From Streptomyces sp. NBC_01317 (GTDB taxonomy: Bacteria > Actinomycetota > Actinomycetes > Streptomycetales > Streptomycetaceae): a DNA stretch of 64,000 bases. Both the position numbers and the translations under genes were made by a program. Below the pieces are notes generated by a model, which was not told where the DNA came from, made no database searches, and saw only the letters and a program-made list of their open reading frames with translations. Positions within the stretch are counted from its first letter, which is position 1. Each line of letters begins with the position of its first letter. Shown here in pieces: positions 1-64,000 of this stretch. The stretch lies in contig NZ_CP108393.1 of the NCBI RefSeq assembly GCF_035961655.1, positions 4,137,501-4,201,500 on the forward strand, in the 5' to 3' direction.

Positions 1-162
1 CCGTGAGGGGTTGCATGCGGGGGACCGTCCAGAGGGTCGGCACGTGGTGACGATCCTGAGCATGGAGGTTGCCGGACTTCCGGCCAATCACCCTCCGTTC
101 TACTTCCGTTCCACTTTTGTCCCGCCCCTTACACGTGTCTGCTTCGATGACGGTGGAAGGGA

Positions 163-1269
163 GTGAGCGTGGCGACCGTGCACCACTGGACCGGCCTGGA
201 GGCCAGGGCACTGCGTCTCGCCCTGCGCTTCAGTGTGCGGGCCTTTGCCGAGCACCTCGGCGTGGCCGTCGCGACGGTCTCGAAGTGGGAGAGCAAGCGT
301 GCCGAAACCGAGCCCAGACCCGACACCCAGGCCATCCTCGACACGGCCCTAGGACGCGCGGACGCCCACGCCCACCTGCGCTTCGAGACACTCCTGTCCG
401 AGATGGCGGGCACCGTGCAAGGCGCCGGACGGCGCGTCACCGCCGTCGGTCCCCGAGCCTGGGAGTACGAATCGTGGGCCGATGACCTGGACCGTGTCGT
501 GGTCGCTCTCTCCCGTCAGAACTTCGTCTTCGCCGACAGCCTGCTCAGCCGCTGGTTGGTGCGGTTCAACGCCCAAAGACTGGATGAGAAGGGCCTGTAC
601 CTCTTCGCTCGCTCGACGGCGCTGCTCGGGGATCTCAAACGTGACCAAGGGGTGGTGCTCGGCCCACTCTCCGCCCAGCACTCCTACGTTGGAGCTCGCG
701 CGGTCTTCACCCAGCTCGACATCCCGCGTCGTGTCGCCCAGCTCGACCTCTCCCTCGCGGTGATCACGGAAATGTCCGGCAGGCTGGAGGTTGCCGCCCG
801 CCATTACGAAACGCTCGCGGTTGACGACCGGCTCTCCCGCCGGGACCGCGCCAGGGCCCGCCTGTGGGTGGGTACGGCGCTGAGCAAGAACGGTCGCCAC
901 GACTACGCGACCCGCGTCATGCGGGCCGCGACCCGCGACTTCGAGGACCTCACCGAACCCGACGACTGGTCGGTCGCTCACCAGAAACTCGCCCTCGCCC
1001 GCCGTGGCGCCGGCGACCTCACCCAAGCCCTGTACTTCATCGACATCGCCCGCAGCAGCGGGGCCACCGACTCTCCGATGCAACGCGTACGGCTGGACAC
1101 CGCTCACGGCCACATCCTGCTCTCCGACGCGGCGACCCGGGATGATGGACACCACGTCCTCGATCGGGCCACCCGCGCGGCCGCGCAGTACGGACTCGTA
1201 CACCAACTGCGCAGTATCGAGGGCGTCAAGGCCATGAACGAGGGGCCGACCGGGCCCCGGCGACGGTGA
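163..1269 (+). CDS. HTH (XRE-like) transcriptional regulator with helical repeat C-terminus
   Basis: A 368-residue protein. Residues about 20-60 form a Cro/C1-like helix-turn-helix (FAEHLGVAVATVSKWES). The remainder is long, helical, Arg/Ala/Leu-rich and looks like degenerate TPR repeats, the layout of actinomycete regulators that pair a DNA-binding head with a TPR sensor. The GTG start has a GGAAGGGAG ribosome site just upstream. Its stop overlaps the next ORF's first possible GTG, so it heads a three-gene cassette with a YdcF-like and a WbqC-like protein. Regulator status is inferred from the HTH; ligand and targets are unknown. By eye the cassette is a little less GC-biased than what follows. 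Confidence 0.82.
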   Translation: MSVATVHHWTGLEARALRLALRFSVRAFAEHLGVAVATVSKWESKRAETEPRPDTQAILDTALGRADAHAHLRFETLLSEMAGTVQGAGRRVTAVGPRAWEYESWADDLDRVVVALSRQNFVFADSLLSRWLVRFNAQRLDEKGLYLFARSTALLGDLKRDQGVVLGPLSAQHSYVGARAVFTQLDIPRRVAQLDLSLAVITEMSGRLEVAARHYETLAVDDRLSRRDRARARLWVGTALSKNGRHDYATRVMRAATRDFEDLTEPDDWSVAHQKLALARRGAGDLTQALYFIDIARSSGATDSPMQRVRLDTAHGHILLSDAATRDDGHHVLDRATRAAAQYGLVHQLRSIEGVKAMNEGPTGPRRR

Positions 1270-1283
1270 CCAGGGAGAAACGT

Positions 1284-1952
1284 GTGAGAGACAACCAGCA
1301 GGCCATCACGGAGGACCAGTGGCGCCGGGCCGCGCTCATCTGGGACTACCACCAGATGCATCACCGGCTTCGGCCGGTCGACGTGGCGATCGGGCTGGGC
1401 AGCCACGACTTGGGCGTCGCCACCCACTCCGTCGAGTTGTACCGCGCCAGGCTGTTTCCGACTCTCGTTTTCACCGGCGGCAACAGCCCCACCACCGCCA
1501 AGGTCTTCCCGCGCGGTGAGGCCGTCCACTTCCGCGAGCACGCCATCGGCCTCGGCGTCCCCGCCGAGGCGATCCTGCTGGAACCGGAGGCCGGCAACAC
1601 AGGGCAGAACATCACTCTCTCCCGAGAAGTCCTCGCCGCTGCCGGCATCACCCCGGCGACGGTGCTGCTGGTCTCCAAGCCCTACATGGAACGGCGGTCG
1701 TTCGCGACCGCCCGAAAGCTGTGGCCCGACGTCGAGATCCTCTGCGCGTCGGAGCCCCTGGAGTTCGATGACTACGTGAAGTCCATCGGCGACGAGAAGC
1801 TCGTCCTGGACATGCTCGTCGGCGACCTCCAGCGGGTCATCGAGTATCCGAAGCTCGGATTCGCCATCGAGCAGGAGGTCCCGGAGGACGTCCATGGAGC
1901 GTACGAATCCCTCATCCAGGATGGCTTCACCAGCCGTCTCATCTCTTCCTGA
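1284..1952 (+). CDS. YdcF/DUF218 family protein
   Basis: About 222 residues. The DUF218 (ElyC/SanA/YdcF) pattern is visible: an early VAIGLGSHD strand, FTGGNS, and the typical acidic LEPEAGNTGQN motif. No membrane anchor is seen, so this is a soluble YdcF-like member rather than an envelope ElyC type. A GTG at 1266 overlaps the upstream stop by 4 bp, but the GTG at 1284 has AGGGAG at a good 7-nt distance, so 1284 is preferred. It overlaps the WbqC-like ORF that follows. Biochemical function is not known; members have been linked to nucleotide or envelope metabolism. Confidence 0.8.
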   Translation: MRDNQQAITEDQWRRAALIWDYHQMHHRLRPVDVAIGLGSHDLGVATHSVELYRARLFPTLVFTGGNSPTTAKVFPRGEAVHFREHAIGLGVPAEAILLEPEAGNTGQNITLSREVLAAAGITPATVLLVSKPYMERRSFATARKLWPDVEILCASEPLEFDDYVKSIGDEKLVLDMLVGDLQRVIEYPKLGFAIEQEVPEDVHGAYESLIQDGFTSRLISS

Positions 1953-2685
1953 CCTGCCCCGACCGGGCGGGCTGTGCGCAATTCACCAGCCCAATCTGTT
2001 CCCGAGACTGACCACACTGGCGAAGCTGTTCGCGGCGGACTACTGGATCGTCCTGGACGATGTGCAGTTCACCCGCCGCGACTACCAGCACCGAGCCCGC
2101 CTCGGTGCCCTCGATGGGCCGAACCGTTCGCAGTGGCTCACCGTTCCCACACGCCTTCCCCACGGACGGCCGACCCTGATCAGGGACGCGTTGATCGATG
2201 ATCCGGACCGGACCCGCCGGAAGACCGCCGGGATGCTGCGGCAGCACTACGGAGGGAGCACACACTGGCCGGTACTCACACAGGCCATGGACCCCGTACT
2301 GAACGCCTTCGGCACCGGCAGGACCGCGATCGTCGCCAAGACCTCCACCCGCGTTCTGCTCGACATCCTCGGCTGGCAGGGCCAGATCCTCACAAGCAGC
2401 GATCTGCCTTCCCGCCCGGGACGCTCCCAGAGGCTCGCCGATCTCTCCGCCGTAACCGGAGCCCGCGCGTACGTGTGCGGGACCGGTGGCATGACCTACC
2501 TCGACCCGGCACCGTTCGCCGCCGACGGCATCGCCGTCGTACCGTTCCGGCCGCCGACGACCACCATGTGGTCCTCCAGCCGACGGCTCAGTGCCATGTG
2601 GGCGTTGGCGGCACTCGGCCCGCGAGATCTGGCCGCGTGCCTGCGGAGAGTTGCCTTGGATCACGGCCTTCTGCCGCCGCAGTGA
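1921..2685 (+). CDS. WbqC-like family protein
   Basis: About 254 residues from the ATG at 1921. The N-terminal half carries the WbqC signature: an AIHQPNLFPRL motif followed by YWIVLDDVQFTRRDYQHR. WbqC proteins occur in surface-polysaccharide and aminosugar loci and are suspected of acting on sugar nucleotides, without a settled reaction. The frame is open from 1894, but an upstream start would add only a short tail. It overlaps the end of the YdcF-like gene by about 30 bp, so the two are probably translationally coupled. It converges on the thioredoxin-NHL gene. Confidence 0.8.
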   Translation: MASPAVSSLPDLPRPGGLCAIHQPNLFPRLTTLAKLFAADYWIVLDDVQFTRRDYQHRARLGALDGPNRSQWLTVPTRLPHGRPTLIRDALIDDPDRTRRKTAGMLRQHYGGSTHWPVLTQAMDPVLNAFGTGRTAIVAKTSTRVLLDILGWQGQILTSSDLPSRPGRSQRLADLSAVTGARAYVCGTGGMTYLDPAPFAADGIAVVPFRPPTTTMWSSSRRLSAMWALAALGPRDLAACLRRVALDHGLLPPQ

Positions 2686-2730
2686 ACGCGATCAGGGCGC
2701 ACCGTTGTGACCGCCCGGCTGACAACCCGC

Positions 2731-4578
2731 TCAGGCGCCCGTCTCCGGGTGGGCGGTGTCCATTCCGGCCAGGACCAGGGCGAGGCGGGAGGTGCCCTCG
2801 GTGGTCACGCGGACCGGGACGCCCCAGTCCTGTTGGTGGACGTGGCAGGCCGGGTATTCGTTCGACGGGTCGTCGTCGCAGGACGCTGCCATCGCGGAGA
2901 CGTGCAGGACGCCTTCCGTGGCGGCGTCGGACAGGACCAGGGCGCGGTGGAGGTCCGTGCCGGCGCCGGAGCCGTCCGCCAGGAGTTCGGGCGGGGTCGC
3001 GGAGACGAGCAGGCGGGTCGACGGGCCGTAGCGGGTGTCGAGTTTCTGGCCGGACGGGGCCGTGAAGACGATGTCCAACCGGAGCGCCCCCGGGGCGACT
3101 TCGGTGGCCGCGCGCTGGGTGCGGTGGGCGACGGACTCGACCCGTACGGCCTCGTCGGGCAGCCGCAGCCGGGTCAGCCGGTGGCGTGCGGACTCCACCA
3201 CGACGATGTCCTCGCCGACCAGCACGGCGGCGGAGGGCTCGCGCAGGTCCGTGGCGAGCGTCGTCACCTCACCCGTCGCCGGATCGAAGCGGCGCAGGGC
3301 GTGGTTGTACGTGTCCGAGACCGCGACGGAGCCGTCCGGTAGCGCGGTGACCCCCAACGGGTGCTGGAGCAGGGCCTGTTCGGCGGGGCCGTCGCGGTGG
3401 CCGAAGTCGAAGAGGCCGGTGCCGACCGCCGTGTGTACGGTGAAGTCCTCTGTTGCCGGAGTTCGTTCCACGTAGCGCAGCGCGCTCGTCTCCGAGTCCG
3501 CCGCCCACAGCCGGTCCCCGGCCGCCGCGAGCCCCGAAGGCTGCGCGAACCACGCCTCGGCGGCGGGGCCGTCCACCAGCCCCTCGTTCGTGGTGCCGGC
3601 CGCCACCTCGACGGTCCCGGTCGCCGGGTCGTACGTCCACAGCTGGTGCACGCCGGCCATCGCGATCCACACCCGGTCCGCCCACCACGCGACGTCCCAC
3701 GGCGAGGAGAGGTCCACCTCCAGGGCGGGCCCCGAGGTCGGCGAGCCCTGCCACCACTGCCGCCCGGTCCCGGCGACGGTTTTGATCTCGCCACTGACCG
3801 GGTCGTACGTACGCAGCGCGTGGTTCACGGTGTCGGCGACGATCACCGTGCCGTCCGGCAGCAGCGCCAGCCCCTGTGGCTCGCTGAACGAATCCGGCCC
3901 GAACCCGCGCCCGCCGGTCCCGATCCGCCGTACGACGGTCTCGCCGTCCGGCTCCAGCTCGACCAGCTGGTGGCGGGTGGAGTCGGACACGAGGAAGTTC
4001 CCGCTCCCCGGCAGCACCACTGCCTTCCCGGGGAACCGCAGATCCGTGGCCACGGCCTCGGGCGCCACATACGGCCCGTCCCCGCGCCGCAGCGTCCCCT
4101 TGGCCGCGTGCTCCGCCTCCAGCTCCTCCACGAGCTTCTGGATGGCGTGCGCGTGCCCCTCGCCCGCGTGCTGCGCGACGACGTACCCCTCGGGATCGAT
4201 CACGACCAGCGTCGGCCACGCCCGCACGGCGTACTGCTTCCAGGTCGCCAGCTCGGGGTCGTCCAGGACGGGGTGGTGCACCTCGTACCGCTCGACGGCG
4301 TCGACCACCGACTGGTGCTCGGCCTCGTGCACGAACTTCGGCGAGTGCACCCCGATGATCACCACCGTGTCCCGGTGCTTCTCCTCCAGCTCCCGCAGCT
4401 CGTCCAGGACGTGCAGGCAGTTGATGCAGCAGAACGTCCAGAAATCGAGAACGACGATACGTCCCCGCAGGTCGGCGAGGGTGTAAGAGGTGTCACCCGT
4501 ATTCAGCCACCCACCCTTCCCGACCAGCTCGGGAGCGCGGACACGGACACGGCGCGGGGCCGGGGAAACATCGTTCAT
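2731..4578 (-). CDS. Thioredoxin-like / NHL repeat protein
   Basis: A 615-residue protein of NHLRC2-like design. Residues about 15-165 are a TlpA/thioredoxin-like domain with a CINC (CxxC) redox motif inside FWTFCCINCLHVL. Residues about 180-480 hold several NHL beta-propeller blades (repeats of the type LPDGTVIVADTVNHALRTYDP). A C-terminal beta-rich domain completes it. No signal peptide is evident, so it is probably cytoplasmic. It is monocistronic and starts divergently from the kinase-fold gene at 4648. The redox partner is unknown; family assignment is firm. Confidence 0.9.
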   Translation of the reverse strand: MNDVSPAPRRVRVRAPELVGKGGWLNTGDTSYTLADLRGRIVVLDFWTFCCINCLHVLDELRELEEKHRDTVVIIGVHSPKFVHEAEHQSVVDAVERYEVHHPVLDDPELATWKQYAVRAWPTLVVIDPEGYVVAQHAGEGHAHAIQKLVEELEAEHAAKGTLRRGDGPYVAPEAVATDLRFPGKAVVLPGSGNFLVSDSTRHQLVELEPDGETVVRRIGTGGRGFGPDSFSEPQGLALLPDGTVIVADTVNHALRTYDPVSGEIKTVAGTGRQWWQGSPTSGPALEVDLSSPWDVAWWADRVWIAMAGVHQLWTYDPATGTVEVAAGTTNEGLVDGPAAEAWFAQPSGLAAAGDRLWAADSETSALRYVERTPATEDFTVHTAVGTGLFDFGHRDGPAEQALLQHPLGVTALPDGSVAVSDTYNHALRRFDPATGEVTTLATDLREPSAAVLVGEDIVVVESARHRLTRLRLPDEAVRVESVAHRTQRAATEVAPGALRLDIVFTAPSGQKLDTRYGPSTRLLVSATPPELLADGSGAGTDLHRALVLSDAATEGVLHVSAMAASCDDDPSNEYPACHVHQQDWGVPVRVTTEGTSRLALVLAGMDTAHPETGA

Positions 4579-4647
4579 GTGTCAAGGGTGCCATTTAGGC
4601 CCGGGACCCTCTCGACCGGGAGGGCGGGTGCCGCTTACCTTCTCGGG

Positions 4648-5346
4648 ATGCGAACTGGGGAGCTGCTCGGGACGGGCAGAAGCGCGGACGTGTACGCGTA
4701 CGGCGAGGGGTGGGTGCTCCGGCGCTACCGGGTCGGGCTGGACGCCGGCCACGAGGCGGTGGTCATGGGGCATCTGCGGGAGCACGGCTATCCGGTGCCG
4801 CGCGTCCGGCCGCCCCGGCCCGAGGTGCCCCGGGAGCTGGTGATGGAGCGGCTGTCGGGGCCGACGATGCTGGAGACGCTGGTGCGCGGCGAGACGACTC
4901 CCGAGGCGATGGGTACGGAGCTGGCCGGGCTGCTGCGGCGGCTGCACGCGGTGCCGGCGCGGGTCGGGGCCCGGCCCGGGGACCGGGTGCTGCATCTCGA
5001 CCTCCACCCCGACAACGTGATGCTCACGCCGGGCGGACCCATGGTGATCGACTGGAGCAACACCGAGGAGGGCGCGCCCGGCCTCGACCTGGCGATGTCC
5101 GCTCTCATCCTGGCGCAGGTCGCGGTGAGCGGCGCGCCCCTCGCCGGCGGCGCGGGGGCGGGGCTGGTGGCGCTGCTGCGGGCAGCGGGGCGGGTGGACG
5201 GGCCGGGCGAGTCCTTCGAGAGCCTCCTCCTGGACGTACAGGAGCGGCGCGCCGCCAATCCCACCCTCTCCGACGGGGAACGGGAACAGCTGGACGAGGC
5301 GGTGACTCTGCTGCGTCACCGGTACGACGCGGTGGTCCCCGGGTAG
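4648..5346 (+). CDS. Aminoglycoside phosphotransferase-fold protein
   Basis: A 232-residue APH/choline-kinase-fold protein. It shows an N-terminal nucleotide-binding sheet (LLGTGRSADVYAYGEGWVLRR) and the catalytic pair HLDLHPDN (Brenner loop) and VIDWSN (metal-binding Asp). The ATG at 4648 is the first start that gives a normal N-terminus; the frame stays open far upstream only because of GC bias. It is followed nine bases later by the LURP-one gene, suggesting co-transcription. Substrate unknown; a resistance role cannot be assumed. Confidence 0.85.
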   Translation: MRTGELLGTGRSADVYAYGEGWVLRRYRVGLDAGHEAVVMGHLREHGYPVPRVRPPRPEVPRELVMERLSGPTMLETLVRGETTPEAMGTELAGLLRRLHAVPARVGARPGDRVLHLDLHPDNVMLTPGGPMVIDWSNTEEGAPGLDLAMSALILAQVAVSGAPLAGGAGAGLVALLRAAGRVDGPGESFESLLLDVQERRAANPTLSDGEREQLDEAVTLLRHRYDAVVPG

Positions 5347-5355
5347 GCGTTCCGC

Positions 5356-5850
5356 ATGAAATATCTCGTGCGCGACAAGATCTTCGCGATCGGCGACGAC
5401 TACTGGATCGAGGACGAGGACGGCCGCAAGGCCTTCCTCGTCGACGGGAAGGCGATGCGGCTCCGCGACACGCTGGAGCTGAAGGACGCCGACGGACGCG
5501 TGCTGATCACGCTGCGGCAGAAGCTGGTCAGCCTGCGGGACACGATGACGCTGGAGCGGGACGGCGAGACGCTCGCGACCATCCGCAAGAAGCGGTTGTC
5601 GCTGCTGCGCAACCACTACCGGGTGAGCCTCGCCGACGGCTCCGGCCTGGAGGTCAGCGGCCGCATCCTGGACCGGGAGTTCGCGGTCGAGTACGACGGC
5701 GAGTTGCTGGCGGACATCTCGCGCCGCTGGCTGCGGGTACGGGAGACGTACGGCGTGGAGGTCGTACGGGACGACTCGGACCACGCCCTGCTCCTCGCGG
5801 TGGCGGTGTGCGTGATCCGGATGGCGGAGAAGGAGCGGGAGGACGGGTGA
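5356..5850 (+). CDS. LURP-one-related (LOR/DUF567) family protein
   Basis: A 164-residue protein with the Tubby-like beta-barrel pattern of LURP-one-related proteins: MKYLVRDKIFAIGDDYWIED at the start, then alternating strands such as RDTLELKDADG and RLSLLRNHYRV. The C-terminus is a short hydrophobic helix (HALLLAVAVCVIRMA) typical of the fold. It lies 9 bp after the kinase-fold gene on the same strand. The family is common in Streptomyces; biochemical role unknown. Confidence 0.88.
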   Translation: MKYLVRDKIFAIGDDYWIEDEDGRKAFLVDGKAMRLRDTLELKDADGRVLITLRQKLVSLRDTMTLERDGETLATIRKKRLSLLRNHYRVSLADGSGLEVSGRILDREFAVEYDGELLADISRRWLRVRETYGVEVVRDDSDHALLLAVAVCVIRMAEKEREDG

Positions 5851-5900
5851 CGGGGGACGGATGTCGGATGACGGGGGAAGAGTGACGGCGAACGGCTGAG

Positions 5901-5942
5901 GCTGCGGGCTGCGGGCTGCGGGCTGCGGGCTGCGGGCTGCGG
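5901..5942. repeat. Six-copy 7-bp tandem repeat
   Basis: Six perfect head-to-tail copies of GCTGCGG occupy 42 bp between the convergent LURP-one and nitrilase genes, ending just before the nitrilase stop codon. Copies are exact, which points to recent slippage. No protein-coding role is seen. Confidence 0.95.
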
Positions 5943-5949
5943 GGCACGC

Positions 5950-6774
5950 TCAGTCGCGTACCGGCGGGACCGCCAGCCCCAGCCGCCGGTCCTTCAGCGC
6001 CGGGAACTCCTCGCGCGTCACCGCCACCCGCGCCAGGTCCAGGTCGACCGTCAGGACCTCCTCGCCGTCCCCCGCCTCGGCCAGCACCTCGCCCCACGGG
6101 TCCACGACCACGCTGTGCCCCGCCTGCTCCACGCCCGCATGGGTCCCCGCCGTCCCGCAGGCCAGGACGTACGACTGGTTCTCCACCGCGCGGGCCCGCG
6201 CCAGCAGCGACCAGTGCGCGCGCCGCCTCGCGGGCCAGCCGGCCGGGACGACGAGCACCTGCGCGCCCGCGTCGACCAGACCCCGGAAGAGTTCGGGGAA
6301 GCGCAGGTCGTAGCAGGTGGCGAGGCCGATCGTGGGGTCGCCGATCGTGGGGTCCGGGAGCGCCACGGTGACCAGCTCGGCGCCCGCGTCCATCAGCGTC
6401 GCCTCGCCCTTGTCGAAGCCGAAGCGGTGGATCTTGCGGTACGTACGGACCAGCTCGCCGGCGGGGGAGATCACCAGCGAGGTGTTGAACAGCCGGTCGG
6501 AACCCCCGTCCCGGACCCGCTCCACGATGGACCCCGCGTGCAGCCAGACCCCCGCGTCACGCGCCGCCGCCGACATCGCCTCGAACGTCGGCCCGTCCGG
6601 CGTTTCCGCCTCCACGGCAAAAAGTTCGTACGCGAATGCCCCCATGGGCCACAGTTCCGGCAGCACCACCAGGTCCGCGCCGCGCTGTTCACGTACCAGC
6701 GCCGCCACCCGCCGTCTGCGGGATTGGACCGATTCGTCCGGGTCTACTGCGATCTGGAGGAGAGAGGCGCGCAC
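5950..6774 (-). CDS. Carbon-nitrogen hydrolase (nitrilase superfamily)
   Basis: A 274-residue omega-amidase/Nit2-like hydrolase. The Glu-Lys-Cys triad is readable: Glu in LVVLPELWPMG (about residue 40), Lys in YRKIHRF (about 115) and the nucleophile Cys in ATCYDLRFPELFR (about 150). It should hydrolyse a small amide such as an alpha-keto acid omega-amide; the exact substrate cannot be read from sequence. It is monocistronic and divergent from the mycothiol-dependent enzyme gene. Confidence 0.92.
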   Translation of the reverse strand: MRASLLQIAVDPDESVQSRRRRVAALVREQRGADLVVLPELWPMGAFAYELFAVEAETPDGPTFEAMSAAARDAGVWLHAGSIVERVRDGGSDRLFNTSLVISPAGELVRTYRKIHRFGFDKGEATLMDAGAELVTVALPDPTIGDPTIGLATCYDLRFPELFRGLVDAGAQVLVVPAGWPARRRAHWSLLARARAVENQSYVLACGTAGTHAGVEQAGHSVVVDPWGEVLAEAGDGEEVLTVDLDLARVAVTREEFPALKDRRLGLAVPPVRD

Positions 6775-6947
6775 AGTACCACCGTCCTGGCATGAGAGCC
6801 GTCAACACGGGCCTACGATCGTCACACGAAAGCACTGCCGGGGTGCCATCGGGCAGCGTAACTTAGCTGCCGAGCCTCCCACGCAGCCCGCAGACCGCAG
6901 CCAGCAAGCAAGCCAGCCCGCGTACCGCAGAACCGCCGAGGGGTCCC

Positions 6948-7772
6948 GTGACCGTCCATCCCAGCCTTCAAAACTACGCCGATGCCTGGACCCACTCCAT
7001 CGAGGCCATAGTCGAGCTGGTGCAGCCGCTCGTCGAGGGCGAATGGAACTGGCGCACACCGTGCCCCGCGTGGTCCGTACGCGATGTCGTCTCGCATGTC
7101 ATCGGCATGGAATCTGAAATGCTCGGGGACCCACGTCCGATCCACTCCCTGCCGCGTGATCTCTACCATGTGCAGAACGAGTTCGCCCGGTACATGGAGA
7201 TGCAGGTCGACGTGCGGCGGCACCACACCGCGCCGGAGATGACCGCCGAGCTGGAGTACACGATCATCCGCCGCAACCGTCAGCTGCGGAACGAGACCCG
7301 CTCGCCCGACACGATGGTCCGGGCCCCTCTCGGCAAGGAGCAGACCCTCGAAACCGCCCTGCGCGGGCGGGCGTTCGACGTCTGGGTCCATGAGCAGGAT
7401 CTCCGTACGACCCTGAACCGGCCGGGCAACCTCGACTCCCCCGGCGCCCACGTGACCCGGGACGCGCTGCTGGCCGCGCTGCCGAAGGTCGTCGCCAAGG
7501 ACGCGGGCCTGCCGCCCAATTCGGCGGTGGTCATCGATGTGCACGGCCCGCTGGAGTTCCTGCGGACGGTCCGGGTGGACGCGGACGGCCGCGGCTCGAT
7601 CGACGGCTCGCCCTCGCTCGGCCCGCTGGTGACGCTGGCGCTGGACTGGGAGACGTACTACCGGCTGGCGTGCGGCCGGGTGCGGTACAACGCGGTGGCG
7701 GACCGCGTGAAGATCGACGGCGACCAGGAGCTGGCGGCCGCGATCCTGCGCGAGTTCGCGGTCACGCGCTAG
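6948..7772 (+). CDS. Maleylpyruvate isomerase-family mycothiol-dependent enzyme
   Basis: A 274-residue DinB/MDMPI-fold protein. The N-terminal metal-binding helix bundle has PCPAWSVRDVVSHVIGME and a second cluster FDVWVHEQDLR with the expected His/Glu/Asp ligands; an SCP2-like C-terminal domain follows. Such enzymes use mycothiol, the actinobacterial thiol, as cofactor. The GTG at 6948 is the assigned start; no strong ribosome site is visible. The reaction (isomerase, S-transferase or detoxification) is not determined by sequence. Confidence 0.88.
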   Translation: MTVHPSLQNYADAWTHSIEAIVELVQPLVEGEWNWRTPCPAWSVRDVVSHVIGMESEMLGDPRPIHSLPRDLYHVQNEFARYMEMQVDVRRHHTAPEMTAELEYTIIRRNRQLRNETRSPDTMVRAPLGKEQTLETALRGRAFDVWVHEQDLRTTLNRPGNLDSPGAHVTRDALLAALPKVVAKDAGLPPNSAVVIDVHGPLEFLRTVRVDADGRGSIDGSPSLGPLVTLALDWETYYRLACGRVRYNAVADRVKIDGDQELAAAILREFAVTR

Positions 7773-7823
7773 CGGTTCGGGGCAGTCGGTCCGCGAGGCC
7801 CCGCACGCCTCACGCGGCCGCGG

Positions 7824-9125
7824 TCACGCCGGTACGTGCACGGCCTCCACCCGGCTCGCCACCAGCCGCTCCCGCTCCCGCCGTTGCGTACGCGCCCGCA
7901 AGCGCAGGATCTGCACCACCCCGAGCGCTTCGAGGACGAAGACGGACGAGAAGGCGATCCGGTAGTCGCCGTCGGTCGCGTCCAGCAGGACACCGACGGC
8001 GAGCAGCGTGAACATCGAGGCGACAAAACCGCCCATGTTGACGATTCCGGAGGCCGTGCCCTGACGCTCGGGCGGGTTCGCGGGGCGGGCGAAGTCGAAG
8101 CCGATCATCGACGCGGGGCCGCAGGCGCCGAGGACCACGCAGAGCGTGATCAGCAGCCACACCGGCGCGTGCGCGCCCGGGTACCCGAGGGTCGCCGCCC
8201 ACAGCACCGCCGTCGCGCCGACCGTGCCCAGGGCGAGCGGGATCCTGGCCTCGTGGTGGCGGCCGATGACCTGCCCGTACACCAGCCCGACCACCATGTT
8301 GGAGAGCACGACGAGGGTCAGCAGTTCGCCGGCGGAGGCGCGGGACATGCCCTGTGCCTCCACCAGGAACGGCATGCCCCAGAGCAGCAGGAAGATCATC
8401 GCGGGGAACTGCCCGGTGAAGTGCACCCACAGCCCGAGGCGGGTGCCGGGCTCGCGCCAGGACTCGGCTATCTGCTCGCGTACGTAGGCCGTTCCGGCGT
8501 GCTGGGAGGGCGGCGGCTCGTGGCCCTCGGGGTGGTCCTTGAGGAACAGGAGCAGCAGCACGAGCACCACCACCCCCGCCAGGGAGCTGCCCGCGAAGGT
8601 CGTGGTCCAGCCGAGGCCGTGCAGGGTGCGGGAGATGAAGACGGTGGAGACGAGGTTGCCCGCCATCCCGAAGAACGCGGCGACCTGCGCGATCATCGGC
8701 CCGCGCCGGGCCGGGAACCACCGGGTGCCGAGCCGCAGGACGCTGATGAACGTCATCGCGTCGCCGCAGCCGAGCAGGGCGCGCGAGGCGAGAGCCGTGC
8801 CGTACGACGTCGAGAACGCGAAGCCCAGCTGGCCGACGGTGAAGAGGACCACGCCGAACGTCAGCATCCGCTTCGTGCCGACCCGGTCGACCAGGAGGCC
8901 GACGGGTATCTGCATGCCCGCGTACACGAGGAGTTGGAGGATCGAGAAGGTCGAGAGGGCGGAGGCGTTGACGTCGAAGCGGTCCGCCGCGTCGAGGCCG
9001 GCGACCCCCAGGCTCGTACGGAAGATGACGGCGACGAAGTAGACCGCGACGCCGATGCCCCAGACGCCCAGGGCGCGGCGCCCGCCCGGCGGGTCGCCCG
9101 GCAGGCCGACGGCGGCGGCGCTCAC
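7824..9125 (-). CDS. MFS transporter
   Basis: A 433-residue major facilitator protein with about twelve hydrophobic segments and the loop 2-3 motif GLLVDRVGTKRML characteristic of MFS carriers. It overlaps the upstream GntR gene by 4 bp (ATGA), so both are on one transcript and the regulator probably senses the transported compound or a derivative. The C-terminal tail is basic and cytoplasmic. Substrate not predictable; sugar acids or other organic anions would fit an FCD-type partner, as inference. Confidence 0.9.
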   Translation of the reverse strand: MSAAAVGLPGDPPGGRRALGVWGIGVAVYFVAVIFRTSLGVAGLDAADRFDVNASALSTFSILQLLVYAGMQIPVGLLVDRVGTKRMLTFGVVLFTVGQLGFAFSTSYGTALASRALLGCGDAMTFISVLRLGTRWFPARRGPMIAQVAAFFGMAGNLVSTVFISRTLHGLGWTTTFAGSSLAGVVVLVLLLLFLKDHPEGHEPPPSQHAGTAYVREQIAESWREPGTRLGLWVHFTGQFPAMIFLLLWGMPFLVEAQGMSRASAGELLTLVVLSNMVVGLVYGQVIGRHHEARIPLALGTVGATAVLWAATLGYPGAHAPVWLLITLCVVLGACGPASMIGFDFARPANPPERQGTASGIVNMGGFVASMFTLLAVGVLLDATDGDYRIAFSSVFVLEALGVVQILRLRARTQRRERERLVASRVEAVHVPA

Positions 9126-9793
9126 CTGTCCTCACCCCGGACCAGCACCTTGACGCGGCTCACATGGCGGCGGATGCTCCGCGCGGCGCCCTCGGCGTCG
9201 CCGGACCTGATGGCGTCGAGGAGTTCGGCGTGCTCCTCGATGCTCTTGGCGACCCGCTCGGGATGGGCCTCCAGCACGGCCACACCCATCCGCAACTGCC
9301 GGTCCCTGAGCTGGTCGTAGAGCTTCGACAGGATCTCGTTGCCCGCGTGGCGCACGATCTCCGCGTGGAAGCAGCGGTCGGTGACGGCGAAGGCCGCGAG
9401 GTCGCCGATCCTGGCCTTCTCGCGCTGCTCCTCCAGCACCTCCTCCAGCCGGGCGATGAGCCGGGCGGAGGCCGGTACCGCTTTCCGTACGGCGAACTCC
9501 TCGACCAGCAGGCGCGTTTCGACGACGTCGGCGATCTCCTGCACGGAGACAGCGAGGACCAGCGCGCCCTTCTTGGGGTAGAGCTTGATCAGCCCCTCCA
9601 CCTCCAGCTTGAGCAGCGCTTCCCGGACGGGGGTACGGGACACCCCGACGGCCTCGGCGAGTTCGCCTTCGGTGAGGAGGGTGCCGCCCTCGTAGCGGCG
9701 GTCGAGGACGGCCTGCTTGAGGTGGCTGTAGACACGGTCGGCGGCGGGCGGCTGCTTGACGGGGGACTGGTCGACGGGGGCGGCGGAAGGCAT
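9122..9793 (-). CDS. GntR/FadR-family regulator with FCD domain
   Basis: About 223 residues. Residues 20-80 hold the winged HTH (LTEGELAEAVGVSRTPVREALLKLEVEGLIKL), and residues 90-215 form an all-helical FCD ligand domain with metal-binding His residues (FHAEIVRHAGN, HVSRV). The ATG at 9793 is preferred; an in-frame GTG lies two codons upstream. It is the first gene of an operon with the MFS transporter. The upstream sequence has two CAACAG hexamers 12 bp apart (about 9811-9829) that could be part of its operator. Confidence 0.9.
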   Translation of the reverse strand: MPSAAPVDQSPVKQPPAADRVYSHLKQAVLDRRYEGGTLLTEGELAEAVGVSRTPVREALLKLEVEGLIKLYPKKGALVLAVSVQEIADVVETRLLVEEFAVRKAVPASARLIARLEEVLEEQREKARIGDLAAFAVTDRCFHAEIVRHAGNEILSKLYDQLRDRQLRMGVAVLEAHPERVAKSIEEHAELLDAIRSGDAEGAARSIRRHVSRVKVLVRGEDR

Positions 9794-10032
9794 GCGCACA
9801 GCTTAGATACAACAGAGGTGCAACAGAACCTCCGTCCGCATGGCGGACCGCGCACGGCCCCGGCCCCGTCGCCGCCCCCACCCGCCGCGTTCCGCCGAAC
9901 ACCAAACATTCGCAAACTCGTGCGCCTCGTACATCCCTCGGGGATGCTCAGGAGTCACACATCTGGACCCCTCTTTCAGGAGGGCCCGCACACTTCGTTT
10001 TTCAACGCATTCGCGAACTCGGAGCGTTTCCT

Positions 10033-10965
10033 TTGATATCCACCCTCCCGGGCATACGCAAGGCCGCCGTGGTCGCTCTCAGCGCCGGTCTCCTGCTGGC
10101 CGCCTCTCCCCTGGCCTCCTCCGCGCAGGCCGCCACCAAACCGACGGTCGGCGGCAAGGGCGCCTTCCTGCTGAACAACTCGTCCAGCGCCACGGTCTTC
10201 AGCAAGGCCCCTGACACCAAGCGCCAGATGGCCAGCACCACGAAGATCATGACGGCCGCCGTGGTGCTCAGCACCAAGGGCGTCGACCTCAACAAGAAGG
10301 TCACCGTCAAGCAGGCGTACCGCGACTACGTGACGAAGGAGGGCGCGAGCACCGCCGACCTGAGGACCGGCGACAAGGTGACGGTCCGCCAGCTCCTGTA
10401 CGGGACGATGCTGCCCTCCGGCTGCGACGCGGCGTACGCGCTGGCCGACACGTACGGCACGGGAAGCACCGTCGCCGCCCGCAAGAAGTCGTTCATCTCG
10501 AAGATGAACGCGAAGGCCAAGTCGCTCGGCCTCAAGAACACCAAGTTCGACTCGTTCGACGGCATCTCGTCGGGCGGCAACAACTACACGACCCCGCGCG
10601 ACCTCGCGAAGATCGCGCAGTACGCGATGAAGAACAGCAACTTCCGCGCCGTCGTGAAGGCGACGAAGTACGTGGCCCCCGCGACGACGAGCACGGGCAA
10701 GAAGCGCACGTACACCTGGTACAACACCAACAAGCTCCTCGGCTCCTACAAGGGCGCCATCGGCATCAAGACGGGCACCGGCACCGCCGCGGGCCCCTGC
10801 CTGGTCTTCGCCGCCACCCGTGGCAGCAAGACGCTGGTGGGTGTGGTCCTGAACGGCTCGGACCGTTACGCGGACGCCGCGAAGCTGCTCGACTACGGCT
10901 TCGGCACGAAGACCGCCAAGACAATGAAGCTGCGTACGCTGCCGGCCTCCGCCCAGCAGGACTGA
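10033..10965 (+). CDS. dacA: D-alanyl-D-alanine carboxypeptidase (S11, DacA-like)
   Basis: A 310-residue secreted low-molecular-weight penicillin-binding protein that trims the terminal D-Ala of peptidoglycan stem peptides. A signal peptide (hydrophobic run, then SSAQAA) ends near residue 34. All three active-site motifs are present: SxxK as STTK (68-71), SxN in the form SGC (129-131), and KTG (near 247). Two Cys (131 and in AGPCLVF) might pair outside the cell. The start is TTG with GGAG 8 nt upstream. There is no C-terminal amphipathic PBP5 domain, giving a short form common in Streptomyces. Confidence 0.92.
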   Translation: MISTLPGIRKAAVVALSAGLLLAASPLASSAQAATKPTVGGKGAFLLNNSSSATVFSKAPDTKRQMASTTKIMTAAVVLSTKGVDLNKKVTVKQAYRDYVTKEGASTADLRTGDKVTVRQLLYGTMLPSGCDAAYALADTYGTGSTVAARKKSFISKMNAKAKSLGLKNTKFDSFDGISSGGNNYTTPRDLAKIAQYAMKNSNFRAVVKATKYVAPATTSTGKKRTYTWYNTNKLLGSYKGAIGIKTGTGTAAGPCLVFAATRGSKTLVGVVLNGSDRYADAAKLLDYGFGTKTAKTMKLRTLPASAQQD

Positions 10966-11076
10966 CCGCGCGGCACGGCTGATTGACTGGGGCGCCGATC
11001 CACTGATCGCGCACCGGTACGGGGGCGGGGCCACGGCGGTGGGCCCGCCCCCTCATGACGAAGAGGGATGACCGGA

Positions 11077-11694
11077 ATGTCGAACGTATCCATCGTGCGG
11101 GCGGACGAGGCCGACGCGGACGAGGTGACGTCGGTCCTCTCGGCCGGGTTCCACCAGGACCCCGTGAGCGGCTGGCTCTTCCCGGACGAGGCCGACCGCG
11201 TACGGCTGCACCCGGCGTTCTTCCGCCCCTTCGTGGAGCTGACGCTCGCCGAGGGCGCGATCTGGACGACCCCCGACCGCGCGGCCGTGGCGCTCTGGCT
11301 GCCGGTCGACGTCACGGCGCACGGCGACGAGCCGGACCTCAGGTCGCTGTACGAGCCCACGCTCGGCGCGTACCACGCGGAGCGGATCGGGGCGTTCGAC
11401 GCGCGCTCCTCGGCCAACCACCCGACCCACACGAACCACCAGTACCTGCCGTTCGTCGCCGTACGGCCGGAGCGGCTGGGCGAGGGGCTCGGTACGGCCC
11501 TGCTGACCGACCGCCTCGACGACCTCGACCGGCAGGGCGTGCCGTCGTACCTGGAGGCGAGCAACGAGCGCAGCGCGAAACTGTACGCGCGCCTGGGCTA
11601 CGCCCACTTGGACGTCACCACCGATCTGCCGGACGGGCCGACGCTGTACCCGATGTGGCGAGATCCGGCGCGATCCGGCGCGCTGAGAAGCTGA
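11077..11694 (+). CDS. GNAT family N-acetyltransferase
   Basis: About 205 residues with the GNAT acetyl-CoA fold: FVAVRPERLGEGLGTALL is the acetyl-CoA pyrophosphate-binding R/Q-x-x-G-x-G/A segment, followed by ASNERSAKLYARLGY. The ATG at 11077 has AAGAGGG 9 nt upstream; an ATG at 11068 abuts that site and is less likely. The acceptor is unknown. A perfect 14-bp stem terminator follows. Confidence 0.9.
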   Translation: MSNVSIVRADEADADEVTSVLSAGFHQDPVSGWLFPDEADRVRLHPAFFRPFVELTLAEGAIWTTPDRAAVALWLPVDVTAHGDEPDLRSLYEPTLGAYHAERIGAFDARSSANHPTHTNHQYLPFVAVRPERLGEGLGTALLTDRLDDLDRQGVPSYLEASNERSAKLYARLGYAHLDVTTDLPDGPTLYPMWRDPARSGALRS

Positions 11695-11723
11695 CGCGCC
11701 GACGAACCGAACGCATACGGACA

Positions 11724-11756
11724 GCGGGCCGCGGACGTCGAACGTCCGCGGCCCGC
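11724..11756. terminator. Bidirectional terminator hairpin
   Basis: A perfect 14-bp inverted repeat (GCGGGCCGCGGACG and its complement) around a 5-nt TCGAA loop sits between the rightward GNAT gene and the leftward E2 gene. Four further pairs form past a one-base bulge. There is no U-tract, as is usual for Streptomyces terminators. Confidence 0.88.
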
Positions 11757-11772
11757 CTGTGTTCCGGTGCCG

Positions 11773-13263
11773 TCAGGCCCAGGTGATCAGCCTCTTCGGC
11801 TGTTCCAGGATCGCGGCGATGTCCGCCAGGACCTTGGAGCCCAACTCGCCGTCGATCAGGCGGTGGTCGAAGGACAGCGCCAGGGTGGTCACCTGGCGGG
11901 CCTTGACCTTGCCCTTGTGCACCCAGGGCTGGAGCTTGATCGCGCCGACGGCGAGGATCGCCGACTCGCCCGGGTTGAGGATCGGCGTACCGGTGTCCAC
12001 GCCGAAGACCCCGACGTTGGTGATGGTCACGGTGCCGCCCTGCATCGCCACCGGCGTCGTCCGGCCCTCGCGGGCCGTGGACACCAGGTCGCCCAGCGCG
12101 GCGGCCAGTTGGGGCAGGGTCTTGTCGTGCGCGTCCTTGATGTTCGGGACGAGCAGACCGCGCGGGGTCGCGGCGGCGATGCCCAGGTTCACGTAGTGCT
12201 TGACCACGATCTCCTGGCGCGCCTCGTCCCAGGTCGCGTTCACCTCGGGGTGGCGCCTGATCGCGACCAGCAGGGCCTTGGCGATGAGGAGCAGCGGGTT
12301 GACCCGCACGCCCGCCATCTCCCTGTCGGCCTTCAGCTCCTCGACCAGCTTCATCGTGCGGGTCACGTCGACGGTGACGAACTCCGTGACGTGCGGCGCG
12401 GTGAACGCGCTGCCCACCATCGCCGCCGCCGTGGCCTTCCGTACCCCCTTGACGGGGATACGGGTCTCCCGCGCGCCGGCCGCCGGGACGGGGGGCGCCA
12501 CAGGAGCGGTCGCGGGTACGGGGGCGGGCGCCTGGACGGGCTCGGCCGGCGCGGTCGCCGCGTGGACGTCCTCGCGGGTGATCACCCCGTCCGGGCCGGT
12601 CGGGGTGATCGTCGCCAGGTCCACGCCGAGGTCCTTGGCGAGCTTGCGCACGGGCGGCTTGGCCAGCGGCCGGGTCCGCGCGGGCTCCTGGACCGGTACG
12701 GCCGGTGCGGTCGCGTATCCGTTCATCTCCGCCTGTACGGCGGCTGCCGCCGCCCCCTGCTCGGGGACGGACGCGGCGGGGCCCCTGCGGGCGCGGCGCT
12801 TGGTGGACGCCTCGGCGACGCCGTACCCGACGAGGACGGGCGTACGACCGGCGGAGGCGGCCGTACCGGTCCCGGCGGAACCGGAACCGGAACCGGAACC
12901 GGAAGAGGAAGAGGACGAGGACGAGGCACCCGAGCCCCCGTCAGAAGCGGGCGCCGGAGCCTCCGGAGCCGGCGGGGCCACCGGCTCCGCCCCCCCGCTC
13001 CCCGGCGCCACGTCCACCGTGATGATGGACTCCCCGACGTCGACGGTCGTGCCCTCGGCGAAGCGCAGCTCGTGCACCACCCCGTCGTACGGGATGGGCA
13101 GTTCGACCGCCGCCTTCGCGGTCTCGACCTCGCACACCACCTGGCCGTCGGTGACGACGTCACCGGGCTGTACGTACCACTTGAGGATCTCGGCCTCGGT
13201 GAGTCCCTCGCCCACGTCGGGCATCTTGAACTCGCGATAGCGCGTGGACGTGTCAGCAGTCAT
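11773..13263 (-). CDS. Dihydrolipoamide acyltransferase E2 of oxo-acid dehydrogenase complex (copy 1)
   Basis: A 496-residue E2 core protein. Residues 10-85 are a lipoyl domain with the modified Lys in ETAKA; a long Ala/Pro/Ser/Glu linker follows; a peripheral subunit-binding domain lies near 200-240 (PPVRKLAKDLGVDL); the C-terminal 230 residues are the acyltransferase with the catalytic HxxxDG as FDHRLIDG. It transfers the acyl group from E1 to CoA, and in this operon most likely serves branched-chain 2-oxo acids, giving branched acyl-CoA for fatty-acid and polyketide priming. ATG at 13263; last gene of E1alpha-E1beta-E2. Confidence 0.93.
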   Translation of the reverse strand: MTADTSTRYREFKMPDVGEGLTEAEILKWYVQPGDVVTDGQVVCEVETAKAAVELPIPYDGVVHELRFAEGTTVDVGESIITVDVAPGSGGAEPVAPPAPEAPAPASDGGSGASSSSSSSSGSGSGSGSAGTGTAASAGRTPVLVGYGVAEASTKRRARRGPAASVPEQGAAAAAVQAEMNGYATAPAVPVQEPARTRPLAKPPVRKLAKDLGVDLATITPTGPDGVITREDVHAATAPAEPVQAPAPVPATAPVAPPVPAAGARETRIPVKGVRKATAAAMVGSAFTAPHVTEFVTVDVTRTMKLVEELKADREMAGVRVNPLLLIAKALLVAIRRHPEVNATWDEARQEIVVKHYVNLGIAAATPRGLLVPNIKDAHDKTLPQLAAALGDLVSTAREGRTTPVAMQGGTVTITNVGVFGVDTGTPILNPGESAILAVGAIKLQPWVHKGKVKARQVTTLALSFDHRLIDGELGSKVLADIAAILEQPKRLITWA

Positions 13264-13277
13264 GGTCACGGCACTCC

Positions 13278-14258
13278 TCAGTACGCGAGCGAGCGGTCGA
13301 CGGCGTCGAGCACCCGGTCCAGGCCCGGGAGGTACTCGTCCTCCAGGCGGGCCGGCGGATACGGCGCGTGGAAGCCGCCGACGCGCAGCACCGGGGCCTC
13401 CAGCTGGTAGAAACACCGCTCCGTGATCCGAGCGGCGATCTCCGCGCCCGAGCCGTAGAACACCGGCGCCTCGTGCACGACCACCAGCCGGCCGGTCTTC
13501 TCCACCGACGTCTGGACGGTGTCGAAGTCGATCGGGGAGATCGACCGCAGGTCCAGGACCTCCAGCGACTTGCCCTCCTCGGCCGCCGCCGCGGCGGCCT
13601 CCAGGCAGACCTTCACCATCGGGCCGTACGCCGCCAGGGTGAGGTCGGAGCCGCTGAGCGCGACCCGCGCCTTGTGCAGCGGGCCCGGGATGGCCTCGGG
13701 GTCGACCTCGCTCTTGTCCCAGTAGCGCCGCTTCGGCTCGAAGAAGATCACCGGGTCGTCGCTGAGGATGGCCTGCTGCATCATCCAGTACGCGTCCGAC
13801 GACGTCGACGGCGAGACGATCTTCAACCCGGCGACGTGCGCGAAGAGCGCCTCGGGGGACTCCGAGTGGTGCTCGACCGCGCCGATGCCACCCCCGTACG
13901 GGATGCGGATCACGACGGGCATCTTGATCTTGCCGAGCGCGCGGGCGTGCATCTTCGCGAGCTGCGTGACGATCTGGTCGTACGCGGGGAAGACGAATCC
14001 GTCGAACTGGATCTCGACGACCGGGCGGTAGCCGCGCAGCGCGAGGCCGATCGCCGTGCCGACGATGCCCGACTCGGCGAGCGGGGTGTCGATGACCCGG
14101 CCCTCGCCGAAGTCCTTCTGGAGCCCGTCCGTCACCCGGAAGACCCCGCCGAGCTTTCCGACGTCCTCGCCCATGATCAGGACCTTGGGATCGGTCTCCA
14201 GGGCCTTGCGCAGCGATTCGTTGATCGCCTTCGCGAGAGGAAGCTTCTGTACGGCCAT
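13278..14258 (-). CDS. 2-oxo-acid dehydrogenase E1 beta subunit (copy 1)
   Basis: About 326 residues, transketolase pyrimidine-binding plus C-terminal domains (MGEDVGKLGGVFRVTDGL; RIPYGGGIGAVEHHSESPEA). With E1alpha it forms the thiamine-diphosphate heterotetramer that decarboxylates the oxo acid. The conserved GGIGAVEHHS segment matches branched-chain and pyruvate E1beta alike, so specificity is inferred from the Streptomyces context. ATG at 14258 lies 2 bp after the E1alpha stop; an in-frame GTG at 14264 would overlap it by 4. Confidence 0.93.
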   Translation of the reverse strand: MAVQKLPLAKAINESLRKALETDPKVLIMGEDVGKLGGVFRVTDGLQKDFGEGRVIDTPLAESGIVGTAIGLALRGYRPVVEIQFDGFVFPAYDQIVTQLAKMHARALGKIKMPVVIRIPYGGGIGAVEHHSESPEALFAHVAGLKIVSPSTSSDAYWMMQQAILSDDPVIFFEPKRRYWDKSEVDPEAIPGPLHKARVALSGSDLTLAAYGPMVKVCLEAAAAAAEEGKSLEVLDLRSISPIDFDTVQTSVEKTGRLVVVHEAPVFYGSGAEIAARITERCFYQLEAPVLRVGGFHAPYPPARLEDEYLPGLDRVLDAVDRSLAY

Positions 14259-14260
14259 GA

Positions 14261-15439
14261 TCACTTACCCCCCTCGGCGGAGTCGGCTGAATCGGCGAAC
14301 GACGCCTGGTACGCGGCGAACTGCGCGCGCTCCTCGTCCACGAGCGCGCTCCCGTCCGCGTACACATGGTCGAAGATCGCCAGACGGTCGGGGTCCGGCA
14401 TGGCCCGTACGGCCTCACGCACCCGCTTGCCGAGCGCCTCGCTCTCCTCCTCCAGACCGGTGAAGTACGCCTCGTCGGCGTGCCCCTCCCGCTCCAGGAG
14501 GCGGCGCAGCCGCAGGATCGGGTCCTTGGCCCGCCAGGACTCCGTCTCCTCGTCGGCGCGGTACTTGGTCGGGTCGTCGGACGTGGTGTGGGCGCCCATC
14601 CGGTACGTGAACGCCTCGACCAGCATCGGCCCCTCGCCCCGGCGCGCCCGCTCCAGCGCGGAGCGGGTCACCGCCAGACAGGCCAGGACGTCGTTGCCGT
14701 CGACCCGGACGCCGGGGAAGCCGTACCCCTGCGCGCGCTGGTAGAGCGGCACCCGCATCTGCTTCTCGGTGGGCTCGGAGATCGCCCACTGGTTGTTCTG
14801 GCAGAAGAAGACGACCGGGGCGTTGTAGACCGCGGCGAAGGTGAACGACTCCGCGACGTCGCCCTGGCTGGAGGCGCCGTCGCCGAAGTAGGCGATCACG
14901 GCGCTGTCGGCGCCGTCCTTCGCCACCCCCATGGCGTAACCGACGGCGTGCAGGGTCTGCGAGCCGATGACGATCGTGTACAGGTGGAAGTTGTTGGTGC
15001 CCGGGTCCCAGCCACCGTGGTTCACGCCGCGGAACATGCCGAGCAGGTTGGTCGGGTCGACTCCCCGGACCCAGGCCACCCCGTGCTCACGGTAGGTGGG
15101 GAAGACGTAGTCGTCGTCGTGCAGGGCGCGGCCCGAGCCGATCTGGGCGGCCTCCTGCCCCAGCAGCGACGCCCACAGCCCGAGCTCTCCCTGGCGCTGG
15201 AGCGAGGTGGCCTCGGCGTCGAAGCGCCGGGTCAGCACCATGTCCCGGTACAGGCCCCGCAGCTCCTCGGGGGTCAGGTCGATCTCGTATTCCGGGTGCT
15301 CCACGCGCTCACCCTCAGGGGTGAGCAGCTGTACGAGCTGGGGCTCGGAACTCTGCTGCTGCGGCGTCCTCCTGGCGCTGGTGCGCTTGGTGCCGCTACT
15401 GCGTCGCGGTTTGCGCGGGGCAGTGCTCTCCACGGTCAC
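14261..15439 (-). CDS. 2-oxo-acid dehydrogenase E1 alpha subunit (copy 1)
   Basis: A 392-residue E1alpha. The thiamine-diphosphate motif begins GDG ([12 protein letters not shown], near 180) and ends with NN ([10 protein letters not shown]), about 30 residues apart as in the family. A phosphorylation-loop-like stretch ([16 protein letters not shown]) is near 285. The GTG at 15439 has a GGAGGA site 8 nt upstream, so the open frame reaching back to 15676 is not coding. First gene of the operon; divergent from a NarL-type response regulator. Branched-chain substrate preference is inference. Confidence 0.93.
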
Positions 15440-15761
15440 GTGCGTGCTCCTCCGTCTGTCCGGCCCCCGGGATCCGCCGGGAACCAGTGCGGCTCGCCGC
15501 TTCCGTCCGTCCGCACAGGGTGGGTGCGGTCCGGCCGGGATCGGCGTGACAAGTTGCCCCGGCGAGCGCCCTGTCAGAGGCACGTTACCCAGTGGGCGGC
15601 ATTCCCGCGAAACCCCTTGTGACCTGCGATTTTGCTCGGATATCCAAGTAAATCGAGGGAAGTCGGAAACACCCACTGGTCACAGCCTTGCAGGCCGCCG
15701 GAACAACGGCACGTTATCCCGGCGGATCCGTGCCAGGGAAGGGCAGGCGGAGGGTGAGTGT
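15440..15761. other. 322-bp divergent intergenic region (E1alpha / response regulator)
   Basis: No gene. It must hold promoters for the leftward dehydrogenase operon and the rightward response regulator. A 10-bp element GGCACGTTA(C/T)CC occurs twice, near 15578 and 15708, about 130 bp apart, in the same orientation. A TTGTGA hexamer near 15618 with GATATC 16 nt downstream is a possible rightward promoter, but its match is poor. Confidence 0.5.
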
Positions 15762-16436
15762 GTGAGACTGATTTATGTGGGTGAAGATGGAAAAATCTCA
15801 GTATTCCTGGTCGATGACCACGAAGTCGTGCGCCGCGGTGTCCACGAGTTGCTCTCCGTGGAGCCGGACATCGAGGTGGTCGGCGAGGCGGGCACGGCCG
15901 CCGACGCGATGGCGAGGATCCCCGCCACGCGTCCGGACGTGGCGGTGCTCGACGTACGGCTGCCGGACGGCAGCGGGGTCGAGGTCTGCCGCGAGATCCG
16001 CTCGCGCGACGAGGGCATCAAGTGCCTGATGCTGACGTCGTTCTCGGACGACGAGGCGCTGTTCGACGCCATCATGGCCGGGGCCTCGGGCTATGTGCTC
16101 AAGGCGATCCGGGGCAACGAACTGCTGAGCGCCGTACGGGACGTGGCGGCGGGACGCTCGCTGCTCGACCCGGTGGCGACGGCCCGGGTGCTCCAGCGCC
16201 TGCGGGACGGCAGCGGCCCCAAGCCGGACGACAAACTGTCCGGGCTGACGGACCAGGAGCGCAGGATCCTCGACCTGATCGGCGAGGGCATGACGAACCG
16301 CGCCATCGGCGAGCAGCTGCACCTCGCCGAGAAGACGATCAAGAACTATGTGTCCAGCCTGCTGTCCAAGCTCGGCATGGAACGGCGCTCGCAGGCCGCG
16401 GCGTACGTGGCACGCCTCCAGGCCGAAAGGCACTGA
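15762..16436 (+). CDS. NarL/DevR-type response regulator
   Basis: A 224-residue two-domain regulator. The receiver domain (residues 15-130) has the acidic pair DD in [12 protein letters not shown], the phospho-acceptor Asp in [11 protein letters not shown], Thr/Ser in LMLTSFSDD and Lys in [10 protein letters not shown] LuxR-type HTH lies at 155-215 ([22 protein letters not shown]). Start GTG 15762 has GGAGGG 8 nt upstream; an in-frame GTG at 15777 lacks one. No histidine kinase is adjacent, so it is an orphan here. It resembles DevR/DosR more than other families. Confidence 0.92.
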
Positions 16437-16547
16437 TCCGCCCCGATTCCGCCCGGTGCGAGCAGGCCCTTTCGGGACCAACGTCCCGCGGCATCGGGGG
16501 CTGCCTCCCCTGGTGAGGGCGGTGCGCGGTGACGGAGAGTGGAGGGC

Positions 16548-16970
16548 ATGCCCACCACGACCCAGGAACTCCGCGCACTGGAGCTGCTCACCCTCGTCTC
16601 GTACGGACGGGTGTCGACGACGATGCGGGCGATGCCGTTCGTCGCGCCGGCGCGCCACGTCGTGGCGGACGGGGACGTGCTGCTGCGGATGCACGCCGGC
16701 CACGGCTACCACCGGGCCTGTGCGGGCGGGGTGGTGGCGTTCGGCGCGGACAACTTCAACGTGGAGGGTTCCGACCTCTGGTCGGTGCAGCTCACGGGAA
16801 CCGCACAGATCATCGAACCGACCCCCGGGGAGCTGGAGCTGTTCGGTCCGGTCCCGTCCCTGATCGACGGCGAACCCTACGAACCGGCGTATATGCGACT
16901 GACGCCGCAGTTCTTCTCCGTACACACGCTCGACTACTCCGCAGGGCGACAGACCCGGCACGCAGTGTGA
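16548..16970 (+). CDS. Pyridoxamine 5'-phosphate oxidase-fold (flavin-binding) protein
   Basis: About 140 residues forming the split beta-barrel of PNPOx-like proteins: LLTLVSYGRVSTTMRAMPFVAPARHVV at the start, then GGVVAFGADNFNVEGSDLWSVQLTGTAQ. Such small single-domain members often bind FMN, F420 or haem in actinobacteria. ATG at 16548 is chosen; an in-frame GTG at 16539 adds three residues. Length is typical. Substrate unknown. Confidence 0.8.
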   Translation: MPTTTQELRALELLTLVSYGRVSTTMRAMPFVAPARHVVADGDVLLRMHAGHGYHRACAGGVVAFGADNFNVEGSDLWSVQLTGTAQIIEPTPGELELFGPVPSLIDGEPYEPAYMRLTPQFFSVHTLDYSAGRQTRHAV

Positions 16971-16985
16971 TCTAACATCTGACAT

Positions 16986-18083
16986 GTGCTGCGCTCATAT
17001 GCAATGGCTGTGCCCGCCGCGATCTCGGCGATCCCCTCCATCACGTTCGTCCCACCCGCCCCTCAGCCCACCCCTCACTCGCGTCCGCCCGTCGGAGCGC
17101 TGCTCCGCCGCTACCACGGCGCGGGCGAGCCGCTCTCCTGCGAACCCGTCGCCCAGGGGCTGCTGAACCGCGGCTACCGGCTGGCGACCACCCGGGGCTC
17201 CTACTTCCTCAAGCACCACCTGGACGGCGACCACGAGGCCGTCGCCCGCCAGCATCGCGCCACCCGGCGATTACCGGGCCTCGGCGTGCCGGTGGCCGAG
17301 GCCGTCGCGAACACCGCGGGCGAGACCGTCACCGTCATCGACGGCCACTGCTTCGCCCTCCACCCCTGGATCGAGGGGCGCCACCGCGACGGCGCCCAGC
17401 TGACCCGCGCCGGATCGGAGCGCCTCGGCGCCCTCCTCGGGCTCGTCCACACCGGCCTGGAGCAGGTGATGGAGGCGGACCCGGTGGCCCTCACCCACGC
17501 CCTCACGTACGACAGCCAGGACCCCGCCTCGACCTTCGCCCTCATCGACGAACTCCTCGCCCTGGCACAGCACCACGCCCCCCGCAACGCCTTCGACGAA
17601 CTGGCCGAGCACCGCCTGACCGAGCGGCGGACCCTGCTCGAACGGCACGCCCACCGCCGCCCGCCCCCGGGCGCGGAACCGGCCACGGGATGGGTGCACG
17701 GCGACTTCCACCCGCTGAACCTGATCTACCGGGGCGCCGAGCCGGCCGCGATCGTGGACTGGGACCGGCTGGGCGTGCAGCCGCGCGCCGAGGAGGCCGT
17801 ACGGGCGGCGGCGATCTTCTTCGTCCGGCCGACCGGTGAGCTGGACCTGACGAAGGTACGGGCCTACGCGCGCGGCTACCGGCGGGCGGCCGGCGCGGGC
17901 TCCGCCGAACTCGCCGCCGCCGTGCACCGGGTGTGGTGGGAGCGGCTCAACGACTTCTGGATACTCCGGTGGCGGTACCAGCTGGACGACCGCAGGGCCG
18001 ACCCGCAGTTCGCCGCGGTGTCGGCCCTGGCGGTGTGGTGGACGAGGGAGTACGAGGCGGTGCGTGAGGCGTTCGCGGGGTGA
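16986..18083 (+). CDS. Phosphotransferase (APH) family protein
   Basis: Up to 365 residues with the APH kinase fold: GYFLKHH-like ATP-lobe Lys (GSYFLKHHLDGDHE), catalytic loop HGDFHPLNL and metal-binding VDWDRLG near 250. It belongs to the group of homoserine-kinase-like and unknown-substrate phosphotransferases in Streptomyces. GTG 16986 and ATG 17004 are both possible; neither has a ribosome site, and a TAACAT -10-like element at 16973 lies only 7 bp before the GTG, so a leaderless mRNA is possible. Converges on a Ser/Thr kinase gene. Confidence 0.85.
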   Translation: MLRSYAMAVPAAISAIPSITFVPPAPQPTPHSRPPVGALLRRYHGAGEPLSCEPVAQGLLNRGYRLATTRGSYFLKHHLDGDHEAVARQHRATRRLPGLGVPVAEAVANTAGETVTVIDGHCFALHPWIEGRHRDGAQLTRAGSERLGALLGLVHTGLEQVMEADPVALTHALTYDSQDPASTFALIDELLALAQHHAPRNAFDELAEHRLTERRTLLERHAHRRPPPGAEPATGWVHGDFHPLNLIYRGAEPAAIVDWDRLGVQPRAEEAVRAAAIFFVRPTGELDLTKVRAYARGYRRAAGAGSAELAAAVHRVWWERLNDFWILRWRYQLDDRRADPQFAAVSALAVWWTREYEAVREAFAG

Positions 18084-18141
18084 CGCGAAAGCGCGGTGAA
18101 CGCGCGGTGGTGCGAACGCCTCACGCGGCGCGGGTGCGGGG

Positions 18142-19740
18142 TCAGGGAGTTGTGGCGCCTTCCGTACCCGCCACGGCCCCGGCGTCCGCACCTGCGGCCA
18201 CACCACCGTCGGTGGCACCCGGGTCACCGGTCGTCGCCGGTTCCGAAGGCCCGCCCGACGGTTCGCCGTTGGTGCTGCCGCCGTCCGTGGTGCCCCCGTC
18301 CGTCGTACCGCCCTCGGTGCCTCCCGCGTCCGTGCCGGTGTCCGGCGAGGACGGTGTCTCCGACGGCTCGTCGGAGGGGGAGAACGACGGGGTCGGCTTG
18401 CGCGGAGGCGTGTAGTCCGGCTGCTGCTGGCCGCCTGACGACGTGTCGGGCTCGTCGGTCTCCTCCGTCTCCGACTCGCTCGGCGTGGGCTTGTCGCTGG
18501 GCGCCGACTCGCTCGGGCTGAGCGTGGGCTTCGGGTTCTTGTCGCTGTCGTCCTTCGCGCCCATGCCCTGCACCGCGAAGGCGACGCCCGCCACGATCGC
18601 GACCAGCGCCAGCGCGACGAAGAGCAGCATCTTGCCGCGCCCGCCACCGCCCTGGCCGCCGTGACTGTTCACGTACGCGCCGTCGTTCGGGTTCATCGGC
18701 GGCAGGATCGGGCGCTGCGAGGTCTCGCCGTGCGGCGGGTGCCCCATCGCGGTCGTCGCGGCCATGCCCATCGGCGGGGTGCCCCCGCCGTGCGCGTCGA
18801 CCGGGCCGGTGTTCCAGGTGTGGGTGTGGCTGCCCTGCTGCTGGAGCATCTGCATGCCGTACTGGATGAGCCCGCGCATCTCCTCGGCGCTCTGGAACCG
18901 GTCGTCCGGTTCTTTCGCGAGGGAGCGCATCACCATGCCGTCCAGCTCCGGCGGCGCCAGCGGGGAGACCTCGGAGGGCGGCACCGGGATGTCCTGCACA
19001 TGCTGGTAGACGACGGACAGCGGCGTCTCACCGGTGAACGGGGGCCGCTGCGCCAGCAGTTCGTACAGCAGGCAGCCCGTCGCGTACAGGTCGGACCGGT
19101 GGTCGACCGACTTGCCCAGCGCCTGCTCGGGGGAGAGGTACTGGGGCGTGCCCATGACCATGCCGGTCTGCGTCATGGTCGACTGCGCGCCGTGCAGGGC
19201 ACGCGCGATGCCGAAGTCCATGACCTTGACCGCGCCGCTGTGCGTGATGATCACGTTCGCGGGCTTGATGTCGCGGTGCACGATGCCGTGCTGGTGCGAG
19301 TAGGCCAGGGCCTCCAGCACCCCGGAGACGATGATCAGCGCCTGCTCGGGCGGCGGGGCCTCCGCCTCCATCAGCAGCTCGCGGATCGTGCGGCCCTCGA
19401 CCAGCTCCATCACGATGTACGGCACGACCTGGCCGTTGACGACGTCCTCGCCGGAGTCGTAGACCGCCACCACCGCGTGGTGGTTGAGCCCGGCGACCGA
19501 CTGCGCCTCACGGGTGAAGCGGGCCTTGGAGATGGGGTCCTCGGCCAGATCGGCCCGGAGCAGCTTCACCGCCACGGTGCGCCCGAGCCGTACGTCCTCG
19601 GCCGCGAACACCTCGGCCATACCGCCGCGGCCCAGGCGATGGGTCATCCGGTAGCGGCCGTCGCCGACCAGTCCGCCCTCGCCCCAGGAGTCCGCGGCAT
19701 CCGACACTCCGCCGCCGCTTGCTTCCGGTTCGGGTGCCAT
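18142..19740 (-). CDS. Membrane Ser/Thr protein kinase, Pro/Ser/Thr-rich exterior
   Basis: A 532-residue PknB-type kinase. Residues about 30-290 are the kinase domain: Gly loop LGRGGMAEVF, catalytic IVHRDIKPAN, metal-binding MDFG, and activation segment MTQTGMVMGTPQYLSPEQ with phosphorylatable Thr. A juxtamembrane Gly/Met-rich linker leads to one membrane helix at about 368-390. The extracellular tail is Ser/Pro/Thr/Gly-rich with repeated GGTTDGG units and has no PASTA domain, so it probably spans the wall rather than binds muropeptides. It is head-to-head with a second kinase at 20139. Confidence 0.93.
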   Translation of the reverse strand: MAPEPEASGGGVSDAADSWGEGGLVGDGRYRMTHRLGRGGMAEVFAAEDVRLGRTVAVKLLRADLAEDPISKARFTREAQSVAGLNHHAVVAVYDSGEDVVNGQVVPYIVMELVEGRTIRELLMEAEAPPPEQALIIVSGVLEALAYSHQHGIVHRDIKPANVIITHSGAVKVMDFGIARALHGAQSTMTQTGMVMGTPQYLSPEQALGKSVDHRSDLYATGCLLYELLAQRPPFTGETPLSVVYQHVQDIPVPPSEVSPLAPPELDGMVMRSLAKEPDDRFQSAEEMRGLIQYGMQMLQQQGSHTHTWNTGPVDAHGGGTPPMGMAATTAMGHPPHGETSQRPILPPMNPNDGAYVNSHGGQGGGGRGKMLLFVALALVAIVAGVAFAVQGMGAKDDSDKNPKPTLSPSESAPSDKPTPSESETEETDEPDTSSGGQQQPDYTPPRKPTPSFSPSDEPSETPSSPDTGTDAGGTEGGTTDGGTTDGGSTNGEPSGGPSEPATTGDPGATDGGVAAGADAGAVAGTEGATTP

Positions 19741-20138
19741 CAGTCCTCGCCGTCGTTTCTGTCCGCGTCAAGTCCGCCAGCGCGGCCCGCGGTGGTTCGG
19801 GGATTTTCAGGGGTACGGGAATTTTCGGGGGTACGGGGATTCTCAAGGGTCCTATGCCACGTCACGCTACAGCCTTCGTGTGACACGCCGGTTCAGGATG
19901 GACCGGTCATGAAACCCGTACGGACGGGGCCGCGCAAATTACAGGCGGTTCCTGTAACGCTTCCGAGACGCTCTGTCGTGCTTACGGTCACGGAACGGGC
20001 ACCCGGCTTGACGTGTCCGAGGCCTGGGGCAGACTTGGCGCGTCATCGCGCGACCGTCATCGCGCAACAACGGGAACATCGCGTCAGCGGCACGGCATTC
20101 AGCGTCCAACGCCGGCGCGCCGAGGGGGAAGCACAGTC
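19741..20138. promoter_or_regulatory. 398-bp divergent region between two kinase genes
   Basis: No gene. Three imperfect tandem copies of an 18-bp unit (GGGATTTTCAGGGGTACG type) lie at about 19800-19852, just upstream of the leftward kinase. A candidate rightward promoter is TTGACG at 20008-20013 with AGACTT 17 bp later. The repeat length is a multiple of 3, so a repetitive reading frame appears on the minus strand, but it is out of frame with the kinase. Confidence 0.55.
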
Positions 20139-21821
20139 ATGAGCCAGGACGGCGCACGGGGCCGCTATGCGGGCGGTTCGGTCGCGGGCGGCCGGTACCA
20201 GCTTCGCGACCTGCTCGGCGAGGGCGGCATGGCGTCCGTCTACCTCGCCTACGACTCGGCGCTCGACCGCCAGGTCGCCATCAAGACCCTCCATACGGAA
20301 CTGGCGCGCGAGCAGTCGTTCCGGGAGCGGTTCCGCCGCGAGGCGCAGGCGGTCGCCAAACTGTCGCACCCGAACATCGTCTCGGTCTTCGACACCGGCG
20401 AGGACACGCTCTTCGAGAACGGCGCCGCCGGGGGCACCGGCGCGATGATGCCGTACATCGTCATGGAGTACGTGGAGGGGCAGCCGCTCGGCTCCCTGCT
20501 CCAGGCGGACATCACGCGGCTCGGCGCGATGCCGGCGGACCGGGCGCTCGGCGTGACGGCGGACGTGCTGGCCGCGCTGGAGGCCAGCCACGAGATGGGG
20601 CTGGTCCACCGGGACATCAAGCCCGGCAACGTGATGATCAACCGGCGTGACGTGGTCAAGGTGATGGACTTCGGCATCGCGCGCGCCATGCAGTCGGGTG
20701 TCACGTCGATGACACAGACCGGCATGGTCGTCGGCACCCCCCAGTACCTCTCCCCCGAACAGGCGCTGGGGCGCGGCGTCGACGCCCGCTCCGACCTCTA
20801 CTCGGTCGGCGTCATGCTCTTCCAGTTGCTGACGGGCCGTCTGCCGTTCGACGCGGACTCGGCGCTGGCGATCGCGTACGCGCACGTGCAGGAGGAGGCC
20901 GTCGCGCCGTCCTCGATCAACCGGTCGCTGACACCCGCGATCGACGCGCTGGTCGCGCGGGCGCTCAAGAAGAACCCGAACGAGCGTTTCCCGAGCGCCG
21001 CCGCGATGAGCGCCGAGTGCCGGCGGGTGCTGCCGTCAGAGCCCGCGGGCGCGCCGGTGATCATCCAGGGCGCGGCGCCGAACAGCGGGGCGGGGGTCAG
21101 CTCGGCGGTCTTCCCCCCGGTCGACCAGTCCGCGCAGGCGCCGGGGCCGTACGGCGTGCAGACCCCGTACCAGCCGCCGGCGCCTCAGACACAGCCTCAG
21201 CAGCCCCAGCTCCCTCAGCACCCGGGCGCGTACGGGCCGCCGGCCCCGGCGCCTCAGGTGGCCGGCCCCGGCTACGGGTACCCGCAGGCCGCCGCGTACC
21301 AGAATCCGGCGCAGCACACCCCGCCGCCGTACGGGATCGCTCCGCAGCAGGCCGGGGGCGGCACCGGCGGCAGGAAGCGGAACGTACCGGTCATCGTGGG
21401 CGCGATCGTCGTCTCGCTGCTGGCGATCGGCGGGCTGGCCACGGCCATGTCGTGGGACAGCGACTACAAGGACAACGGCAACGGCGGCGAGGCGGGCCCG
21501 ACCTCCAGCGGCGGCCCTGCGGTGGACGGCTACCGGGCGCCGGACCGCAGCCGGACCATCGACGAGGACGCGTGCACGGATCCGCAGGAGGACCCGTCGG
21601 ACCCGGGCAAGATCTCCGTACCGGACTTCCGGTACAAGGACATCCTCTCCGTGAAGAAGTGCCTGAACGCGGCCCACTGGACGTACGAACCGCCGACGAC
21701 GGTCCAGAACGGGCAGTACGCCAAGGAGACGGTGATCGAGCAGTACCCGACGCAGGGCACCGGCGTCGATCCCAAGACGGTGACCTTCACGCTGCGGCTC
21801 GCTTCGGGGTCGGCGCAGTAG
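20139..21821 (+). CDS. Membrane Ser/Thr protein kinase with single PASTA-like domain
   Basis: A 560-residue kinase. Kinase domain about 20-280 with Gly loop LLGEGGMASVY, catalytic LVHRDIKPGN, MDFGIAR and activation segment MTQTGMVVGTPQYLSPEQ. A Pro/Gln-rich linker (repeated QP and PPA) occupies 310-410; one transmembrane helix lies at about 415-438; a single C-terminal PASTA-like domain begins near 492 (VPDFRYKDILSVKKCLNAA). Extracellular Cys in EDACTD and KKCLN could form a disulfide. ATG at 20139 has GAGGGGGA 9 nt upstream. It is closely related in sequence to the divergent kinase. Confidence 0.93.
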   Translation: MSQDGARGRYAGGSVAGGRYQLRDLLGEGGMASVYLAYDSALDRQVAIKTLHTELAREQSFRERFRREAQAVAKLSHPNIVSVFDTGEDTLFENGAAGGTGAMMPYIVMEYVEGQPLGSLLQADITRLGAMPADRALGVTADVLAALEASHEMGLVHRDIKPGNVMINRRDVVKVMDFGIARAMQSGVTSMTQTGMVVGTPQYLSPEQALGRGVDARSDLYSVGVMLFQLLTGRLPFDADSALAIAYAHVQEEAVAPSSINRSLTPAIDALVARALKKNPNERFPSAAAMSAECRRVLPSEPAGAPVIIQGAAPNSGAGVSSAVFPPVDQSAQAPGPYGVQTPYQPPAPQTQPQQPQLPQHPGAYGPPAPAPQVAGPGYGYPQAAAYQNPAQHTPPPYGIAPQQAGGGTGGRKRNVPVIVGAIVVSLLAIGGLATAMSWDSDYKDNGNGGEAGPTSSGGPAVDGYRAPDRSRTIDEDACTDPQEDPSDPGKISVPDFRYKDILSVKKCLNAAHWTYEPPTTVQNGQYAKETVIEQYPTQGTGVDPKTVTFTLRLASGSAQ

Positions 21822-21916
21822 CGCGGTCCTGCGCCTGGTCCTTCGCGTAGTCCTTACGGGGGAGGCCGGTCGCCCGGGATGCCGGAGTTGTCACTCCATG
21901 TGACGCTGGGTCCGTG

Positions 21917-22561
21917 ATGCCCAGGCTCCGCACCCACTGCGCTCTCGCGGTCGCGTCCTTGCTGCTGGCCGCGCCGCTCGCGCGGGCCGAGGAATCCGCC
22001 TCCCCGTCCGCCGGCCCCTCGGTCTCCCCCGACCCGACGACGTCCCTGGCGGGGCGGGAGGCCGGGGAGGGGCATTCCCGGCCCGGCAGGCCGACGGGGC
22101 CCGAGGTCTCACGGCCGGGGGACACGCCGGAGGAGCTGCCGGAAGACCTGCCGGAGGACAGCGCGGACCCGGAATCCACCGCACCGCCGGACAGCCCGGC
22201 CCCCGCGTCCCCCTCCCTCACCCCGTCCCCCTCGCCCGCCGGGCCTTCCCGAACGTCCCGCCCCCGGCCCTCCGCGACAACCCCGCCGCCGACCTCCGGG
22301 CGCCCGCGCGGGAAGGCGTCCCCGGTCCCGTCGGAGCCCCGGCGGACGCGCGGCTCCGACGACCCGGCCGAGCGGCCACGGGACTCGGCGCCCCCCTCCC
22401 GTGGAACGACCTCCCCGCCGCCCGCCGCTGCCCGCGAACCGGGCGCGAGCGCGTTCCCGGAGCCCGTCGCCGAGCCGGTGGCGATCCTGACCCTGGGGAC
22501 CGGCATCACGCTGATCGGCCTCGGTCTCGGCTTCCTCGGCCTGCGGCTCCGCCGCCGCTGA
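21917..22561 (+). CDS. Secreted Pro/Ser/Thr-rich wall-spanning protein
   Basis: About 214 residues. An N-terminal signal peptide (LAVASLLLAAPLARAEE) is followed by about 150 low-complexity Pro/Ser/Thr/Arg/Glu-rich residues and a C-terminal membrane helix (AILTLGTGITLIGLGLGFLGLRL) with a basic stop-transfer tail RRR. No LPxTG or LAxTG sorting signal is seen, so it is membrane-anchored rather than sortase-linked. ATG at 21917 chosen over the overlapping GTG at 21914. Sequence does not identify a family; it is probably lineage-specific. Confidence 0.7.
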   Translation: MPRLRTHCALAVASLLLAAPLARAEESASPSAGPSVSPDPTTSLAGREAGEGHSRPGRPTGPEVSRPGDTPEELPEDLPEDSADPESTAPPDSPAPASPSLTPSPSPAGPSRTSRPRPSATTPPPTSGRPRGKASPVPSEPRRTRGSDDPAERPRDSAPPSRGTTSPPPAAAREPGASAFPEPVAEPVAILTLGTGITLIGLGLGFLGLRLRRR

Positions 22562-22655
22562 CACGGTTCCCGCGACTCCGTCCCAGGTCTGTCGCGGCGC
22601 TGTCACCGGGCTGCATCCCTCTCACGACTGACGCGTGAGGTCCCTCTCAGGTCGC

Positions 22656-22683
22656 TTGCGGCCGACGACCTACCGGGTATACA
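22656..22683 (+). promoter_or_regulatory. padR promoter (candidate, leaderless)
   Basis: TTGCGG (22656-22661) and TATACA (22678-22683) are separated by 16 bp, a good match to the vegetative actinobacterial promoter. Transcription would begin at about 22690, essentially at the padR ATG (22692). No Shine-Dalgarno site precedes that ATG, so the mRNA is probably leaderless. Confidence 0.6.
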
Positions 22684-22695
22684 TACTGAGTATGT
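22681..22695. promoter_or_regulatory. PadR operator candidate overlapping start codon
   Basis: The perfect palindrome ACATAC-TGA-GTATGT covers the promoter's -10 end, the presumed start point and the padR ATG. ACAT/ATGT half-sites are characteristic of PadR operators, so autorepression is likely. Confidence 0.62.
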
Positions 22696-23387
22696 CGATT
22701 CGCCACGGGCTTCTCGCCCTCCTGGAACGTGGCCCGCGCTACGGCTCCCAGCTCCGTACGGAGTTCGAATCCCGTACGGGAGCCACCTGGCCGCTCAACG
22801 TGGGCCAGGTCTACACGACCCTGAACCGTCTGGAGCGGGACGGCATGGTCACGCAGGACGGCGAGGACGAGGCGGGCCACGCCCTCTACGTGATCACGGA
22901 ACCGGGCCGGAGCGAGCTGCGGTCGTGGTTCCGCAGGCCCGTCGACCGCACCAGCCCGCCCCGGGACGAGCTGGCCATCAAGCTCGCCATGGCGGTGGGC
23001 GCCCCGGGCATCGACATCCGGGAGGTCATCCAGTCCCAGCGCCACCACACGATCCAGGCGATGCAGGACTACACCCGCCTCAAGGCCCAGACCCTGGACA
23101 GCACGCCGGCCGACCGGGACGAGGTCGCGTGGCTGCTCGTGCTGGACCAGCTCATCTTCCAGACCGAGGCCGAGGCCCGGTGGCTCGACCACTGCGAGGT
23201 ACGGCTGATCCGCCTCGCGAGGCGTCAGGAGACGGCGGCGGGCAGGACGGCGGGCGGGACGGCGGGCGACACGGCCCCTACGACGCCCGCCGGTGCTGCG
23301 GAGGTCCCCGCCGCCCCGGCGCCCCCCGCGCCGACACCCCCGGAGCCGACCGCGTCCGCCCCCACCAGCCGGGGCCGCCGCCGCTGA
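22692..23387 (+). CDS. PadR-family transcriptional regulator
   Basis: A 231-residue PadR protein: winged HTH at 1-85 (HGLLALLERGPRYGSQLRTEF; VGQVYTTLNRLERDGMV) and a helical C-terminal dimerisation domain to about 180, then an Ala/Pro/Thr-rich tail. It precedes an ABC ATPase and an FtsX-type permease on the same strand, the standard PadR-controlled exporter arrangement, and presumably senses a compound the transporter handles. The ATG sits inside a palindrome and lacks a ribosome site. Confidence 0.93.
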   Translation: MSIRHGLLALLERGPRYGSQLRTEFESRTGATWPLNVGQVYTTLNRLERDGMVTQDGEDEAGHALYVITEPGRSELRSWFRRPVDRTSPPRDELAIKLAMAVGAPGIDIREVIQSQRHHTIQAMQDYTRLKAQTLDSTPADRDEVAWLLVLDQLIFQTEAEARWLDHCEVRLIRLARRQETAAGRTAGGTAGDTAPTTPAGAAEVPAAPAPPAPTPPEPTASAPTSRGRRR

Positions 23388-23499
23388 CCGGACCTCGCCC
23401 CACCTGTCCCGGGCGGACGCCTTCCGCCCGCCCCCTCGTCTTCAGCTCACCCTCCGTACGCGCGCACACGACCGCGTACGCACAGATTGGGACCCACCC

Positions 23500-24249
23500 A
23501 TGCCCAAAACAGCCCACACACCGCAGCAGCCGGTGCTGCGGCTCCAGGAACTGACCCGCGTCCACGGCAGCGGAGCCACCGAGGTGCACGCCCTGCGGGG
23601 CATCAACCTCGACGTGTTCCCCGGCGAACTCGTCGCCGTCATGGGCCCGTCGGGCTCCGGGAAGTCCACGCTGCTCACCATCGCGGGCGGCCTCGACCAC
23701 CCCACCTCGGGGCGCGTGATCGTCGAGGGGACGGACATCACCACCGTCGACCGCAGGCGGCTCGCGGCCCTGCGCCGCCGCAGCATCGGCTACGTCTTCC
23801 AGGACTACAACCTGATCCCCGCCCTCACGGCGGCGGAGAACATCGCGCTCCCCCGCGAGCTGGACGGCACCTCGGCCCGCAAGGCCCGCGTCGAAGCGCT
23901 CGCCGCGCTCGACGAGATGGGCCTCGGCCAGCTCGCCGACCGCTTCCCCGACGAGATGTCCGGCGGGCAGCAGCAGCGGGTGGCCATAGCCCGCGCCCTC
24001 GTCGGCGACCGCAGGCTGGTGCTCGCCGACGAGCCCACCGGCGCCCTGGACTCCGAGACCGGGGAATCCGTCCTCGCCCTGCTGCGCAGCCGCTGCGACG
24101 CGGGAGCCGCCGGCGTCCTGGTCACCCACGAGCCGCGCTTCGCGGCCTGGGCGGACCGGGTCGTCTTCCTGCGGGACGGCTCCGTCGTCGACCAGACCAT
24201 CCGCAGCGAGGCGGACTCACTGCTCACCGGTCAGGCGGCGGACCTGTGA
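23500..24249 (+). CDS. ABC transporter ATP-binding protein (LolD/MacB type)
   Basis: A 249-residue ATPase. Walker A GPSGSGKST (near 50), Q-loop YVFQDYNL, signature MSGGQQQRVAIARAL, Walker B RLVLADEPTGALD and H-loop VTHEP are all intact. The start ATG at 23500 gives the usual short N-terminus. It overlaps the permease by 4 bp (GTGA), so the two are translated together and assemble as one mechanotransmission-type exporter. Confidence 0.95.
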   Translation: MPKTAHTPQQPVLRLQELTRVHGSGATEVHALRGINLDVFPGELVAVMGPSGSGKSTLLTIAGGLDHPTSGRVIVEGTDITTVDRRRLAALRRRSIGYVFQDYNLIPALTAAENIALPRELDGTSARKARVEALAALDEMGLGQLADRFPDEMSGGQQQRVAIARALVGDRRLVLADEPTGALDSETGESVLALLRSRCDAGAAGVLVTHEPRFAAWADRVVFLRDGSVVDQTIRSEADSLLTGQAADL

Positions 24250-27080
24250 TCACCTGGTTCCACTCCTGGCGGGCCGCCCTGCGCATCGCCCGCCGCGACG
24301 CCTGGCGCTTCAAGGGCCGCAGCTTCCTCGTTCTCGCGATGATCGCCCTGCCCATCCTCGGGGTCAGCGCCGTGGATCTGACCGTACGGAGCGCGGACCT
24401 CTCCCCGCAGGAGACCCTGACGCGCGACCTCGGTCGCGCCGACGCCCGGCTCACCGATCCGGGGCTCGGCGGGGCACCCCTCCTCCAGGGGCCCCAGGGG
24501 AACGACTACGCCCCCGCGAAGGACTACGGCGACCAGGCGTGGCCGGACGGGGCGACCGACCTCAGGAAGGCGCTTCCCGCCGGTGCCACCACGCTGACGG
24601 ATTCGAGCGGCAGCGCGAAGCTCCGTACGACCCATGGGCTGCTCCAGGCCCAGGTCCGTGAGCTGAAGGCCACCGACCCGGCGGCCGAGGGGATCCTGCA
24701 CCTGGACCACGGCCGCTTCCCGGCCCGCGCCGACGAGGTCGCCGCGACCACCCAGTTCCTGGAGACCAGCGGACTGCGCGTCGGCTCGAAGCTCACCGCA
24801 CGCGGACTCGACACTCCCTACCGGATCGTCGGCGCCTACGAACTGCCCGACGAACTGAACACCGCGCAGATCAACGCCCTCCCCGGCGCGCTGCTCGCAC
24901 CGCTGGACCAGGCGCTCCAGGCCCAGGGGCTGGACAGTTCGCCCCCGGACACCACCCAGCTGGTCTCCGTTCCCGGTGGTTTCACGTGGAACATGGTCCA
25001 GCAGGCCAACACCAAGGGCGTGGCGGTCGTCTCGCGCGCCGTGATCCTCTCGCCGCCCGCCGACGCCGACGTGCCGCTCTACCAGAAGTCCGACTGGACC
25101 AGCTACCGGGACACGGCGACCGATCCGGCCGCGCTCGCCGCGGCGGGCACGGTGGTCGGCCTCGCCATGCTGGAGATCTGCCTGCTGGCCGGCCCCGCCT
25201 TCGCCGTCGGCGCCCGCCGCTCGCGCCGCCAGCTGGGCCTGGTCGGGGCCAACGGCGGCGACCGGCGCCACATCCGGGCCATCGTCCTCGGCGGCGGTCT
25301 GGTCATCGGGGTGGTCGCGGCGGTGGTCGGCACCGTCCTCGGCGTCGCCCTCACCTTCGCCCTGCGACCGGTCCTGGAGAGCTATCTGGGCAAGCGCTTC
25401 GGCAGCTTCGACGTACGACCGCTCGAACTGCTCGGGATCGCGGCGCTCGCCGTGCTCACCGGCCTGCTCGCCGCGATCGTCCCGGCGGTCACCGCGTCCC
25501 GCCAGACCGTCCTGGCGTCCCTCACCGGCCGGCGCGGCATCCGCCGGAGCAACCGGGTGCTGCCGGCCGTGGGCCTGGTCGCGATCCTGATCGGTGCGGC
25601 GATCGCGCTGTACGGATCGACCGTGTCGGACAGCTATGTGATCGTCGCGGGCGGCAGCGCCGTCGCCGAGCTGGGGGTGGTCGCGATGACCCCCGCCCTG
25701 GTGGGACTGTTCGGCAGGATGGGCCGCTGGCTGCCGCTCTCGCCCCGGCTGGCCCTGCGGGACGCCGTACGCAACCGGGGCCGTACGGCTCCGGCCGTCG
25801 CCGCCGTCCTGGCTGCGGTCGCGGGGACCGTGGCGGTGGCCACGTACACCGCGAGCAGCGACGCCCAGAACCGGGCCGCGTACGTCCCCGACCTGCCGAG
25901 CGGCGTGATATCGCTCGTCATCACCGACGACGGCGGCCGGGACGTGCCGGCCGCCCGCGCCGCCGTACAGCGGGAGCTGCCCGTCGCCGTGTCCGCGAAG
26001 GTCGACCGTCTTGTCGTCGGTCCGCCGCGCTGCTCGTCCGACAGCTCGGGCAAGGGCTGCGGGGCCGCCGAGGTGGTCGTACCGGACGCGAACCAGTGCC
26101 CGCTGTGGAAGGAGGAGAACGCCGACAAGGAGTTCACCTCCGCCGAACGCCTGAAATTGCGTGCCGATGCCCGCTGCCAGGACGTGGCCGTCTACCCCTC
26201 GGCGGGCGATGTGGTAGTCGGTGACAGCGCGCTCCTCCAGGTGCTCGGGATCAAGGACCCCGGCGCGAAGAAGGCACTGGCGGCGGGCGAGATCATCTCG
26301 TTCGACCCGCGCAACGTCGACACACGGGGACAGATCGGCATCCAGCTGATCCCCGACATCCGCGCGGCCGACAAGGCCAGGGGGCAGGGCACGAAGCCGC
26401 CGGGTGACATCAAGAAGTTCACCGCGCACAAGGTCCCCGGCAAGCAGAACGCGTACGGGTTCAAGATGATCGTCCCGGCCGCGGCGGCCAAGGCGGCGGG
26501 CTTCGGCGTCGTCCCGATCGGCGGCTACTGGTCGACCACCGAGATGCCCGGCGGAGCGCAGGAGCAGCGGCTCACCTCCGATCTCGACGCGTTCGGCGCC
26601 AACGCCTCCCTCGACATCGAGAAGGGGTACGTCGGCGAGAACAACATCGTGCTCCTCGCCCTGGGCGTCTTCGCCGGGCTGGTGACCATCGGCGCCGCCG
26701 GGATCGCCACCGGTCTCGCGCAGGCCGACGCCGAAGCCGACCTCAAGACGCTCGCCGCGGTCGGCGCGCCGTCCCGGGTCCGCAGGACCCTCAGCGGATT
26801 CCAGTGCGGGCTGGTGGCGGGGATGGGCGTCCTGCTCGGCACCGCCGCGGGGCTGCTCCCCGCCGTCGCCCTCCGGCTGACCGAGCGGCGGGAGGGGGAG
26901 AGCCGCTACCGGCAGGCGCTCACCGACGGCCTGAGCGACGCCGTCGCGCCGCACGTCCCGATCATCGTCCCGTGGGGGACGCTGGCCGCCCTGCTGATCG
27001 CGGTCCCGGTGGGCGCGGCCCTGCTGGCCGCCGTGGTCACCCGGTCGCACGGAACACTGGGCCGCCGCGCGGCCACGTAG
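24246..27080 (+). CDS. ABC transporter permease, FtsX-like, large
   Basis: A 944-residue membrane protein with two FtsX domains: an N-terminal membrane helix (SFLVLAMIALPILGVSAVDL), a large extracellular region, a block of helices near 300-430, a second exterior domain rich in Cys/Lys/Asp (near 590-790), and C-terminal helices. Four Cys in the second exterior segment (PRCSS, KGCGA, NQCPL, ARCQD) suggest disulfides. Such proteins usually act on peptides, antibiotics or lipids without transmembrane transport in the classical sense. GTG at 24246 overlaps the ATPase stop. Substrate unknown. Confidence 0.93.
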   Translation: MITWFHSWRAALRIARRDAWRFKGRSFLVLAMIALPILGVSAVDLTVRSADLSPQETLTRDLGRADARLTDPGLGGAPLLQGPQGNDYAPAKDYGDQAWPDGATDLRKALPAGATTLTDSSGSAKLRTTHGLLQAQVRELKATDPAAEGILHLDHGRFPARADEVAATTQFLETSGLRVGSKLTARGLDTPYRIVGAYELPDELNTAQINALPGALLAPLDQALQAQGLDSSPPDTTQLVSVPGGFTWNMVQQANTKGVAVVSRAVILSPPADADVPLYQKSDWTSYRDTATDPAALAAAGTVVGLAMLEICLLAGPAFAVGARRSRRQLGLVGANGGDRRHIRAIVLGGGLVIGVVAAVVGTVLGVALTFALRPVLESYLGKRFGSFDVRPLELLGIAALAVLTGLLAAIVPAVTASRQTVLASLTGRRGIRRSNRVLPAVGLVAILIGAAIALYGSTVSDSYVIVAGGSAVAELGVVAMTPALVGLFGRMGRWLPLSPRLALRDAVRNRGRTAPAVAAVLAAVAGTVAVATYTASSDAQNRAAYVPDLPSGVISLVITDDGGRDVPAARAAVQRELPVAVSAKVDRLVVGPPRCSSDSSGKGCGAAEVVVPDANQCPLWKEENADKEFTSAERLKLRADARCQDVAVYPSAGDVVVGDSALLQVLGIKDPGAKKALAAGEIISFDPRNVDTRGQIGIQLIPDIRAADKARGQGTKPPGDIKKFTAHKVPGKQNAYGFKMIVPAAAAKAAGFGVVPIGGYWSTTEMPGGAQEQRLTSDLDAFGANASLDIEKGYVGENNIVLLALGVFAGLVTIGAAGIATGLAQADAEADLKTLAAVGAPSRVRRTLSGFQCGLVAGMGVLLGTAAGLLPAVALRLTERREGESRYRQALTDGLSDAVAPHVPIIVPWGTLAALLIAVPVGAALLAAVVTRSHGTLGRRAAT
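24979..24992. promoter_or_regulatory. parS-like site with one mismatch
   Basis: GTTTCACGTGGAAC matches the Streptomyces parS palindrome GTTTCACGTGAAAC at 13 of 14 positions. It is inside the permease gene. Only a weak candidate beside the perfect site 5 kb away. Confidence 0.35.
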
Positions 27081-27103
27081 GCAGGGTGCGAGACAATGAA
27101 TAC

Positions 27104-27646
27104 ATGGAAATGTCGAGGAACGAACGGTCGCAGGAGAGCCCTCACGTCCTGGTGGTGGGACAGGACGGGACGGCGCTCGGCGGCGGTGGAACCGACAACG
27201 AGCCGCGTGAGATCCCGGTGACGGAAATGGTCGAACAGCCCGCCAAGGTCATGCGCATCGGCAGCATGATCAAGCAGCTGCTCGAAGAGGTGCGCGCGGC
27301 CCCTCTCGACGAGGCGAGCCGGGTACGGCTCAAGGAGATCCACGCCAGCTCCGTCAAGGAACTGGAGGACGGGCTCGCCCCCGAGCTCGTCGAGGAGCTG
27401 GAGCGGCTCTCCCTCCCCTTCACCGACGAGGCCATCCCCTCCGAGGCGGAGCTGCGCATCGCGCAGGCCCAGTTGGTCGGGTGGCTGGAGGGCCTCTTCC
27501 ACGGGATCCAGACGGCGCTGTTCGCCCAGCAGATGGCGGCCAGGGCCCAGCTCGAACAGATGCGCCGCGCCCTCCCGCCGGGCTCGGTGCAGGAGGACGA
27601 CGAGGAACAGGGCCACGGCGCGATCCGCTCCGGCCCGTACCTCTGA
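27104..27646 (+). CDS. bpa: Bacterial proteasome activator Bpa (PafE, DUF2587)
   Basis: About 180 residues. The central part (residues 45-155) is the helical Bpa core that forms a dodecameric ring on the 20S proteasome: KVMRIGSMIKQLLEEVR, FTDEAIPSEAELRIAQAQLVGWLEGLFHGIQ and MAARAQLEQMRRALPPG. The protein ends in GPYL, the C-terminal HbYX-like docking motif (GQYL in Mycobacterium) that opens the proteasome gate. The N-terminus is disordered. It is ATP-independent in known members. ATG 27104 is assigned; an ATG at 27110 and a GTG at 27086 are alternatives. It lies just after the permease but probably has its own promoter. Confidence 0.93.
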   Translation: MEMSRNERSQESPHVLVVGQDGTALGGGGTDNEPREIPVTEMVEQPAKVMRIGSMIKQLLEEVRAAPLDEASRVRLKEIHASSVKELEDGLAPELVEELERLSLPFTDEAIPSEAELRIAQAQLVGWLEGLFHGIQTALFAQQMAARAQLEQMRRALPPGSVQEDDEEQGHGAIRSGPYL

Positions 27647-27665
27647 GATCCGGCCCGTACCTCTG
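27629..27665. repeat. 17-bp direct duplication at bpa 3' end
   Basis: TCCGGCCCGTACCTCTG occurs at 27629-27645 and again at 27649-27665, a 20-bp period. The first copy encodes the C-terminal SGPYL and most of the stop codon; the second is untranslated. Confidence 0.92.
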
Positions 27666-27674
27666 GGACAGGTC

Positions 27675-27707
27675 GTGTGCGGCACCCCTCAGTGGGGTGC
27701 CGCACAC
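27675..27707 (+). terminator. bpa terminator hairpin
   Basis: A perfect 14-bp stem (GTGTGCGGCACCCC and complement) with a 5-nt TCAGT loop, 28 bp after the bpa stop. Its right arm is the first half of repeat copy 1 in the adjoining array. Confidence 0.85.
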
Positions 27708-27793
27708 CCTCCGCCGGTGGGGTGCCGCACACCCTCCGCCGGTGGGGTGCCGCACACCCTCCGCCGGTGGGGTGCGGCACACCCTCCGCCGAT
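27694..27793. repeat. Four-copy 25-bp tandem repeat array
   Basis: Four head-to-tail 25-bp units at 27694, 27719, 27744 and 27769. Units 1-3 are identical (GGGGTGCCGCACACC then CTCCGCCGGT). Unit 4 differs at two bases; one turns GTGCCGCAC into its own complement GTGCGGCAC, so unit 4 can fold with units 1-3 into a 9-bp stem close to the stop of the leftward oxidoreductase. The array separates convergent genes. No spacers, so not CRISPR. Confidence 0.95.
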
Positions 27794-27801
27794 CGGATCG
27801 T

Positions 27802-28788
27802 TCAGGCCGTCGGCGCGAGCAGCAGGATCTTGCCCACGTGCGTGCTGGACTCCAGCACGCGGTGTGCCTCGGCCGCCTCCGCCATCGGCAGCGTCCGGTC
27901 CACGATCGGACGGACCCGCCCCTCGGCAATCAGCGGCCAGATGTTGTCGCGTACGGCGGCGACGATGGCCGCCTTCTCCGCCCGGGGACGCGCCCGCAGC
28001 GAGGTCGCCGTGATGGTGCCGCGCTTGCTCAGCAGCGCACCGATGTTCAGCTCGGCCTTCACCCCGCCCTGCATCCCGATCACCGCGAGCCGGCCGTTCA
28101 CGGCCAGCGCCTTCACATTCTGGGCCAGGTACTTCGCGCCGACGATGTCGAGGATGACGTCCGCGCCCGCCCCGTCCGTCGCCTTGCGTATCTCCGCCAC
28201 GAAGTCCTGCTCGCGGTAGTCGATCAGGATGTCCGCGCCCAGCTCCTCGCAGCGCGCGAGCTTCTCGGGGCCGCCCGCCGTCACCGCGACCCGCGCGCCG
28301 AGCGCCTTGGCGACCTGGATCCCCATCGTGCCGATGCCGCTGCCGCCGCCGTGCAGCAGCAGCGTCTCCCCGGCGGTGAGCCGGCCGAGCATGAAGACGT
28401 TGGACCAGACCGTGCAGGCCACCTCGGGCAGCGCGGCGGCCTCCGCCAGGGTCACCCCCGCAGGCACCGGCAGCAGTTGGCCCGCCGGTACGACAACCTT
28501 CTCGGCGTACCCCCCGCCGGCCAGCAGGGCGCACACCTCGTCGCCGACGGCCCACCCCATGACGCCGGGGCCGAGCGCGGCCACGCGGCCCGCGCACTCC
28601 AGGCCGGGGTGGACCGGGGAACCCGGCGGCGGGTCGTAGTGGCCCTGCCGTTGCAGGACATCGGCGCGGTTGACCGCGCTCGCCACGACATCGACGAGCA
28701 CTTCGCCCTCGCCGGGGACGGGATCGGGGACTTCGGCCCACACGAGCGCCTCGGGGCCACCGGGTTCCGGAATCGTGATCGCATGCAT
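27802..28788 (-). CDS. NAD(P)H quinone oxidoreductase (PIG3/zeta-crystallin type)
   Basis: A 328-residue medium-chain dehydrogenase/reductase without the catalytic zinc ligands. It starts MHAITIPEPGGPEAL, the canonical PIG3 N-terminus; the Rossmann loop GGGSGIGTMGIQVAKALGA (near 145) binds NADPH and TAGGPEK contacts its phosphate. It reduces quinones one electron at a time in known members. ATG 28788 is chosen; a GTG at 28809 would add seven residues. Confidence 0.93.
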   Translation of the reverse strand: MHAITIPEPGGPEALVWAEVPDPVPGEGEVLVDVVASAVNRADVLQRQGHYDPPPGSPVHPGLECAGRVAALGPGVMGWAVGDEVCALLAGGGYAEKVVVPAGQLLPVPAGVTLAEAAALPEVACTVWSNVFMLGRLTAGETLLLHGGGSGIGTMGIQVAKALGARVAVTAGGPEKLARCEELGADILIDYREQDFVAEIRKATDGAGADVILDIVGAKYLAQNVKALAVNGRLAVIGMQGGVKAELNIGALLSKRGTITATSLRARPRAEKAAIVAAVRDNIWPLIAEGRVRPIVDRTLPMAEAAEAHRVLESSTHVGKILLLAPTA

Positions 28789-28859
28789 GGCCGTGAGGCT
28801 ACCCGCCACTTCCCGGGGAGTATCCGTCCGCGACGGTCAGGTTCCGGCGCCCGCGACGG

Positions 28860-29948
28860 TCAGCTCCCGGCCTCCGGATCCGTGGGGTTCTGGGCGCGCA
28901 CGATGGTGATCAGCCGGTCGGTCAGCTGGAGCGGGCTCGCGGACGGATCGTCGTAACCGATCAGCCGGTGCCCGCGCAGCACGCTCACCACCAGGTCCTC
29001 GGTCTCCCGTACGTTCCGGCCCACCTCCGCCTTTATGACGGGCCGTTCGATGAGATCCAGCCCGGTGCCCTGCTGGATCAGGTCCTCCATCACCGTGCCG
29101 GCCATCGGGCTGAGCACGGACATCCCGAGGAGCCGGCCGGCCGCGCTGGCGCTGGTGATCACCGCGTCGGCGCCGGACTGGCGCAGCAGCGGCGCGTTCT
29201 CCTCCTCGCGGACGGCGGCGACGATCTTCGCCGACCGGTTGAGCTGGCGCGCGGTCAGCGTGACCAGCACGGCCGTGTCGTCCCGCTGGGTGGCGATGAC
29301 AATCTGACGGGCCTTCTGGACCTCGGCACGCAACAGCACTTCGCTGCGGGTCGCGTCGCCGAGGACCCCGACGAACCCCTGGGCGTTGGCGGCCTCGATC
29401 ACCTTGGCCGACGGGTCGACGATGACGATCTGGTCCTTCCTGAGACCCGTGGCGCACAGGGTCTGCATCGCCGACCGCCCCTTGGTGCCGTATCCGACGA
29501 TGACCGTGTGCTCGCGCAAGTGGGACCTCCAGCGGTTCTGCCGCCATTCCTCACGGGTGCGTTCCGTGAGGACCTCAAGTGTGGTGCCGACCAGGATGAT
29601 GAGGAACAGCACGCGCAGGGGGGTCACGAGCAGCACATTGACCAGCCGTGCGCTGTCGCTGTACGGGACGATGTCGCCGTAACCGGTCGTGGAGAGTGTG
29701 ACGGTGGCGTAGTAGACGGCGTCGAGGAAGTCGACCGAGTCGTCCGAGTTGTCGTGGTAGCCCTTGTTGTCGATCCAGACGATGAAGACCGTCACGAACA
29801 GCACCACCAGCGCCATCACGAGACGGCGGGTCACCTGGACGAGCGGTCGGCTGACCTGCTGACGTGGCAACTGCACCCGAGCGCTGACCAAATGCTCGTC
29901 GGCGTTCCTGGCTATGGCGTCATGGCCGGGAAGTTTCACGTGAAACAC
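28860..29948 (-). CDS. Potassium channel with TrkA-N (RCK) domain
   Basis: A 362-residue ligand-gated K+ channel subunit. A first helix (LVMALVVLFVTVFIVWI, 43-59), pore loop with selectivity filter TTGYGD (87-92), second helix (VNVLLVTPLRVLFLIILVG), then an RCK domain with the NAD-binding GYGTKGRSA (about 152) and IVDPSAKVIEAA, and a TrkA-C-like tail. The ATG lies within a parS palindrome: codons 2-5 (FHVK) are read from it. It overlaps the moeA-like gene by 13 bp. Confidence 0.93.
   Translation of the reverse strand: MFHVKLPGHDAIARNADEHLVSARVQLPRQQVSRPLVQVTRRLVMALVVLFVTVFIVWIDNKGYHDNSDDSVDFLDAVYYATVTLSTTGYGDIVPYSDSARLVNVLLVTPLRVLFLIILVGTTLEVLTERTREEWRQNRWRSHLREHTVIVGYGTKGRSAMQTLCATGLRKDQIVIVDPSAKVIEAANAQGFVGVLGDATRSEVLLRAEVQKARQIVIATQRDDTAVLVTLTARQLNRSAKIVAAVREEENAPLLRQSGADAVITSASAAGRLLGMSVLSPMAGTVMEDLIQQGTGLDLIERPVIKAEVGRNVRETEDLVVSVLRGHRLIGYDDPSASPLQLTDRLITIVRAQNPTDPEAGS
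29933..29946. promoter_or_regulatory. parS: parS (ParB binding site)
   Basis: The perfect 14-bp palindrome GTTTCACGTGAAAC, identical to the Streptomyces parS consensus bound by ParB for segregation of the oriC region. Extended to 16 bp it differs from the TGTTTCACGTGAAACA consensus at one end only. It lies in the overlap of two protein genes. Confidence 0.93.
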
Positions 29949-31531
29949 CCGCCGTCGGTCGAAGCGGTCCAGGGCAGGTCAAGAATGTCGACGTCCTCAC
30001 CGGGCCGCGCGCCGCCCGGCGGGACGACCGCCAGCCCGTCTGCGGCGGCGACGCCCCGCAGCATGGCCGGACCGTTGAAGTGCAGCGGCACCACCGCGTC
30101 GTCGCGGTGGACCACCGGGACGAGCCGGGTGTCGTACGGATGGCCCCGCACCTCGTCGCGCAGCGGCGCCCGGTACGGCGGGGGCGCCGGGCGGCCGGCG
30201 AGCGCCCGGAGCAGGGGTTCGGCGAGCGTCAGCAGTCCGGAGACGGCGGCGAGGGGGTTGCCGGGCAGCCCCACCAGATGCCGTCCCGAGGGCAACCGGG
30301 CCAGGACCATGGGGTGTCCGGGACGTACGGCGACCCCGTCGACCAGCAACTCGGCCTCGGCGGCCCGGAGTACGGGGTGGACATGGTCGACCGGGCCGCC
30401 GGCCGTACCGCCGGTCGTGATGACCAGGTCGGCCGTGGACCCGGTCACCGCGCGGTACAGGTCGTCCTCGTCGTCACCGATCCGGCGGGTGGCGACCACC
30501 TCCACGCCGAGCGCGCGCAGCCAGGGCGCGAGCATCGGCCCCAGTGCGTCCCGGATGAACCCGTCGCGGGGGAGCCCCTCGGTCAGCAACTCGTCGCCGA
30601 GCACGAGCACTTCGACGGCGGGCCGGGGGACGGTCAGCAGCTCGTCGTAACCGGCGGCGGCGGCCAGGCCCAGCACGGCCGGGGTCACCGGCGACCCGGC
30701 GGGGAGCAACGGCTCGCCCGAGCGGCACTCCTGGCCCCGCGACCTGATGTCCTGGCCGGGGACGACCACGCGTTCGGCGTGGAGACGGCCGGTGCCGTCG
30801 GTACGGGCGTGCTCGCTGCGGATCACGGCGGTCGCCTCGGGCGGTACCCGCGCGCCGGTGGCGATCCGTACCGCGGAGCCGTCGGGAAGCGGTACGGACT
30901 CGCCGTCTCCGGCGAGGATGCCGGACCGCTCGGCCGCGTCACCCCCTACGGGCGTGCCCTCCGGAGTCCTGACGGTCCAGGGGCCGGGGCCCGCGACCGC
31001 CCAGCCGTCCATGGCGGAGGTGTCGAACGACGGGAGGTCGGTGAGCGCGACCAGCGCCTCGGCGAGCACCTCGCCCAGGGCGTGTTCGAGGGCCACGCGC
31101 CGGGCCCGCGCGGCCGGGGCGGCCCGCCCCGAAGCCCCGGCGAGGTCCCGCGCGTCGGCCCAGTCCGTACCGTGGCGCCGATCGCCCCCGGGCGCACGGT
31201 CACCGGCGGGCCGGTCACCGCCGGGGTCCTGGCGGTGCGCGTGGTCGTGGCCGTGATCGTGCCCCTGGTCGTGGCCGTGGTCGTGATCGACCTCGGACGC
31301 CGGATCGCGGGGCTGGCCGTGCGGGGCAGGCGTGTGGCGCGCGTCGGACGGGTCCTTCTGGTCGTGGATCTGCTGGGCGTCGATGTCGTACGGCACGTCG
31401 GCGTCGTACGGGACGTACCCGTCCGGCGAGTGGTACGGCGCGCGCGGCGACGGGTGCGCGCGGGACCGGTCCCTCGCCACCAGGGCCAGAGCCTCCTCGA
31501 CGCCCTCGACCTCGCGGTCCTGGGCGGTCAT
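29936..31531 (-). CDS. MoeA-like molybdopterin molybdenumtransferase with His-rich N-terminal extension
   Basis: A 531-residue protein; typical MoeA is about 400. The first 110 residues are extra and include a His/Asp/Gly tract (DHDHGHDQGHDHGHDHAH, about 83-100), likely metal-binding. The MoeA core follows: SFDTSAMDGWAV, RIATGARVPPEATAV, and LPGNPLAAVSG near the end. The canonical TxGGxSxGxxD motif is altered to TTGGTAGGPVDH. It should insert molybdate into adenylylated molybdopterin, if active. ATG overlaps the mobA-like stop by 4 bp; its own stop overlaps the channel gene and parS. Confidence 0.85.
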   Translation of the reverse strand: MTAQDREVEGVEEALALVARDRSRAHPSPRAPYHSPDGYVPYDADVPYDIDAQQIHDQKDPSDARHTPAPHGQPRDPASEVDHDHGHDQGHDHGHDHAHRQDPGGDRPAGDRAPGGDRRHGTDWADARDLAGASGRAAPAARARRVALEHALGEVLAEALVALTDLPSFDTSAMDGWAVAGPGPWTVRTPEGTPVGGDAAERSGILAGDGESVPLPDGSAVRIATGARVPPEATAVIRSEHARTDGTGRLHAERVVVPGQDIRSRGQECRSGEPLLPAGSPVTPAVLGLAAAAGYDELLTVPRPAVEVLVLGDELLTEGLPRDGFIRDALGPMLAPWLRALGVEVVATRRIGDDEDDLYRAVTGSTADLVITTGGTAGGPVDHVHPVLRAAEAELLVDGVAVRPGHPMVLARLPSGRHLVGLPGNPLAAVSGLLTLAEPLLRALAGRPAPPPYRAPLRDEVRGHPYDTRLVPVVHRDDAVVPLHFNGPAMLRGVAAADGLAVVPPGGARPGEDVDILDLPWTASTDGGCFT

Positions 31532-32418
31532 CCGGCGTCGGCCCCCTTGGCGCCCCCGGCGTCCGCGGCGGGACCGTCGGTCCCGGCCGCCTCGTCGGCC
31601 CAGCGCAGGGCCAGCGCCACCGCCTTGCGGGTCGCCGCCTCCACCGCCTCGGGACCGTCTCCGCCGGCCCGGCCCGCCGCGTACCCGACCAGGAAGGTCG
31701 TCAGCGGGGCGGCGGGCCTGGCGACGCCGTGCGCGGCGTCACGGGCGAGGTCCAGGAGGAGAGGGATGTCGACGTCCAGCTCGATGCCGAGTTCGTCCTT
31801 GACTGCGGTGATCCATTCGTCCAGCACGGTCCCATGCTCTCTGATACGGGCCCGGGCCGTGGAGATGTCTTCCCAGGTGTCGCAGTCGAACGAGGCGAAG
31901 GGATCGGCATCGACGCGGGCGAGGTCGAGTTCGTGCGACAGCAGACGCAGGGGCAGACCGGTGAGGTTCCCGTGTTCCGTGGCCAGCAGGGCCAGTTCAC
32001 GGCGCAGCGGCTCGGCCCGGTAGGCGGCGACCAGCGGCTGGTCCCGCCCGTCGGCGTCGACCAGCAGCGCCGCCTCCCGGCCGCTGGTGTCCAGCGTCCC
32101 GATCAGCCGGTGGACCGTCGGGGCGCCCAGGAACGGCAGGTCGGCGGAGAGGACGATCACGGTGTCCGCCTCGACGTCGCGCACCCCCGCGTCGAGCGCG
32201 GCGAGCGGCCCGCCGCCCGGCGGGTCCTCCCGCGCCCAGCGCACGGGTCGGACCGTTGGGCGCCGGCCGCCCACGACGACGGTCCTGCCGGCCCCTTCAC
32301 AGGCCGCCAGGACCCGGTCGAGCAGAGCACGGCCACCGACACGCACGGCGGGCTTGTCGATCCCGCCGAGGCGCTTGGCGGCGCCTCCGGCGAGCACGAT
32401 GGCGTCATACGCGGTCAT
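31528..32418 (-). CDS. MobA-like molybdenum cofactor nucleotidyltransferase with DUF6457-like tail
   Basis: A 296-residue protein. The N-terminal 190 residues are a MobA-type NTP transferase: VLAGGAAKRLGGIDKPAV (nucleotide loop), DLPFLGAPTVHRLI (metal-binding Asp). Residues 205-275 are a separate helical domain (LDEWITAVKDELGIELDVD; TFLVGYAAGRAGG) seen in actinobacteria as DUF6457, usually as a short neighbouring protein. It attaches a nucleotide to molybdopterin and pairs with the overlapping moeA-like gene. The fusion is uncommon. Confidence 0.85.
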   Translation of the reverse strand: MTAYDAIVLAGGAAKRLGGIDKPAVRVGGRALLDRVLAACEGAGRTVVVGGRRPTVRPVRWAREDPPGGGPLAALDAGVRDVEADTVIVLSADLPFLGAPTVHRLIGTLDTSGREAALLVDADGRDQPLVAAYRAEPLRRELALLATEHGNLTGLPLRLLSHELDLARVDADPFASFDCDTWEDISTARARIREHGTVLDEWITAVKDELGIELDVDIPLLLDLARDAAHGVARPAAPLTTFLVGYAAGRAGGDGPEAVEAATRKAVALALRWADEAAGTDGPAADAGGAKGADAG

Positions 32419-32483
32419 GCCAGAAGTATGAGCCGCGATCGGCCTTTCGAAGCACGGACCCCGGTCCGGGTCACCTGCTTCTC

Positions 32484-33866
32484 TCAGAGGGTCCGCAGGA
32501 GCACCGCCGGGTTCTCGACGCAGTCCGCCACATAACGGAGGAAGCCGCCCGCCGTACCGCCGTCGCAGACCCGGTGGTCGAAGGTGAGGGACAGCTGGAC
32601 GACCTGCCGTACGGCCAACTCCCCCTGGTGCACCCACGGCTTGGGGATGATCCGGCCCACCCCGAGCATCGCGGCCTCCGGGTGATTGATGATCGGCGTC
32701 GAACCGTCGACCCCGAACACCCCGTAGTTGTTGAGCGTGAACGTCCCGCCGGTCAGGTCGCCCGGTGTCAGCGTGCCGGAGCGGCCCGCCTCCGTCAGGC
32801 GGGCGAACTCGGCGCTCAGGGACTCCGCGTCACGGCGGTGCGCGTCCCGCACGACCGGGACCACCAGCCCGCGCTCGGTCTGGGCGGCGAAGCCCAGATG
32901 GACGCCGGGCAGCCGCACGATCTCCTTGGCGGCCAGGTCCACCGTGGAGTTCAGCTCCGGGTGACGGGCGAGGCCCGCGACACAGATCCGGGCGAGCAGC
33001 GCGAGGAGGGAGATCTTCGGGCCGCCGGCCGCGTTCATCGCCGTACGGGCCGCCATCAGCTCCGTCGCGTCCGCGTCGACCCAGCAGGTGGCGTCCGGGA
33101 TCTCGTGGCGGCTGCGGGACAGCTTGTCCGCGACCGCGCCCCGTACGCCCCGCAGCGGCACCCGGACGACGTCCGGCCGCGCGCTCACGGATCCGGCGGT
33201 TCCCGCCGCCTCCGTGGACTCGGAGGCAGGGGTCTGCGCCTCCGTGGCCGCCCGCCGGACGGCCTGTTCGACGTCCGAGCGCAGGATCAGGCCCTCGCGC
33301 CCCGAACCCGTCAGCGTCCGTAGATCGAGGCCGTTCTCCCGCGCGAGCCTGCGGACCAGCGGCGACACGACCGCGACAGGACCGGCGGGACCGGCGGACC
33401 CGTTCGCCCGCGCCACAACGGGCGCGGGCACGGGAGCCACCGCCGGCGCGGCGGGGACGGAAGCGACCGCCGGGGACGCCTGCCGGACCCGGCGCCTGCG
33501 CGCGGCGGGCGCGCCCGTGCCGTACCCGACCAGCACATTGCCCGACCCCTCGTCGGCCGGCGACGTCTCCGGAGCGGCGGCCTTCTCCGGTGCCTGCCCC
33601 CCGTCCGCCACGGGCTCGGACGCGCCTACCGCGACGGTCAGCAGCGGGGCCCCGACGGGCAGCTCCGTGCCCTCCTCGCCGTAGCGCGCGGTGACCACAC
33701 CCCCGTACGGGCAGGGCACCTCGACCATCGCCTTGGCCGTCTCGACCTCCACGACCGGCTGGTCTATGGCGACGACGTCGCCCACCTCCACCAGCCAGTG
33801 GACGATCTCCGCCTCGGTCAGTCCCTCCCCGAGGTCGGGCAGCCTGAATTCGAGCACCTGGGCCAT
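32484..33866 (-). CDS. Dihydrolipoamide acyltransferase E2 (copy 2)
   Basis: A 460-residue E2: one lipoyl domain with Lys in ETAKA (about 44), Pro/Ala linker, peripheral subunit-binding domain near 170-205 (VSPLVRRLARENGLDL), and catalytic acyltransferase with HRVCDG near the end. ATG overlaps the E1beta stop by one base (TGATG). Last gene of the second dehydrogenase operon, next to its own Lrp regulator. It is about 36 residues shorter in linker than copy 1. Confidence 0.93.
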   Translation of the reverse strand: MAQVLEFRLPDLGEGLTEAEIVHWLVEVGDVVAIDQPVVEVETAKAMVEVPCPYGGVVTARYGEEGTELPVGAPLLTVAVGASEPVADGGQAPEKAAAPETSPADEGSGNVLVGYGTGAPAARRRRVRQASPAVASVPAAPAVAPVPAPVVARANGSAGPAGPVAVVSPLVRRLARENGLDLRTLTGSGREGLILRSDVEQAVRRAATEAQTPASESTEAAGTAGSVSARPDVVRVPLRGVRGAVADKLSRSRHEIPDATCWVDADATELMAARTAMNAAGGPKISLLALLARICVAGLARHPELNSTVDLAAKEIVRLPGVHLGFAAQTERGLVVPVVRDAHRRDAESLSAEFARLTEAGRSGTLTPGDLTGGTFTLNNYGVFGVDGSTPIINHPEAAMLGVGRIIPKPWVHQGELAVRQVVQLSLTFDHRVCDGGTAGGFLRYVADCVENPAVLLRTL

Positions 33867-34870
33867 CAGCTCTCCGTCTCCCACTGGAGCCGCGCGACCG
33901 CGTCCAGCACCCGGTCCACCCCGGGAAGATGGTGCCTCTCCAGCATGGGCGGCGGATAGGGGATGTCGAATCCCGCGACCCGCAGCACCGGCGCCTCCAG
34001 ATGGTGGAAGCACCGTTCGGTGACCCGGGCGGCGATCTCCCCGCCGGGTCCGCCGAAACCGGTGGACTCGTGGACCACCACCGCCCGGCCCGTACGCCGT
34101 ACGGACGCGGCCACCGTCTCGTCGTCGAACGGCACCAGCGAGCGCAGGTCGACGACCTCCAGGTCCCAGCCCTCGGCGCGGGCCGCCTCGGCCGCCTCCA
34201 GACAGACCGGCACGGAGGGCCCGTACGTGATGAGCGTGGCGCTCGTGCCCCGGCGCCGTACGACCGCGCGCCCGATCGGCTCGACCGCGGCCGGTTCGTC
34301 CGGCGACCACTGCGCCTTCGACCAGTACAGCCGCTTCGGCTCCAGGAAGACCACCGGGTCGTCGGAGGCGATCGCGGCCCGCAGCATGCCGTACGCGTCG
34401 TCCACCGTCGCCGGTGTCACGACGTGGAGCCCTGCGGTCGCCATGTAGTACGCCTCGGAGGAGTCGCTGTGGTGCTCGACCCCGCCGATCCCGCCGCCGT
34501 ACGGCACCCGCACGGTGATCGGCAGCGGCATCGCCCCGCGTGTGCGGTTGCGCATCTTGGCCACATGGCTGATGAGCTGCTCGAACGACGGATAGGCGAA
34601 GGCGTCGAACTGCATCTCGACCACGGGCCGCAGCCCGTACATCGCCATGCCGACGGCCGTCCCCAGGATGCCCGCCTCGGCGAGCGGGGTGTCCGTGCAG
34701 CGGTCGTCGCCGAACTCCGCCGCCAGGCCGTCGGTGATCCGGAAGACCCCGCCCAGCGTGCCGACGTCCTCTCCCAGGACGTGGACGGACGGGTCCTCCG
34801 CCATCGCGTCCCGCAGCGCGCGCTGGAGGGCCGACGCCATCGTGGCGGGCTTCACCGCGGTGGTGGTCAT
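33866..34870 (-). CDS. 2-oxo-acid dehydrogenase E1 beta subunit (copy 2)
   Basis: A 334-residue E1beta with VLGEDVGTLGGVFRITDGL and RVPYGGGIGGVEHHSDSSEA. Strongly similar to copy 1 at 13278 across the whole length, so the two operons are paralogues or a duplicated pair. ATG overlaps the E1alpha stop by 4 bp (ATGA). Confidence 0.93.
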   Translation of the reverse strand: MTTTAVKPATMASALQRALRDAMAEDPSVHVLGEDVGTLGGVFRITDGLAAEFGDDRCTDTPLAEAGILGTAVGMAMYGLRPVVEMQFDAFAYPSFEQLISHVAKMRNRTRGAMPLPITVRVPYGGGIGGVEHHSDSSEAYYMATAGLHVVTPATVDDAYGMLRAAIASDDPVVFLEPKRLYWSKAQWSPDEPAAVEPIGRAVVRRRGTSATLITYGPSVPVCLEAAEAARAEGWDLEVVDLRSLVPFDDETVAASVRRTGRAVVVHESTGFGGPGGEIAARVTERCFHHLEAPVLRVAGFDIPYPPPMLERHHLPGVDRVLDAVARLQWETES

Positions 34871-36078
34871 CGCCGCTCACCCGCCGCTTCCCCGCCGGTG
34901 CTCCCGGCGTCCCGGGCGTCTCCGGACGGCGCCGGATCCGCCGACGCCTCCAGCTCCGCCCGGAGCAGCGCCGCCTGCTCCGCCAACTGGGTGGTCTGCT
35001 CGGCGTAGACATGCGTGAACAGGTCCATGGGGTCGAGCGTCGGCTCGGCGTTCATCCGCTCCCGCAGCCGCGCGGCCATCACCTCGGCGCCCTCGGCCGC
35101 TTTCTTGATACCGGCCTCGTCCAGGACACCGCGCTCCAGCAGCTCGCGCTCCATGAGCTTCACGGGGTCGTGCGCGCGCCACGCCTGGACCTCGCTGTCC
35201 TCGCGGTAGCGCGTCGCGTCGTCGGCGTTCGTGTGGGCCTCCACGCGGTACGTCACGGCCTCGACCAGCGTCGGCCCCTCGCCGCGCCTGGCCCGGTCCA
35301 TGGCCTCCGCGAGGACGGTGTGCACCGCGATCGCGTCGTTCCCGTCGACCAGGCGGCCCGGCATCCCGTACCCGACGGCCTTGTGGGCCAGGGAGGGCGC
35401 CGCGCTCTGCTTGGCGAGCGGCACGGAGATCGCGAAGCCGTTGTTCTGCACGAGGAAGACGACCGGGGCCCGCCACACGGCCGCGAAGTTCAGCGCCTCG
35501 TGGAAGTCGCCCTCGCTGGTCCCGCCGTCGCCCACCAGGGCGAGCGCGACCACGTCGTCGCCCTTGAGGCGGGCCGCGTGCGCCAGGCCCACCGCGTGCG
35601 GCAGCTGGGTGGCGAGGGGCGTGGAGAGGGGCGCGACGCGGTGCTCGTGCGGGTCGTACCCGGTGTGCCAGTCGCCGCGCAGCAGCGTCAGGGCCTGTAC
35701 GGGGTCGAGCCCGCGCGCCACGGCAGCGAGGGTGTCGCGGTAGCTGGGGAAGAGCCAGTCCCGGTCCTCCAGGACCAGCGCGGCGGCGACCTCGCAGGCC
35801 TCCTGGCCGGTGCTGGACGGGTAGACCGCGAGCCTGCCCTGCTTGGTCAGGGCCGTGGCCTGCGTGTTGTACCGGCGGCCACGGACCAGCTCGGTGTAGA
35901 GCCGCAGCAGCAGCGCGGGGTCGGCGCCGGCCGCGGCGGGCGTGCCGAGCACGCGGAACGGCTCGGGGTCCGGAAGCAGCGGGGCCGGGTCGGTACGCGG
36001 CTGCCACGCCGGGGGCGGGGTGGGCCGGCGGACGGCGGCACCCGGCAGTTCCTGAACCGAAGTACTGCTCTTCTTCAC
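34867..36078 (-). CDS. 2-oxo-acid dehydrogenase E1 alpha subunit (copy 2)
   Basis: A 403-residue E1alpha with thiamine-diphosphate motif GDGGTSEGD near 183 and NN in LVQNNGFAIS. The GTG at 36078 has a perfect AGGAGG 7 nt upstream, so the frame open to 36369 is not coding. Unlike copy 1 the phosphorylation-loop region reads YRVEAHTNADDATRYR. First gene of E1alpha-E1beta-E2, divergent from an Lrp-type regulator; a TetR-type palindrome lies 59 bp upstream of the start. Confidence 0.93.
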   Translation of the reverse strand: MKKSSTSVQELPGAAVRRPTPPPAWQPRTDPAPLLPDPEPFRVLGTPAAAGADPALLLRLYTELVRGRRYNTQATALTKQGRLAVYPSSTGQEACEVAAALVLEDRDWLFPSYRDTLAAVARGLDPVQALTLLRGDWHTGYDPHEHRVAPLSTPLATQLPHAVGLAHAARLKGDDVVALALVGDGGTSEGDFHEALNFAAVWRAPVVFLVQNNGFAISVPLAKQSAAPSLAHKAVGYGMPGRLVDGNDAIAVHTVLAEAMDRARRGEGPTLVEAVTYRVEAHTNADDATRYREDSEVQAWRAHDPVKLMERELLERGVLDEAGIKKAAEGAEVMAARLRERMNAEPTLDPMDLFTHVYAEQTTQLAEQAALLRAELEASADPAPSGDARDAGSTGGEAAGERR

Positions 36079-36136
36079 GCGTGCACCTCCTCGTGGGAAA
36101 CGAACCTGGGGTGCCGGGATGTGGCACGCCTCACCT

Positions 36137-36150
36137 ACCGATTGTTCGGT
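36137..36150. promoter_or_regulatory. TetR-type operator candidate upstream of E1alpha copy 2
   Basis: The palindrome ACCGATTGTTCGGT (ACCGA-N4-TCGGT), 59 bp before the E1alpha start. A TTGCCG hexamer on the minus strand (36161-36156) with TAGGTG 18 bp later brackets it. The same 14-mer, one base different, lies upstream of paaN. Confidence 0.6.
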
Positions 36151-36184
36151 CGTGGCGGCAATTTGGCTACACACGCCCTCAGCC

Positions 36185-36193
36185 TGTGGACAA
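36185..36193 (-). other. DnaA box
   Basis: TGTGGACAA is the reverse complement of TTGTCCACA, the Streptomyces DnaA-box consensus. It stands in the divergent region between the second E1alpha and the Lrp regulator. Confidence 0.6.
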
Positions 36194-36251
36194 ACGGTGC
36201 CGGGCGGCCTGGGATGGACACAGGTCGTCCATGGGGGAGAGGCGGGGAGAC

Positions 36252-36866
36252 ATGGGAGCTGAACAAATGGCCGAGGGCACGGACCGGGCGTCCGGCGCGG
36301 AGGGCGGCGAGGGCGCGGCACCGATCCCGCCGCCGACCCCGCAACCGGCTGTTCCGCCGAGCGCTCCACCAGCCGCTCTGCCGCCGCGTCCTTTGGACGC
36401 GATAGACCGCGACATCCTGCGGATCCTCCGCGCGGACGGCCGGGCCTCCGTACGGTCCGTGGCCGAGCGGGTCCACGTCTCGCGCGCCAACGCGTACGCG
36501 CGGATCAATCGCCTGATAGACGACGGCGTGATCCGCGGGTTCAGCGCCCGGGTGAACGAGGAGCGGGCGGGGCAGGGCGCCTCCGCCTACATCACCCTCA
36601 AGATCGTGCAGAACTCCTGGCGCACGGTGCGCGAGCAGCTCCAGGGGCTGCCGGGCGCCACCCACATCGCGCTGGTCAGCGGTGATTTCGACGTCCTGCT
36701 GCTGGTCCACACGGCGGACAACAGGACCCTGCGCGAACTGGTCCTCACCCGGCTCCAGGCGATCCCCGAGGTGCTCTCGACCCGCACGCTGCTGGTCTTC
36801 GAGGAGACGGACCTGGACCAGGGCACTCCGGGCCCCCAGGGCCCGCCCCCGCGCGCGCCTCTTTAG
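36252..36866 (+). CDS. bkdR: Lrp/AsnC-family regulator
   Basis: About 204 residues. After a Pro/Ala-rich N-terminal extension of about 45 residues come the HTH (LDAIDRDILRILRADGRASVRSVAERVHVSRANAYARINRL) and an Lrp/RAM sensor domain (AYITLKIVQNSWRTVREQL; GDFDVLLLVHTAD). Divergent from the second dehydrogenase operon, it matches BkdR, the known regulator of branched-chain catabolism in Streptomyces. ATG 36252 or 36267 are alternatives. The symbol rests on synteny. Confidence 0.85.
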   Translation: MGAEQMAEGTDRASGAEGGEGAAPIPPPTPQPAVPPSAPPAALPPRPLDAIDRDILRILRADGRASVRSVAERVHVSRANAYARINRLIDDGVIRGFSARVNEERAGQGASAYITLKIVQNSWRTVREQLQGLPGATHIALVSGDFDVLLLVHTADNRTLRELVLTRLQAIPEVLSTRTLLVFEETDLDQGTPGPQGPPPRAPL

Positions 36867-36918
36867 GAGGCGGCCGGCTCAGCTCCCCGGCGCCCGCTCA
36901 GGCCCCCGGCCCCCTACT

Positions 36919-37518
36919 TCACTTCGTCCGTGCTCTGCGCAGCCCGTCGAAGGCCAGTCGTACCACCGCGTCCGCGACCTGTTCGCGGTCGTACCCGCCG
37001 GCCGGCTGCGGGCGGTACCACTCCACCAGCGAGTTGATCGTCCCGAAGAGCAGCCGGGTCGCCAGCCGCGTGTCCATGTCGGCCCGCAGGTCCCCGTCCG
37101 CCGCCGCGTCCTTGAGCAGACCGGCCACCCTCTGGTCGAACTCCCTGCGCCGCTCCATCGCCCAGCGCTCGGTCTGCGTGTTGCCGCGCACGCGCAGCAG
37201 CAGCGTCACGTACGGCAGCTCGGCCATCAGCACCTCGACCGTGCGGCGGACGACGTATTCGACCTGTTCGACCGCCCGGCCGCGCGACGCCCCGTCCTCG
37301 TCGAGGATCCCGAAGAGCCCGTCGAGCGCCCGGCTGACCGCGCGCCTCAGCAACTCCTCCTTGCCCACCACGTGGTGGTATATGGAGGATTTGGAGATCC
37401 CGGCCGCCTTGGAGAGATGCTCCATGGACGTGCCGTCGTAGCCCCGCTCGTTGAAGACCCGCACGGCGACGGTCAGCAGGGTCTCGGGCGTGTACGTGTC
37501 CCGCTTGGGCGTGGTCAT
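36919..37518 (-). CDS. TetR-family regulator
   Basis: A 199-residue TetR protein with N-terminal HTH (LLTVAVRVFNERGYDGTSMEHLSKAAGISKSSIYHHVVGKEELL) and a helical ligand domain typical of acyl-CoA- or phenylacetyl-CoA-sensing members. ATG overlaps the stop of the upstream 3-hydroxyacyl-CoA dehydrogenase by 4 bp, so it is co-transcribed with it. Near-identical palindromes at 36137 and 39127 are plausible targets. Confidence 0.92.
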   Translation of the reverse strand: MTTPKRDTYTPETLLTVAVRVFNERGYDGTSMEHLSKAAGISKSSIYHHVVGKEELLRRAVSRALDGLFGILDEDGASRGRAVEQVEYVVRRTVEVLMAELPYVTLLLRVRGNTQTERWAMERRREFDQRVAGLLKDAAADGDLRADMDTRLATRLLFGTINSLVEWYRPQPAGGYDREQVADAVVRLAFDGLRRARTK

Positions 37519-39038
37519 GACGCGTCGTCCTCCAGCGCGGCGGCCAGGCGGCGGAGCGCCTGGGAAGGGGCGTAGCGGCCCGTGGGGTACTCGTCGTGGA
37601 GGAGTTCCAGTGCGGTCAGCACCCAGCGGGCGCCCAGTTCCGCGCCCCACTCGACGGGCCCGCGCGGGTAGTTGACGCCGAGGCGCATCGCGGTGTCGAC
37701 GGCCTCACCGGTCGCCACCCCGCGCGCCCGCGCGTCGAGCGCGAAGTCGACGAGCATCGCGACCGTACGGCTCACGATCATGCCAGGGACGTCGGCGATG
37801 ACGCTCACGTCCTTGCCCAGCGCCTGGAACAGGCCGACGGCCTGCGCGAGGGACGCCTCGTCCACCCGGGACGCGGGGGCGAGCGCGATCCGCGTCGCGG
37901 TGCGGTAGTCCAGCGCGAGATCGAAGTGGATCACGGGCAGGTCGGCGTTGTCGGCGGCCGAGCCGTCGGACAGGAACAGGCGCGTTCCGCCGGGCAGTTC
38001 GATCCAGCCGGGGCGGTCCGCATCCGGGCTCTTCTCGCGTACGACTCCGATGCCCGCCTCCGCGATCAGCTCGGGCAGCACGTCCGCCGCGAACAGGTCT
38101 CCGTATACGGAGACGGACGCGGGCGCGGCCGCCGGCGCCGCGGTGTGCGGCGCGGCCGGGCCCTCGGTGCCCTCTCCGTACGGGAACCAGCCGCGCCCGG
38201 ACTTGCGGCCCAGCCGCCCCGATTCGACCAGGCGGCGCTGCGCCAGTGACGGGGTGAACTTCTGATCGTAGGAGAAGGCCTCCCAGACGGACCGGGTGAC
38301 GGACTCGTTGACGTCCTGGCCGATCAGGTCGGTCAGCGCGAAGGGGCCCATCCGGAAGCCGCCGCTCTCCCGCAGGACCGCGTCGATGGTGGCGGCGTCG
38401 GCGCCCCCCTCCTCGTACACCCGCAGGGCCTCGGCGTAGAAGGGGCGCGCGATCCGGTTCACGATGAAGCCGGGGGTGTCCTCGCTGCGCACCGGCGTCT
38501 TGCCCCAGGCCAGGACGGTGTCGTACGCGTCCTGGACGACCTGCGGGTCCGTGGCGAAGCCGCCGACGACCTCCACGAGGGGCAGGAGGGGCGCCGGGTT
38601 GAAGAAGTGCAGTCCCACGGAGCGCCCGGGGCGGCGCAGGCCGCCCGCGACGGCGGTGACGGAGAGGGAGGAGGTGTTGGTGGCGAGGACGCAGTCGTCC
38701 CCGACGATGTCCTCCAGAGCCGCGAACAGGGCCCGCTTGACCGTGAGGTCCTCCAGGACGGCCTCCACGACGAGCGCGGCGTCCGCCAGCTCCGAGAGGT
38801 GGGTGGCCGGACGCAGCCGCGTGCGGGCGGCGTCCCGCTCCGCCGGGCCGAGCCTGCCCTTCTCCACCAGCCGGTCGAGACGGGCGAGGAGCGCGGTGGC
38901 GGCCTCCGCCGCCCGTCCCGGCATCGCGTCGTGGAGCCGTACGGGATGGCCGGCCACCAGCGCCACCTGGGCGATTCCCTGGCCCATGGTGCCGGTGCCG
39001 ACGACCGCGACGACACGGCCCGTCTCGATTGCTGTCAT
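37515..39038 (-). CDS. 3-hydroxyacyl-CoA dehydrogenase (PaaH-like)
   Basis: A 507-residue NAD-dependent enzyme. Rossmann loop VGTGTMGQGIAQVALVAG (near 15), then the catalytic LHFFNPAPLLPLVEVV His, an N-terminal helical dehydrogenase domain, a second smaller copy of that domain near 305-390, and C-terminal tail. The double-C-terminal-domain form is PaaH-like and fits phenylacetate or aromatic acyl-CoA oxidation. It is co-transcribed with a TetR gene and divergent from paaN. Confidence 0.9.
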   Translation of the reverse strand: MTAIETGRVVAVVGTGTMGQGIAQVALVAGHPVRLHDAMPGRAAEAATALLARLDRLVEKGRLGPAERDAARTRLRPATHLSELADAALVVEAVLEDLTVKRALFAALEDIVGDDCVLATNTSSLSVTAVAGGLRRPGRSVGLHFFNPAPLLPLVEVVGGFATDPQVVQDAYDTVLAWGKTPVRSEDTPGFIVNRIARPFYAEALRVYEEGGADAATIDAVLRESGGFRMGPFALTDLIGQDVNESVTRSVWEAFSYDQKFTPSLAQRRLVESGRLGRKSGRGWFPYGEGTEGPAAPHTAAPAAAPASVSVYGDLFAADVLPELIAEAGIGVVREKSPDADRPGWIELPGGTRLFLSDGSAADNADLPVIHFDLALDYRTATRIALAPASRVDEASLAQAVGLFQALGKDVSVIADVPGMIVSRTVAMLVDFALDARARGVATGEAVDTAMRLGVNYPRGPVEWGAELGARWVLTALELLHDEYPTGRYAPSQALRRLAAALEDDAS

Positions 39039-39060
39039 GAACGCAATCCTCCCGCATAAG

Positions 39061-39102
39061 TTGTCCACAGATGAGCGGGCGCCGGACGCCGGGTTATCCA
39101 CA
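39061..39102 (+). other. Pair of DnaA boxes
   Basis: TTGTCCACA at 39061-39069 and TTATCCACA at 39094-39102, both perfect and in the same orientation with centres 33 bp apart (about three helical turns). They lie between paaH and paaN, just upstream of the paaN promoter. Confidence 0.7.
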
Positions 39103-39118
39103 GGTTGGCCCGGCCCAC

Positions 39119-39146
39119 TTGTCCCGACCGATCGTTCGGTTACTCT
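39119..39146 (+). promoter_or_regulatory. paaN promoter candidate with TetR operator in its spacer
   Basis: TTGTCC (39119-39124) and TACTCT (39141-39146) with a 16-bp spacer. The 14-bp palindrome ACCGATCGTTCGGT (39127-39140) fills the spacer, a classical repression layout. Start point would be near 39153. Confidence 0.6.
39127..39140. promoter_or_regulatory. TetR-type operator candidate upstream of paaN
   Basis: ACCGATCGTTCGGT (ACCGA-N4-TCGGT), identical except one base to the site at 36137. It is 67 bp before the paaN ATG and about 90 bp before the paaH ATG, so it can govern both. Confidence 0.65.
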
Positions 39147-39206
39147 AGCTCTGACTGTTCGCTCATGCCCCTGTTCCCGCCCAGCTCGACGAGGAGTTGG
39201 TCCTTC

Positions 39207-40919
39207 ATGGCCGCCCGTCTCAGCCCCCAGCAGCTCTCCGAGAAGCACCGGCCCACGCTCGACCAGGCCCTCGACACGATCCGCACCCGCGCCTACTGGT
39301 CGCCGCACCCCGAGCACCCGAAGGCGTACGGCGAGAGCGCGCCGGCCGACGGCCTCGCCGCCTTCCAGGCCCTGCGCGGCACCCGCTTCGAGCTGGACCA
39401 GCCCGGCACGGACGGCTGGACGGGCGGCGAGGTCTCGCCCTACGGCCCGGCGCTGGAGGTCACCTATCCGCACGCCGACGTGGACGTCCTGCTCCCCGCC
39501 ATGCGCGCGGGCACGGCCGCCTGGCGGGACGCGGGGCCCGAGACCCGCGCCCTGGTCTGCGTGGAGATCCTGGCGCGGATCAGCGCCCGGACGCACGAGT
39601 TCGCGCACGCGGTGATGCACACCAGCGGCCAGGCCTTCATGATGGCGTTCCAGGCGGGCGGGCCGCACGCCCAGGACCGCGGCCTCGAAGCGGTGGCGTA
39701 CGCGTTCGCGGAGCAGACCCGCACCCCGTCGGTGGCGGACTGGTCCAAGCCGCAGGGCAAGCGCGACCCCCTGGAGCTGACGAAGTCCTTCACCGCCGTC
39801 CCGCGCGGCATCGCGCTGCTGGTCGGCTGCAACACGTTCCCCACGTGGAACGGGTATCCGGGCCTGTTCGCCTCCCTCGCCACGGGCAACGCCGTCCTCG
39901 TCAAGCCGCACCCGCGCGCGGTCCTGCCGCTCGCGCTGACGGTGAAGGTCGCCCGCGAAGTGCTCGCCGAGACCGGCTTCGACCCGAATCTGGTCGCGCT
40001 CGCCGTGGAGCGTCCCGGCGAGGGCATCGCCAAGACCCTGGCCGTCCGCCCCGAGATCCGGATCATCGACTACACGGGGTCCACCGCGTTCGGCGACTGG
40101 CTGGAGACCCACGCCCGCCAGGCGCAGGTCTACACGGAGAAGGCCGGGGTCAACACCGTCCTCGTGGACTCCACCGACAACTACCGCGGCATGCTCTCCA
40201 ACCTCGCTTTCTCCCTGTCGCTGTACAGCGGCCAGATGTGCACCACGCCGCAGAACCTGCTCATCCCCAAGGACGGCATCACGACCGACGCGGGCGAGAA
40301 GTCGTACGACGAGGTGGTCGCGGACCTCGCCGCCGCGGTGGACGGCCTGCTGGGCGACGACGCGCGGGCCAACGCCCTGCTCGGCGCGCTCGTGAACGAC
40401 GGGGTGAAGGACCGGCTGGCGACGGCCGGCACGCTCGGCGAGGTCGCGCTCGCCTCCCGCGAGGTCCCGCACCCGGACTTCCCGGACGCCGTGGTGCGTA
40501 CGCCCGCGATCGTCCGGGCCGACGGCGCGCGCAAGGCGTGGGACAAGGCCTGGGAAGAGGGCATCGAGGCGGAGGTGCCGTATCTGTCCGAGTGCTTCGG
40601 CCCGGTGTCGTTCGCGGTCGCCGTCGACTCGACGGAGGACGCCCTGGAGCTGCTGCGGCGGACCGTGCGCGAGCGGGGCGCGATGACTGTCGGCGCGTAC
40701 ACGACCTCCGAGGCCACCGAGCGCGCCGTCGAGGAGGTCTGCCTGGAGGAGTCCGCGCAGCTCTCGCTGAACCTCACCGGCGGGGTGTACGTGAACCAGA
40801 CGGCGGCGTTCTCCGACTTCCACGGCTCCGGCGGCAACCCGGCGGCCAACGCCGCCCTGTGCGACGCGGCCTTCGTCGCCCACCGCTTCCGCGTGGTGGA
40901 GGTCCGCCGCCAGGCGTGA
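39207..40919 (+). CDS. paaN: Phenylacetic acid degradation protein PaaN (aldehyde dehydrogenase family)
   Basis: A 570-residue aldehyde-dehydrogenase-superfamily protein. It has the NAD-binding fold (GIALLVGCNTFPTWNGYPGLF; TGNAVLVKPHPRAVLPLAL), and the catalytic Cys region reads YSGQMCTTPQNLL (about 345). PaaN, which lacks the hydratase fusion of PaaZ, handles the ring-opened or aldehyde intermediate of phenylacetate breakdown. No other paa genes are seen here except the dehydrogenase. ATG 39207 has GAGGAG 10 nt upstream. Confidence 0.9.
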   Translation: MAARLSPQQLSEKHRPTLDQALDTIRTRAYWSPHPEHPKAYGESAPADGLAAFQALRGTRFELDQPGTDGWTGGEVSPYGPALEVTYPHADVDVLLPAMRAGTAAWRDAGPETRALVCVEILARISARTHEFAHAVMHTSGQAFMMAFQAGGPHAQDRGLEAVAYAFAEQTRTPSVADWSKPQGKRDPLELTKSFTAVPRGIALLVGCNTFPTWNGYPGLFASLATGNAVLVKPHPRAVLPLALTVKVAREVLAETGFDPNLVALAVERPGEGIAKTLAVRPEIRIIDYTGSTAFGDWLETHARQAQVYTEKAGVNTVLVDSTDNYRGMLSNLAFSLSLYSGQMCTTPQNLLIPKDGITTDAGEKSYDEVVADLAAAVDGLLGDDARANALLGALVNDGVKDRLATAGTLGEVALASREVPHPDFPDAVVRTPAIVRADGARKAWDKAWEEGIEAEVPYLSECFGPVSFAVAVDSTEDALELLRRTVRERGAMTVGAYTTSEATERAVEEVCLEESAQLSLNLTGGVYVNQTAAFSDFHGSGGNPAANAALCDAAFVAHRFRVVEVRRQA

Positions 40920-40939
40920 GGTCTCAGGGGGCGTCCGCC

Positions 40940-40964
40940 CGGCCTGGCCCTCCGGGGCCGGCCG
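40940..40964. terminator. Candidate terminator between paaN and trmH
   Basis: A GC stem CGGCC-T-GGCCC with loop TCC and right arm GGGGCCGGCCG, 10 pairs with a bulge, between convergent genes. Confidence 0.45.
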
Positions 40965-40995
40965 GCCTCAGGCGGTGGCCGGCCTCAGGCGGTGG
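40962..40995. repeat. 17-bp tandem duplication at trmH 3' end
   Basis: CCGGCCTCAGGCGGTGG occurs twice with no gap (40962-40978 and 40979-40995). The second copy encodes the C-terminus and stop of the methyltransferase. Confidence 0.9.
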
Positions 40996-41662
40996 GCGGC
41001 GCCGGGACGTCCGCGTAGCGCTGGATCCACGCGTGCATGGCGATCGCCGCCGCCGCGCCCGCGTTGATCGAGCGCGTCGAGCCGAACTGGGCGATCGAGC
41101 AGACCATCGCGGCGTGCTTCCTGGCCTCCTCGGTCAGCCCGGGACCCTCCTGGCCGAAGAGCAGGACACAGCGGCGCGGCAGCTCGGTCCGCTCCAGCGG
41201 TACGGCCCCCGGCAGGTTGTCGATCCCGATGATCGGCAGGCCCTCGGCCGCCGCCCAGGCGGTCAGCTCGGCGGTGCCGGGGTGGTGGCGCACATGCTGG
41301 TAGCGGTCGGTGACCATCGCCCCGCGCCGGTTCCAGCGCCGCCGCCCCACGATGTGGATCTCCCGCGCGAGGAAGGCGTTGGCGGTACGGACCACGGAGC
41401 CGATGTTGAAGTCATGGCCCCAGTTCTCCACCGCCACATGGAAGTCGTGCCGCCGGGTGTCGAGATCGGCGACGATCGCCTCGTGCGTCCAGTACCGGTA
41501 GCCGTCGACCACGTTGCGCCGGTCGCCGCCGGCCAGCAGCCCGGGGTCGTACCGCTCACCCCTCGGCCACGGCTCCGGATGGGGCCCGACACCGATCTCC
41601 TTGCCGAACCCGTCGTCGTACTGGACGGGCGCTTCGTCCCCGGCCCGTGCTTCGCTGCTCAC
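40985..41662 (-). CDS. SpoU/TrmH-family RNA methyltransferase
   Basis: A 225-residue SPOUT methyltransferase with motif 1 (NWGHDFNIGSVVRTANAF), motif 2 (LLFGQEGPGL) and motif 3 (GSTRSINAGAAAAIAMHAW). It methylates a 2'-O ribose of tRNA or rRNA; the target is not readable from sequence. GTG at 41662 overlaps the HTTM gene stop by 4 bp, making it the last gene of a three-gene operon. Confidence 0.92.
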   Translation of the reverse strand: MSSEARAGDEAPVQYDDGFGKEIGVGPHPEPWPRGERYDPGLLAGGDRRNVVDGYRYWTHEAIVADLDTRRHDFHVAVENWGHDFNIGSVVRTANAFLAREIHIVGRRRWNRRGAMVTDRYQHVRHHPGTAELTAWAAAEGLPIIGIDNLPGAVPLERTELPRRCVLLFGQEGPGLTEEARKHAAMVCSIAQFGSTRSINAGAAAAIAMHAWIQRYADVPAPPTA

Positions 41663-42903
41663 CCCACGAGAGTACGGGGCTCCGGTTCCCGCTCGCCGCG
41701 CTGTCCTGGCAGGGCCGTGGTCCGGCGGAACAGCCGGCGCCACCGCCCCGACACCCGGTCCCCGAGCCACCGCAGGAAGGCCGTCGGCAGGAACACGGCG
41801 TCGGCGGCGATCATCGCCAGGGAGAAGAACGGCAGCCCGAGCAGCACCGCGATGCCCGCGTGCTCCAGGATCATCGCGACGAGCAGGACGTTCTTGACGC
41901 GCCGGTTGAAGAGCGTGAACGGGAAGGCGACCTGGACCACCACCGTGGCGTACGTCACCAGCATCACCACCACCCCGCTGGCGGCGAGGACACCGGAGAG
42001 CGCGGGCCAGGGTGTGAAGTAGTCCAGTTTGAGCGGGAAGTACAGGGCCGTGCCGTCCTGCCAGCGCGTGCCCTGGATCTTGTACCAGCCGGCGGTGGCG
42101 TACACGAGACAGACCTCGGCCATGATGACCATCAGTCCGGCGTTGTGGAGAAGGTTCGCGAGGACGTCGAGCAGCGCGCGCGGCTGCCCGCCCGGCGCGT
42201 AGTGGCCCGTCAGCCACCACAGCCCCTGCGCCGCCCAGGCGCCCCAGAACAGGACCGCCAGCCAGGTCTCGATCTCGAACCGGTCCGCCGTCAGCGTCCC
42301 GACCAGGAGGAAGGCGCCCATGAGGACCCACAGGACGGGCCCCACCCGGTCCCGTACGGCGCCTGCCCTGTCCTCCCCTTCAGCGGCCTCGGCATCCGCC
42401 TCGCGGGCGGCCCGCGCCGCGCGCCGGGCGTCCAGCGACCAGACCTGACCGCAGCGGGTCACCACGAGATAGATCGCCATCAGGTGGATGACGTTGTCGC
42501 CGCCGTCGCCCATGAAGATGCTGCGGTTCTGGAGCGACAGCACGCCGAACATGAACAGCACCGACGTCGTGCGGGTGCGCCAGCCGGCCATCAGCAGCGC
42601 GGCCGACACGACGGCCACGGCGAAGACGATCTCGAACCAGACCGCGCTGTCCGACCACATCAGCCCGCTGAACGCGCCGTTCCTGGCCATCAGTTGCTGG
42701 GCCATGGTCCAGCTCCACGGCCCGTCGGGCCCGTACAGCTCCCGGCGGTGCGGCAGTTCGCGCAGCAGGAAGAGCAGCCACGTGCCGGCGAATCCGATCC
42801 GGACGACCGCGCTCTGGTACGGCCCGAGGGCGGTGCCCGTGACGCGCTGGACGGCGTACGCGTACCGCTGCCCGGCCCGCCGCCCGGCCTGCTGCCCGCT
42901 CAC
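41659..42903 (-). CDS. HTTM-domain (vitamin K-dependent gamma-carboxylase-like) membrane protein
   Basis: A 414-residue membrane protein of the HTTM family, with about eight hydrophobic segments and the family hallmark GDGGDNVIHLMAIYLV. The GTG at 42903 overlaps the DUF5819 stop by 4 bp. HTTM proteins resemble the membrane half of gamma-glutamyl carboxylase; bacterial substrates are unknown. The stable pairing with DUF5819 suggests a two-component membrane enzyme (inference). Confidence 0.88.
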   Translation of the reverse strand: MSGQQAGRRAGQRYAYAVQRVTGTALGPYQSAVVRIGFAGTWLLFLLRELPHRRELYGPDGPWSWTMAQQLMARNGAFSGLMWSDSAVWFEIVFAVAVVSAALLMAGWRTRTTSVLFMFGVLSLQNRSIFMGDGGDNVIHLMAIYLVVTRCGQVWSLDARRAARAAREADAEAAEGEDRAGAVRDRVGPVLWVLMGAFLLVGTLTADRFEIETWLAVLFWGAWAAQGLWWLTGHYAPGGQPRALLDVLANLLHNAGLMVIMAEVCLVYATAGWYKIQGTRWQDGTALYFPLKLDYFTPWPALSGVLAASGVVVMLVTYATVVVQVAFPFTLFNRRVKNVLLVAMILEHAGIAVLLGLPFFSLAMIAADAVFLPTAFLRWLGDRVSGRWRRLFRRTTALPGQRGEREPEPRTLVG

Positions 42904-43607
42904 CCGCTCGCCTCCGTACGACCGTTCCCTGCGCCCCCGGGAAGATCCGCGGAGGTCACGCCCCACCAGGGGCAGACCCGGTAGGCGGGCCGCGTGTCGA
43001 ACTTCTGCTTGCTCCACACGGGCGCGTCCACGGTCGTCGAGACCGACCTGAGCTGGATCCGCCGCACAGGACCGCCCAGCCGGTGGTCCTCCAGCCGCAG
43101 CATCACTATCCGGCGCAGGTACTGCTCGGACAGCTGGCCGCGCAGCCCCTGCGGACGGTTGTCCGTGTCGTGCGAGCCGGTGAAGAAGTCCCAGCCGCGC
43201 CGCAGCTCGTTCTGGTCGATGTGGCTCGGGAAGGGATTGCCCCGTATCGCCGCGCCGTCCTCGGCGGAGAGGTCGATCCAGTCGGTGGTCGTCCGCGCGC
43301 CGTCCGGCGCCTCTACCTCTGCCCGTACCTGCACGCCGATGTTCTGCTGGAGCGGATTGGGCGCGAAGAGCTTCCAGTTCTGCTCGAACTCGGGATAGAT
43401 CCAGCTGTCGACGGCCGCGCCGTGCTGCTTGGTGAGCGTGTTGGACGGGGCGACGTGCAGGAAGACCATGCCGAGGTGGACGCAGGCCAGCACTCCGGCG
43501 ATCGCCAGAGCGAGAGCGGCCACCACCTGGTACGGAAGGGAGAGACCGGCTATGCCCGCGCCGGGCGGCGGCCCGGCCTTCACACCCTCACGGTCGTACG
43601 AATCCAT
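42900..43607 (-). CDS. DUF5819 membrane-associated protein
   Basis: A 235-residue protein with one N-terminal membrane helix (VVAALALAIAGVLACVHLGMVFLHV), then an exterior soluble domain with FEQNWKLFAPNPLQQNI and NELRRGWDFF motifs typical of DUF5819. It always sits before an HTTM gene in this group and overlaps it by 4 bp here. Function unknown. Confidence 0.88.
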   Translation of the reverse strand: MDSYDREGVKAGPPPGAGIAGLSLPYQVVAALALAIAGVLACVHLGMVFLHVAPSNTLTKQHGAAVDSWIYPEFEQNWKLFAPNPLQQNIGVQVRAEVEAPDGARTTTDWIDLSAEDGAAIRGNPFPSHIDQNELRRGWDFFTGSHDTDNRPQGLRGQLSEQYLRRIVMLRLEDHRLGGPVRRIQLRSVSTTVDAPVWSKQKFDTRPAYRVCPWWGVTSADLPGGAGNGRTEASG

Positions 43608-43663
43608 CCCACCTCGATCGCCACCCGGGAGCGGTCCCGGCCCGGTCCCCGGTCACTCCACGC

Positions 43664-44008
43664 TCAGAGGACAAACGCCGGGCCGCCGTTGTCACTGACC
43701 ATCGGACGCCCCGCGCCGTCCCAGGCGAGCATGCCGCCGTCCACGTTCACCGCGTCGACGCCCTGCTGCACCAGATACTGCGTGACCTGCGCGGAGCGGC
43801 CACCGACCCGGCACATCACATACGCCTTCCGCCCGTCGGCCACGGCCTCGGTCACCTCGCCGAACCGGCCGACAAAGTCACTCATCGGAACGTGCAGCGC
43901 GCCCTCGACATGACCGGCCGCCCATTCGTCGTCCTCCCGGACGTCCAGCACCAAGCCGTCGGACGGAACCGCCGCGACGTCCACGGAGGGCAGCGGGGCG
44001 AAGTTCAT
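43664..44008 (-). CDS. Rhodanese-like single-domain protein
   Basis: A 114-residue rhodanese domain: LVLDVREDDEWAAGHVEGALHVP and active-site Cys in VMCRVGGRS. It can carry a persulfide; single-domain forms act in sulfur trafficking. GAAGG lies about 9 nt before the ATG. Confidence 0.92.
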   Translation of the reverse strand: MNFAPLPSVDVAAVPSDGLVLDVREDDEWAAGHVEGALHVPMSDFVGRFGEVTEAVADGRKAYVMCRVGGRSAQVTQYLVQQGVDAVNVDGGMLAWDGAGRPMVSDNGGPAFVL

Positions 44009-44066
44009 GGGTGTCGCCTTCTCTCGTACCTGTCTGAGCCGGCCGGGTGATTCCGACTCCGGAAAC

Positions 44067-44957
44067 CTACCGCGCCAGCTGCGCCAGCTGACTCTCTCGC
44101 TCGGAGACCTCGGCGAGCAACTGCTCGGCGATCTCCTCCAGCAGCCGATCCGGGTCGTCGGGCGCCATCCGCAGCATCGCGCCGATGGCGCTCTCCTCCA
44201 GCTCCTTGGCGACCAGCGTCAGCAGCTCCTTGCGGTGCGAGAGCCACTCCAGCCTGGCGTACAGCTCCTCGCTCTCGCTGCGCCGGTGCTCCTCGGGCGC
44301 GGGCCCCGCCGCCCACTCCTCGGTCAGCTCCCGCAGCAGCGGCTCGTCCCCGCGCCCGTACGCGGCGTTGACGCGCGTGATGAACTCCTCGCGCCTGGCC
44401 CGCTCCTTGTCGTCCTGCGCCAGGTCCGGGTGCGCCTTGCGCGCCAGATCCCGGTAGAGCTTGCGCGCCTCGTCACTCGGCCTGACCCGCTTGGGCGGCC
44501 GTACGGGCTGGTCGGTCAGCATCGCCGCCGCCTCGGGCGACAGCCCCTCCGAGTCGAGCCAGTCGTGGAACAGCTCCTCCACCCCCGGCATGGGCTGCAC
44601 CAGCGCCCGGGCCTCCTCGGCCCTGCGCACGTCCGCCGGGTCGCCGGTCCGGGCGGCCGTCGCCTCGGCGATCATCGCGTCCAGCTCGTCGAGCCTGGCG
44701 TACATCGGCCCGAGCCGCTGGTGGTGCAGCCGGGAGAAGTTCTCCACCTCGACCCGGAAGGTCTCCAGCGCGATCTCGAACTCGATGAGCGCCTGCTCGG
44801 CGGCGCGCACGGCCTTCTCCAGCCGCGCCTCGGGCCGGGGCACGGCGGCCTCGGCCGCACCTCCCGCGTCCGCCGTCGCGCTCGGCGCGCTCGTCGCGTC
44901 CTGTACGTCCTGCTCGTCGTCGTTACGGATCGTCGGCTCCCCAGGGGCGTCGTGCAT
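44067..44957 (-). CDS. J-domain protein with coiled-coil N-terminus
   Basis: A 296-residue protein. Residues 40-130 are charged, helical and coiled-coil-like (EQALIEFEIALETFRVEVENF), followed by an internal J domain at about 155-220 with the HPD motif in ARKAHPDLAQ. The C-terminal 75 residues are another helical segment. It would stimulate an Hsp70 partner; the J domain being internal is unlike classical DnaJ, and there is no Gly/Phe or Cys-rich region. ATG 44957, or GTG 44960. Confidence 0.85.
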   Translation of the reverse strand: MHDAPGEPTIRNDDEQDVQDATSAPSATADAGGAAEAAVPRPEARLEKAVRAAEQALIEFEIALETFRVEVENFSRLHHQRLGPMYARLDELDAMIAEATAARTGDPADVRRAEEARALVQPMPGVEELFHDWLDSEGLSPEAAAMLTDQPVRPPKRVRPSDEARKLYRDLARKAHPDLAQDDKERARREEFITRVNAAYGRGDEPLLRELTEEWAAGPAPEEHRRSESEELYARLEWLSHRKELLTLVAKELEESAIGAMLRMAPDDPDRLLEEIAEQLLAEVSERESQLAQLAR

Positions 44958-45040
44958 CACCCGTCCAGCGTACGGGCGATCGAACCCGCCCCCGCCCCGC
45001 CTCCCGGACCGGGCCCCGCCCCGGCCCGTGACCCCCGCCG

Positions 45041-46537
45041 TCAGACGCCCGACTCCGCCGCGATCCGCCCGCTCCTGACCGCCGCCACCAGCTCCGCGTG
45101 ATCCGCCTCCGTACGGTCCGCGTACGCGACGGCGAAGGCCGCCACCGCGACGTCCAGCTCCTCGTTCTTGCCGCAGTACCCGGCGATCAGCCGGGGATCC
45201 ACGCTGTGCGCGTGCGCCCGCGCCAGCAGCGCCCCGGTCATCCGCCCGTAGTCGTCTATCTGGTCGGCCGGCAGCGCGGCCGGATCCACGCTCCCCTTGC
45301 GGTTCCTGAACTGCCGTACCTGGTACGGCCGGCCCGCCACCGTCGTCCACCCCAGCAGGCTGTCGCTGACCACCTGCATCCGCTTCTGCCCGAGCACCAC
45401 CCGGCGCCCCTCGTGCGTCACCTCGGGCACCTCGAAACCGGCGGCCGGCAGGTACGGCAACAGGGCCGAACCGCGCGCCTCCTTCACCTGGAGCACCAGC
45501 GGCTCCCCGCGGTGGTCGAGGAGCAGCACCACGTACGACCGGGTCCCGACGCTGCCGGTGCCGACGACCCGGAACGCCACGTCGTGGATCGCGTACCGCG
45601 CGAGGAGCGGCAGCCGGTCCTCCGACAGGGTCCCCAGATACTCCTCCAGCGAGGCGGCCACGGCCGCCGCCTCCTCGTCCGGCACCCGCCGCAGGACGGG
45701 CGGGGCGTCCACGAAGCGCCGCGTCCCGCCCCGGCGGCCGTCCGCGCCCGGGGAGCCGTCGGCCTCCGGCACGGCCTCGGTCGACCTGGCGGCGAACCGC
45801 GCGCTCGTGTTGTTGCGCGCCTTCTCCGAGACCCGCTCCAGCGTGCCGGCCAGATCCCGCGCGTCGGCGTGCGAGACCAGCTGCTCGTCGGCGATCGCGT
45901 TCCACGCGTCGAGCGCGGGAAGCTTCGCCAACAGCCGCATCGTGCGCCGGTACGACCCCACCGCGTCGCAGGCGCCGCGCCGGCACGTCTCCTCGTCCGC
46001 GCCCGCCTCGCGGCCCGCCAGCACCAGCGAGGTCGCGAGCCGCTTGACGTCCCACTCCCAGGGGCCGACGACGGTTTCGTCGAAGTCGTTGAGATCGATG
46101 ACGAGTTGCCCGCGCGAGTCCCCGTACAGACCGAAGTTCCCCGCGTGCGCGTCCCCGCAGATCTGAGCGCCGACCCCGGTGACCGGCGTGCCCACCAGGT
46201 CGTGGGCCATCAGCCCCGCCGAGCCCCGCAGGAACGCGAAGGGGGTGGCGGCCATCCGCCCCACCCGCAGCGGCGTCAGCCCCGGCACCCGGCCGCGGCT
46301 GGACTCCTCGACCGCCCGCAGCGCGTCGGGCCGCCCGGCCGCGAGGACGAGGGAGTCGTGCGACGAGCGCGGCACCCGGTCCCGCAGCGCGTGCCCCCGC
46401 GCCTTGGGCGTGGGCGCTCCGGCCACGGACGCGCGCGGCGCGAATCCGGACACCTCCGGAATGCGACCGTCCGTGTGAGCCGGCCGTCCCCCGGCGCCCC
46501 GCGACCGCTCCGACACCGCCGATCCGACTTCGCCCAT
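45041..46537 (-). CDS. DUF2252 family protein
   Basis: A 498-residue protein of DUF2252, related to the protein-kinase-like phosphotransferases. The signature GDAHAGNFG and LNDFDET (a nucleotide/metal motif) lie near 130-155 and RLATSLVLAGREAG follows. Its reaction is unknown. It starts after a 208-bp region containing one DnaA box. Monocistronic. Confidence 0.9.
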   Translation of the reverse strand: MGEVGSAVSERSRGAGGRPAHTDGRIPEVSGFAPRASVAGAPTPKARGHALRDRVPRSSHDSLVLAAGRPDALRAVEESSRGRVPGLTPLRVGRMAATPFAFLRGSAGLMAHDLVGTPVTGVGAQICGDAHAGNFGLYGDSRGQLVIDLNDFDETVVGPWEWDVKRLATSLVLAGREAGADEETCRRGACDAVGSYRRTMRLLAKLPALDAWNAIADEQLVSHADARDLAGTLERVSEKARNNTSARFAARSTEAVPEADGSPGADGRRGGTRRFVDAPPVLRRVPDEEAAAVAASLEEYLGTLSEDRLPLLARYAIHDVAFRVVGTGSVGTRSYVVLLLDHRGEPLVLQVKEARGSALLPYLPAAGFEVPEVTHEGRRVVLGQKRMQVVSDSLLGWTTVAGRPYQVRQFRNRKGSVDPAALPADQIDDYGRMTGALLARAHAHSVDPRLIAGYCGKNEELDVAVAAFAVAYADRTEADHAELVAAVRSGRIAAESGV

Positions 46538-46646
46538 GGCGTGCCGCCTCCCCCGTGCTCGTACGTGCTCGTGCCTGCTCCTGCTGAATCAGGCCAACAT
46601 CAACTGAGCACGACGTTACCGCCGGGCGAAGCCGGCCGCCTCCCCC

Positions 46647-46655
46647 TGTGGACAA
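46647..46655 (-). other. DnaA box
   Basis: TGTGGACAA, reverse complement of TTGTCCACA, in the intergenic DNA between hxlR and the DUF2252 gene. Confidence 0.58.
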
Positions 46656-46745
46656 CTGCGGACAGGCACCCGTTCCGGCCATATGAGCCCACGAATGAGC
46701 GCACGAACGAGCCCACGAAGAAAGCCGAGCCCCCGCGGACACCCT

Positions 46746-47123
46746 CTAGCAGTTCCCAACGCAGGACCCCTCGGGCGGTGGCTCGCGCAGATATGACTCC
46801 GACCACATCCTCAGCTCTTTGAGCGCGGGCTCCATCGCCTGCCCCGCCTCCGTCAGCCGGTACGCGACCCGCAGCGGCGGCCCGTCGTCGACCTCCCGTA
46901 CGACCAGCCCGGCGGCCGCCAGTTCCGTGAGCCGGTCGGAGAGCATGCGCTCGCTGATCCCCGGGATGGCGCGCCGCAGTTCGGCGAAATGGACCGCGCG
47001 CTGCATCAGCACGGAAACGATCGGGCCGGTCCACCGCTTGCCCAACAGCTCGAAGACGCGGGTGATCCCCACGTCGACCTTCCTACACGCGTCCTCGCTG
47101 TGCTCCGCGTTCCGCTCCGCCAT
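46746..47123 (-). CDS. HxlR-family redox-sensing regulator
   Basis: A 125-residue winged HTH protein (CRKVDVGITRVFELLGKRWTGPIVSVL; ISERMLSDRLTELAAAGLV). The Cys at residue 13 is in the DACRKV position that YodB/HypR use to sense quinones, and two more Cys end the protein (GSCVGNC). It is divergent from an azoreductase, the classic YodB target, so it probably represses azoR until thiol oxidation. A CTATG-N5-CATAG palindrome lies between them. Confidence 0.9.
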   Translation of the reverse strand: MAERNAEHSEDACRKVDVGITRVFELLGKRWTGPIVSVLMQRAVHFAELRRAIPGISERMLSDRLTELAAAGLVVREVDDGPPLRVAYRLTEAGQAMEPALKELRMWSESYLREPPPEGSCVGNC

Positions 47124-47172
47124 GTCCCCAGAGTACTGGCGCCTTCCGATCGGGATGAAAAAAAGTAAGCGA

Positions 47173-47187
47173 CTATGTTATCCATAG
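47173..47187. promoter_or_regulatory. HxlR operator candidate
   Basis: CTATG-TTATC-CATAG, a perfect 5-bp inverted repeat with a 5-nt spacer in the AT-rich divergent region of hxlR and azoR. The TATGTT inside it could be a -10 element of azoR. Confidence 0.45.
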
Positions 47188-47268
47188 GTACGCACAGAAT
47201 CTTGGTTCCTTACGGAGCTTCGCCTCTGTGCGTGGACCACCCCCGCCCCTGCCCGATGGAGATCCGTC

Positions 47269-47883
47269 ATGGCCACGCTTCTGCACCTCGACTCCGCCCT
47301 CTTCCCCCAGGGCTCCGCCTCCCGCGACATCACGGCCGCCTTCGTGAAGTCCTGGCTGGAGCAGCACCCGGAGGGCAAGGTCGTCTACCGCGACCTCGCC
47401 GCCTCCCCGATCCCCCACCTGGACGCCGCGGCCGTCGGCGCGGGGCCGGACCACGAGCTGCGTGCCGAGCTGGCCGCCGAGCTCGCGGAGGCCGACGCCG
47501 TCCTGATAGGTGCCCCGATGTACAACTTCACGATCGCCTCCACCCTCAAGGCGTGGCTCGACCAGGTGATCATCGTGGGTTCCAACACGGGCCCCGACAG
47601 CCCGGTGGCGGGCACCCCGTTCACGATCGTCGCCAGCCGCGGCGGGTCGTACGCCCCCGGCACCCCACGCGAGGACTTCGAGTTCGTCCAGAACTACCTG
47701 GAGAAGGTCCTGACCGGCATGCTCGGCATCACCGAGATCGACTTCATCGTCCCGGAGCTGACCCTGGCCCCCGTGAAGCCGGAGATGGCCGACCTCATCC
47801 CCCTCGCCGAGGCCTCCCGCGCGAAGGCCCACGAGGAGGCGATCCAGAAGGCCAAGGCCCTGGGCGCCCGCCACGCGGCCTGA
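47269..47883 (+). CDS. azoR: FMN-dependent NADH:quinone/azo oxidoreductase
   Basis: A 204-residue flavodoxin-fold AzoR. FMN contacts are in SGALFPQGSAS-like HLDSALFPQGSASRDI, GAPMYNFTIASTLKAWLDQ and VASRGGSYAPG. It reduces quinones or azo compounds with NADH; in related systems it relieves electrophile stress. It is divergent from an HxlR repressor and ends in an exceptionally strong terminator. Confidence 0.93.
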   Translation: MATLLHLDSALFPQGSASRDITAAFVKSWLEQHPEGKVVYRDLAASPIPHLDAAAVGAGPDHELRAELAAELAEADAVLIGAPMYNFTIASTLKAWLDQVIIVGSNTGPDSPVAGTPFTIVASRGGSYAPGTPREDFEFVQNYLEKVLTGMLGITEIDFIVPELTLAPVKPEMADLIPLAEASRAKAHEEAIQKAKALGARHAA

Positions 47884-47902
47884 CGCGTCACAGCGCAGAA
47901 CG

Positions 47903-47942
47903 GGCCTCGGGGGTGGCGTCCCAGGACGCCACCCCCGAGGCC
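47903..47942 (+). terminator. azoR terminator
   Basis: A perfect 18-bp stem (GGCCTCGGGGGTGGCGTC and complement) with a 4-nt CCAG loop, 20 bp after the azoR stop. Confidence 0.93.
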
Positions 47943-48081
47943 AGGAGCATCTGACATCCCGTCATTCGCCATCGCCACGACCGGCCCCGGCCGTGACATG
48001 CGTCACTGAGGCCCTCACCGCCCCCGTTCACCGGACAGACAGCGCCGTACACCCCGTACAGCCCTACACCCCGTACATACG

Positions 48082-48131
48082 AGAAGCGGGCCCCCGCCAG
48101 GACTTTCGTCTCCGGCCGGGACCCGCTCTTC
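48082..48131 (-). terminator. Candidate tRNA-Leu terminator
   Basis: An imperfect stem (AGCGGG plus CCC pairing, with mismatches) flanks about 48091-48121, just 3' of the tRNA. Confidence 0.48.
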
Positions 48132-48141
48132 GGTTTCTCTG

Positions 48142-48225
48142 TGCGCGAGGGGGGAGTTGAACCCCCACGCCCTTTCGGGCACTGGAACCTGAATCCAGCG
48201 CGTCTGCCTATTCCGCCACCCGCGC
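48142..48225 (-). tRNA. tRNA-Leu (anticodon CAG)
   Basis: An 84-nt class II tRNA. Acceptor stem GCGCGGG pairs with CUCGCGC; anticodon arm CUGGA / UCCAG encloses loop UUCAGGU with CAG; a long variable arm GCCCGAAAGGGC and T-arm GGGGG-UUCAACU-CCCCC follow. Discriminator A; CCA is not encoded. It decodes CUG, the commonest Leu codon in GC-rich genomes. Confidence 0.97.
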
Positions 48226-48539
48226 ATTGGGTGTGCCGTCCGGTGCCTCACCTGCTGGTGTGAACTCCTGGCGACATCGAGAAGATTAGCACGCTGGAGG
48301 GGGTCGAATCACATCCGTTTGTTTGGCCGGCCCGGTCCTGGAACAGGGAACGAACAGGGGCGGGCCCCACTCCTCCTCCGTGCACCCGGGGTGCGGGACA
48401 CTGTCGGGAGGCCGCCTCTACGATCCGTGTGAGAGGTGACACTCATCAACGGGGCGGACATGGGGAACCAGCCTATTTCCCGGCGCGTGGATACGATCAG
48501 TAAGCAGTACCAGGACAGCAACGACCGAGGAGGTGCCCC
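48226..48539. promoter_or_regulatory. 314-bp region between tRNA-Leu and fhaA
   Basis: No gene. On the minus strand TAATCT near 48282 may be the -10 of the tRNA promoter. On the plus strand TACGAT (48492-48497) is a plausible -10 for the fhaA operon, without a recognisable -35. Confidence 0.4.
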
Positions 48540-49406
48540 ATGGGAGTCATGAAGCGTTTCGAACAGCGTCTCGAAGGTTTGGTCAACGGCACCTTCGCGA
48601 AGGTCTTCAAGTCCGAGGTCCAGCCCGTGGAGATCGCCGGCGCCCTCCAACGCGAGTGCGACAACAACGCGACGATCTGGAACCGCGAGCGGACCGTCGT
48701 ACCCAACGACTTCATCGTCGAGCTGAGCACGCCCGACTACGAGCGGCTCAGCCCGTACTCCGGACAGCTCGGGGACGAACTGTCCGGGCTGGTCCGCGAC
48801 TACGCGAAGCAGCAGCGCTACACCTTCATGGGCCCCATCAAGGTCCACCTGGAGAAGGCCGAGGACCTCGACACCGGTCTGTACCGGGTGCGCAGCCGCA
48901 CCCTGGCGTCGAGTACGTCCCAGGCCTCGGGGCCCGCCCCCGCTGCCCCCCAGGGCGGCTACGGCTACCCGCCCGCCGCCGCGCCCCCCATGCCCGCCGC
49001 ACCCCCGCCCGGCGGCCACCAGCCCCCGCCAGGAGGCCCGGGACGCGGACCGGGACCGGTTCCAGGACCCGGCCACGCGGCCGGACCCGGCCCCGCGGCG
49101 GCACCCGGCGGCCTGCCGGGCACCCAGGTAAGACGCTGGATCGAGATCAACGGCACCCGCCACCAGATCTCCCGCGCGACGCTCGTGCTCGGCCGCAGCA
49201 CCGAGGCGGACGTGCGGATCGACGACCCCGGCGTATCGCGGCGGCACTGCGAGATCCGGGTCGGTACGCCCTCGACTATCCAGGATCTCGGGTCCACCAA
49301 CGGCATCGTGGTAGACGGACAGCACACCACCCGCGCTACGCTCCGCGACGGCTCGCGGATCGTCGTGGGCAATTCCACCATCGTTTACCGGCAAGCCGAA
49401 GGGTGA
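48540..49406 (+). CDS. fhaA: FHA-domain protein FhaA (DUF3662/FHA)
   Basis: A 288-residue protein. The N-terminal 115 residues are DUF3662 (GVMKRFEQRLEGLVNGTFAKVFKSEVQPVEIAGAL); a Pro/Gly/Ala-rich linker spans 125-195; a C-terminal FHA domain (RWIEINGTRHQISRATLVLGRSTEADVRID, then SRRHCEI and DLGSTNG) binds phospho-Thr. In mycobacteria FhaA binds phosphorylated MviN to control peptidoglycan precursor flow. First gene of the pknB operon. Confidence 0.95.
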   Translation: MGVMKRFEQRLEGLVNGTFAKVFKSEVQPVEIAGALQRECDNNATIWNRERTVVPNDFIVELSTPDYERLSPYSGQLGDELSGLVRDYAKQQRYTFMGPIKVHLEKAEDLDTGLYRVRSRTLASSTSQASGPAPAAPQGGYGYPPAAAPPMPAAPPPGGHQPPPGGPGRGPGPVPGPGHAAGPGPAAAPGGLPGTQVRRWIEINGTRHQISRATLVLGRSTEADVRIDDPGVSRRHCEIRVGTPSTIQDLGSTNGIVVDGQHTTRATLRDGSRIVVGNSTIVYRQAEG

Positions 49407-49416
49407 AGCGGGGGCA

Positions 49417-49935
49417 ATGTCAGAGCTGACCCTGACGGTCATGCGGCTAGGTTTCCTGGCCGTTCTGTGGCTGTTCGTGATCGTGGCCGTCCAGGTCATC
49501 CGCAGCGACCTGTTCGGAACACGCGTCACCCAGCGCGGCTCACGCCGCACCGCGGACGCCAGACCGCAACAGGCACGCCAGACCGCGGCGGCGGCCCCGC
49601 CGCCGCAACGCCAGCAGCAGGGAGGCCGGCAGCGCCGCGGCGCACCCACCAAGCTGGTCGTCTCCGAAGGCATCCTGACCGGCACCACGGTCGCGCTCCA
49701 GGGGCAGACCATCACCCTGGGCCGCGCGCACGACTCCACGATCGTGCTGGACGACGACTACGCGTCCAGCCGGCATGCCAGGATCTACCCGGACCGTGAC
49801 GGCCAGTGGATCGTCGAGGATCTCGGGTCCACCAACGGCACGTATCTCGACCGGACCCGGCTCACGACCCCGACACCGATTCCGCTGGGCTCACCGATCC
49901 GCATCGGGAAGACCGTCATCGAGCTGCGGAAGTAG
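49417..49935 (+). CDS. fhaB: FHA-domain protein FhaB
   Basis: A 172-residue protein with an N-terminal membrane helix (LGFLAVLWLFVIVAVQVI, 11-28), a Gln/Arg/Pro linker, and an FHA domain (TLGRAHDSTIVLDDDYASSRHARI; DLGSTNGTYLD). It lies 11 bp after fhaA. FhaB is a phospho-Thr-dependent adaptor for PknB and division proteins. Confidence 0.95.
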   Translation: MSELTLTVMRLGFLAVLWLFVIVAVQVIRSDLFGTRVTQRGSRRTADARPQQARQTAAAAPPPQRQQQGGRQRRGAPTKLVVSEGILTGTTVALQGQTITLGRAHDSTIVLDDDYASSRHARIYPDRDGQWIVEDLGSTNGTYLDRTRLTTPTPIPLGSPIRIGKTVIELRK

Positions 49936-50076
49936 TACGACAATGAGCGAGCGGAGCGAGCGAGCCGCAGCGGTCCCGACAGCGGACCGGAGCAGGCTCC
50001 CGACCGGAGGGTGGGCAGTGTGGCTCGAGACCGGCTGGCGCGACAGTCGACCGGCGAGCCGACGGGCGAGGTGCGC

Positions 50077-51588
50077 ATGAGTCTGTCGCTGCGCTTCGCC
50101 GCCGGGTCGCACAAAGGCATGATCCGGGAGGGCAACGAGGACTCCGGCTACGCCGGCCCCCGATTGCTCGCCATCGCCGACGGCATGGGCGGCCAGGCCG
50201 CCGGTGAGGTCGCCTCCTCCGAGGTGATCTCCACCCTCGTGCAGCTCGACGACGACGTGCCGGGCTCCGACATCCTCACCTCGCTCGGTACGGCGGTCCA
50301 GCGCGCCAACGACCAGCTCCGCCTGATGGTCGAGGAGGACCCGCAGCTGGAGGGCATGGGCACCACGCTCACCGCCCTCCTGTGGACCGGCCAGCGCCTC
50401 GGCCTCGTCCACGTCGGCGACTCCCGCGCGTACCTCCTGCGCGACGGCCTCCTCACGCAGATCACCCAGGACCACACCTGGGTGCAGCGCCTGGTCGACG
50501 AGGGCCGGATCACCGAGGAAGAGGCCACCACCCACCCGCAGCGCTCCCTGCTGATGCGCGCGCTGGGCAGCGGCGACCACGTCGAGCCGGACCTCTCCAT
50601 CCGTGAAGTACGGGCGGGCGACCGGTACTTGATCTGTTCGGACGGTCTCTCCGGCGTCGTCTCCCACCAGACCATGGAAGAGGCCCTCGCCGGCTACCAG
50701 GGCCCCCAGGAGACCATCCAGACCCTCATCGAGCTGGCCCTGCGCGGCGGCGGCCCCGACAACATCACCTGCATCGTCGCCGACGTCCTGGACGTCGACG
50801 CCAACGACACCCTCGCCGCCCAGCTCAACGACACCCCCGTCGTCGTCGGCGCCGTCGCCGAGAACCAGCTTCCGCCCAGCGCCGCGGAGAACGCCGCCGC
50901 GATGCAGACCCCCGCGGGCCGCGCGGCCGGCCTCGGCCGCGCCGTACCGCAGCAGCCCGCCGGCGGCTTCGGCCCGCCCGGCAGCGGCGACGACCCCGCG
51001 TACGGCGGCATGCCGCCCGAGGGCGGGTACGGGACCTACAGCGACGACGACTTCGTCAAGCCCCGCGGCGGCCGCAAGTGGGCCAAGAGATCCTTCTACG
51101 TCGTCCTGGCGCTCGCCGTGGTCGGCGGCGGCCTGTACGGCGGCTACCGCTGGACCCAGACCCAGTACTACGTCGGCTCCAACAAGCAGCATGTCGCGCT
51201 CTACCGGGGCATCAGCCAGGACCTGGCCTGGGTCTCGCTCTCGAAGGTCCACAAGGACCACCCCGAGATCGAACTCAAGTACCTCCCGGACTACCAGCGC
51301 AAGCAGGTCGAGGGCACCATCACCGAAGGCAACCTGAGCGAGGCCGGCAAGAAGATCGACGCGCTCGCCGTCCAGGCCTCGGCCTGCAAGAAGGACGAGC
51401 AGCGCCGCGCCGCCGAGCGGGCGGCCGACGTGGCCGACAGCGAGGAGCAGGTGGGCGGCACCAAGCCGACCGACAAGCCCTCGACCGGCCCGACCGACAC
51501 CACCAAGCCCGACAAAGCCACTCCCCATCCGGGCCCCAGCCTCTCGGAAGAGGAGCAGAAAGTGGCCTCGAACTGCGGGAAGCAGTAG
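50077..51588 (+). CDS. pstP: PP2C-family Ser/Thr phosphatase PstP
   Basis: A 503-residue PP2C. Catalytic domain 6-235 with metal-binding REGNED, LLAIADGMGGQA, GDSRAYLL and GPDNIT. After a linker comes one membrane helix (FYVVLALAVVGGGLYGGYRW, about 347-366) and an exterior Lys/Asp/Thr/Pro-rich domain. It dephosphorylates PknB and its substrates. ATG 50077 has GAGG 5 nt upstream; a GTG at 50011 would add 22 residues. 49936-50076 holds no gene otherwise. Confidence 0.95.
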   Translation: MSLSLRFAAGSHKGMIREGNEDSGYAGPRLLAIADGMGGQAAGEVASSEVISTLVQLDDDVPGSDILTSLGTAVQRANDQLRLMVEEDPQLEGMGTTLTALLWTGQRLGLVHVGDSRAYLLRDGLLTQITQDHTWVQRLVDEGRITEEEATTHPQRSLLMRALGSGDHVEPDLSIREVRAGDRYLICSDGLSGVVSHQTMEEALAGYQGPQETIQTLIELALRGGGPDNITCIVADVLDVDANDTLAAQLNDTPVVVGAVAENQLPPSAAENAAAMQTPAGRAAGLGRAVPQQPAGGFGPPGSGDDPAYGGMPPEGGYGTYSDDDFVKPRGGRKWAKRSFYVVLALAVVGGGLYGGYRWTQTQYYVGSNKQHVALYRGISQDLAWVSLSKVHKDHPEIELKYLPDYQRKQVEGTITEGNLSEAGKKIDALAVQASACKKDEQRRAAERAADVADSEEQVGGTKPTDKPSTGPTDTTKPDKATPHPGPSLSEEEQKVASNCGKQ

Positions 51589-51613
51589 CGGCCGAGGGGG
51601 CCTCTTCACCACC

Positions 51614-53011
51614 ATGAGCGTTGTCACGAACACCACCACCATCGGCGCCATCGAGGCACCGAGCCGCCGCAACACCGAACTGGCCCTGCTGGCCTTCGCG
51701 GTCGTCATCCCGATTTTCGCGTACCTGAACGTGGGTCTCGCGATCAATGACCAAGTGCCGGCGGGGATGCTCGGTTACGGCCTCGGCCTCGGCCTGCTCG
51801 CGGGCATCGCGCACCTCGTGGTGCGCAAGTTCGCCCCGTACTCGGACCCGCTGCTGCTCCCGCTGGCGACACTTCTCAACGGTCTCGGCCTCGTGCTGAT
51901 CTGGCGGCTGGACCAGTCGAAGCTCTTCCAGTCGACGCAGAACTTCGTCCCCGGCGCCACGAACCAGCTGCTGTACTCGGCGCTCGGTATCGCCTTCTTC
52001 GTCGCCGTCCTGCTGCTCCTCAAGGATCACCGCATCCTCCAGCGGTACACGTACATCTCCATGTTCGCGGCCCTGGTCCTGCTGATCCTCCCGGTCTTCT
52101 TCCCCGCGCAGTTCGGCGCCCGGATCTGGATCACCATCGCCGGAAAGTCCATCCAGCCCGGCGAGTTCGCCAAGATCGCCATCGCGGTCTTCTTCTCCGG
52201 CTACCTGATGGTGAAGCGGGACGCCCTCGCCCTCGCCAGCCGCCGCTTCATGGGGCTCTACCTGCCGCGCGGCCGCGACCTCGGACCCATCCTGGTCGTC
52301 TGGGCCATGTCGATCCTGATCCTGGTCTTCGAGACCGACCTCGGCACCTCCCTGCTGTTCTTCGGCATGTTCGTGATCATGCTGTACGTCGCCACCGAAC
52401 GCACCAGCTGGATCGTCTTCGGCCTGCTGATGTCCGCGGGCGGCGCGGTCGGCGTCGCCACGTTCGAACCGCACGTCCAGGACCGCGTCACCGCCTGGCT
52501 CGACCCCTTCGCCGGGTACGGGAAGATCGCGGCCAGCGAGCAGATCGCGAAGTCCCTGATGGCCTTCGGTTCCGGCGGCACGCTCGGCACCGGCTGGGGC
52601 CAGGGCCACTCCGACCTCATCGGCTTCGCCGCCAACTCGGACTTCATCCTCGCCACCGTCGGTGAAGAGCTGGGTCTCGCGGGCACGATGGCGTTCCTGC
52701 TGCTGTACGGACTGATCGTGGAGCGCGGTGTACGGACCGCCCTCGCCGCCCGCGACCCGTTCGGCAAGCTCCTCGCCATCGGCCTCTCCGGCGCCTTCGC
52801 CATCCAGGTCTTCGTCGTCGCGGGCGGTGTGATGGGCCTCATCCCGCTGACCGGCATGACCATGCCGTTCCTGGCCGCCGGCGGTTCCTCGGTGATCGCC
52901 AACTGGGCGCTGATCGGCATCCTGATCCGGATCAGCGACACCGCCCGCAGGCCCGCGCCGGCCCCCGCCCCGTCACCCGACGCCGAAATGACCCAGGTGG
53001 TCCGACCGTGA
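51614..53011 (+). CDS. FtsW/RodA/SpoVE-family peptidoglycan glycosyltransferase
   Basis: A 465-residue polytopic SEDS protein with about ten membrane helices. The catalytic-loop Asp lies in VFETDLGTSLLFFGMFV, and the C-terminus has GVMGLIPLTGMTMPFLAAGGSSVIANW. It polymerises lipid II and pairs with the downstream class B PBP, whose GTG overlaps its stop by 4 bp. Whether it acts in elongation (RodA) or septation (FtsW) cannot be read here; synteny with PbpA suggests a RodA role. Confidence 0.95.
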   Translation: MSVVTNTTTIGAIEAPSRRNTELALLAFAVVIPIFAYLNVGLAINDQVPAGMLGYGLGLGLLAGIAHLVVRKFAPYSDPLLLPLATLLNGLGLVLIWRLDQSKLFQSTQNFVPGATNQLLYSALGIAFFVAVLLLLKDHRILQRYTYISMFAALVLLILPVFFPAQFGARIWITIAGKSIQPGEFAKIAIAVFFSGYLMVKRDALALASRRFMGLYLPRGRDLGPILVVWAMSILILVFETDLGTSLLFFGMFVIMLYVATERTSWIVFGLLMSAGGAVGVATFEPHVQDRVTAWLDPFAGYGKIAASEQIAKSLMAFGSGGTLGTGWGQGHSDLIGFAANSDFILATVGEELGLAGTMAFLLLYGLIVERGVRTALAARDPFGKLLAIGLSGAFAIQVFVVAGGVMGLIPLTGMTMPFLAAGGSSVIANWALIGILIRISDTARRPAPAPAPSPDAEMTQVVRP

Positions 53012-54468
53012 ACAAACCCCTGCGACGGGTCGCGATCTTCTGCGGCCTGCTGATCCTCGCGCTCCTGGTACGCGACAACTGGCTCCAGTACGTACGCGCG
53101 GACGAGCTGAACTCCAGCAAGTACAACCGCCGGGTCCTGATCGAGCGGTACGCCCACGAGCGCGGCAACATCATCGTCGACGGGAAGCCGATAACGGGGT
53201 CGGTCAAGACGAAGGTCGGCGACTTCGCCTACAAGCGGTCCTACGTGAACGGCCCCATGTGGGCCCCCGTCACCGGCTTCGCCTCACAGGCCTTCGACGC
53301 CACCCAGATCGAGAAGCTGGAGGACGGCATCCTCACCGGCACCGACGACCAGCTGTTCTTCGACCGCACCCTGGCGATGTTCACCGGCGAGGAGAAGCAG
53401 GGCGGCGACGTCATCACCACCCTCAGCGGCGCCGCCCAGAAGGCCGCCTTCGAGGGACTCGGGACGAAGAAGGGCGCGGTCGCCGCGATCGACCCGAAGA
53501 CCGGCAAGATCCTCGCCTTGGCCTCCACCCCCAGCTACGACCCCTCCACGATCGCCGGCAACAGCGACAAGGACGGCGAGGCGTGGAGCAAGCTCGAAGA
53601 GGACAAGGACCAGCCGAAGCTCAACCGGGCGCTGCGTGAGACCTACCCGCCCGGCTCCACCTTCAAGGTGGTCACGGCGGCGGCGGCCCTGGAGCACGGC
53701 GTCGTGAGCGGCATCGACGACAAGACCGACTCGCCCGACCCGTACGTCATGCCGGGAACCACCACGAAGCTGCCGAACGAGGGCAACATCCCCTGCAAGA
53801 ACGCCACCCTCCGCGTGGCGCTCCAGTACTCGTGCAACACGGTCTTCGGCAAGCTCGGCGTGGACGTCGGCGCGGACAACATGCTGGAGACGGCGAAGAA
53901 GTTCGGCTTCAACTCGGAGCAGTTCGTCCCGGTCCGGGCCAACGCGTCGGTCTTCCCCGAGAAGATCAACGAGTCCCAGACCGCGCTCTCCTCCATCGGC
54001 CAGTTCGACACCCGCACCACCCCGCTCCAGATGGCCATGGTCGCCGCCGCGATCGCCAACGACGGCAAGCTGATGAAGCCGTACATGATCGACCAGCTGC
54101 GGGCGCCCAACCTGGACCAGCTCAGCCAGACCGACCCGGAGGAGCTGAGCCGCCCCCTCACGCAGGAGCACGCGCAGATGCTCCAGCAGATGATGGAGAC
54201 GGTCGTCAAGGAAGGCACCGGCACCAAGGCGCAGATAGACGGCGTGACGGTCGGCGGCAAGACCGGTACCGCGCAGCACGGCGAGAACAACAGCAAGAAC
54301 CCGTACGCGTGGTTCATCTCGTACGCCAAGACCGACGCCGGGTCCCCGGTCGCCGTGGCCGTCGTGGTCGAGGACAGCGACGCCAGCCGCGACGACATCT
54401 CGGGCGGCGGCCTCGCCGCTCCCATCGCGAGGGACGTGATGAAGGCGGTCATCGACAGCAAGAAGTGA
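53008..54468 (+). CDS. pbpA: Class B penicillin-binding protein PbpA
   Basis: A 486-residue transpeptidase with an N-terminal signal-anchor (VAIFCGLLILALLVRDNW). The SxxK (STFK) lies in YPPGSTFKVVTA near 215, SxN in YSCNTVFG near 275, and KTG in VGGKTGTAQ near 417. It cross-links glycan made by the upstream SEDS protein. It starts with GTG and belongs to the PstP-PknB operon. Confidence 0.96.
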   Translation: MNKPLRRVAIFCGLLILALLVRDNWLQYVRADELNSSKYNRRVLIERYAHERGNIIVDGKPITGSVKTKVGDFAYKRSYVNGPMWAPVTGFASQAFDATQIEKLEDGILTGTDDQLFFDRTLAMFTGEEKQGGDVITTLSGAAQKAAFEGLGTKKGAVAAIDPKTGKILALASTPSYDPSTIAGNSDKDGEAWSKLEEDKDQPKLNRALRETYPPGSTFKVVTAAAALEHGVVSGIDDKTDSPDPYVMPGTTTKLPNEGNIPCKNATLRVALQYSCNTVFGKLGVDVGADNMLETAKKFGFNSEQFVPVRANASVFPEKINESQTALSSIGQFDTRTTPLQMAMVAAAIANDGKLMKPYMIDQLRAPNLDQLSQTDPEELSRPLTQEHAQMLQQMMETVVKEGTGTKAQIDGVTVGGKTGTAQHGENNSKNPYAWFISYAKTDAGSPVAVAVVVEDSDASRDDISGGGLAAPIARDVMKAVIDSKK

Positions 54469-54638
54469 CGCCGGTCACGCTTCACGTCCATATCTGCACA
54501 TTGCGATACCGGTCACGTATCAGGTGACTGGTACAGGCGGACCGCACGAGGCGTGCCCGGTAGCGTAGGCGCGTACAGCACATCGCCGGAGACCACTCAC
54601 CGGTGCGATCGGGACTGACGGAGAGGGCCGGAACAGTT

Positions 54639-56696
54639 ATGGAAGAGCCGCGTCGCCTCGGCGGCCGGTACGAGCTGGGCGCGGTGCTCGGCCGTGGTGG
54701 CATGGCCGAGGTGTACCTCGCGCACGACACCCGGCTCGGCCGATCCGTCGCTGTGAAGACGCTCCGGGCCGACCTGGCCCGTGACCCGTCGTTCCAGGCC
54801 CGGTTCCGCCGGGAGGCCCAGTCCGCCGCCTCGCTCAACCACCCGGCGATCGTCGCGGTCTACGACACCGGCGAGGACTACGTCGACGGCGTCTCCCTCC
54901 CGTACATCGTGATGGAGCACGTCGACGGTTCGACCCTGCGTGAGCTGCTGCACTCCGGGCGCAGGCTGCTGCCCGAGCGCACGCTGGAGATGACCGTCGG
55001 GATCCTCCAGGCGCTGGAGTACTCGCACCGCGCCGGGATCGTCCACCGCGACATCAAGCCCGCCAACGTCATGCTGACGCGCACCGGCCAGGTCAAGGTC
55101 ATGGACTTCGGCATCGCCCGTGCGATGGGCGACTCCGGCATGACGATGACGCAGACGTCCGCCGTCATAGGAACCGCCCAGTACCTCTCCCCGGAACAGG
55201 CCAAGGGCGAACAGGTCGACGCGCGCTCCGACCTGTACTCCACCGGCTGCCTGCTCTACGAGCTGCTCGCGGTCCGGCCGCCGTTCGTCGGGGACTCCCC
55301 GGTCGCGGTGGCCTATCAGCACGTACGGGAAGAGCCGCAGCCTCCCAGCGTGTACGACCCCGAGATCACGCCCGAGATGGACGCGATCGTCCTCAAGGCC
55401 CTCGTCAAGGACCGGGACTACCGCTACCAGTCCGCCGACGAGATGCGCGCCGACATCGAGGCCTGCCTCGACGGCCAGCCCGTCGGCGCGACCGCCGCCA
55501 TGGGCGCGGTCGGCTACGGCGGCGGGTACGGCGGCGACGTGGACCAGGCGACCACCGCGCTGCGCACGGCCGACCCGGCCACGTCGATGCTCCCCCCGAT
55601 GAACCCGAACGACGGGGGCTTCGGCGGAGGCGGCTACGACGGGGGCGGCCCGGGCCGTCGGCGCCAGCCGAAGAAGTCCAACACGTCGACGATCCTGCTG
55701 ATCGTCGCCGGTGTGCTGGTCCTGGTCGGGGCGATCCTGATCGGCCAGGCGGTCTTCAGCGGCGACGGCGACGCGAAGAGCAAGGTGCCGATCCCCACCC
55801 TCGTCGGGAAGACCCTGACGGAGGCCGAGACGCTGGCGACCAACGCCGGGGTCAAGGTCGCCCAGTCCAGCAGCGAACGCTGCGACCAGCCAAAGAACGC
55901 CATTTGCAGCCAGAACCCGGCCCCGGAGGCCGGTGAGATGAGCGAGGGCGACACGATCAACGTCGTCGTCTCGGAGGGCGCGCCGAAGGTCGAGGTCCCG
56001 GACGTCACGGACAAGGACCTCAAGGACGCGACACGTCTCCTGGAGGACAAGGGCTTCAAGGTCGGCGACCCGAAGCAGGTCGAGTCGGACGAAGACCCCG
56101 GCACGGTCCTGGAACAGGACCCGGCGGGCAACGCCCAGGCCGAGAAGGGCGCCGAGGTCACGCTGACGATCGCCAAGCAGGCCCTGGTCGATGTCCGCGA
56201 CGTGACCAACGGCCAGCAGTTCGACTCCGCGAGGTCGCAGTTGGAGGACACGCTGGGCTTCACCGTCAAGCGGGTGGACGTGGACAGCGATCAGCCCGCG
56301 GGCATCGTCGTCAAACAGGACCCCCCCGGCGGCACCAAGGCCCCGAAGGGCAGCCAGATCACCCTTCAGGTCTCCAAGGGCCCGCAGCAGGAGAAGGTCG
56401 CCGTACCGGACCAGCTGGCGGGAAAGCGGGTCGGCGAGGTCAAGGCGATCCTCCAGAGCCAGGGGCTCAGCGCGACCTTCGCCCCGAACTCGCCCCAGGA
56501 CGACAACGCCATCGTCCTCAACGTCACCCCGCCCTCGGGCACACAGGTCGACAAGGGGTCGGCCGTCGTCCTGATCACGGTGAACGCCGGCGGCCAGAAC
56601 GGCGGCAACAACAACGGCGGCGGCGGCGAAGGTGACGGCAACGACGGAGGCTTCTTCGGAGGCGCGTCCGGAGTCGCCTTCCGTACGGAGGACTGA
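54639..56696 (+). CDS. pknB: Ser/Thr protein kinase PknB with four PASTA domains
   Basis: A 685-residue receptor kinase. Kinase domain 10-280: Gly loop VLGRGGMAEVY, VHRDIKPANV, MDFGIAR and activation loop MTQTSAVIGTAQYLSPEQ. A Gly-rich linker leads to one membrane helix at about 350-370 (ILLIVAGVLVLVGAILIG). Four PASTA domains begin near 383, 450, 517 and 586 and bind muropeptide or lipid II. The first has two Cys (ERCDQPKNAICSQNP), a likely disulfide. A Gly/Asn-rich tail ends the protein. ATG 54639 is preferred over GTG 54603. It phosphorylates FhaA, PbpA-pathway and division proteins in relatives. Confidence 0.97.
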   Translation: MEEPRRLGGRYELGAVLGRGGMAEVYLAHDTRLGRSVAVKTLRADLARDPSFQARFRREAQSAASLNHPAIVAVYDTGEDYVDGVSLPYIVMEHVDGSTLRELLHSGRRLLPERTLEMTVGILQALEYSHRAGIVHRDIKPANVMLTRTGQVKVMDFGIARAMGDSGMTMTQTSAVIGTAQYLSPEQAKGEQVDARSDLYSTGCLLYELLAVRPPFVGDSPVAVAYQHVREEPQPPSVYDPEITPEMDAIVLKALVKDRDYRYQSADEMRADIEACLDGQPVGATAAMGAVGYGGGYGGDVDQATTALRTADPATSMLPPMNPNDGGFGGGGYDGGGPGRRRQPKKSNTSTILLIVAGVLVLVGAILIGQAVFSGDGDAKSKVPIPTLVGKTLTEAETLATNAGVKVAQSSSERCDQPKNAICSQNPAPEAGEMSEGDTINVVVSEGAPKVEVPDVTDKDLKDATRLLEDKGFKVGDPKQVESDEDPGTVLEQDPAGNAQAEKGAEVTLTIAKQALVDVRDVTNGQQFDSARSQLEDTLGFTVKRVDVDSDQPAGIVVKQDPPGGTKAPKGSQITLQVSKGPQQEKVAVPDQLAGKRVGEVKAILQSQGLSATFAPNSPQDDNAIVLNVTPPSGTQVDKGSAVVLITVNAGGQNGGNNNGGGGEGDGNDGGFFGGASGVAFRTED

Positions 56697-56728
56697 CCGC
56701 CGCACGGCACCCGCCGCACGGCGGACAA

Positions 56729-56773
56729 CGAGGAAGCCCTGGCCCCCACAGTGGGGGGACCAGGGCTTCCTCG
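56729..56773. terminator. Bidirectional terminator between pknB and sortase
   Basis: A 14-bp perfect stem CGAGGAAGCCCTGG and complement, then a one-base bulge and five more pairs, around a short loop. It separates the rightward pknB operon from the leftward sortase operon. Confidence 0.9.
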
Positions 56774-56796
56774 CGTACGACCGACCGACCCGACCC

Positions 56797-57594
56797 TCAG
56801 CGCAGCTCCGGCGGCAGGGTGCGGTTCTTGTCGACCTTTTCCGTGCGGACCAGTTCCGCCCAGACGATGTAGCGGTAGTCCGAGGTGTAGATCGGGGTGC
56901 AGGTCGTCAGGGTCAGGTAGCGGCCCGGCTTCTTCTTGCCCGACTCCTTGGGGACCGGCAGCAGGACGTTCACGTTGTACTTGGACGTCTTCGGCAGCTC
57001 TTTGTAGACCTTGTAGACGTACCAGGTGTCCTTGGTCTCGAAGACGACCGGGTCGCCGACCTCGATCTGGTGGATGTTGTGGAACTTCGCGCCGTGGCCG
57101 TCCCGGTGCGCCGCCAGCGTGAAGTTGCCCTTCTTGTCCCAGGGCAGCGCCGACTTGACCGGGTCGGTGTAGTAGCCGGCGATCCCGTTGTTCAGGGACT
57201 TCGGCTCCGTGCCCTTCTTGACGAGCACTTCGCCGTTGTTCATCGCGGGGACGTGCAGGAAGCCGATGCCGTCCTTCGAGTCGAAGGACCGGGGCGTGCC
57301 GTCGCCGCCCGTGCCGTCCGTACCGCCGCGCGCCCAGTTGTCGCGTACCTCGTTGCCCTGCTTGGTGGCCTCGCGGTCCGCGAGCACGTTGGTCCACCAC
57401 AGCGAGTAGACGACAAAGAGGCCGAGCACCAGGCCGGCCGTGATGAGCACTTCGCCGAAGACGCTGACCACCGCCGCGATACGGCTCCTGGGCGGCCGGC
57501 CCGGCGACGGGTCGGGACCGGTCGGCGCGGCGGGCTCGTCCGGTCCCGGCGGTGGTGCCCCGGTCTGCTCGTCGTGTTCGGTTCTCGCTGCCAC
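56797..57594 (-). CDS. Class E sortase (SrtE2-like)
   Basis: A 265-residue membrane-anchored sortase. One membrane helix at about 42-62; catalytic His in LAAHRDGHG (about 162), Cys in TLTTCTP (about 226) and Arg in SDYRYIVW. Class E sortases recognise LAxTG and attach chaplins and other surface proteins in Streptomyces. It is 46 bp after the longer paralogue. Confidence 0.93.
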   Translation of the reverse strand: MAARTEHDEQTGAPPPGPDEPAAPTGPDPSPGRPPRSRIAAVVSVFGEVLITAGLVLGLFVVYSLWWTNVLADREATKQGNEVRDNWARGGTDGTGGDGTPRSFDSKDGIGFLHVPAMNNGEVLVKKGTEPKSLNNGIAGYYTDPVKSALPWDKKGNFTLAAHRDGHGAKFHNIHQIEVGDPVVFETKDTWYVYKVYKELPKTSKYNVNVLLPVPKESGKKKPGRYLTLTTCTPIYTSDYRYIVWAELVRTEKVDKNRTLPPELR

Positions 57595-57640
57595 CGCACC
57601 CGCCCCCGTCCCAGTCCAGTCGGCCGGCCCCCCGGCGGGC

Positions 57641-59158
57641 TCAGCCGACGAGATCGTCCGGCTTGCCCTTGCTGCGTGGCCGTTCGTCCACCATCTTGCC
57701 CCACACGATCATCCGGTACGTACTGGTGAATTCGGGCGTGCAGGTCGTCAGCGTGATGTAGCGGCCGGGCCCCGCGAACCCCGACTGCGGGGGCACCGCG
57801 TCGATCACGCTCACGTTCGACGGAGAGGTCTGCGGCAGGGTCTTGGTCATCGCGTACGTGTAGTAGGCGTCCTGCGTCTCGACGATGATCCTGTCGCCCG
57901 GCTGCAACCGGTTGATGTAACGGAACGGCTCGCCATGGGTGTTGCGATGGCCGGCCACCGCGAAGTTGCCCTGCTTGTCCTCCGGCATCGCCGTCTTGAG
58001 CTTGCCCTCGGCGTAGTGCCCGACCATGCCGTGGTCGAGGACCTTCGACTTGCTGATGCCCTCGGCGATCGGCACCACGACGTCGAGCTTGGGGATGTGC
58101 ATGATGGCGAAGCCCTGGCCGGGCGCGAAGACCCCGGGCTTGCGGCCCTTGGCCCAGCTGTCCTGGATCTTGTTCGTCTCCTTGCCGGCGTACTGGTCGG
58201 CCCGGACGTTCGTCCACCAGAGCTGGTAGGTGACGAACAGCAGCATCAGCACGCCGAAGGTGATGAACATTTCACCGACGACACGGCTCACGACCACCGC
58301 GGGGCTGTCCTTCGCCGCGCGCGCGGCGCGGCGGGCCTCGACGCGGGAGAGCGGCTTGGCCCGCCCGGACCCGTGCGCGGCCGTCCCGGGGCCGTTCTCG
58401 GCCTCGGCCGCCCCCGGCTCCTGCCGCCTGCGTCCCCGGCCACCCTTGGCGGCTTTACGGCGTTCCGCGCGCCCGCCCTGCTCGGAACCGGCCTGGTCCT
58501 GCCCGGTGGCGGACGAGGCGGTGACGGACTCGGCGGACCGCGCCGCGGTCGCCCGCCGCAGATCGTCCGTACGGAGGCCGATGGTCGCGTCGTCGGGAAG
58601 GTCGGCCGGAGGACGGACCGGCGAAGTGAAAGAGAGGGGCCCGGCTATGAGGGTCTCGTCCATCGACCCCGGTACGGGCGCGGGGGCGGGCCCGGCTTCC
58701 CGTACGGACTCCTGACCCGCACCCGGACCGGCCACCGGCCGCTCGGGCGGCAGCGGCACGGACACCGGGGCGGCGGGGGCAGAAGGCCCCACAGGGGCCG
58801 CTGGGGCCACAGGAGCCTGTCCGGCGCCCCCAAGAGCCTCGGGGGCGACAGGAGCCTGCCCCGCCTCCTGCCGGCTCTCCGGCCCTCGGTGACGGCCGTG
58901 ACGCGCCCGGGGAGCCGCCGTCTCACCGCCCGCCCCCGGCCGGCCCGACGGCTGCCCCGGGATCGCGCCCGGGACCTGCCCGGAAGGCACCCCCGGCGCC
59001 TGTCCCGGAAGCGGATCGTTCAGCGGGTCCGCCAGGCCGCCCACCGCCGCCCTCAGCGCGGCCTCCGCCGCCGCGGCCTCGACAGCCTCCTCATACGCCT
59101 CGCGCGCGTACGGGGCCCCCTGGCCGCCCGCGTCGTGTTCCGGGCGGAGTGCCGTCAC
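57641..59158 (-). CDS. Class E sortase with long cytoplasmic N-terminus (SrtE1-like)
   Basis: A 505-residue sortase; the usual class E length is about 250. The first 285 residues are Pro/Ala/Gly-rich, low in structure and cytoplasmic, followed by a membrane helix at about 290-312. Catalytic His in VAGHRNTHG (about 400), Cys in TLTTCTPEF (about 467) and Arg in TSTYRMIVWG are intact. GTG 59158 overlaps the pabA stop by 4 bp. The long tail may tether the enzyme to a cytoplasmic partner. Confidence 0.93.
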   Translation of the reverse strand: MTALRPEHDAGGQGAPYAREAYEEAVEAAAAEAALRAAVGGLADPLNDPLPGQAPGVPSGQVPGAIPGQPSGRPGAGGETAAPRARHGRHRGPESRQEAGQAPVAPEALGGAGQAPVAPAAPVGPSAPAAPVSVPLPPERPVAGPGAGQESVREAGPAPAPVPGSMDETLIAGPLSFTSPVRPPADLPDDATIGLRTDDLRRATAARSAESVTASSATGQDQAGSEQGGRAERRKAAKGGRGRRRQEPGAAEAENGPGTAAHGSGRAKPLSRVEARRAARAAKDSPAVVVSRVVGEMFITFGVLMLLFVTYQLWWTNVRADQYAGKETNKIQDSWAKGRKPGVFAPGQGFAIMHIPKLDVVVPIAEGISKSKVLDHGMVGHYAEGKLKTAMPEDKQGNFAVAGHRNTHGEPFRYINRLQPGDRIIVETQDAYYTYAMTKTLPQTSPSNVSVIDAVPPQSGFAGPGRYITLTTCTPEFTSTYRMIVWGKMVDERPRSKGKPDDLVG

Positions 59159-59793
59159 GCGAGCGCCTTGCCCACCACCGGTGCGAGGCCCGACGACCGG
59201 CCGACCGCACCCGGATCCCCGCACCGCGCCAGCCAGTTCGCCAGCATCAGGTGGCCGTGCTCGGTGAGCACCGACTCGGGATGGAACTGGACGCCCTCCA
59301 CCGGCAGTTCACGGTGGCGTACGCCCATGATGATGCCGTCGTCCGTCCACGCCGTGACCTCCAGCTCCGCGGGCAGCTCCGCGGGGTCCGCGGCCAGCGA
59401 GTGGTACCGGGTCGCGGTGAACGGCGAGGGCAGCCCGGCGAAGACGCCGCGGCCCTCGTGCGTGACGAGCGAGGTCTTGCCGTGCAGCAGTTCGGGGGCG
59501 CGGCCCACGACACCTCCGTACGCCACCGCCATCGACTGCATGCCGAGGCAGACGCCGAAGACGGGCACCCCGGTCGTGGCGCAGTGGCGCACCATGTCGA
59601 CGCAGACACCGGCCTCTTCGGGGGTCCCGGGGCCGGGGGAGAGCAGGACGCCGTCGAAGCCGTCCTGCGCGTGCGCGGTGCTGACCTCGTCGTTGCGCAG
59701 CACCTCGCACTCGGCCCCGAGCTGGTACAGGTACTGGACGAGGTTGAAGACGAAGCTGTCGTAGTTGTCCACGACCAGGATGCGGGCGCTCAT
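59155..59793 (-). CDS. pabA: Aminodeoxychorismate/anthranilate synthase glutamine amidotransferase
   Basis: A 212-residue class I glutamine amidotransferase: DNYDSFVFNLVQYLYQLG at the start, nucleophile Cys in GVCLGMQSMAVAYGG (about 84), His and Glu in VQFHPESVLTEHG. It supplies ammonia to an aminase partner for folate or tryptophan synthesis; no partner gene is in this window, so PabA versus TrpG is undecided. It overlaps both neighbours by 4 bp. Confidence 0.93.
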   Translation of the reverse strand: MSARILVVDNYDSFVFNLVQYLYQLGAECEVLRNDEVSTAHAQDGFDGVLLSPGPGTPEEAGVCVDMVRHCATTGVPVFGVCLGMQSMAVAYGGVVGRAPELLHGKTSLVTHEGRGVFAGLPSPFTATRYHSLAADPAELPAELEVTAWTDDGIIMGVRHRELPVEGVQFHPESVLTEHGHLMLANWLARCGDPGAVGRSSGLAPVVGKALA

Positions 59794-59963
59794 CCGGCCG
59801 ACCCCGATCCGTCGACCGTCACGTCGTTGAACGGCAGCAGGGGCTCCGCCCACGGGAAGACGTACTGGAAGAGCACGTAGACGACGGCCAGCGCCAGCAC
59901 GAGCGAGATGGCCGCCCGCGCCCACACGTTGCCCGGCAGATGCCGCCAGATCCAGCCGTACAT
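59790..59963 (-). CDS. 57-residue membrane protein
   Basis: A small ORF of 57 residues with one membrane helix (AAISLVLALAVVYVLFQYVF), preceded by MYGWIWRHLPGNVWAR and ending in WAEPLLPFNDVTVDG. The ATG has a GGAAGGGA site about 5 nt upstream and the stop overlaps pabA by 4 bp, so it is expressed as the head of the sortase operon. No family recognised; a related small gene is a fixed neighbour here in Streptomyces. Confidence 0.85.
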   Translation of the reverse strand: MYGWIWRHLPGNVWARAAISLVLALAVVYVLFQYVFPWAEPLLPFNDVTVDGSGSAG

Positions 59964-60155
59964 GCTGTCCCTTCCGTTCGGTACCGCGCCAGCCGGTACA
60001 GCAACAGACTAAAGGGCGGCGGGGGCACATGGGCGGTGCACCGGCGAGCTGTACGGACGTTCGGGTTTGCCGTTCGTCACAGCGGCCGCCGTGAACGCGG
60101 CGCGCACGGGCCACGTAACGGACTGTCCGCCTCCGCCCGCGGCCGTCCTGTCCGG

Positions 60156-60959
60156 CTATCCGGTGGGCTTCGCGTAGTGGAGGTCCACCGTGCCGGTGTA
60201 TCCGGGGAGGGTCTCCCTCTTGTGCTCGTCGACCTGCCAGCCCAGGCCGTACGCCTTCACGTACAGCTGGTAGTTCTGGATGGCCGGGGAGTCCGCGAGG
60301 GCCTTGGACAGCTTCTCCCGGTCGCCCACGGCGGTGATCCTGTACGGCGGCGAGTAGACGCGTCCTTGGAGGATGAGCGTGTTGCCCACGCAGCGCACCG
60401 CGCTGGTGGAGATCAGCCGCTGGTCCATGACCCGGATGCCCTGCGCCCCGCCCTGCCACAGGGCGTTGACGACGGCCTGGAGGTCCTGCTGGTGGATGAC
60501 CAGGTCGTTGGGCTGGGGCTCGGGGTAGCCGGGGTTGGCGGTGGCGTCCGGCGGGGCGTCGTCGAGGGTGACGGTGAGGGCGGAGCCGGTGAGCTCCTCG
60601 GTGCCCGCGGTCTTCTCCAGGGCGCGCAGCCGGGCGTCCTCGGCCTCGGTGGAGCCGTCGTCACGGCCGGCGAGGGCGTCGACCTCGCGCCGTACCTCCG
60701 CGGCGGACCGCCCGAGGTCCGCGTTCTTGCGGTCGCGCTCGTGGATCAGGTCGGAGAGCTTGAGCAGCGAGGCGTCGGTACGGATGTTGGTGCCCTTGGC
60801 CGTGTTGAAGCTGGTCACGAAGATCAGGCCGGCGAGGGCGAAGACGGCGGCCGTGAGCAGCCTGACCGGCCGGGGGACCAGGCGGCGGCGCGGCCCTTCC
60901 GGCGCGGGCCGCGGAGTCCCCTCGGGGACCCCTGGCGGAGAGTCGGCGGAATTGCTCAA
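60156..60959 (-). CDS. DUF881 family membrane protein
   Basis: A 267-residue protein with one N-terminal helix (LLTAAVFALAGLIFVTSFNTA), a coiled-coil stretch (about 75-120, DLIHERDRKNADLGRSAAEVRREVDAL) and the DUF881 domain (VNALWQGGAQGIRVMDQRLISTSAVRCVGNTLIL). DUF881 proteins cluster with division and PBP genes in actinobacteria; function unknown. It is divergent from crgA. Confidence 0.9.
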   Translation of the reverse strand: MSNSADSPPGVPEGTPRPAPEGPRRRLVPRPVRLLTAAVFALAGLIFVTSFNTAKGTNIRTDASLLKLSDLIHERDRKNADLGRSAAEVRREVDALAGRDDGSTEAEDARLRALEKTAGTEELTGSALTVTLDDAPPDATANPGYPEPQPNDLVIHQQDLQAVVNALWQGGAQGIRVMDQRLISTSAVRCVGNTLILQGRVYSPPYRITAVGDREKLSKALADSPAIQNYQLYVKAYGLGWQVDEHKRETLPGYTGTVDLHYAKPTG

Positions 60960-61098
60960 CGTACCCTTATCTCCTTAGACGCCACGGAAGCACTACGCTA
61001 ACGGACGCCTGGGGAGGCAGCGTTCCCCCTGTTCCCCGCCCGGCACCCCGTTTCAGTCCCCTGCGCGGTCACGCAGCGCATCGACAGGAGAGTTCCTC

Positions 61099-61356
61099 GT
61101 GCCGAAGTCACGTATCCGCAAGAAGGCCGACTTCACGCCGCCGCCGGCCGCGAAGCAGGCGACCAACATAAGGCTGACGAACCGCAGCTGGGTCGCCCCG
61201 GTCATGCTGGCCATGTTCCTGATCGGCCTGGTCTGGATCGTCCTCTTCTATGTGACCGACGGCAGCCTGCCGCTGGAGAGCTTCCGGAACTGGAACATCG
61301 TGGTCGGCTTCGGCTTCATCGCCATCGGCTTCGGTGTCTCCACCCAGTGGAAGTAG
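61099..61356 (+). CDS. crgA: Cell division protein CrgA
   Basis: An 85-residue protein with two membrane helices ([21 protein letters not shown] and [17 protein letters not shown]) and the family start [16 protein letters not shown]. In Streptomyces CrgA coordinates growth and cytokinesis, inhibiting premature FtsZ ring formation in aerial hyphae. AGGAG lies about 8 nt before the GTG start. Confidence 0.97.
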
Positions 61357-61392
61357 CCGCTCCACCCCCCGGGCGTCAAGCTCTCCCCAGGC

Positions 61393-61593
61393 TTATCCAC
61401 AGCGTTGTCCACAGCAGGGGAAAAGGTCAGAAGATCTGTGGATAACTCCACGGAATGTTGACGCCGGTGTGACTGCGTCCGCCGTTCCCGCCGTACAGCC
61501 GCCCCTTGTCGTTGCTGGTCAGACCCACATCAGCGACAAGGGGCACTGATGTTCCCCACAGCATGCACAAGATCCGACACGCACTGTGGACAA
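61393..61593. other. Cluster of four DnaA boxes
   Basis: Four perfect boxes in 201 bp: TTATCCACA (61393-61401) and TTGTCCACA (61405-61413) on the plus strand, TTATCCACA (61437-61445) and TTGTCCACA (61585-61593) on the minus strand. They lie in non-coding DNA between convergent crgA and rhomboid genes, so they are not promoter elements of either. The first two are spaced 12 bp centre to centre. Confidence 0.8.
61501..61544. terminator. Bidirectional terminator between crgA and rhomboid gene
   Basis: An 11-bp perfect stem GCCCCTTGTCG / CGACAAGGGGC extended to about 17 pairs with two non-Watson-Crick positions, loop of about 10 nt. It lies inside the DnaA-box cluster. Confidence 0.75.
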
Positions 61594-61633
61594 CTCGGCC
61601 GGTGGAGCACCCGTGGAGCGGCGGGCCGCGCTC

Positions 61634-62500
61634 TCAGGTGAGTGCGGCCGTACGGACCACGACGATCGCGAGCGTCGCCGCCAGCACGAGCGCGGCCGTC
61701 CCGTACTGGACGAGGGCCCGCCGTTCCCGGGGCGCGTGGACCAGGCCGACGGCCACGAGGGTGCCCGCGACCAGGCCGCCGATGTGGGCCTGCCAGGCGA
61801 TGTCCGGGATGCTGAAGGTGAAGATGAGGTTCACCACGAGCAGTCCGATGACGGGCCGCAGGTCGTACTTGAGTTTGCGCATCAGGACGGCCGTGGCGCC
61901 GAAGAGCCCGAAGATCGCGCCGGACGCGCCCAGCGAGGGAGCGTTCTGCGCGGCGAGCAGATACGTGAGGGCGCTGCCCGCGAGTCCGGAGATCAGATAG
62001 AGCGCGAGGTAGCGCGCGCGGCCGAGCGCCGCTTCCAGCGGTCCGCCGATCCACCACAGGCTCAGCATGTTGAAGCCGATGTGCCAGACCTGCTCGTGCA
62101 GGAACGTGGCGGTGATCAGCCGGTACCACTGGCCGTCCGCGACCCCGACGTCGTGTCCGGCCATCAGGTCGAAGTACTTCCCGACCAAGTCGAAGCGGTC
62201 GACGAAATCGCCGCTCTGCGTGGCGATGACGAACACCACGACGTTGAGGGCGACCAGGATCTTGGTCAGCAGCCGGGGGTCGCGGGCGACGGTCGCGCCG
62301 ACGACCGTCCGCGGCTGGCCGGCGGCCGGCGGGTGCCCCGTACCGGAACCTTGCCGTACACATTCCGGGCACTGGAATCCCACCGAGGCGTCGACCATGC
62401 AGGCGGGGCATATGGGCCGCTCGCACCGCGTGCAGCGGACGCCGGTCTCCTGCCCAGGATGCCGGTAGCAGCTGGGCAGGCTTCCGCTCGCCTGGTCCAT
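61634..62500 (-). CDS. Rhomboid intramembrane serine protease with N-terminal zinc finger
   Basis: A 288-residue protease. An N-terminal B-box-like zinc finger (CYRHPGQETGVRCTRCERPICPAC, then CPEC) precedes six or seven membrane helices. Catalytic Ser in LGASGAIFG (about 187) and His in QAHIGGLVAG. It cleaves transmembrane substrates, unknown here. ATG 62500 has GGAGGG 7 nt upstream; the GTG at 62533 is less likely. Confidence 0.92.
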   Translation of the reverse strand: MDQASGSLPSCYRHPGQETGVRCTRCERPICPACMVDASVGFQCPECVRQGSGTGHPPAAGQPRTVVGATVARDPRLLTKILVALNVVVFVIATQSGDFVDRFDLVGKYFDLMAGHDVGVADGQWYRLITATFLHEQVWHIGFNMLSLWWIGGPLEAALGRARYLALYLISGLAGSALTYLLAAQNAPSLGASGAIFGLFGATAVLMRKLKYDLRPVIGLLVVNLIFTFSIPDIAWQAHIGGLVAGTLVAVGLVHAPRERRALVQYGTAALVLAATLAIVVVRTAALT

Positions 62501-62636
62501 CGGTCCCTCCCGCCTGGTGACGGCGGCCGGCACGGAGCGCGCCGGGCCGCCGGGCCGTCATGTAACCACTACGGACGGACGGGGCACGAGGTTCCCGACA
62601 GGGTCGGCGGGTCTCGGCGGCGGTCCGGTCCCGCGG

Positions 62637-63164
62637 TCAGCGGGTCTCGATGACGACCGACTCGATGACCACGTCCTGCAACGGGCGATTGGTACGGGGA
62701 TTCGTCTGCGTACCGACGATCGCGTCCACGACCTTCTTGCCGGCCTCGCCGCTGACCTCGCCGAAGATGGTGTGCTTGCGGTTCAGCCAGGTGGTCGGCG
62801 ACACGGTGATGAAGAACTGCGAGCCGTTGGTGCCGGGCCCCGCGTTCGCCATGGCCAGGAGGTACGGCTTGTCGAAGGCCAGCTCCGGGTGGAACTCGTC
62901 GGCGAACTCGTACCCCGGTCCCCCGGTGCCGTTGCCCAGCGGGTCGCCGCCCTGGATCATGAACCCGCTCATGACGCGGTGGAAGACCGTGCCGTCGTAC
63001 AGACGATCGTGCGACTTCTTGCCGGTCGCCGGGTGGGTCCACTCGCGCCCGCCCTCGGCGAGCTCCACAAAGTTCTTGACCGTCTTGGGCGCGTGATACG
63101 GCAGGAGCCGGATCTCGATGTCCCCCTGGCTGGTCCTCAGGGTGGCGTAAAGCTGCTCGGCCAC
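62637..63164 (-). CDS. Cyclophilin-type peptidyl-prolyl isomerase
   Basis: A 175-residue cytoplasmic PPIase: FHRVMSGFMIQGGDPLGNGTGGPG carries the catalytic Arg and Gln, LAMANAGPGTNGSQFFIT lines the proline pocket, and LNRKHTIFGEV closes it. No signal peptide. GTG 63164 has GGAAGG 7 nt upstream; the long open frame upstream is not coding. Confidence 0.95.
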   Translation of the reverse strand: MAEQLYATLRTSQGDIEIRLLPYHAPKTVKNFVELAEGGREWTHPATGKKSHDRLYDGTVFHRVMSGFMIQGGDPLGNGTGGPGYEFADEFHPELAFDKPYLLAMANAGPGTNGSQFFITVSPTTWLNRKHTIFGEVSGEAGKKVVDAIVGTQTNPRTNRPLQDVVIESVVIETR

Positions 63165-63551
63165 GATCTGCCTTCCGTGTGTCTTCGCTGACTCCCGCGA
63201 TCCTCGCACGGAAGAGACACGGCCCGGACAGAGGTGTACGGAGGCGCCGGGAGGTGTACGGAGGCACTTCGAGGTGTACGGAGGCACTTCGGCGGACAGG
63301 CGCGGACCAGTACACGCGCAGTACACACGCCGAAAAAAGGCTCGCCGGGTCCCGCCGGGACAGGCGCATGCCGAAGCGAAGCGTGGCATTGTCGTGCACG
63401 AGGTCCCAAAGGACCGCAATGCCCGAGCATCACCCAAGTCGCCTTCCATGACCCGGATGCCCGCATCGCATGCCGAGACCGAGCCCAGCGGGCATGATCT
63501 CGAAAAGGGTGGACAGGCGATATACGGAACGCCACCGAGGAGGATGATCCT
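63165..63551. other. 387-bp divergent intergenic region (cyclophilin / DUF5324)
   Basis: No gene. It contains a 20-bp tandem repeat (63231-63290) and a possible rightward -10 TATACG at 63521. Several short ORFs on both strands here are shadows. Confidence 0.6.
63231..63290. repeat. Three-copy 20-bp tandem repeat
   Basis: Three head-to-tail units GAGGTGTACGGAGGCACTTC at 63231, 63251 and 63271; the first ends GCCGG instead of ACTTC. It lies upstream of the cyclophilin gene, about 65 bp before its start. Confidence 0.95.
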
Positions 63552-64000
63552 GTGACCCGCATGGACAGCGTGCGCGCCGCTACCGGTTCGGCGAAGGAGA
63601 GCGTGCAGCACGCCGCGGAAGCGGTGGCGCCATACGCCGGTACGGCCAAGGAACAGGCCGCGTTGTACGCGCACGAGGCGCGTGTACGACTGGCCCCGAC
63701 CGTGTCGAAGGCCGCTCAGCAAGCTCGTATCCAGTACGGCGCGTATGTGGCGCCCCATGTGCCCCCGAAGTTCGATGACGCCGCTCACCAGGCCGCGGCG
63801 CGTACCAGGAAGGCCGCCCGTCAGGCGGCCGACTTCACGGTGCCGCGGGTCGAGCAGGCGGTGGCCACCGCACAGCCCGTGGCCCAGGAGGCCGCGGCGC
63901 GTTCGGCGGCCGCGCTGGCCGCTCTGCGCGGACAGATCACCGCGAAGGAAGTACGACAGCTGGTGAAGAAGCACCAGCGGCGGGCCAGGGCCGGACGTCT
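63552..64000 (+). CDS. DUF5324 family protein (partial, 3' end outside window)
   Basis: The first 149 residues of an Ala/Gln/Arg-rich helical protein of DUF5324: MTRMDSVRAATGSAKESVQHAAEAVAP, repeated AAR and QAA motifs. GTG at 63552 has GAGGAGG about 8 nt upstream. Homologues continue to a membrane segment that would lie beyond the window edge. Function unknown. Confidence 0.88.
   Translation, partial: MTRMDSVRAATGSAKESVQHAAEAVAPYAGTAKEQAALYAHEARVRLAPTVSKAAQQARIQYGAYVAPHVPPKFDDAAHQAAARTRKAARQAADFTVPRVEQAVATAQPVAQEAAARSAAALAALRGQITAKEVRQLVKKHQRRARAGR

Follow-up and report, generated by a model that had tools for sequence, protein, structure and literature searches.

In many Streptomyces, one chromosome segregation site appears to provide both the stop codon that ends one gene and the start codon that opens the following one. 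Here, we report such a site in a 64,000-nucleotide stretch of a Streptomyces genome (hereafter the window). The site is the 14-bp palindrome GTTTCACGTGAAAC, a parS, and it lies on the junction between a moeA-like gene and a K+ channel gene (Table 1). Its position, its place in relatives, the two codons and its recurrence at cydD can be read directly from the DNA. We consider it very probable that parS supplies both the moeA stop and the channel start at this junction and is kept there as a binding site for ParB.

The palindrome is perfect and, as the original prediction held, matches the Streptomyces ParB-binding sequence letter for letter. The 8.07-Mb single-contig genome, whose nearest named relatives are Streptomyces, contains 13 exact copies plus one copy with a single mismatch. 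At the window's base composition a genome of 8.07 Mb should contain only 0.003 exact copies, and the reversed 14-mer, used as a control, has no copies in this genome; the 13 copies are thus not due to chance. Twelve of them fall within 4.167–4.295 Mb, around parA/parB. A ParA-like gene and a ParB gene are found at about 4.234–4.236 Mb; the protein encoded by the latter (gene at about 4.235 Mb) has ParB_N, HTH_ParB and ParB_C domains, and about 68 kb separate parB from the junction site. Across 41 genomes of the genus, including this one, we counted 7–36 exact copies each, and the reversed control is absent from all 41. The classification of the junction site as parS is based on the exact 14-bp palindrome, the clustering near parAB and its retention in place in relatives. 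We infer that ParB binds at this site, which would work as an ordinary parS, a loading site for ParB, and that this binding is what holds the 14 bases fixed.

These features agree with what is available to us of the published accounts. ParB of S. venezuelae binds its 16–17 parS by ChIP-seq and S. coelicolor has 23 plus 1 parS (PMC4852455, PMC12511625), and a mean of 22.8 was reported for 20 closed genomes (PMC8743542). The site described here belongs to the same kind of cluster, with the same 14-mer near parAB and copy numbers in the 41 genomes that match the published counts. It differs in that it also provides a stop codon and, probably, a start codon, a role that the accessible portions of these papers do not mention for the published sites.

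Table 1. Features at and around the junction parS (window positions).
Feature	Position	Strand	Basis
parS GTTTCACGTGAAAC	29933–29946	.	Exact match; at this place in 94/128 genus-sample genomes that have the channel gene
Central GTG of parS, most likely channel start codon	29937–29939	-	Shine-Dalgarno comparison and parS-less orthologues
Stop codon TGA of the moeA-like gene; with the channel start it forms GTGA (29936–29939)	29936–29938	-	Sequence and junction reading in relatives
GGCGGGTGT, resembling a Shine-Dalgarno sequence, upstream of the central GTG	29945–29953	-	Moderate match
GTG taken as the start in the original prediction, probably a by-product of the parS flank	29946–29948	-	GCG in 3/42 loci; GCG or ACG in 3/94
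K+ channel gene with C-terminal TrkA_N, start revised	28860–29939	-	Pfam Ion_trans_2 and TrkA_N over cut-off
moeA-like gene	29936–31531	-	MoeA_N, MoCF_biosynth and MoeA_C domains
MobA-like NTP transferase with DUF6457, start uncertain	31528–32637	-	Domain match

The genes form an operon-like run on the minus strand, in the order MobA-like/DUF6457, moeA-like, K+ channel. The TGA of the mobA-like gene overlaps the ATG of the moeA-like gene by 4 bp (ATGA, 31528–31531). The original prediction was right that parS touches the moeA-like stop and the 5' end of the channel gene; the TGA (29938–29936) lies entirely inside it.

The longest open reading frame of the channel begins at GTG 29948, and the original prediction adopted this start, with a 13-bp overlap with moeA and a channel beginning MFHVK that reads FHVK from parS. 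We regard this as improbable; the most likely start of the channel is the central GTG of parS (29939–29937). The Shine-Dalgarno comparison used equal search zones for both candidate starts (spacing 4–11) and covered 42 parS loci: the window, 35 named and 6 unnamed loci. The central GTG had the better match in 40 of these, and two were ties. Among the 94 parS loci of a broader genus sample, described below, the central GTG had the better match in 87, with three ties, and four favour the upstream triplet. An earlier scan reached only 22 nt above the central GTG and was thereby biased against the upstream start; the equal-zone repeat agrees with its outcome. In the window itself the best duplex, CGGGTGT, is only moderate (-6.4 kcal/mol, spacer 5). 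A start at 29948 draws further support from an in-frame [GA]TG at that position in 91/94 genus-sample parS loci and 39/42 of the other set, but the triplet is explained by the common T flank of parS after a purine. It is GCG in L027, L029 and L034, which leaves these three of the 42 loci with no start codon there, and GCG or ACG in three of the 94.

Orthologues that lack parS point the same way. All seven named examples have GGAGG, six bases and then GTGAAGCT (GTGAAG) at the codon matching the centre of parS, and in all seven the moeA TGA overlaps this start as GTGA. Given the central GTG, the same stop/start overlap is present in the window and in 85/94 genus-sample parS loci. Because the Shine-Dalgarno comparison, the missing upstream starts and the parS-less orthologues all favour the central GTG, an ordinary 4-bp GTGA overlap is most likely. 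The 13-bp overlap and the FHVK reading both require the start at 29948, which the comparative evidence disfavours, and were rejected; FHVK is probably not translated from this site. Start codons here are inferred from sequence comparison, and both the upstream and the central start may be used.

The genus sample is an even draw of 131 Streptomyces genomes, 128 of which have the channel gene at E <= 1e-60. We read the junction in all 128; 36 of these came with the search matches and 92 were fetched separately. The channel starts inside an exact parS in 94 of the 128 genomes. For these 94, the moeA TGA lies in some parS in 89, and in 85 it is the same parS. Four others have the TGA in another, upstream parS copy (L066, L152, L154 and L156), four have it upstream and outside any parS (L069, L147, L161 and L189), and in one moeA was not found (L148). 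At the L147 junction (G038) several parS-like pieces, TTCACATGA, lie upstream of the channel parS, one of them holding the moeA stop; it looks as if these extra copies eroded and the copy at the start stayed intact.

No parS occurs at the channel start in the remaining 34 of the 128 genomes. The N-terminus is alignable in 11 of these; the other 23 have non-aligning N-termini and other arrangements. The GTGA overlap is present in 10 of the 11 alignable loci, and L176 lies too close to the start of its contig for moeA to be read. These 11 starts differ from parS at 5–7 of the 14 positions, and those of the seven named parS-less loci at 5–6. Among these 18 starts we identified no half-decayed or intermediate parS. 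The named loci and the genus sample may share species and are hence counted apart (L066–L069 and L071 are in both). In a search of the wider family, 60/61 genomes matched and the best 30 loci (L065–L094), covering about half of the matching genomes, were read. The window genome and L066–L071, from the same genus, have parS at the start, and the 23 loci L072–L094 do not. L074 is again from the same genus; the other 22 are from other genera, and none of these 22 loci has parS at the channel start.

The original prediction also held that the overlap, and even the reading of both proteins, is shaped by parS. For the overlap this does not stand: the same GTGA is found in 7/7 parS-less named loci and in 10/10 parS-less loci of the genus sample whose N-terminus could be aligned and whose moeA stop could be read. 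We thus rejected parS as the reason that the overlap exists. As relatives without parS have the junction too, it was not created by parS, and its presence in them suggests that the GTGA junction is older than parS. For the proteins a small contribution remains. The site dictates the spacer ahead of the start, the GTG, a rare AAA as second codon, the first base of the codon after that, and the last residues of the moeA-like protein (..FT-stop). Codon 2 is AAA in 42/42 parS loci, versus 27/404 later Lys codons of the same genes, and AAA accounts for 15/307 Lys codons in long open reading frames of the window. In the seven named parS-less loci codon 2 is always AAG. The original prediction proposed looking in relatives for avoidance of silent changes; in many of them parS is kept at this place without any change, at silent positions as well.

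We placed the loci on a tree (49 loci; L042, from Geodermatophilus and lacking parS, was left out). The 42 parS rows make up one side of a single branch, so the presence of parS counts as one event. The 14 parS columns show no changes in the 42 rows on a tree length of 4.0 changes per site; third codon positions on the same tree have a mean of 6.1 changes, and 9% have none. The absence of changes is partly by construction, because possession of the exact 14-mer was the criterion for choosing the 42 rows, and more weight falls on the missing intermediates. Fitch counts upstream of parS were set aside, the columns being non-homologous where a junction has several copies. Junctions with several parS copies mostly keep the moeA stop in one copy and the channel start in another. 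This state (12 rows; the states of L069, L010 and L019 were assigned by hand from the junction reading) requires five changes, at least four of them forced by well-supported branches. The gain or collapse of multi-copy junctions thus happened several times. The repeat in L066 takes in the first codons of the channel gene, which is what a tandem duplication would produce.

Stop-start overlaps of 4 bp, GTGA or ATGA, with translational coupling are a common type of gene junction. The junction described here is of this type, as are those of the parS-less relatives and, in the form ATGA, the mobA-moeA junction, except that in this case GTGA forms the core of a palindrome of the ParB type. On the minus strand, parS would be read as a GTTTCAC spacer, the GTG start, AAA as second codon and the first letter of the third. 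In the neighbouring frame its TGA ends the moeA-like protein. The palindrome has the usual overlap, GTGA, on both strands, and the half-site GTGAAAC reads start-Lys, an acceptable gene beginning. For these two reasons parS can be accommodated at a GTGA junction, and in our reading it was fitted into this one.

The exact placement of the 14-mer in the initiation region would also fit an element of translation initiation or an RNA hairpin that is kept for that role and not for ParB, and a weak 5-bp hairpin is possible (-2.3 kcal/mol). We consider this very unlikely. The 11 genus-sample orthologues with alignable N-termini lack the 14-mer, and the letters of its left arm vary among them. The other 12 exact copies in the genome lie mostly away from predicted gene starts. 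Folding of the initiation region is similar with and without parS (mean -15.3 kcal/mol in the 42 parS loci versus -13.5 kcal/mol in seven without), and a hairpin role gains no support from these values.

Other parS copies also meet genes at their ends. At a second site (L050:2064-2077; G000:C1:4295463-4295476) the central GTG is the likely start of cydD, identified by NCBIfam TIGR02857 (714 bits versus a cut-off of 435) and by cydB upstream. The gene was matched in 41/41 genomes, and in 32/32 orthologues examined (the 30 best loci plus L052 and L061) an exact parS has its central GTG as the start. In all 32 the central GTG has the better Shine-Dalgarno match, with the best match 7–11 nt before it. 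The triplet corresponding to the 29948 start is CTG in 4/32, which again speaks against an upstream start. Several genomes bear one to three further parS just upstream of cydD.

A third candidate lies at the beginning of a gene for a DUF2269-like membrane protein (L048:5327-5340; 0.1 bit below the Pfam cut-off). Here parS is at the beginning in 10/19 orthologues read, the 19 best of 29 loci (22/41 genomes match). Some orthologues without parS also retain an upstream GTG, and the parS-centred start is a candidate. Start-centred parS thus number two or three of the 13 in this genome. This is only modestly above chance (P about 0.02–0.05 for at least two, assuming a density of one gene per kb, with GTG making up 0.3–0.5 of the starts). 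In G011 it is the channel (60% identical) whose own stop, TGA, lies inside a parS (..ESFT-stop; L058:2077-2111), with a second parS 21 bp past the stop-bearing one.

One parS lies wholly within a gene of the YibE/F family (L049:2016-2029; G000:C1:4284915-4284928), where it supplies the FHVK of QFHVKQ (codons 140–143). The gene was matched in 41/41 genomes, and among the best 30 loci, which were read, only the window genome and L276 have this parS; the other 28 have 5–10 mismatches. The parS-less orthologues read, for example, QLHEGQ, and are mostly QLxxGQ-like. With the ancestral state taken from the majority of orthologues, parS seems to have arisen recently within this gene, at a cost of about three residues. 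The rewriting of a protein by parS, the idea behind the original prediction, is apparently what happened in this gene.

The position of the junction parS inside an operon-like run also allows for a regulatory role, in which bound ParB would hinder expression from moeA into the channel gene. In the available text on Pseudomonas aeruginosa, ParB represses promoters beside parS3 and parS4 (PMC7022226). We think such regulation unlikely at this site. A broader and speculative view, which we consider rather unlikely, is that in Streptomyces start codons near the origin serve as both nursery and refuge for parS. The GTGA core and the GTG-AAA-C half would pass as a ribosome start, so that parS would be tolerated there and then locked in, at the starts of genes for membrane and respiration proteins (the K+ channel, CydD and perhaps the DUF2269-like protein). 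In its boldest form, ParB occupancy and clamp loading at these starts would tie the state of the segregation complex to the expression of those genes.

Overlap of parS with protein-coding sequence has precedents, namely parS1 of Corynebacterium glutamicum in trpCF and the repABC replicons (PMC7083940, PMC9040568). As in those cases, a centromere site here overlaps protein code. Those sites lie inside coding sequence, in contrast, and the accessible parts of the two papers do not say that they give a start codon or a stop/start overlap. In the open-access literature, of which our coverage is incomplete and partly limited to excerpts, we found no report of parS serving as a start codon or enclosing a stop/start overlap.

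The junction shows how a DNA-binding site used across the chromosome can be built into those letters of genes that are under the tightest constraint. At such places a parS mutation would also hit a start or stop codon, and a segregation phenotype could be confused with loss of the channel or of CydD. The comparison also suggests gene starts that differ from those of the longest open reading frames. The kept rare codon, the multi-copy junctions and the apparently newly arisen parS inside a protein offer natural tests of selection on parS.

Two further features were seen in the window. A parS with one mismatch, GTTTCACGTGGAAC, lies at 24979–24992 on the plus strand; in the putative frame GGFTWN, the mismatch gives TGG where parS would give a TGA stop. 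Four near-perfect copies of a 25-bp repeat, GTGGGGTGCCGCACACCCTCCGCCG, occupy 27692–27791 and adjoin the 3' end of a quinone-oxidoreductase-like gene.
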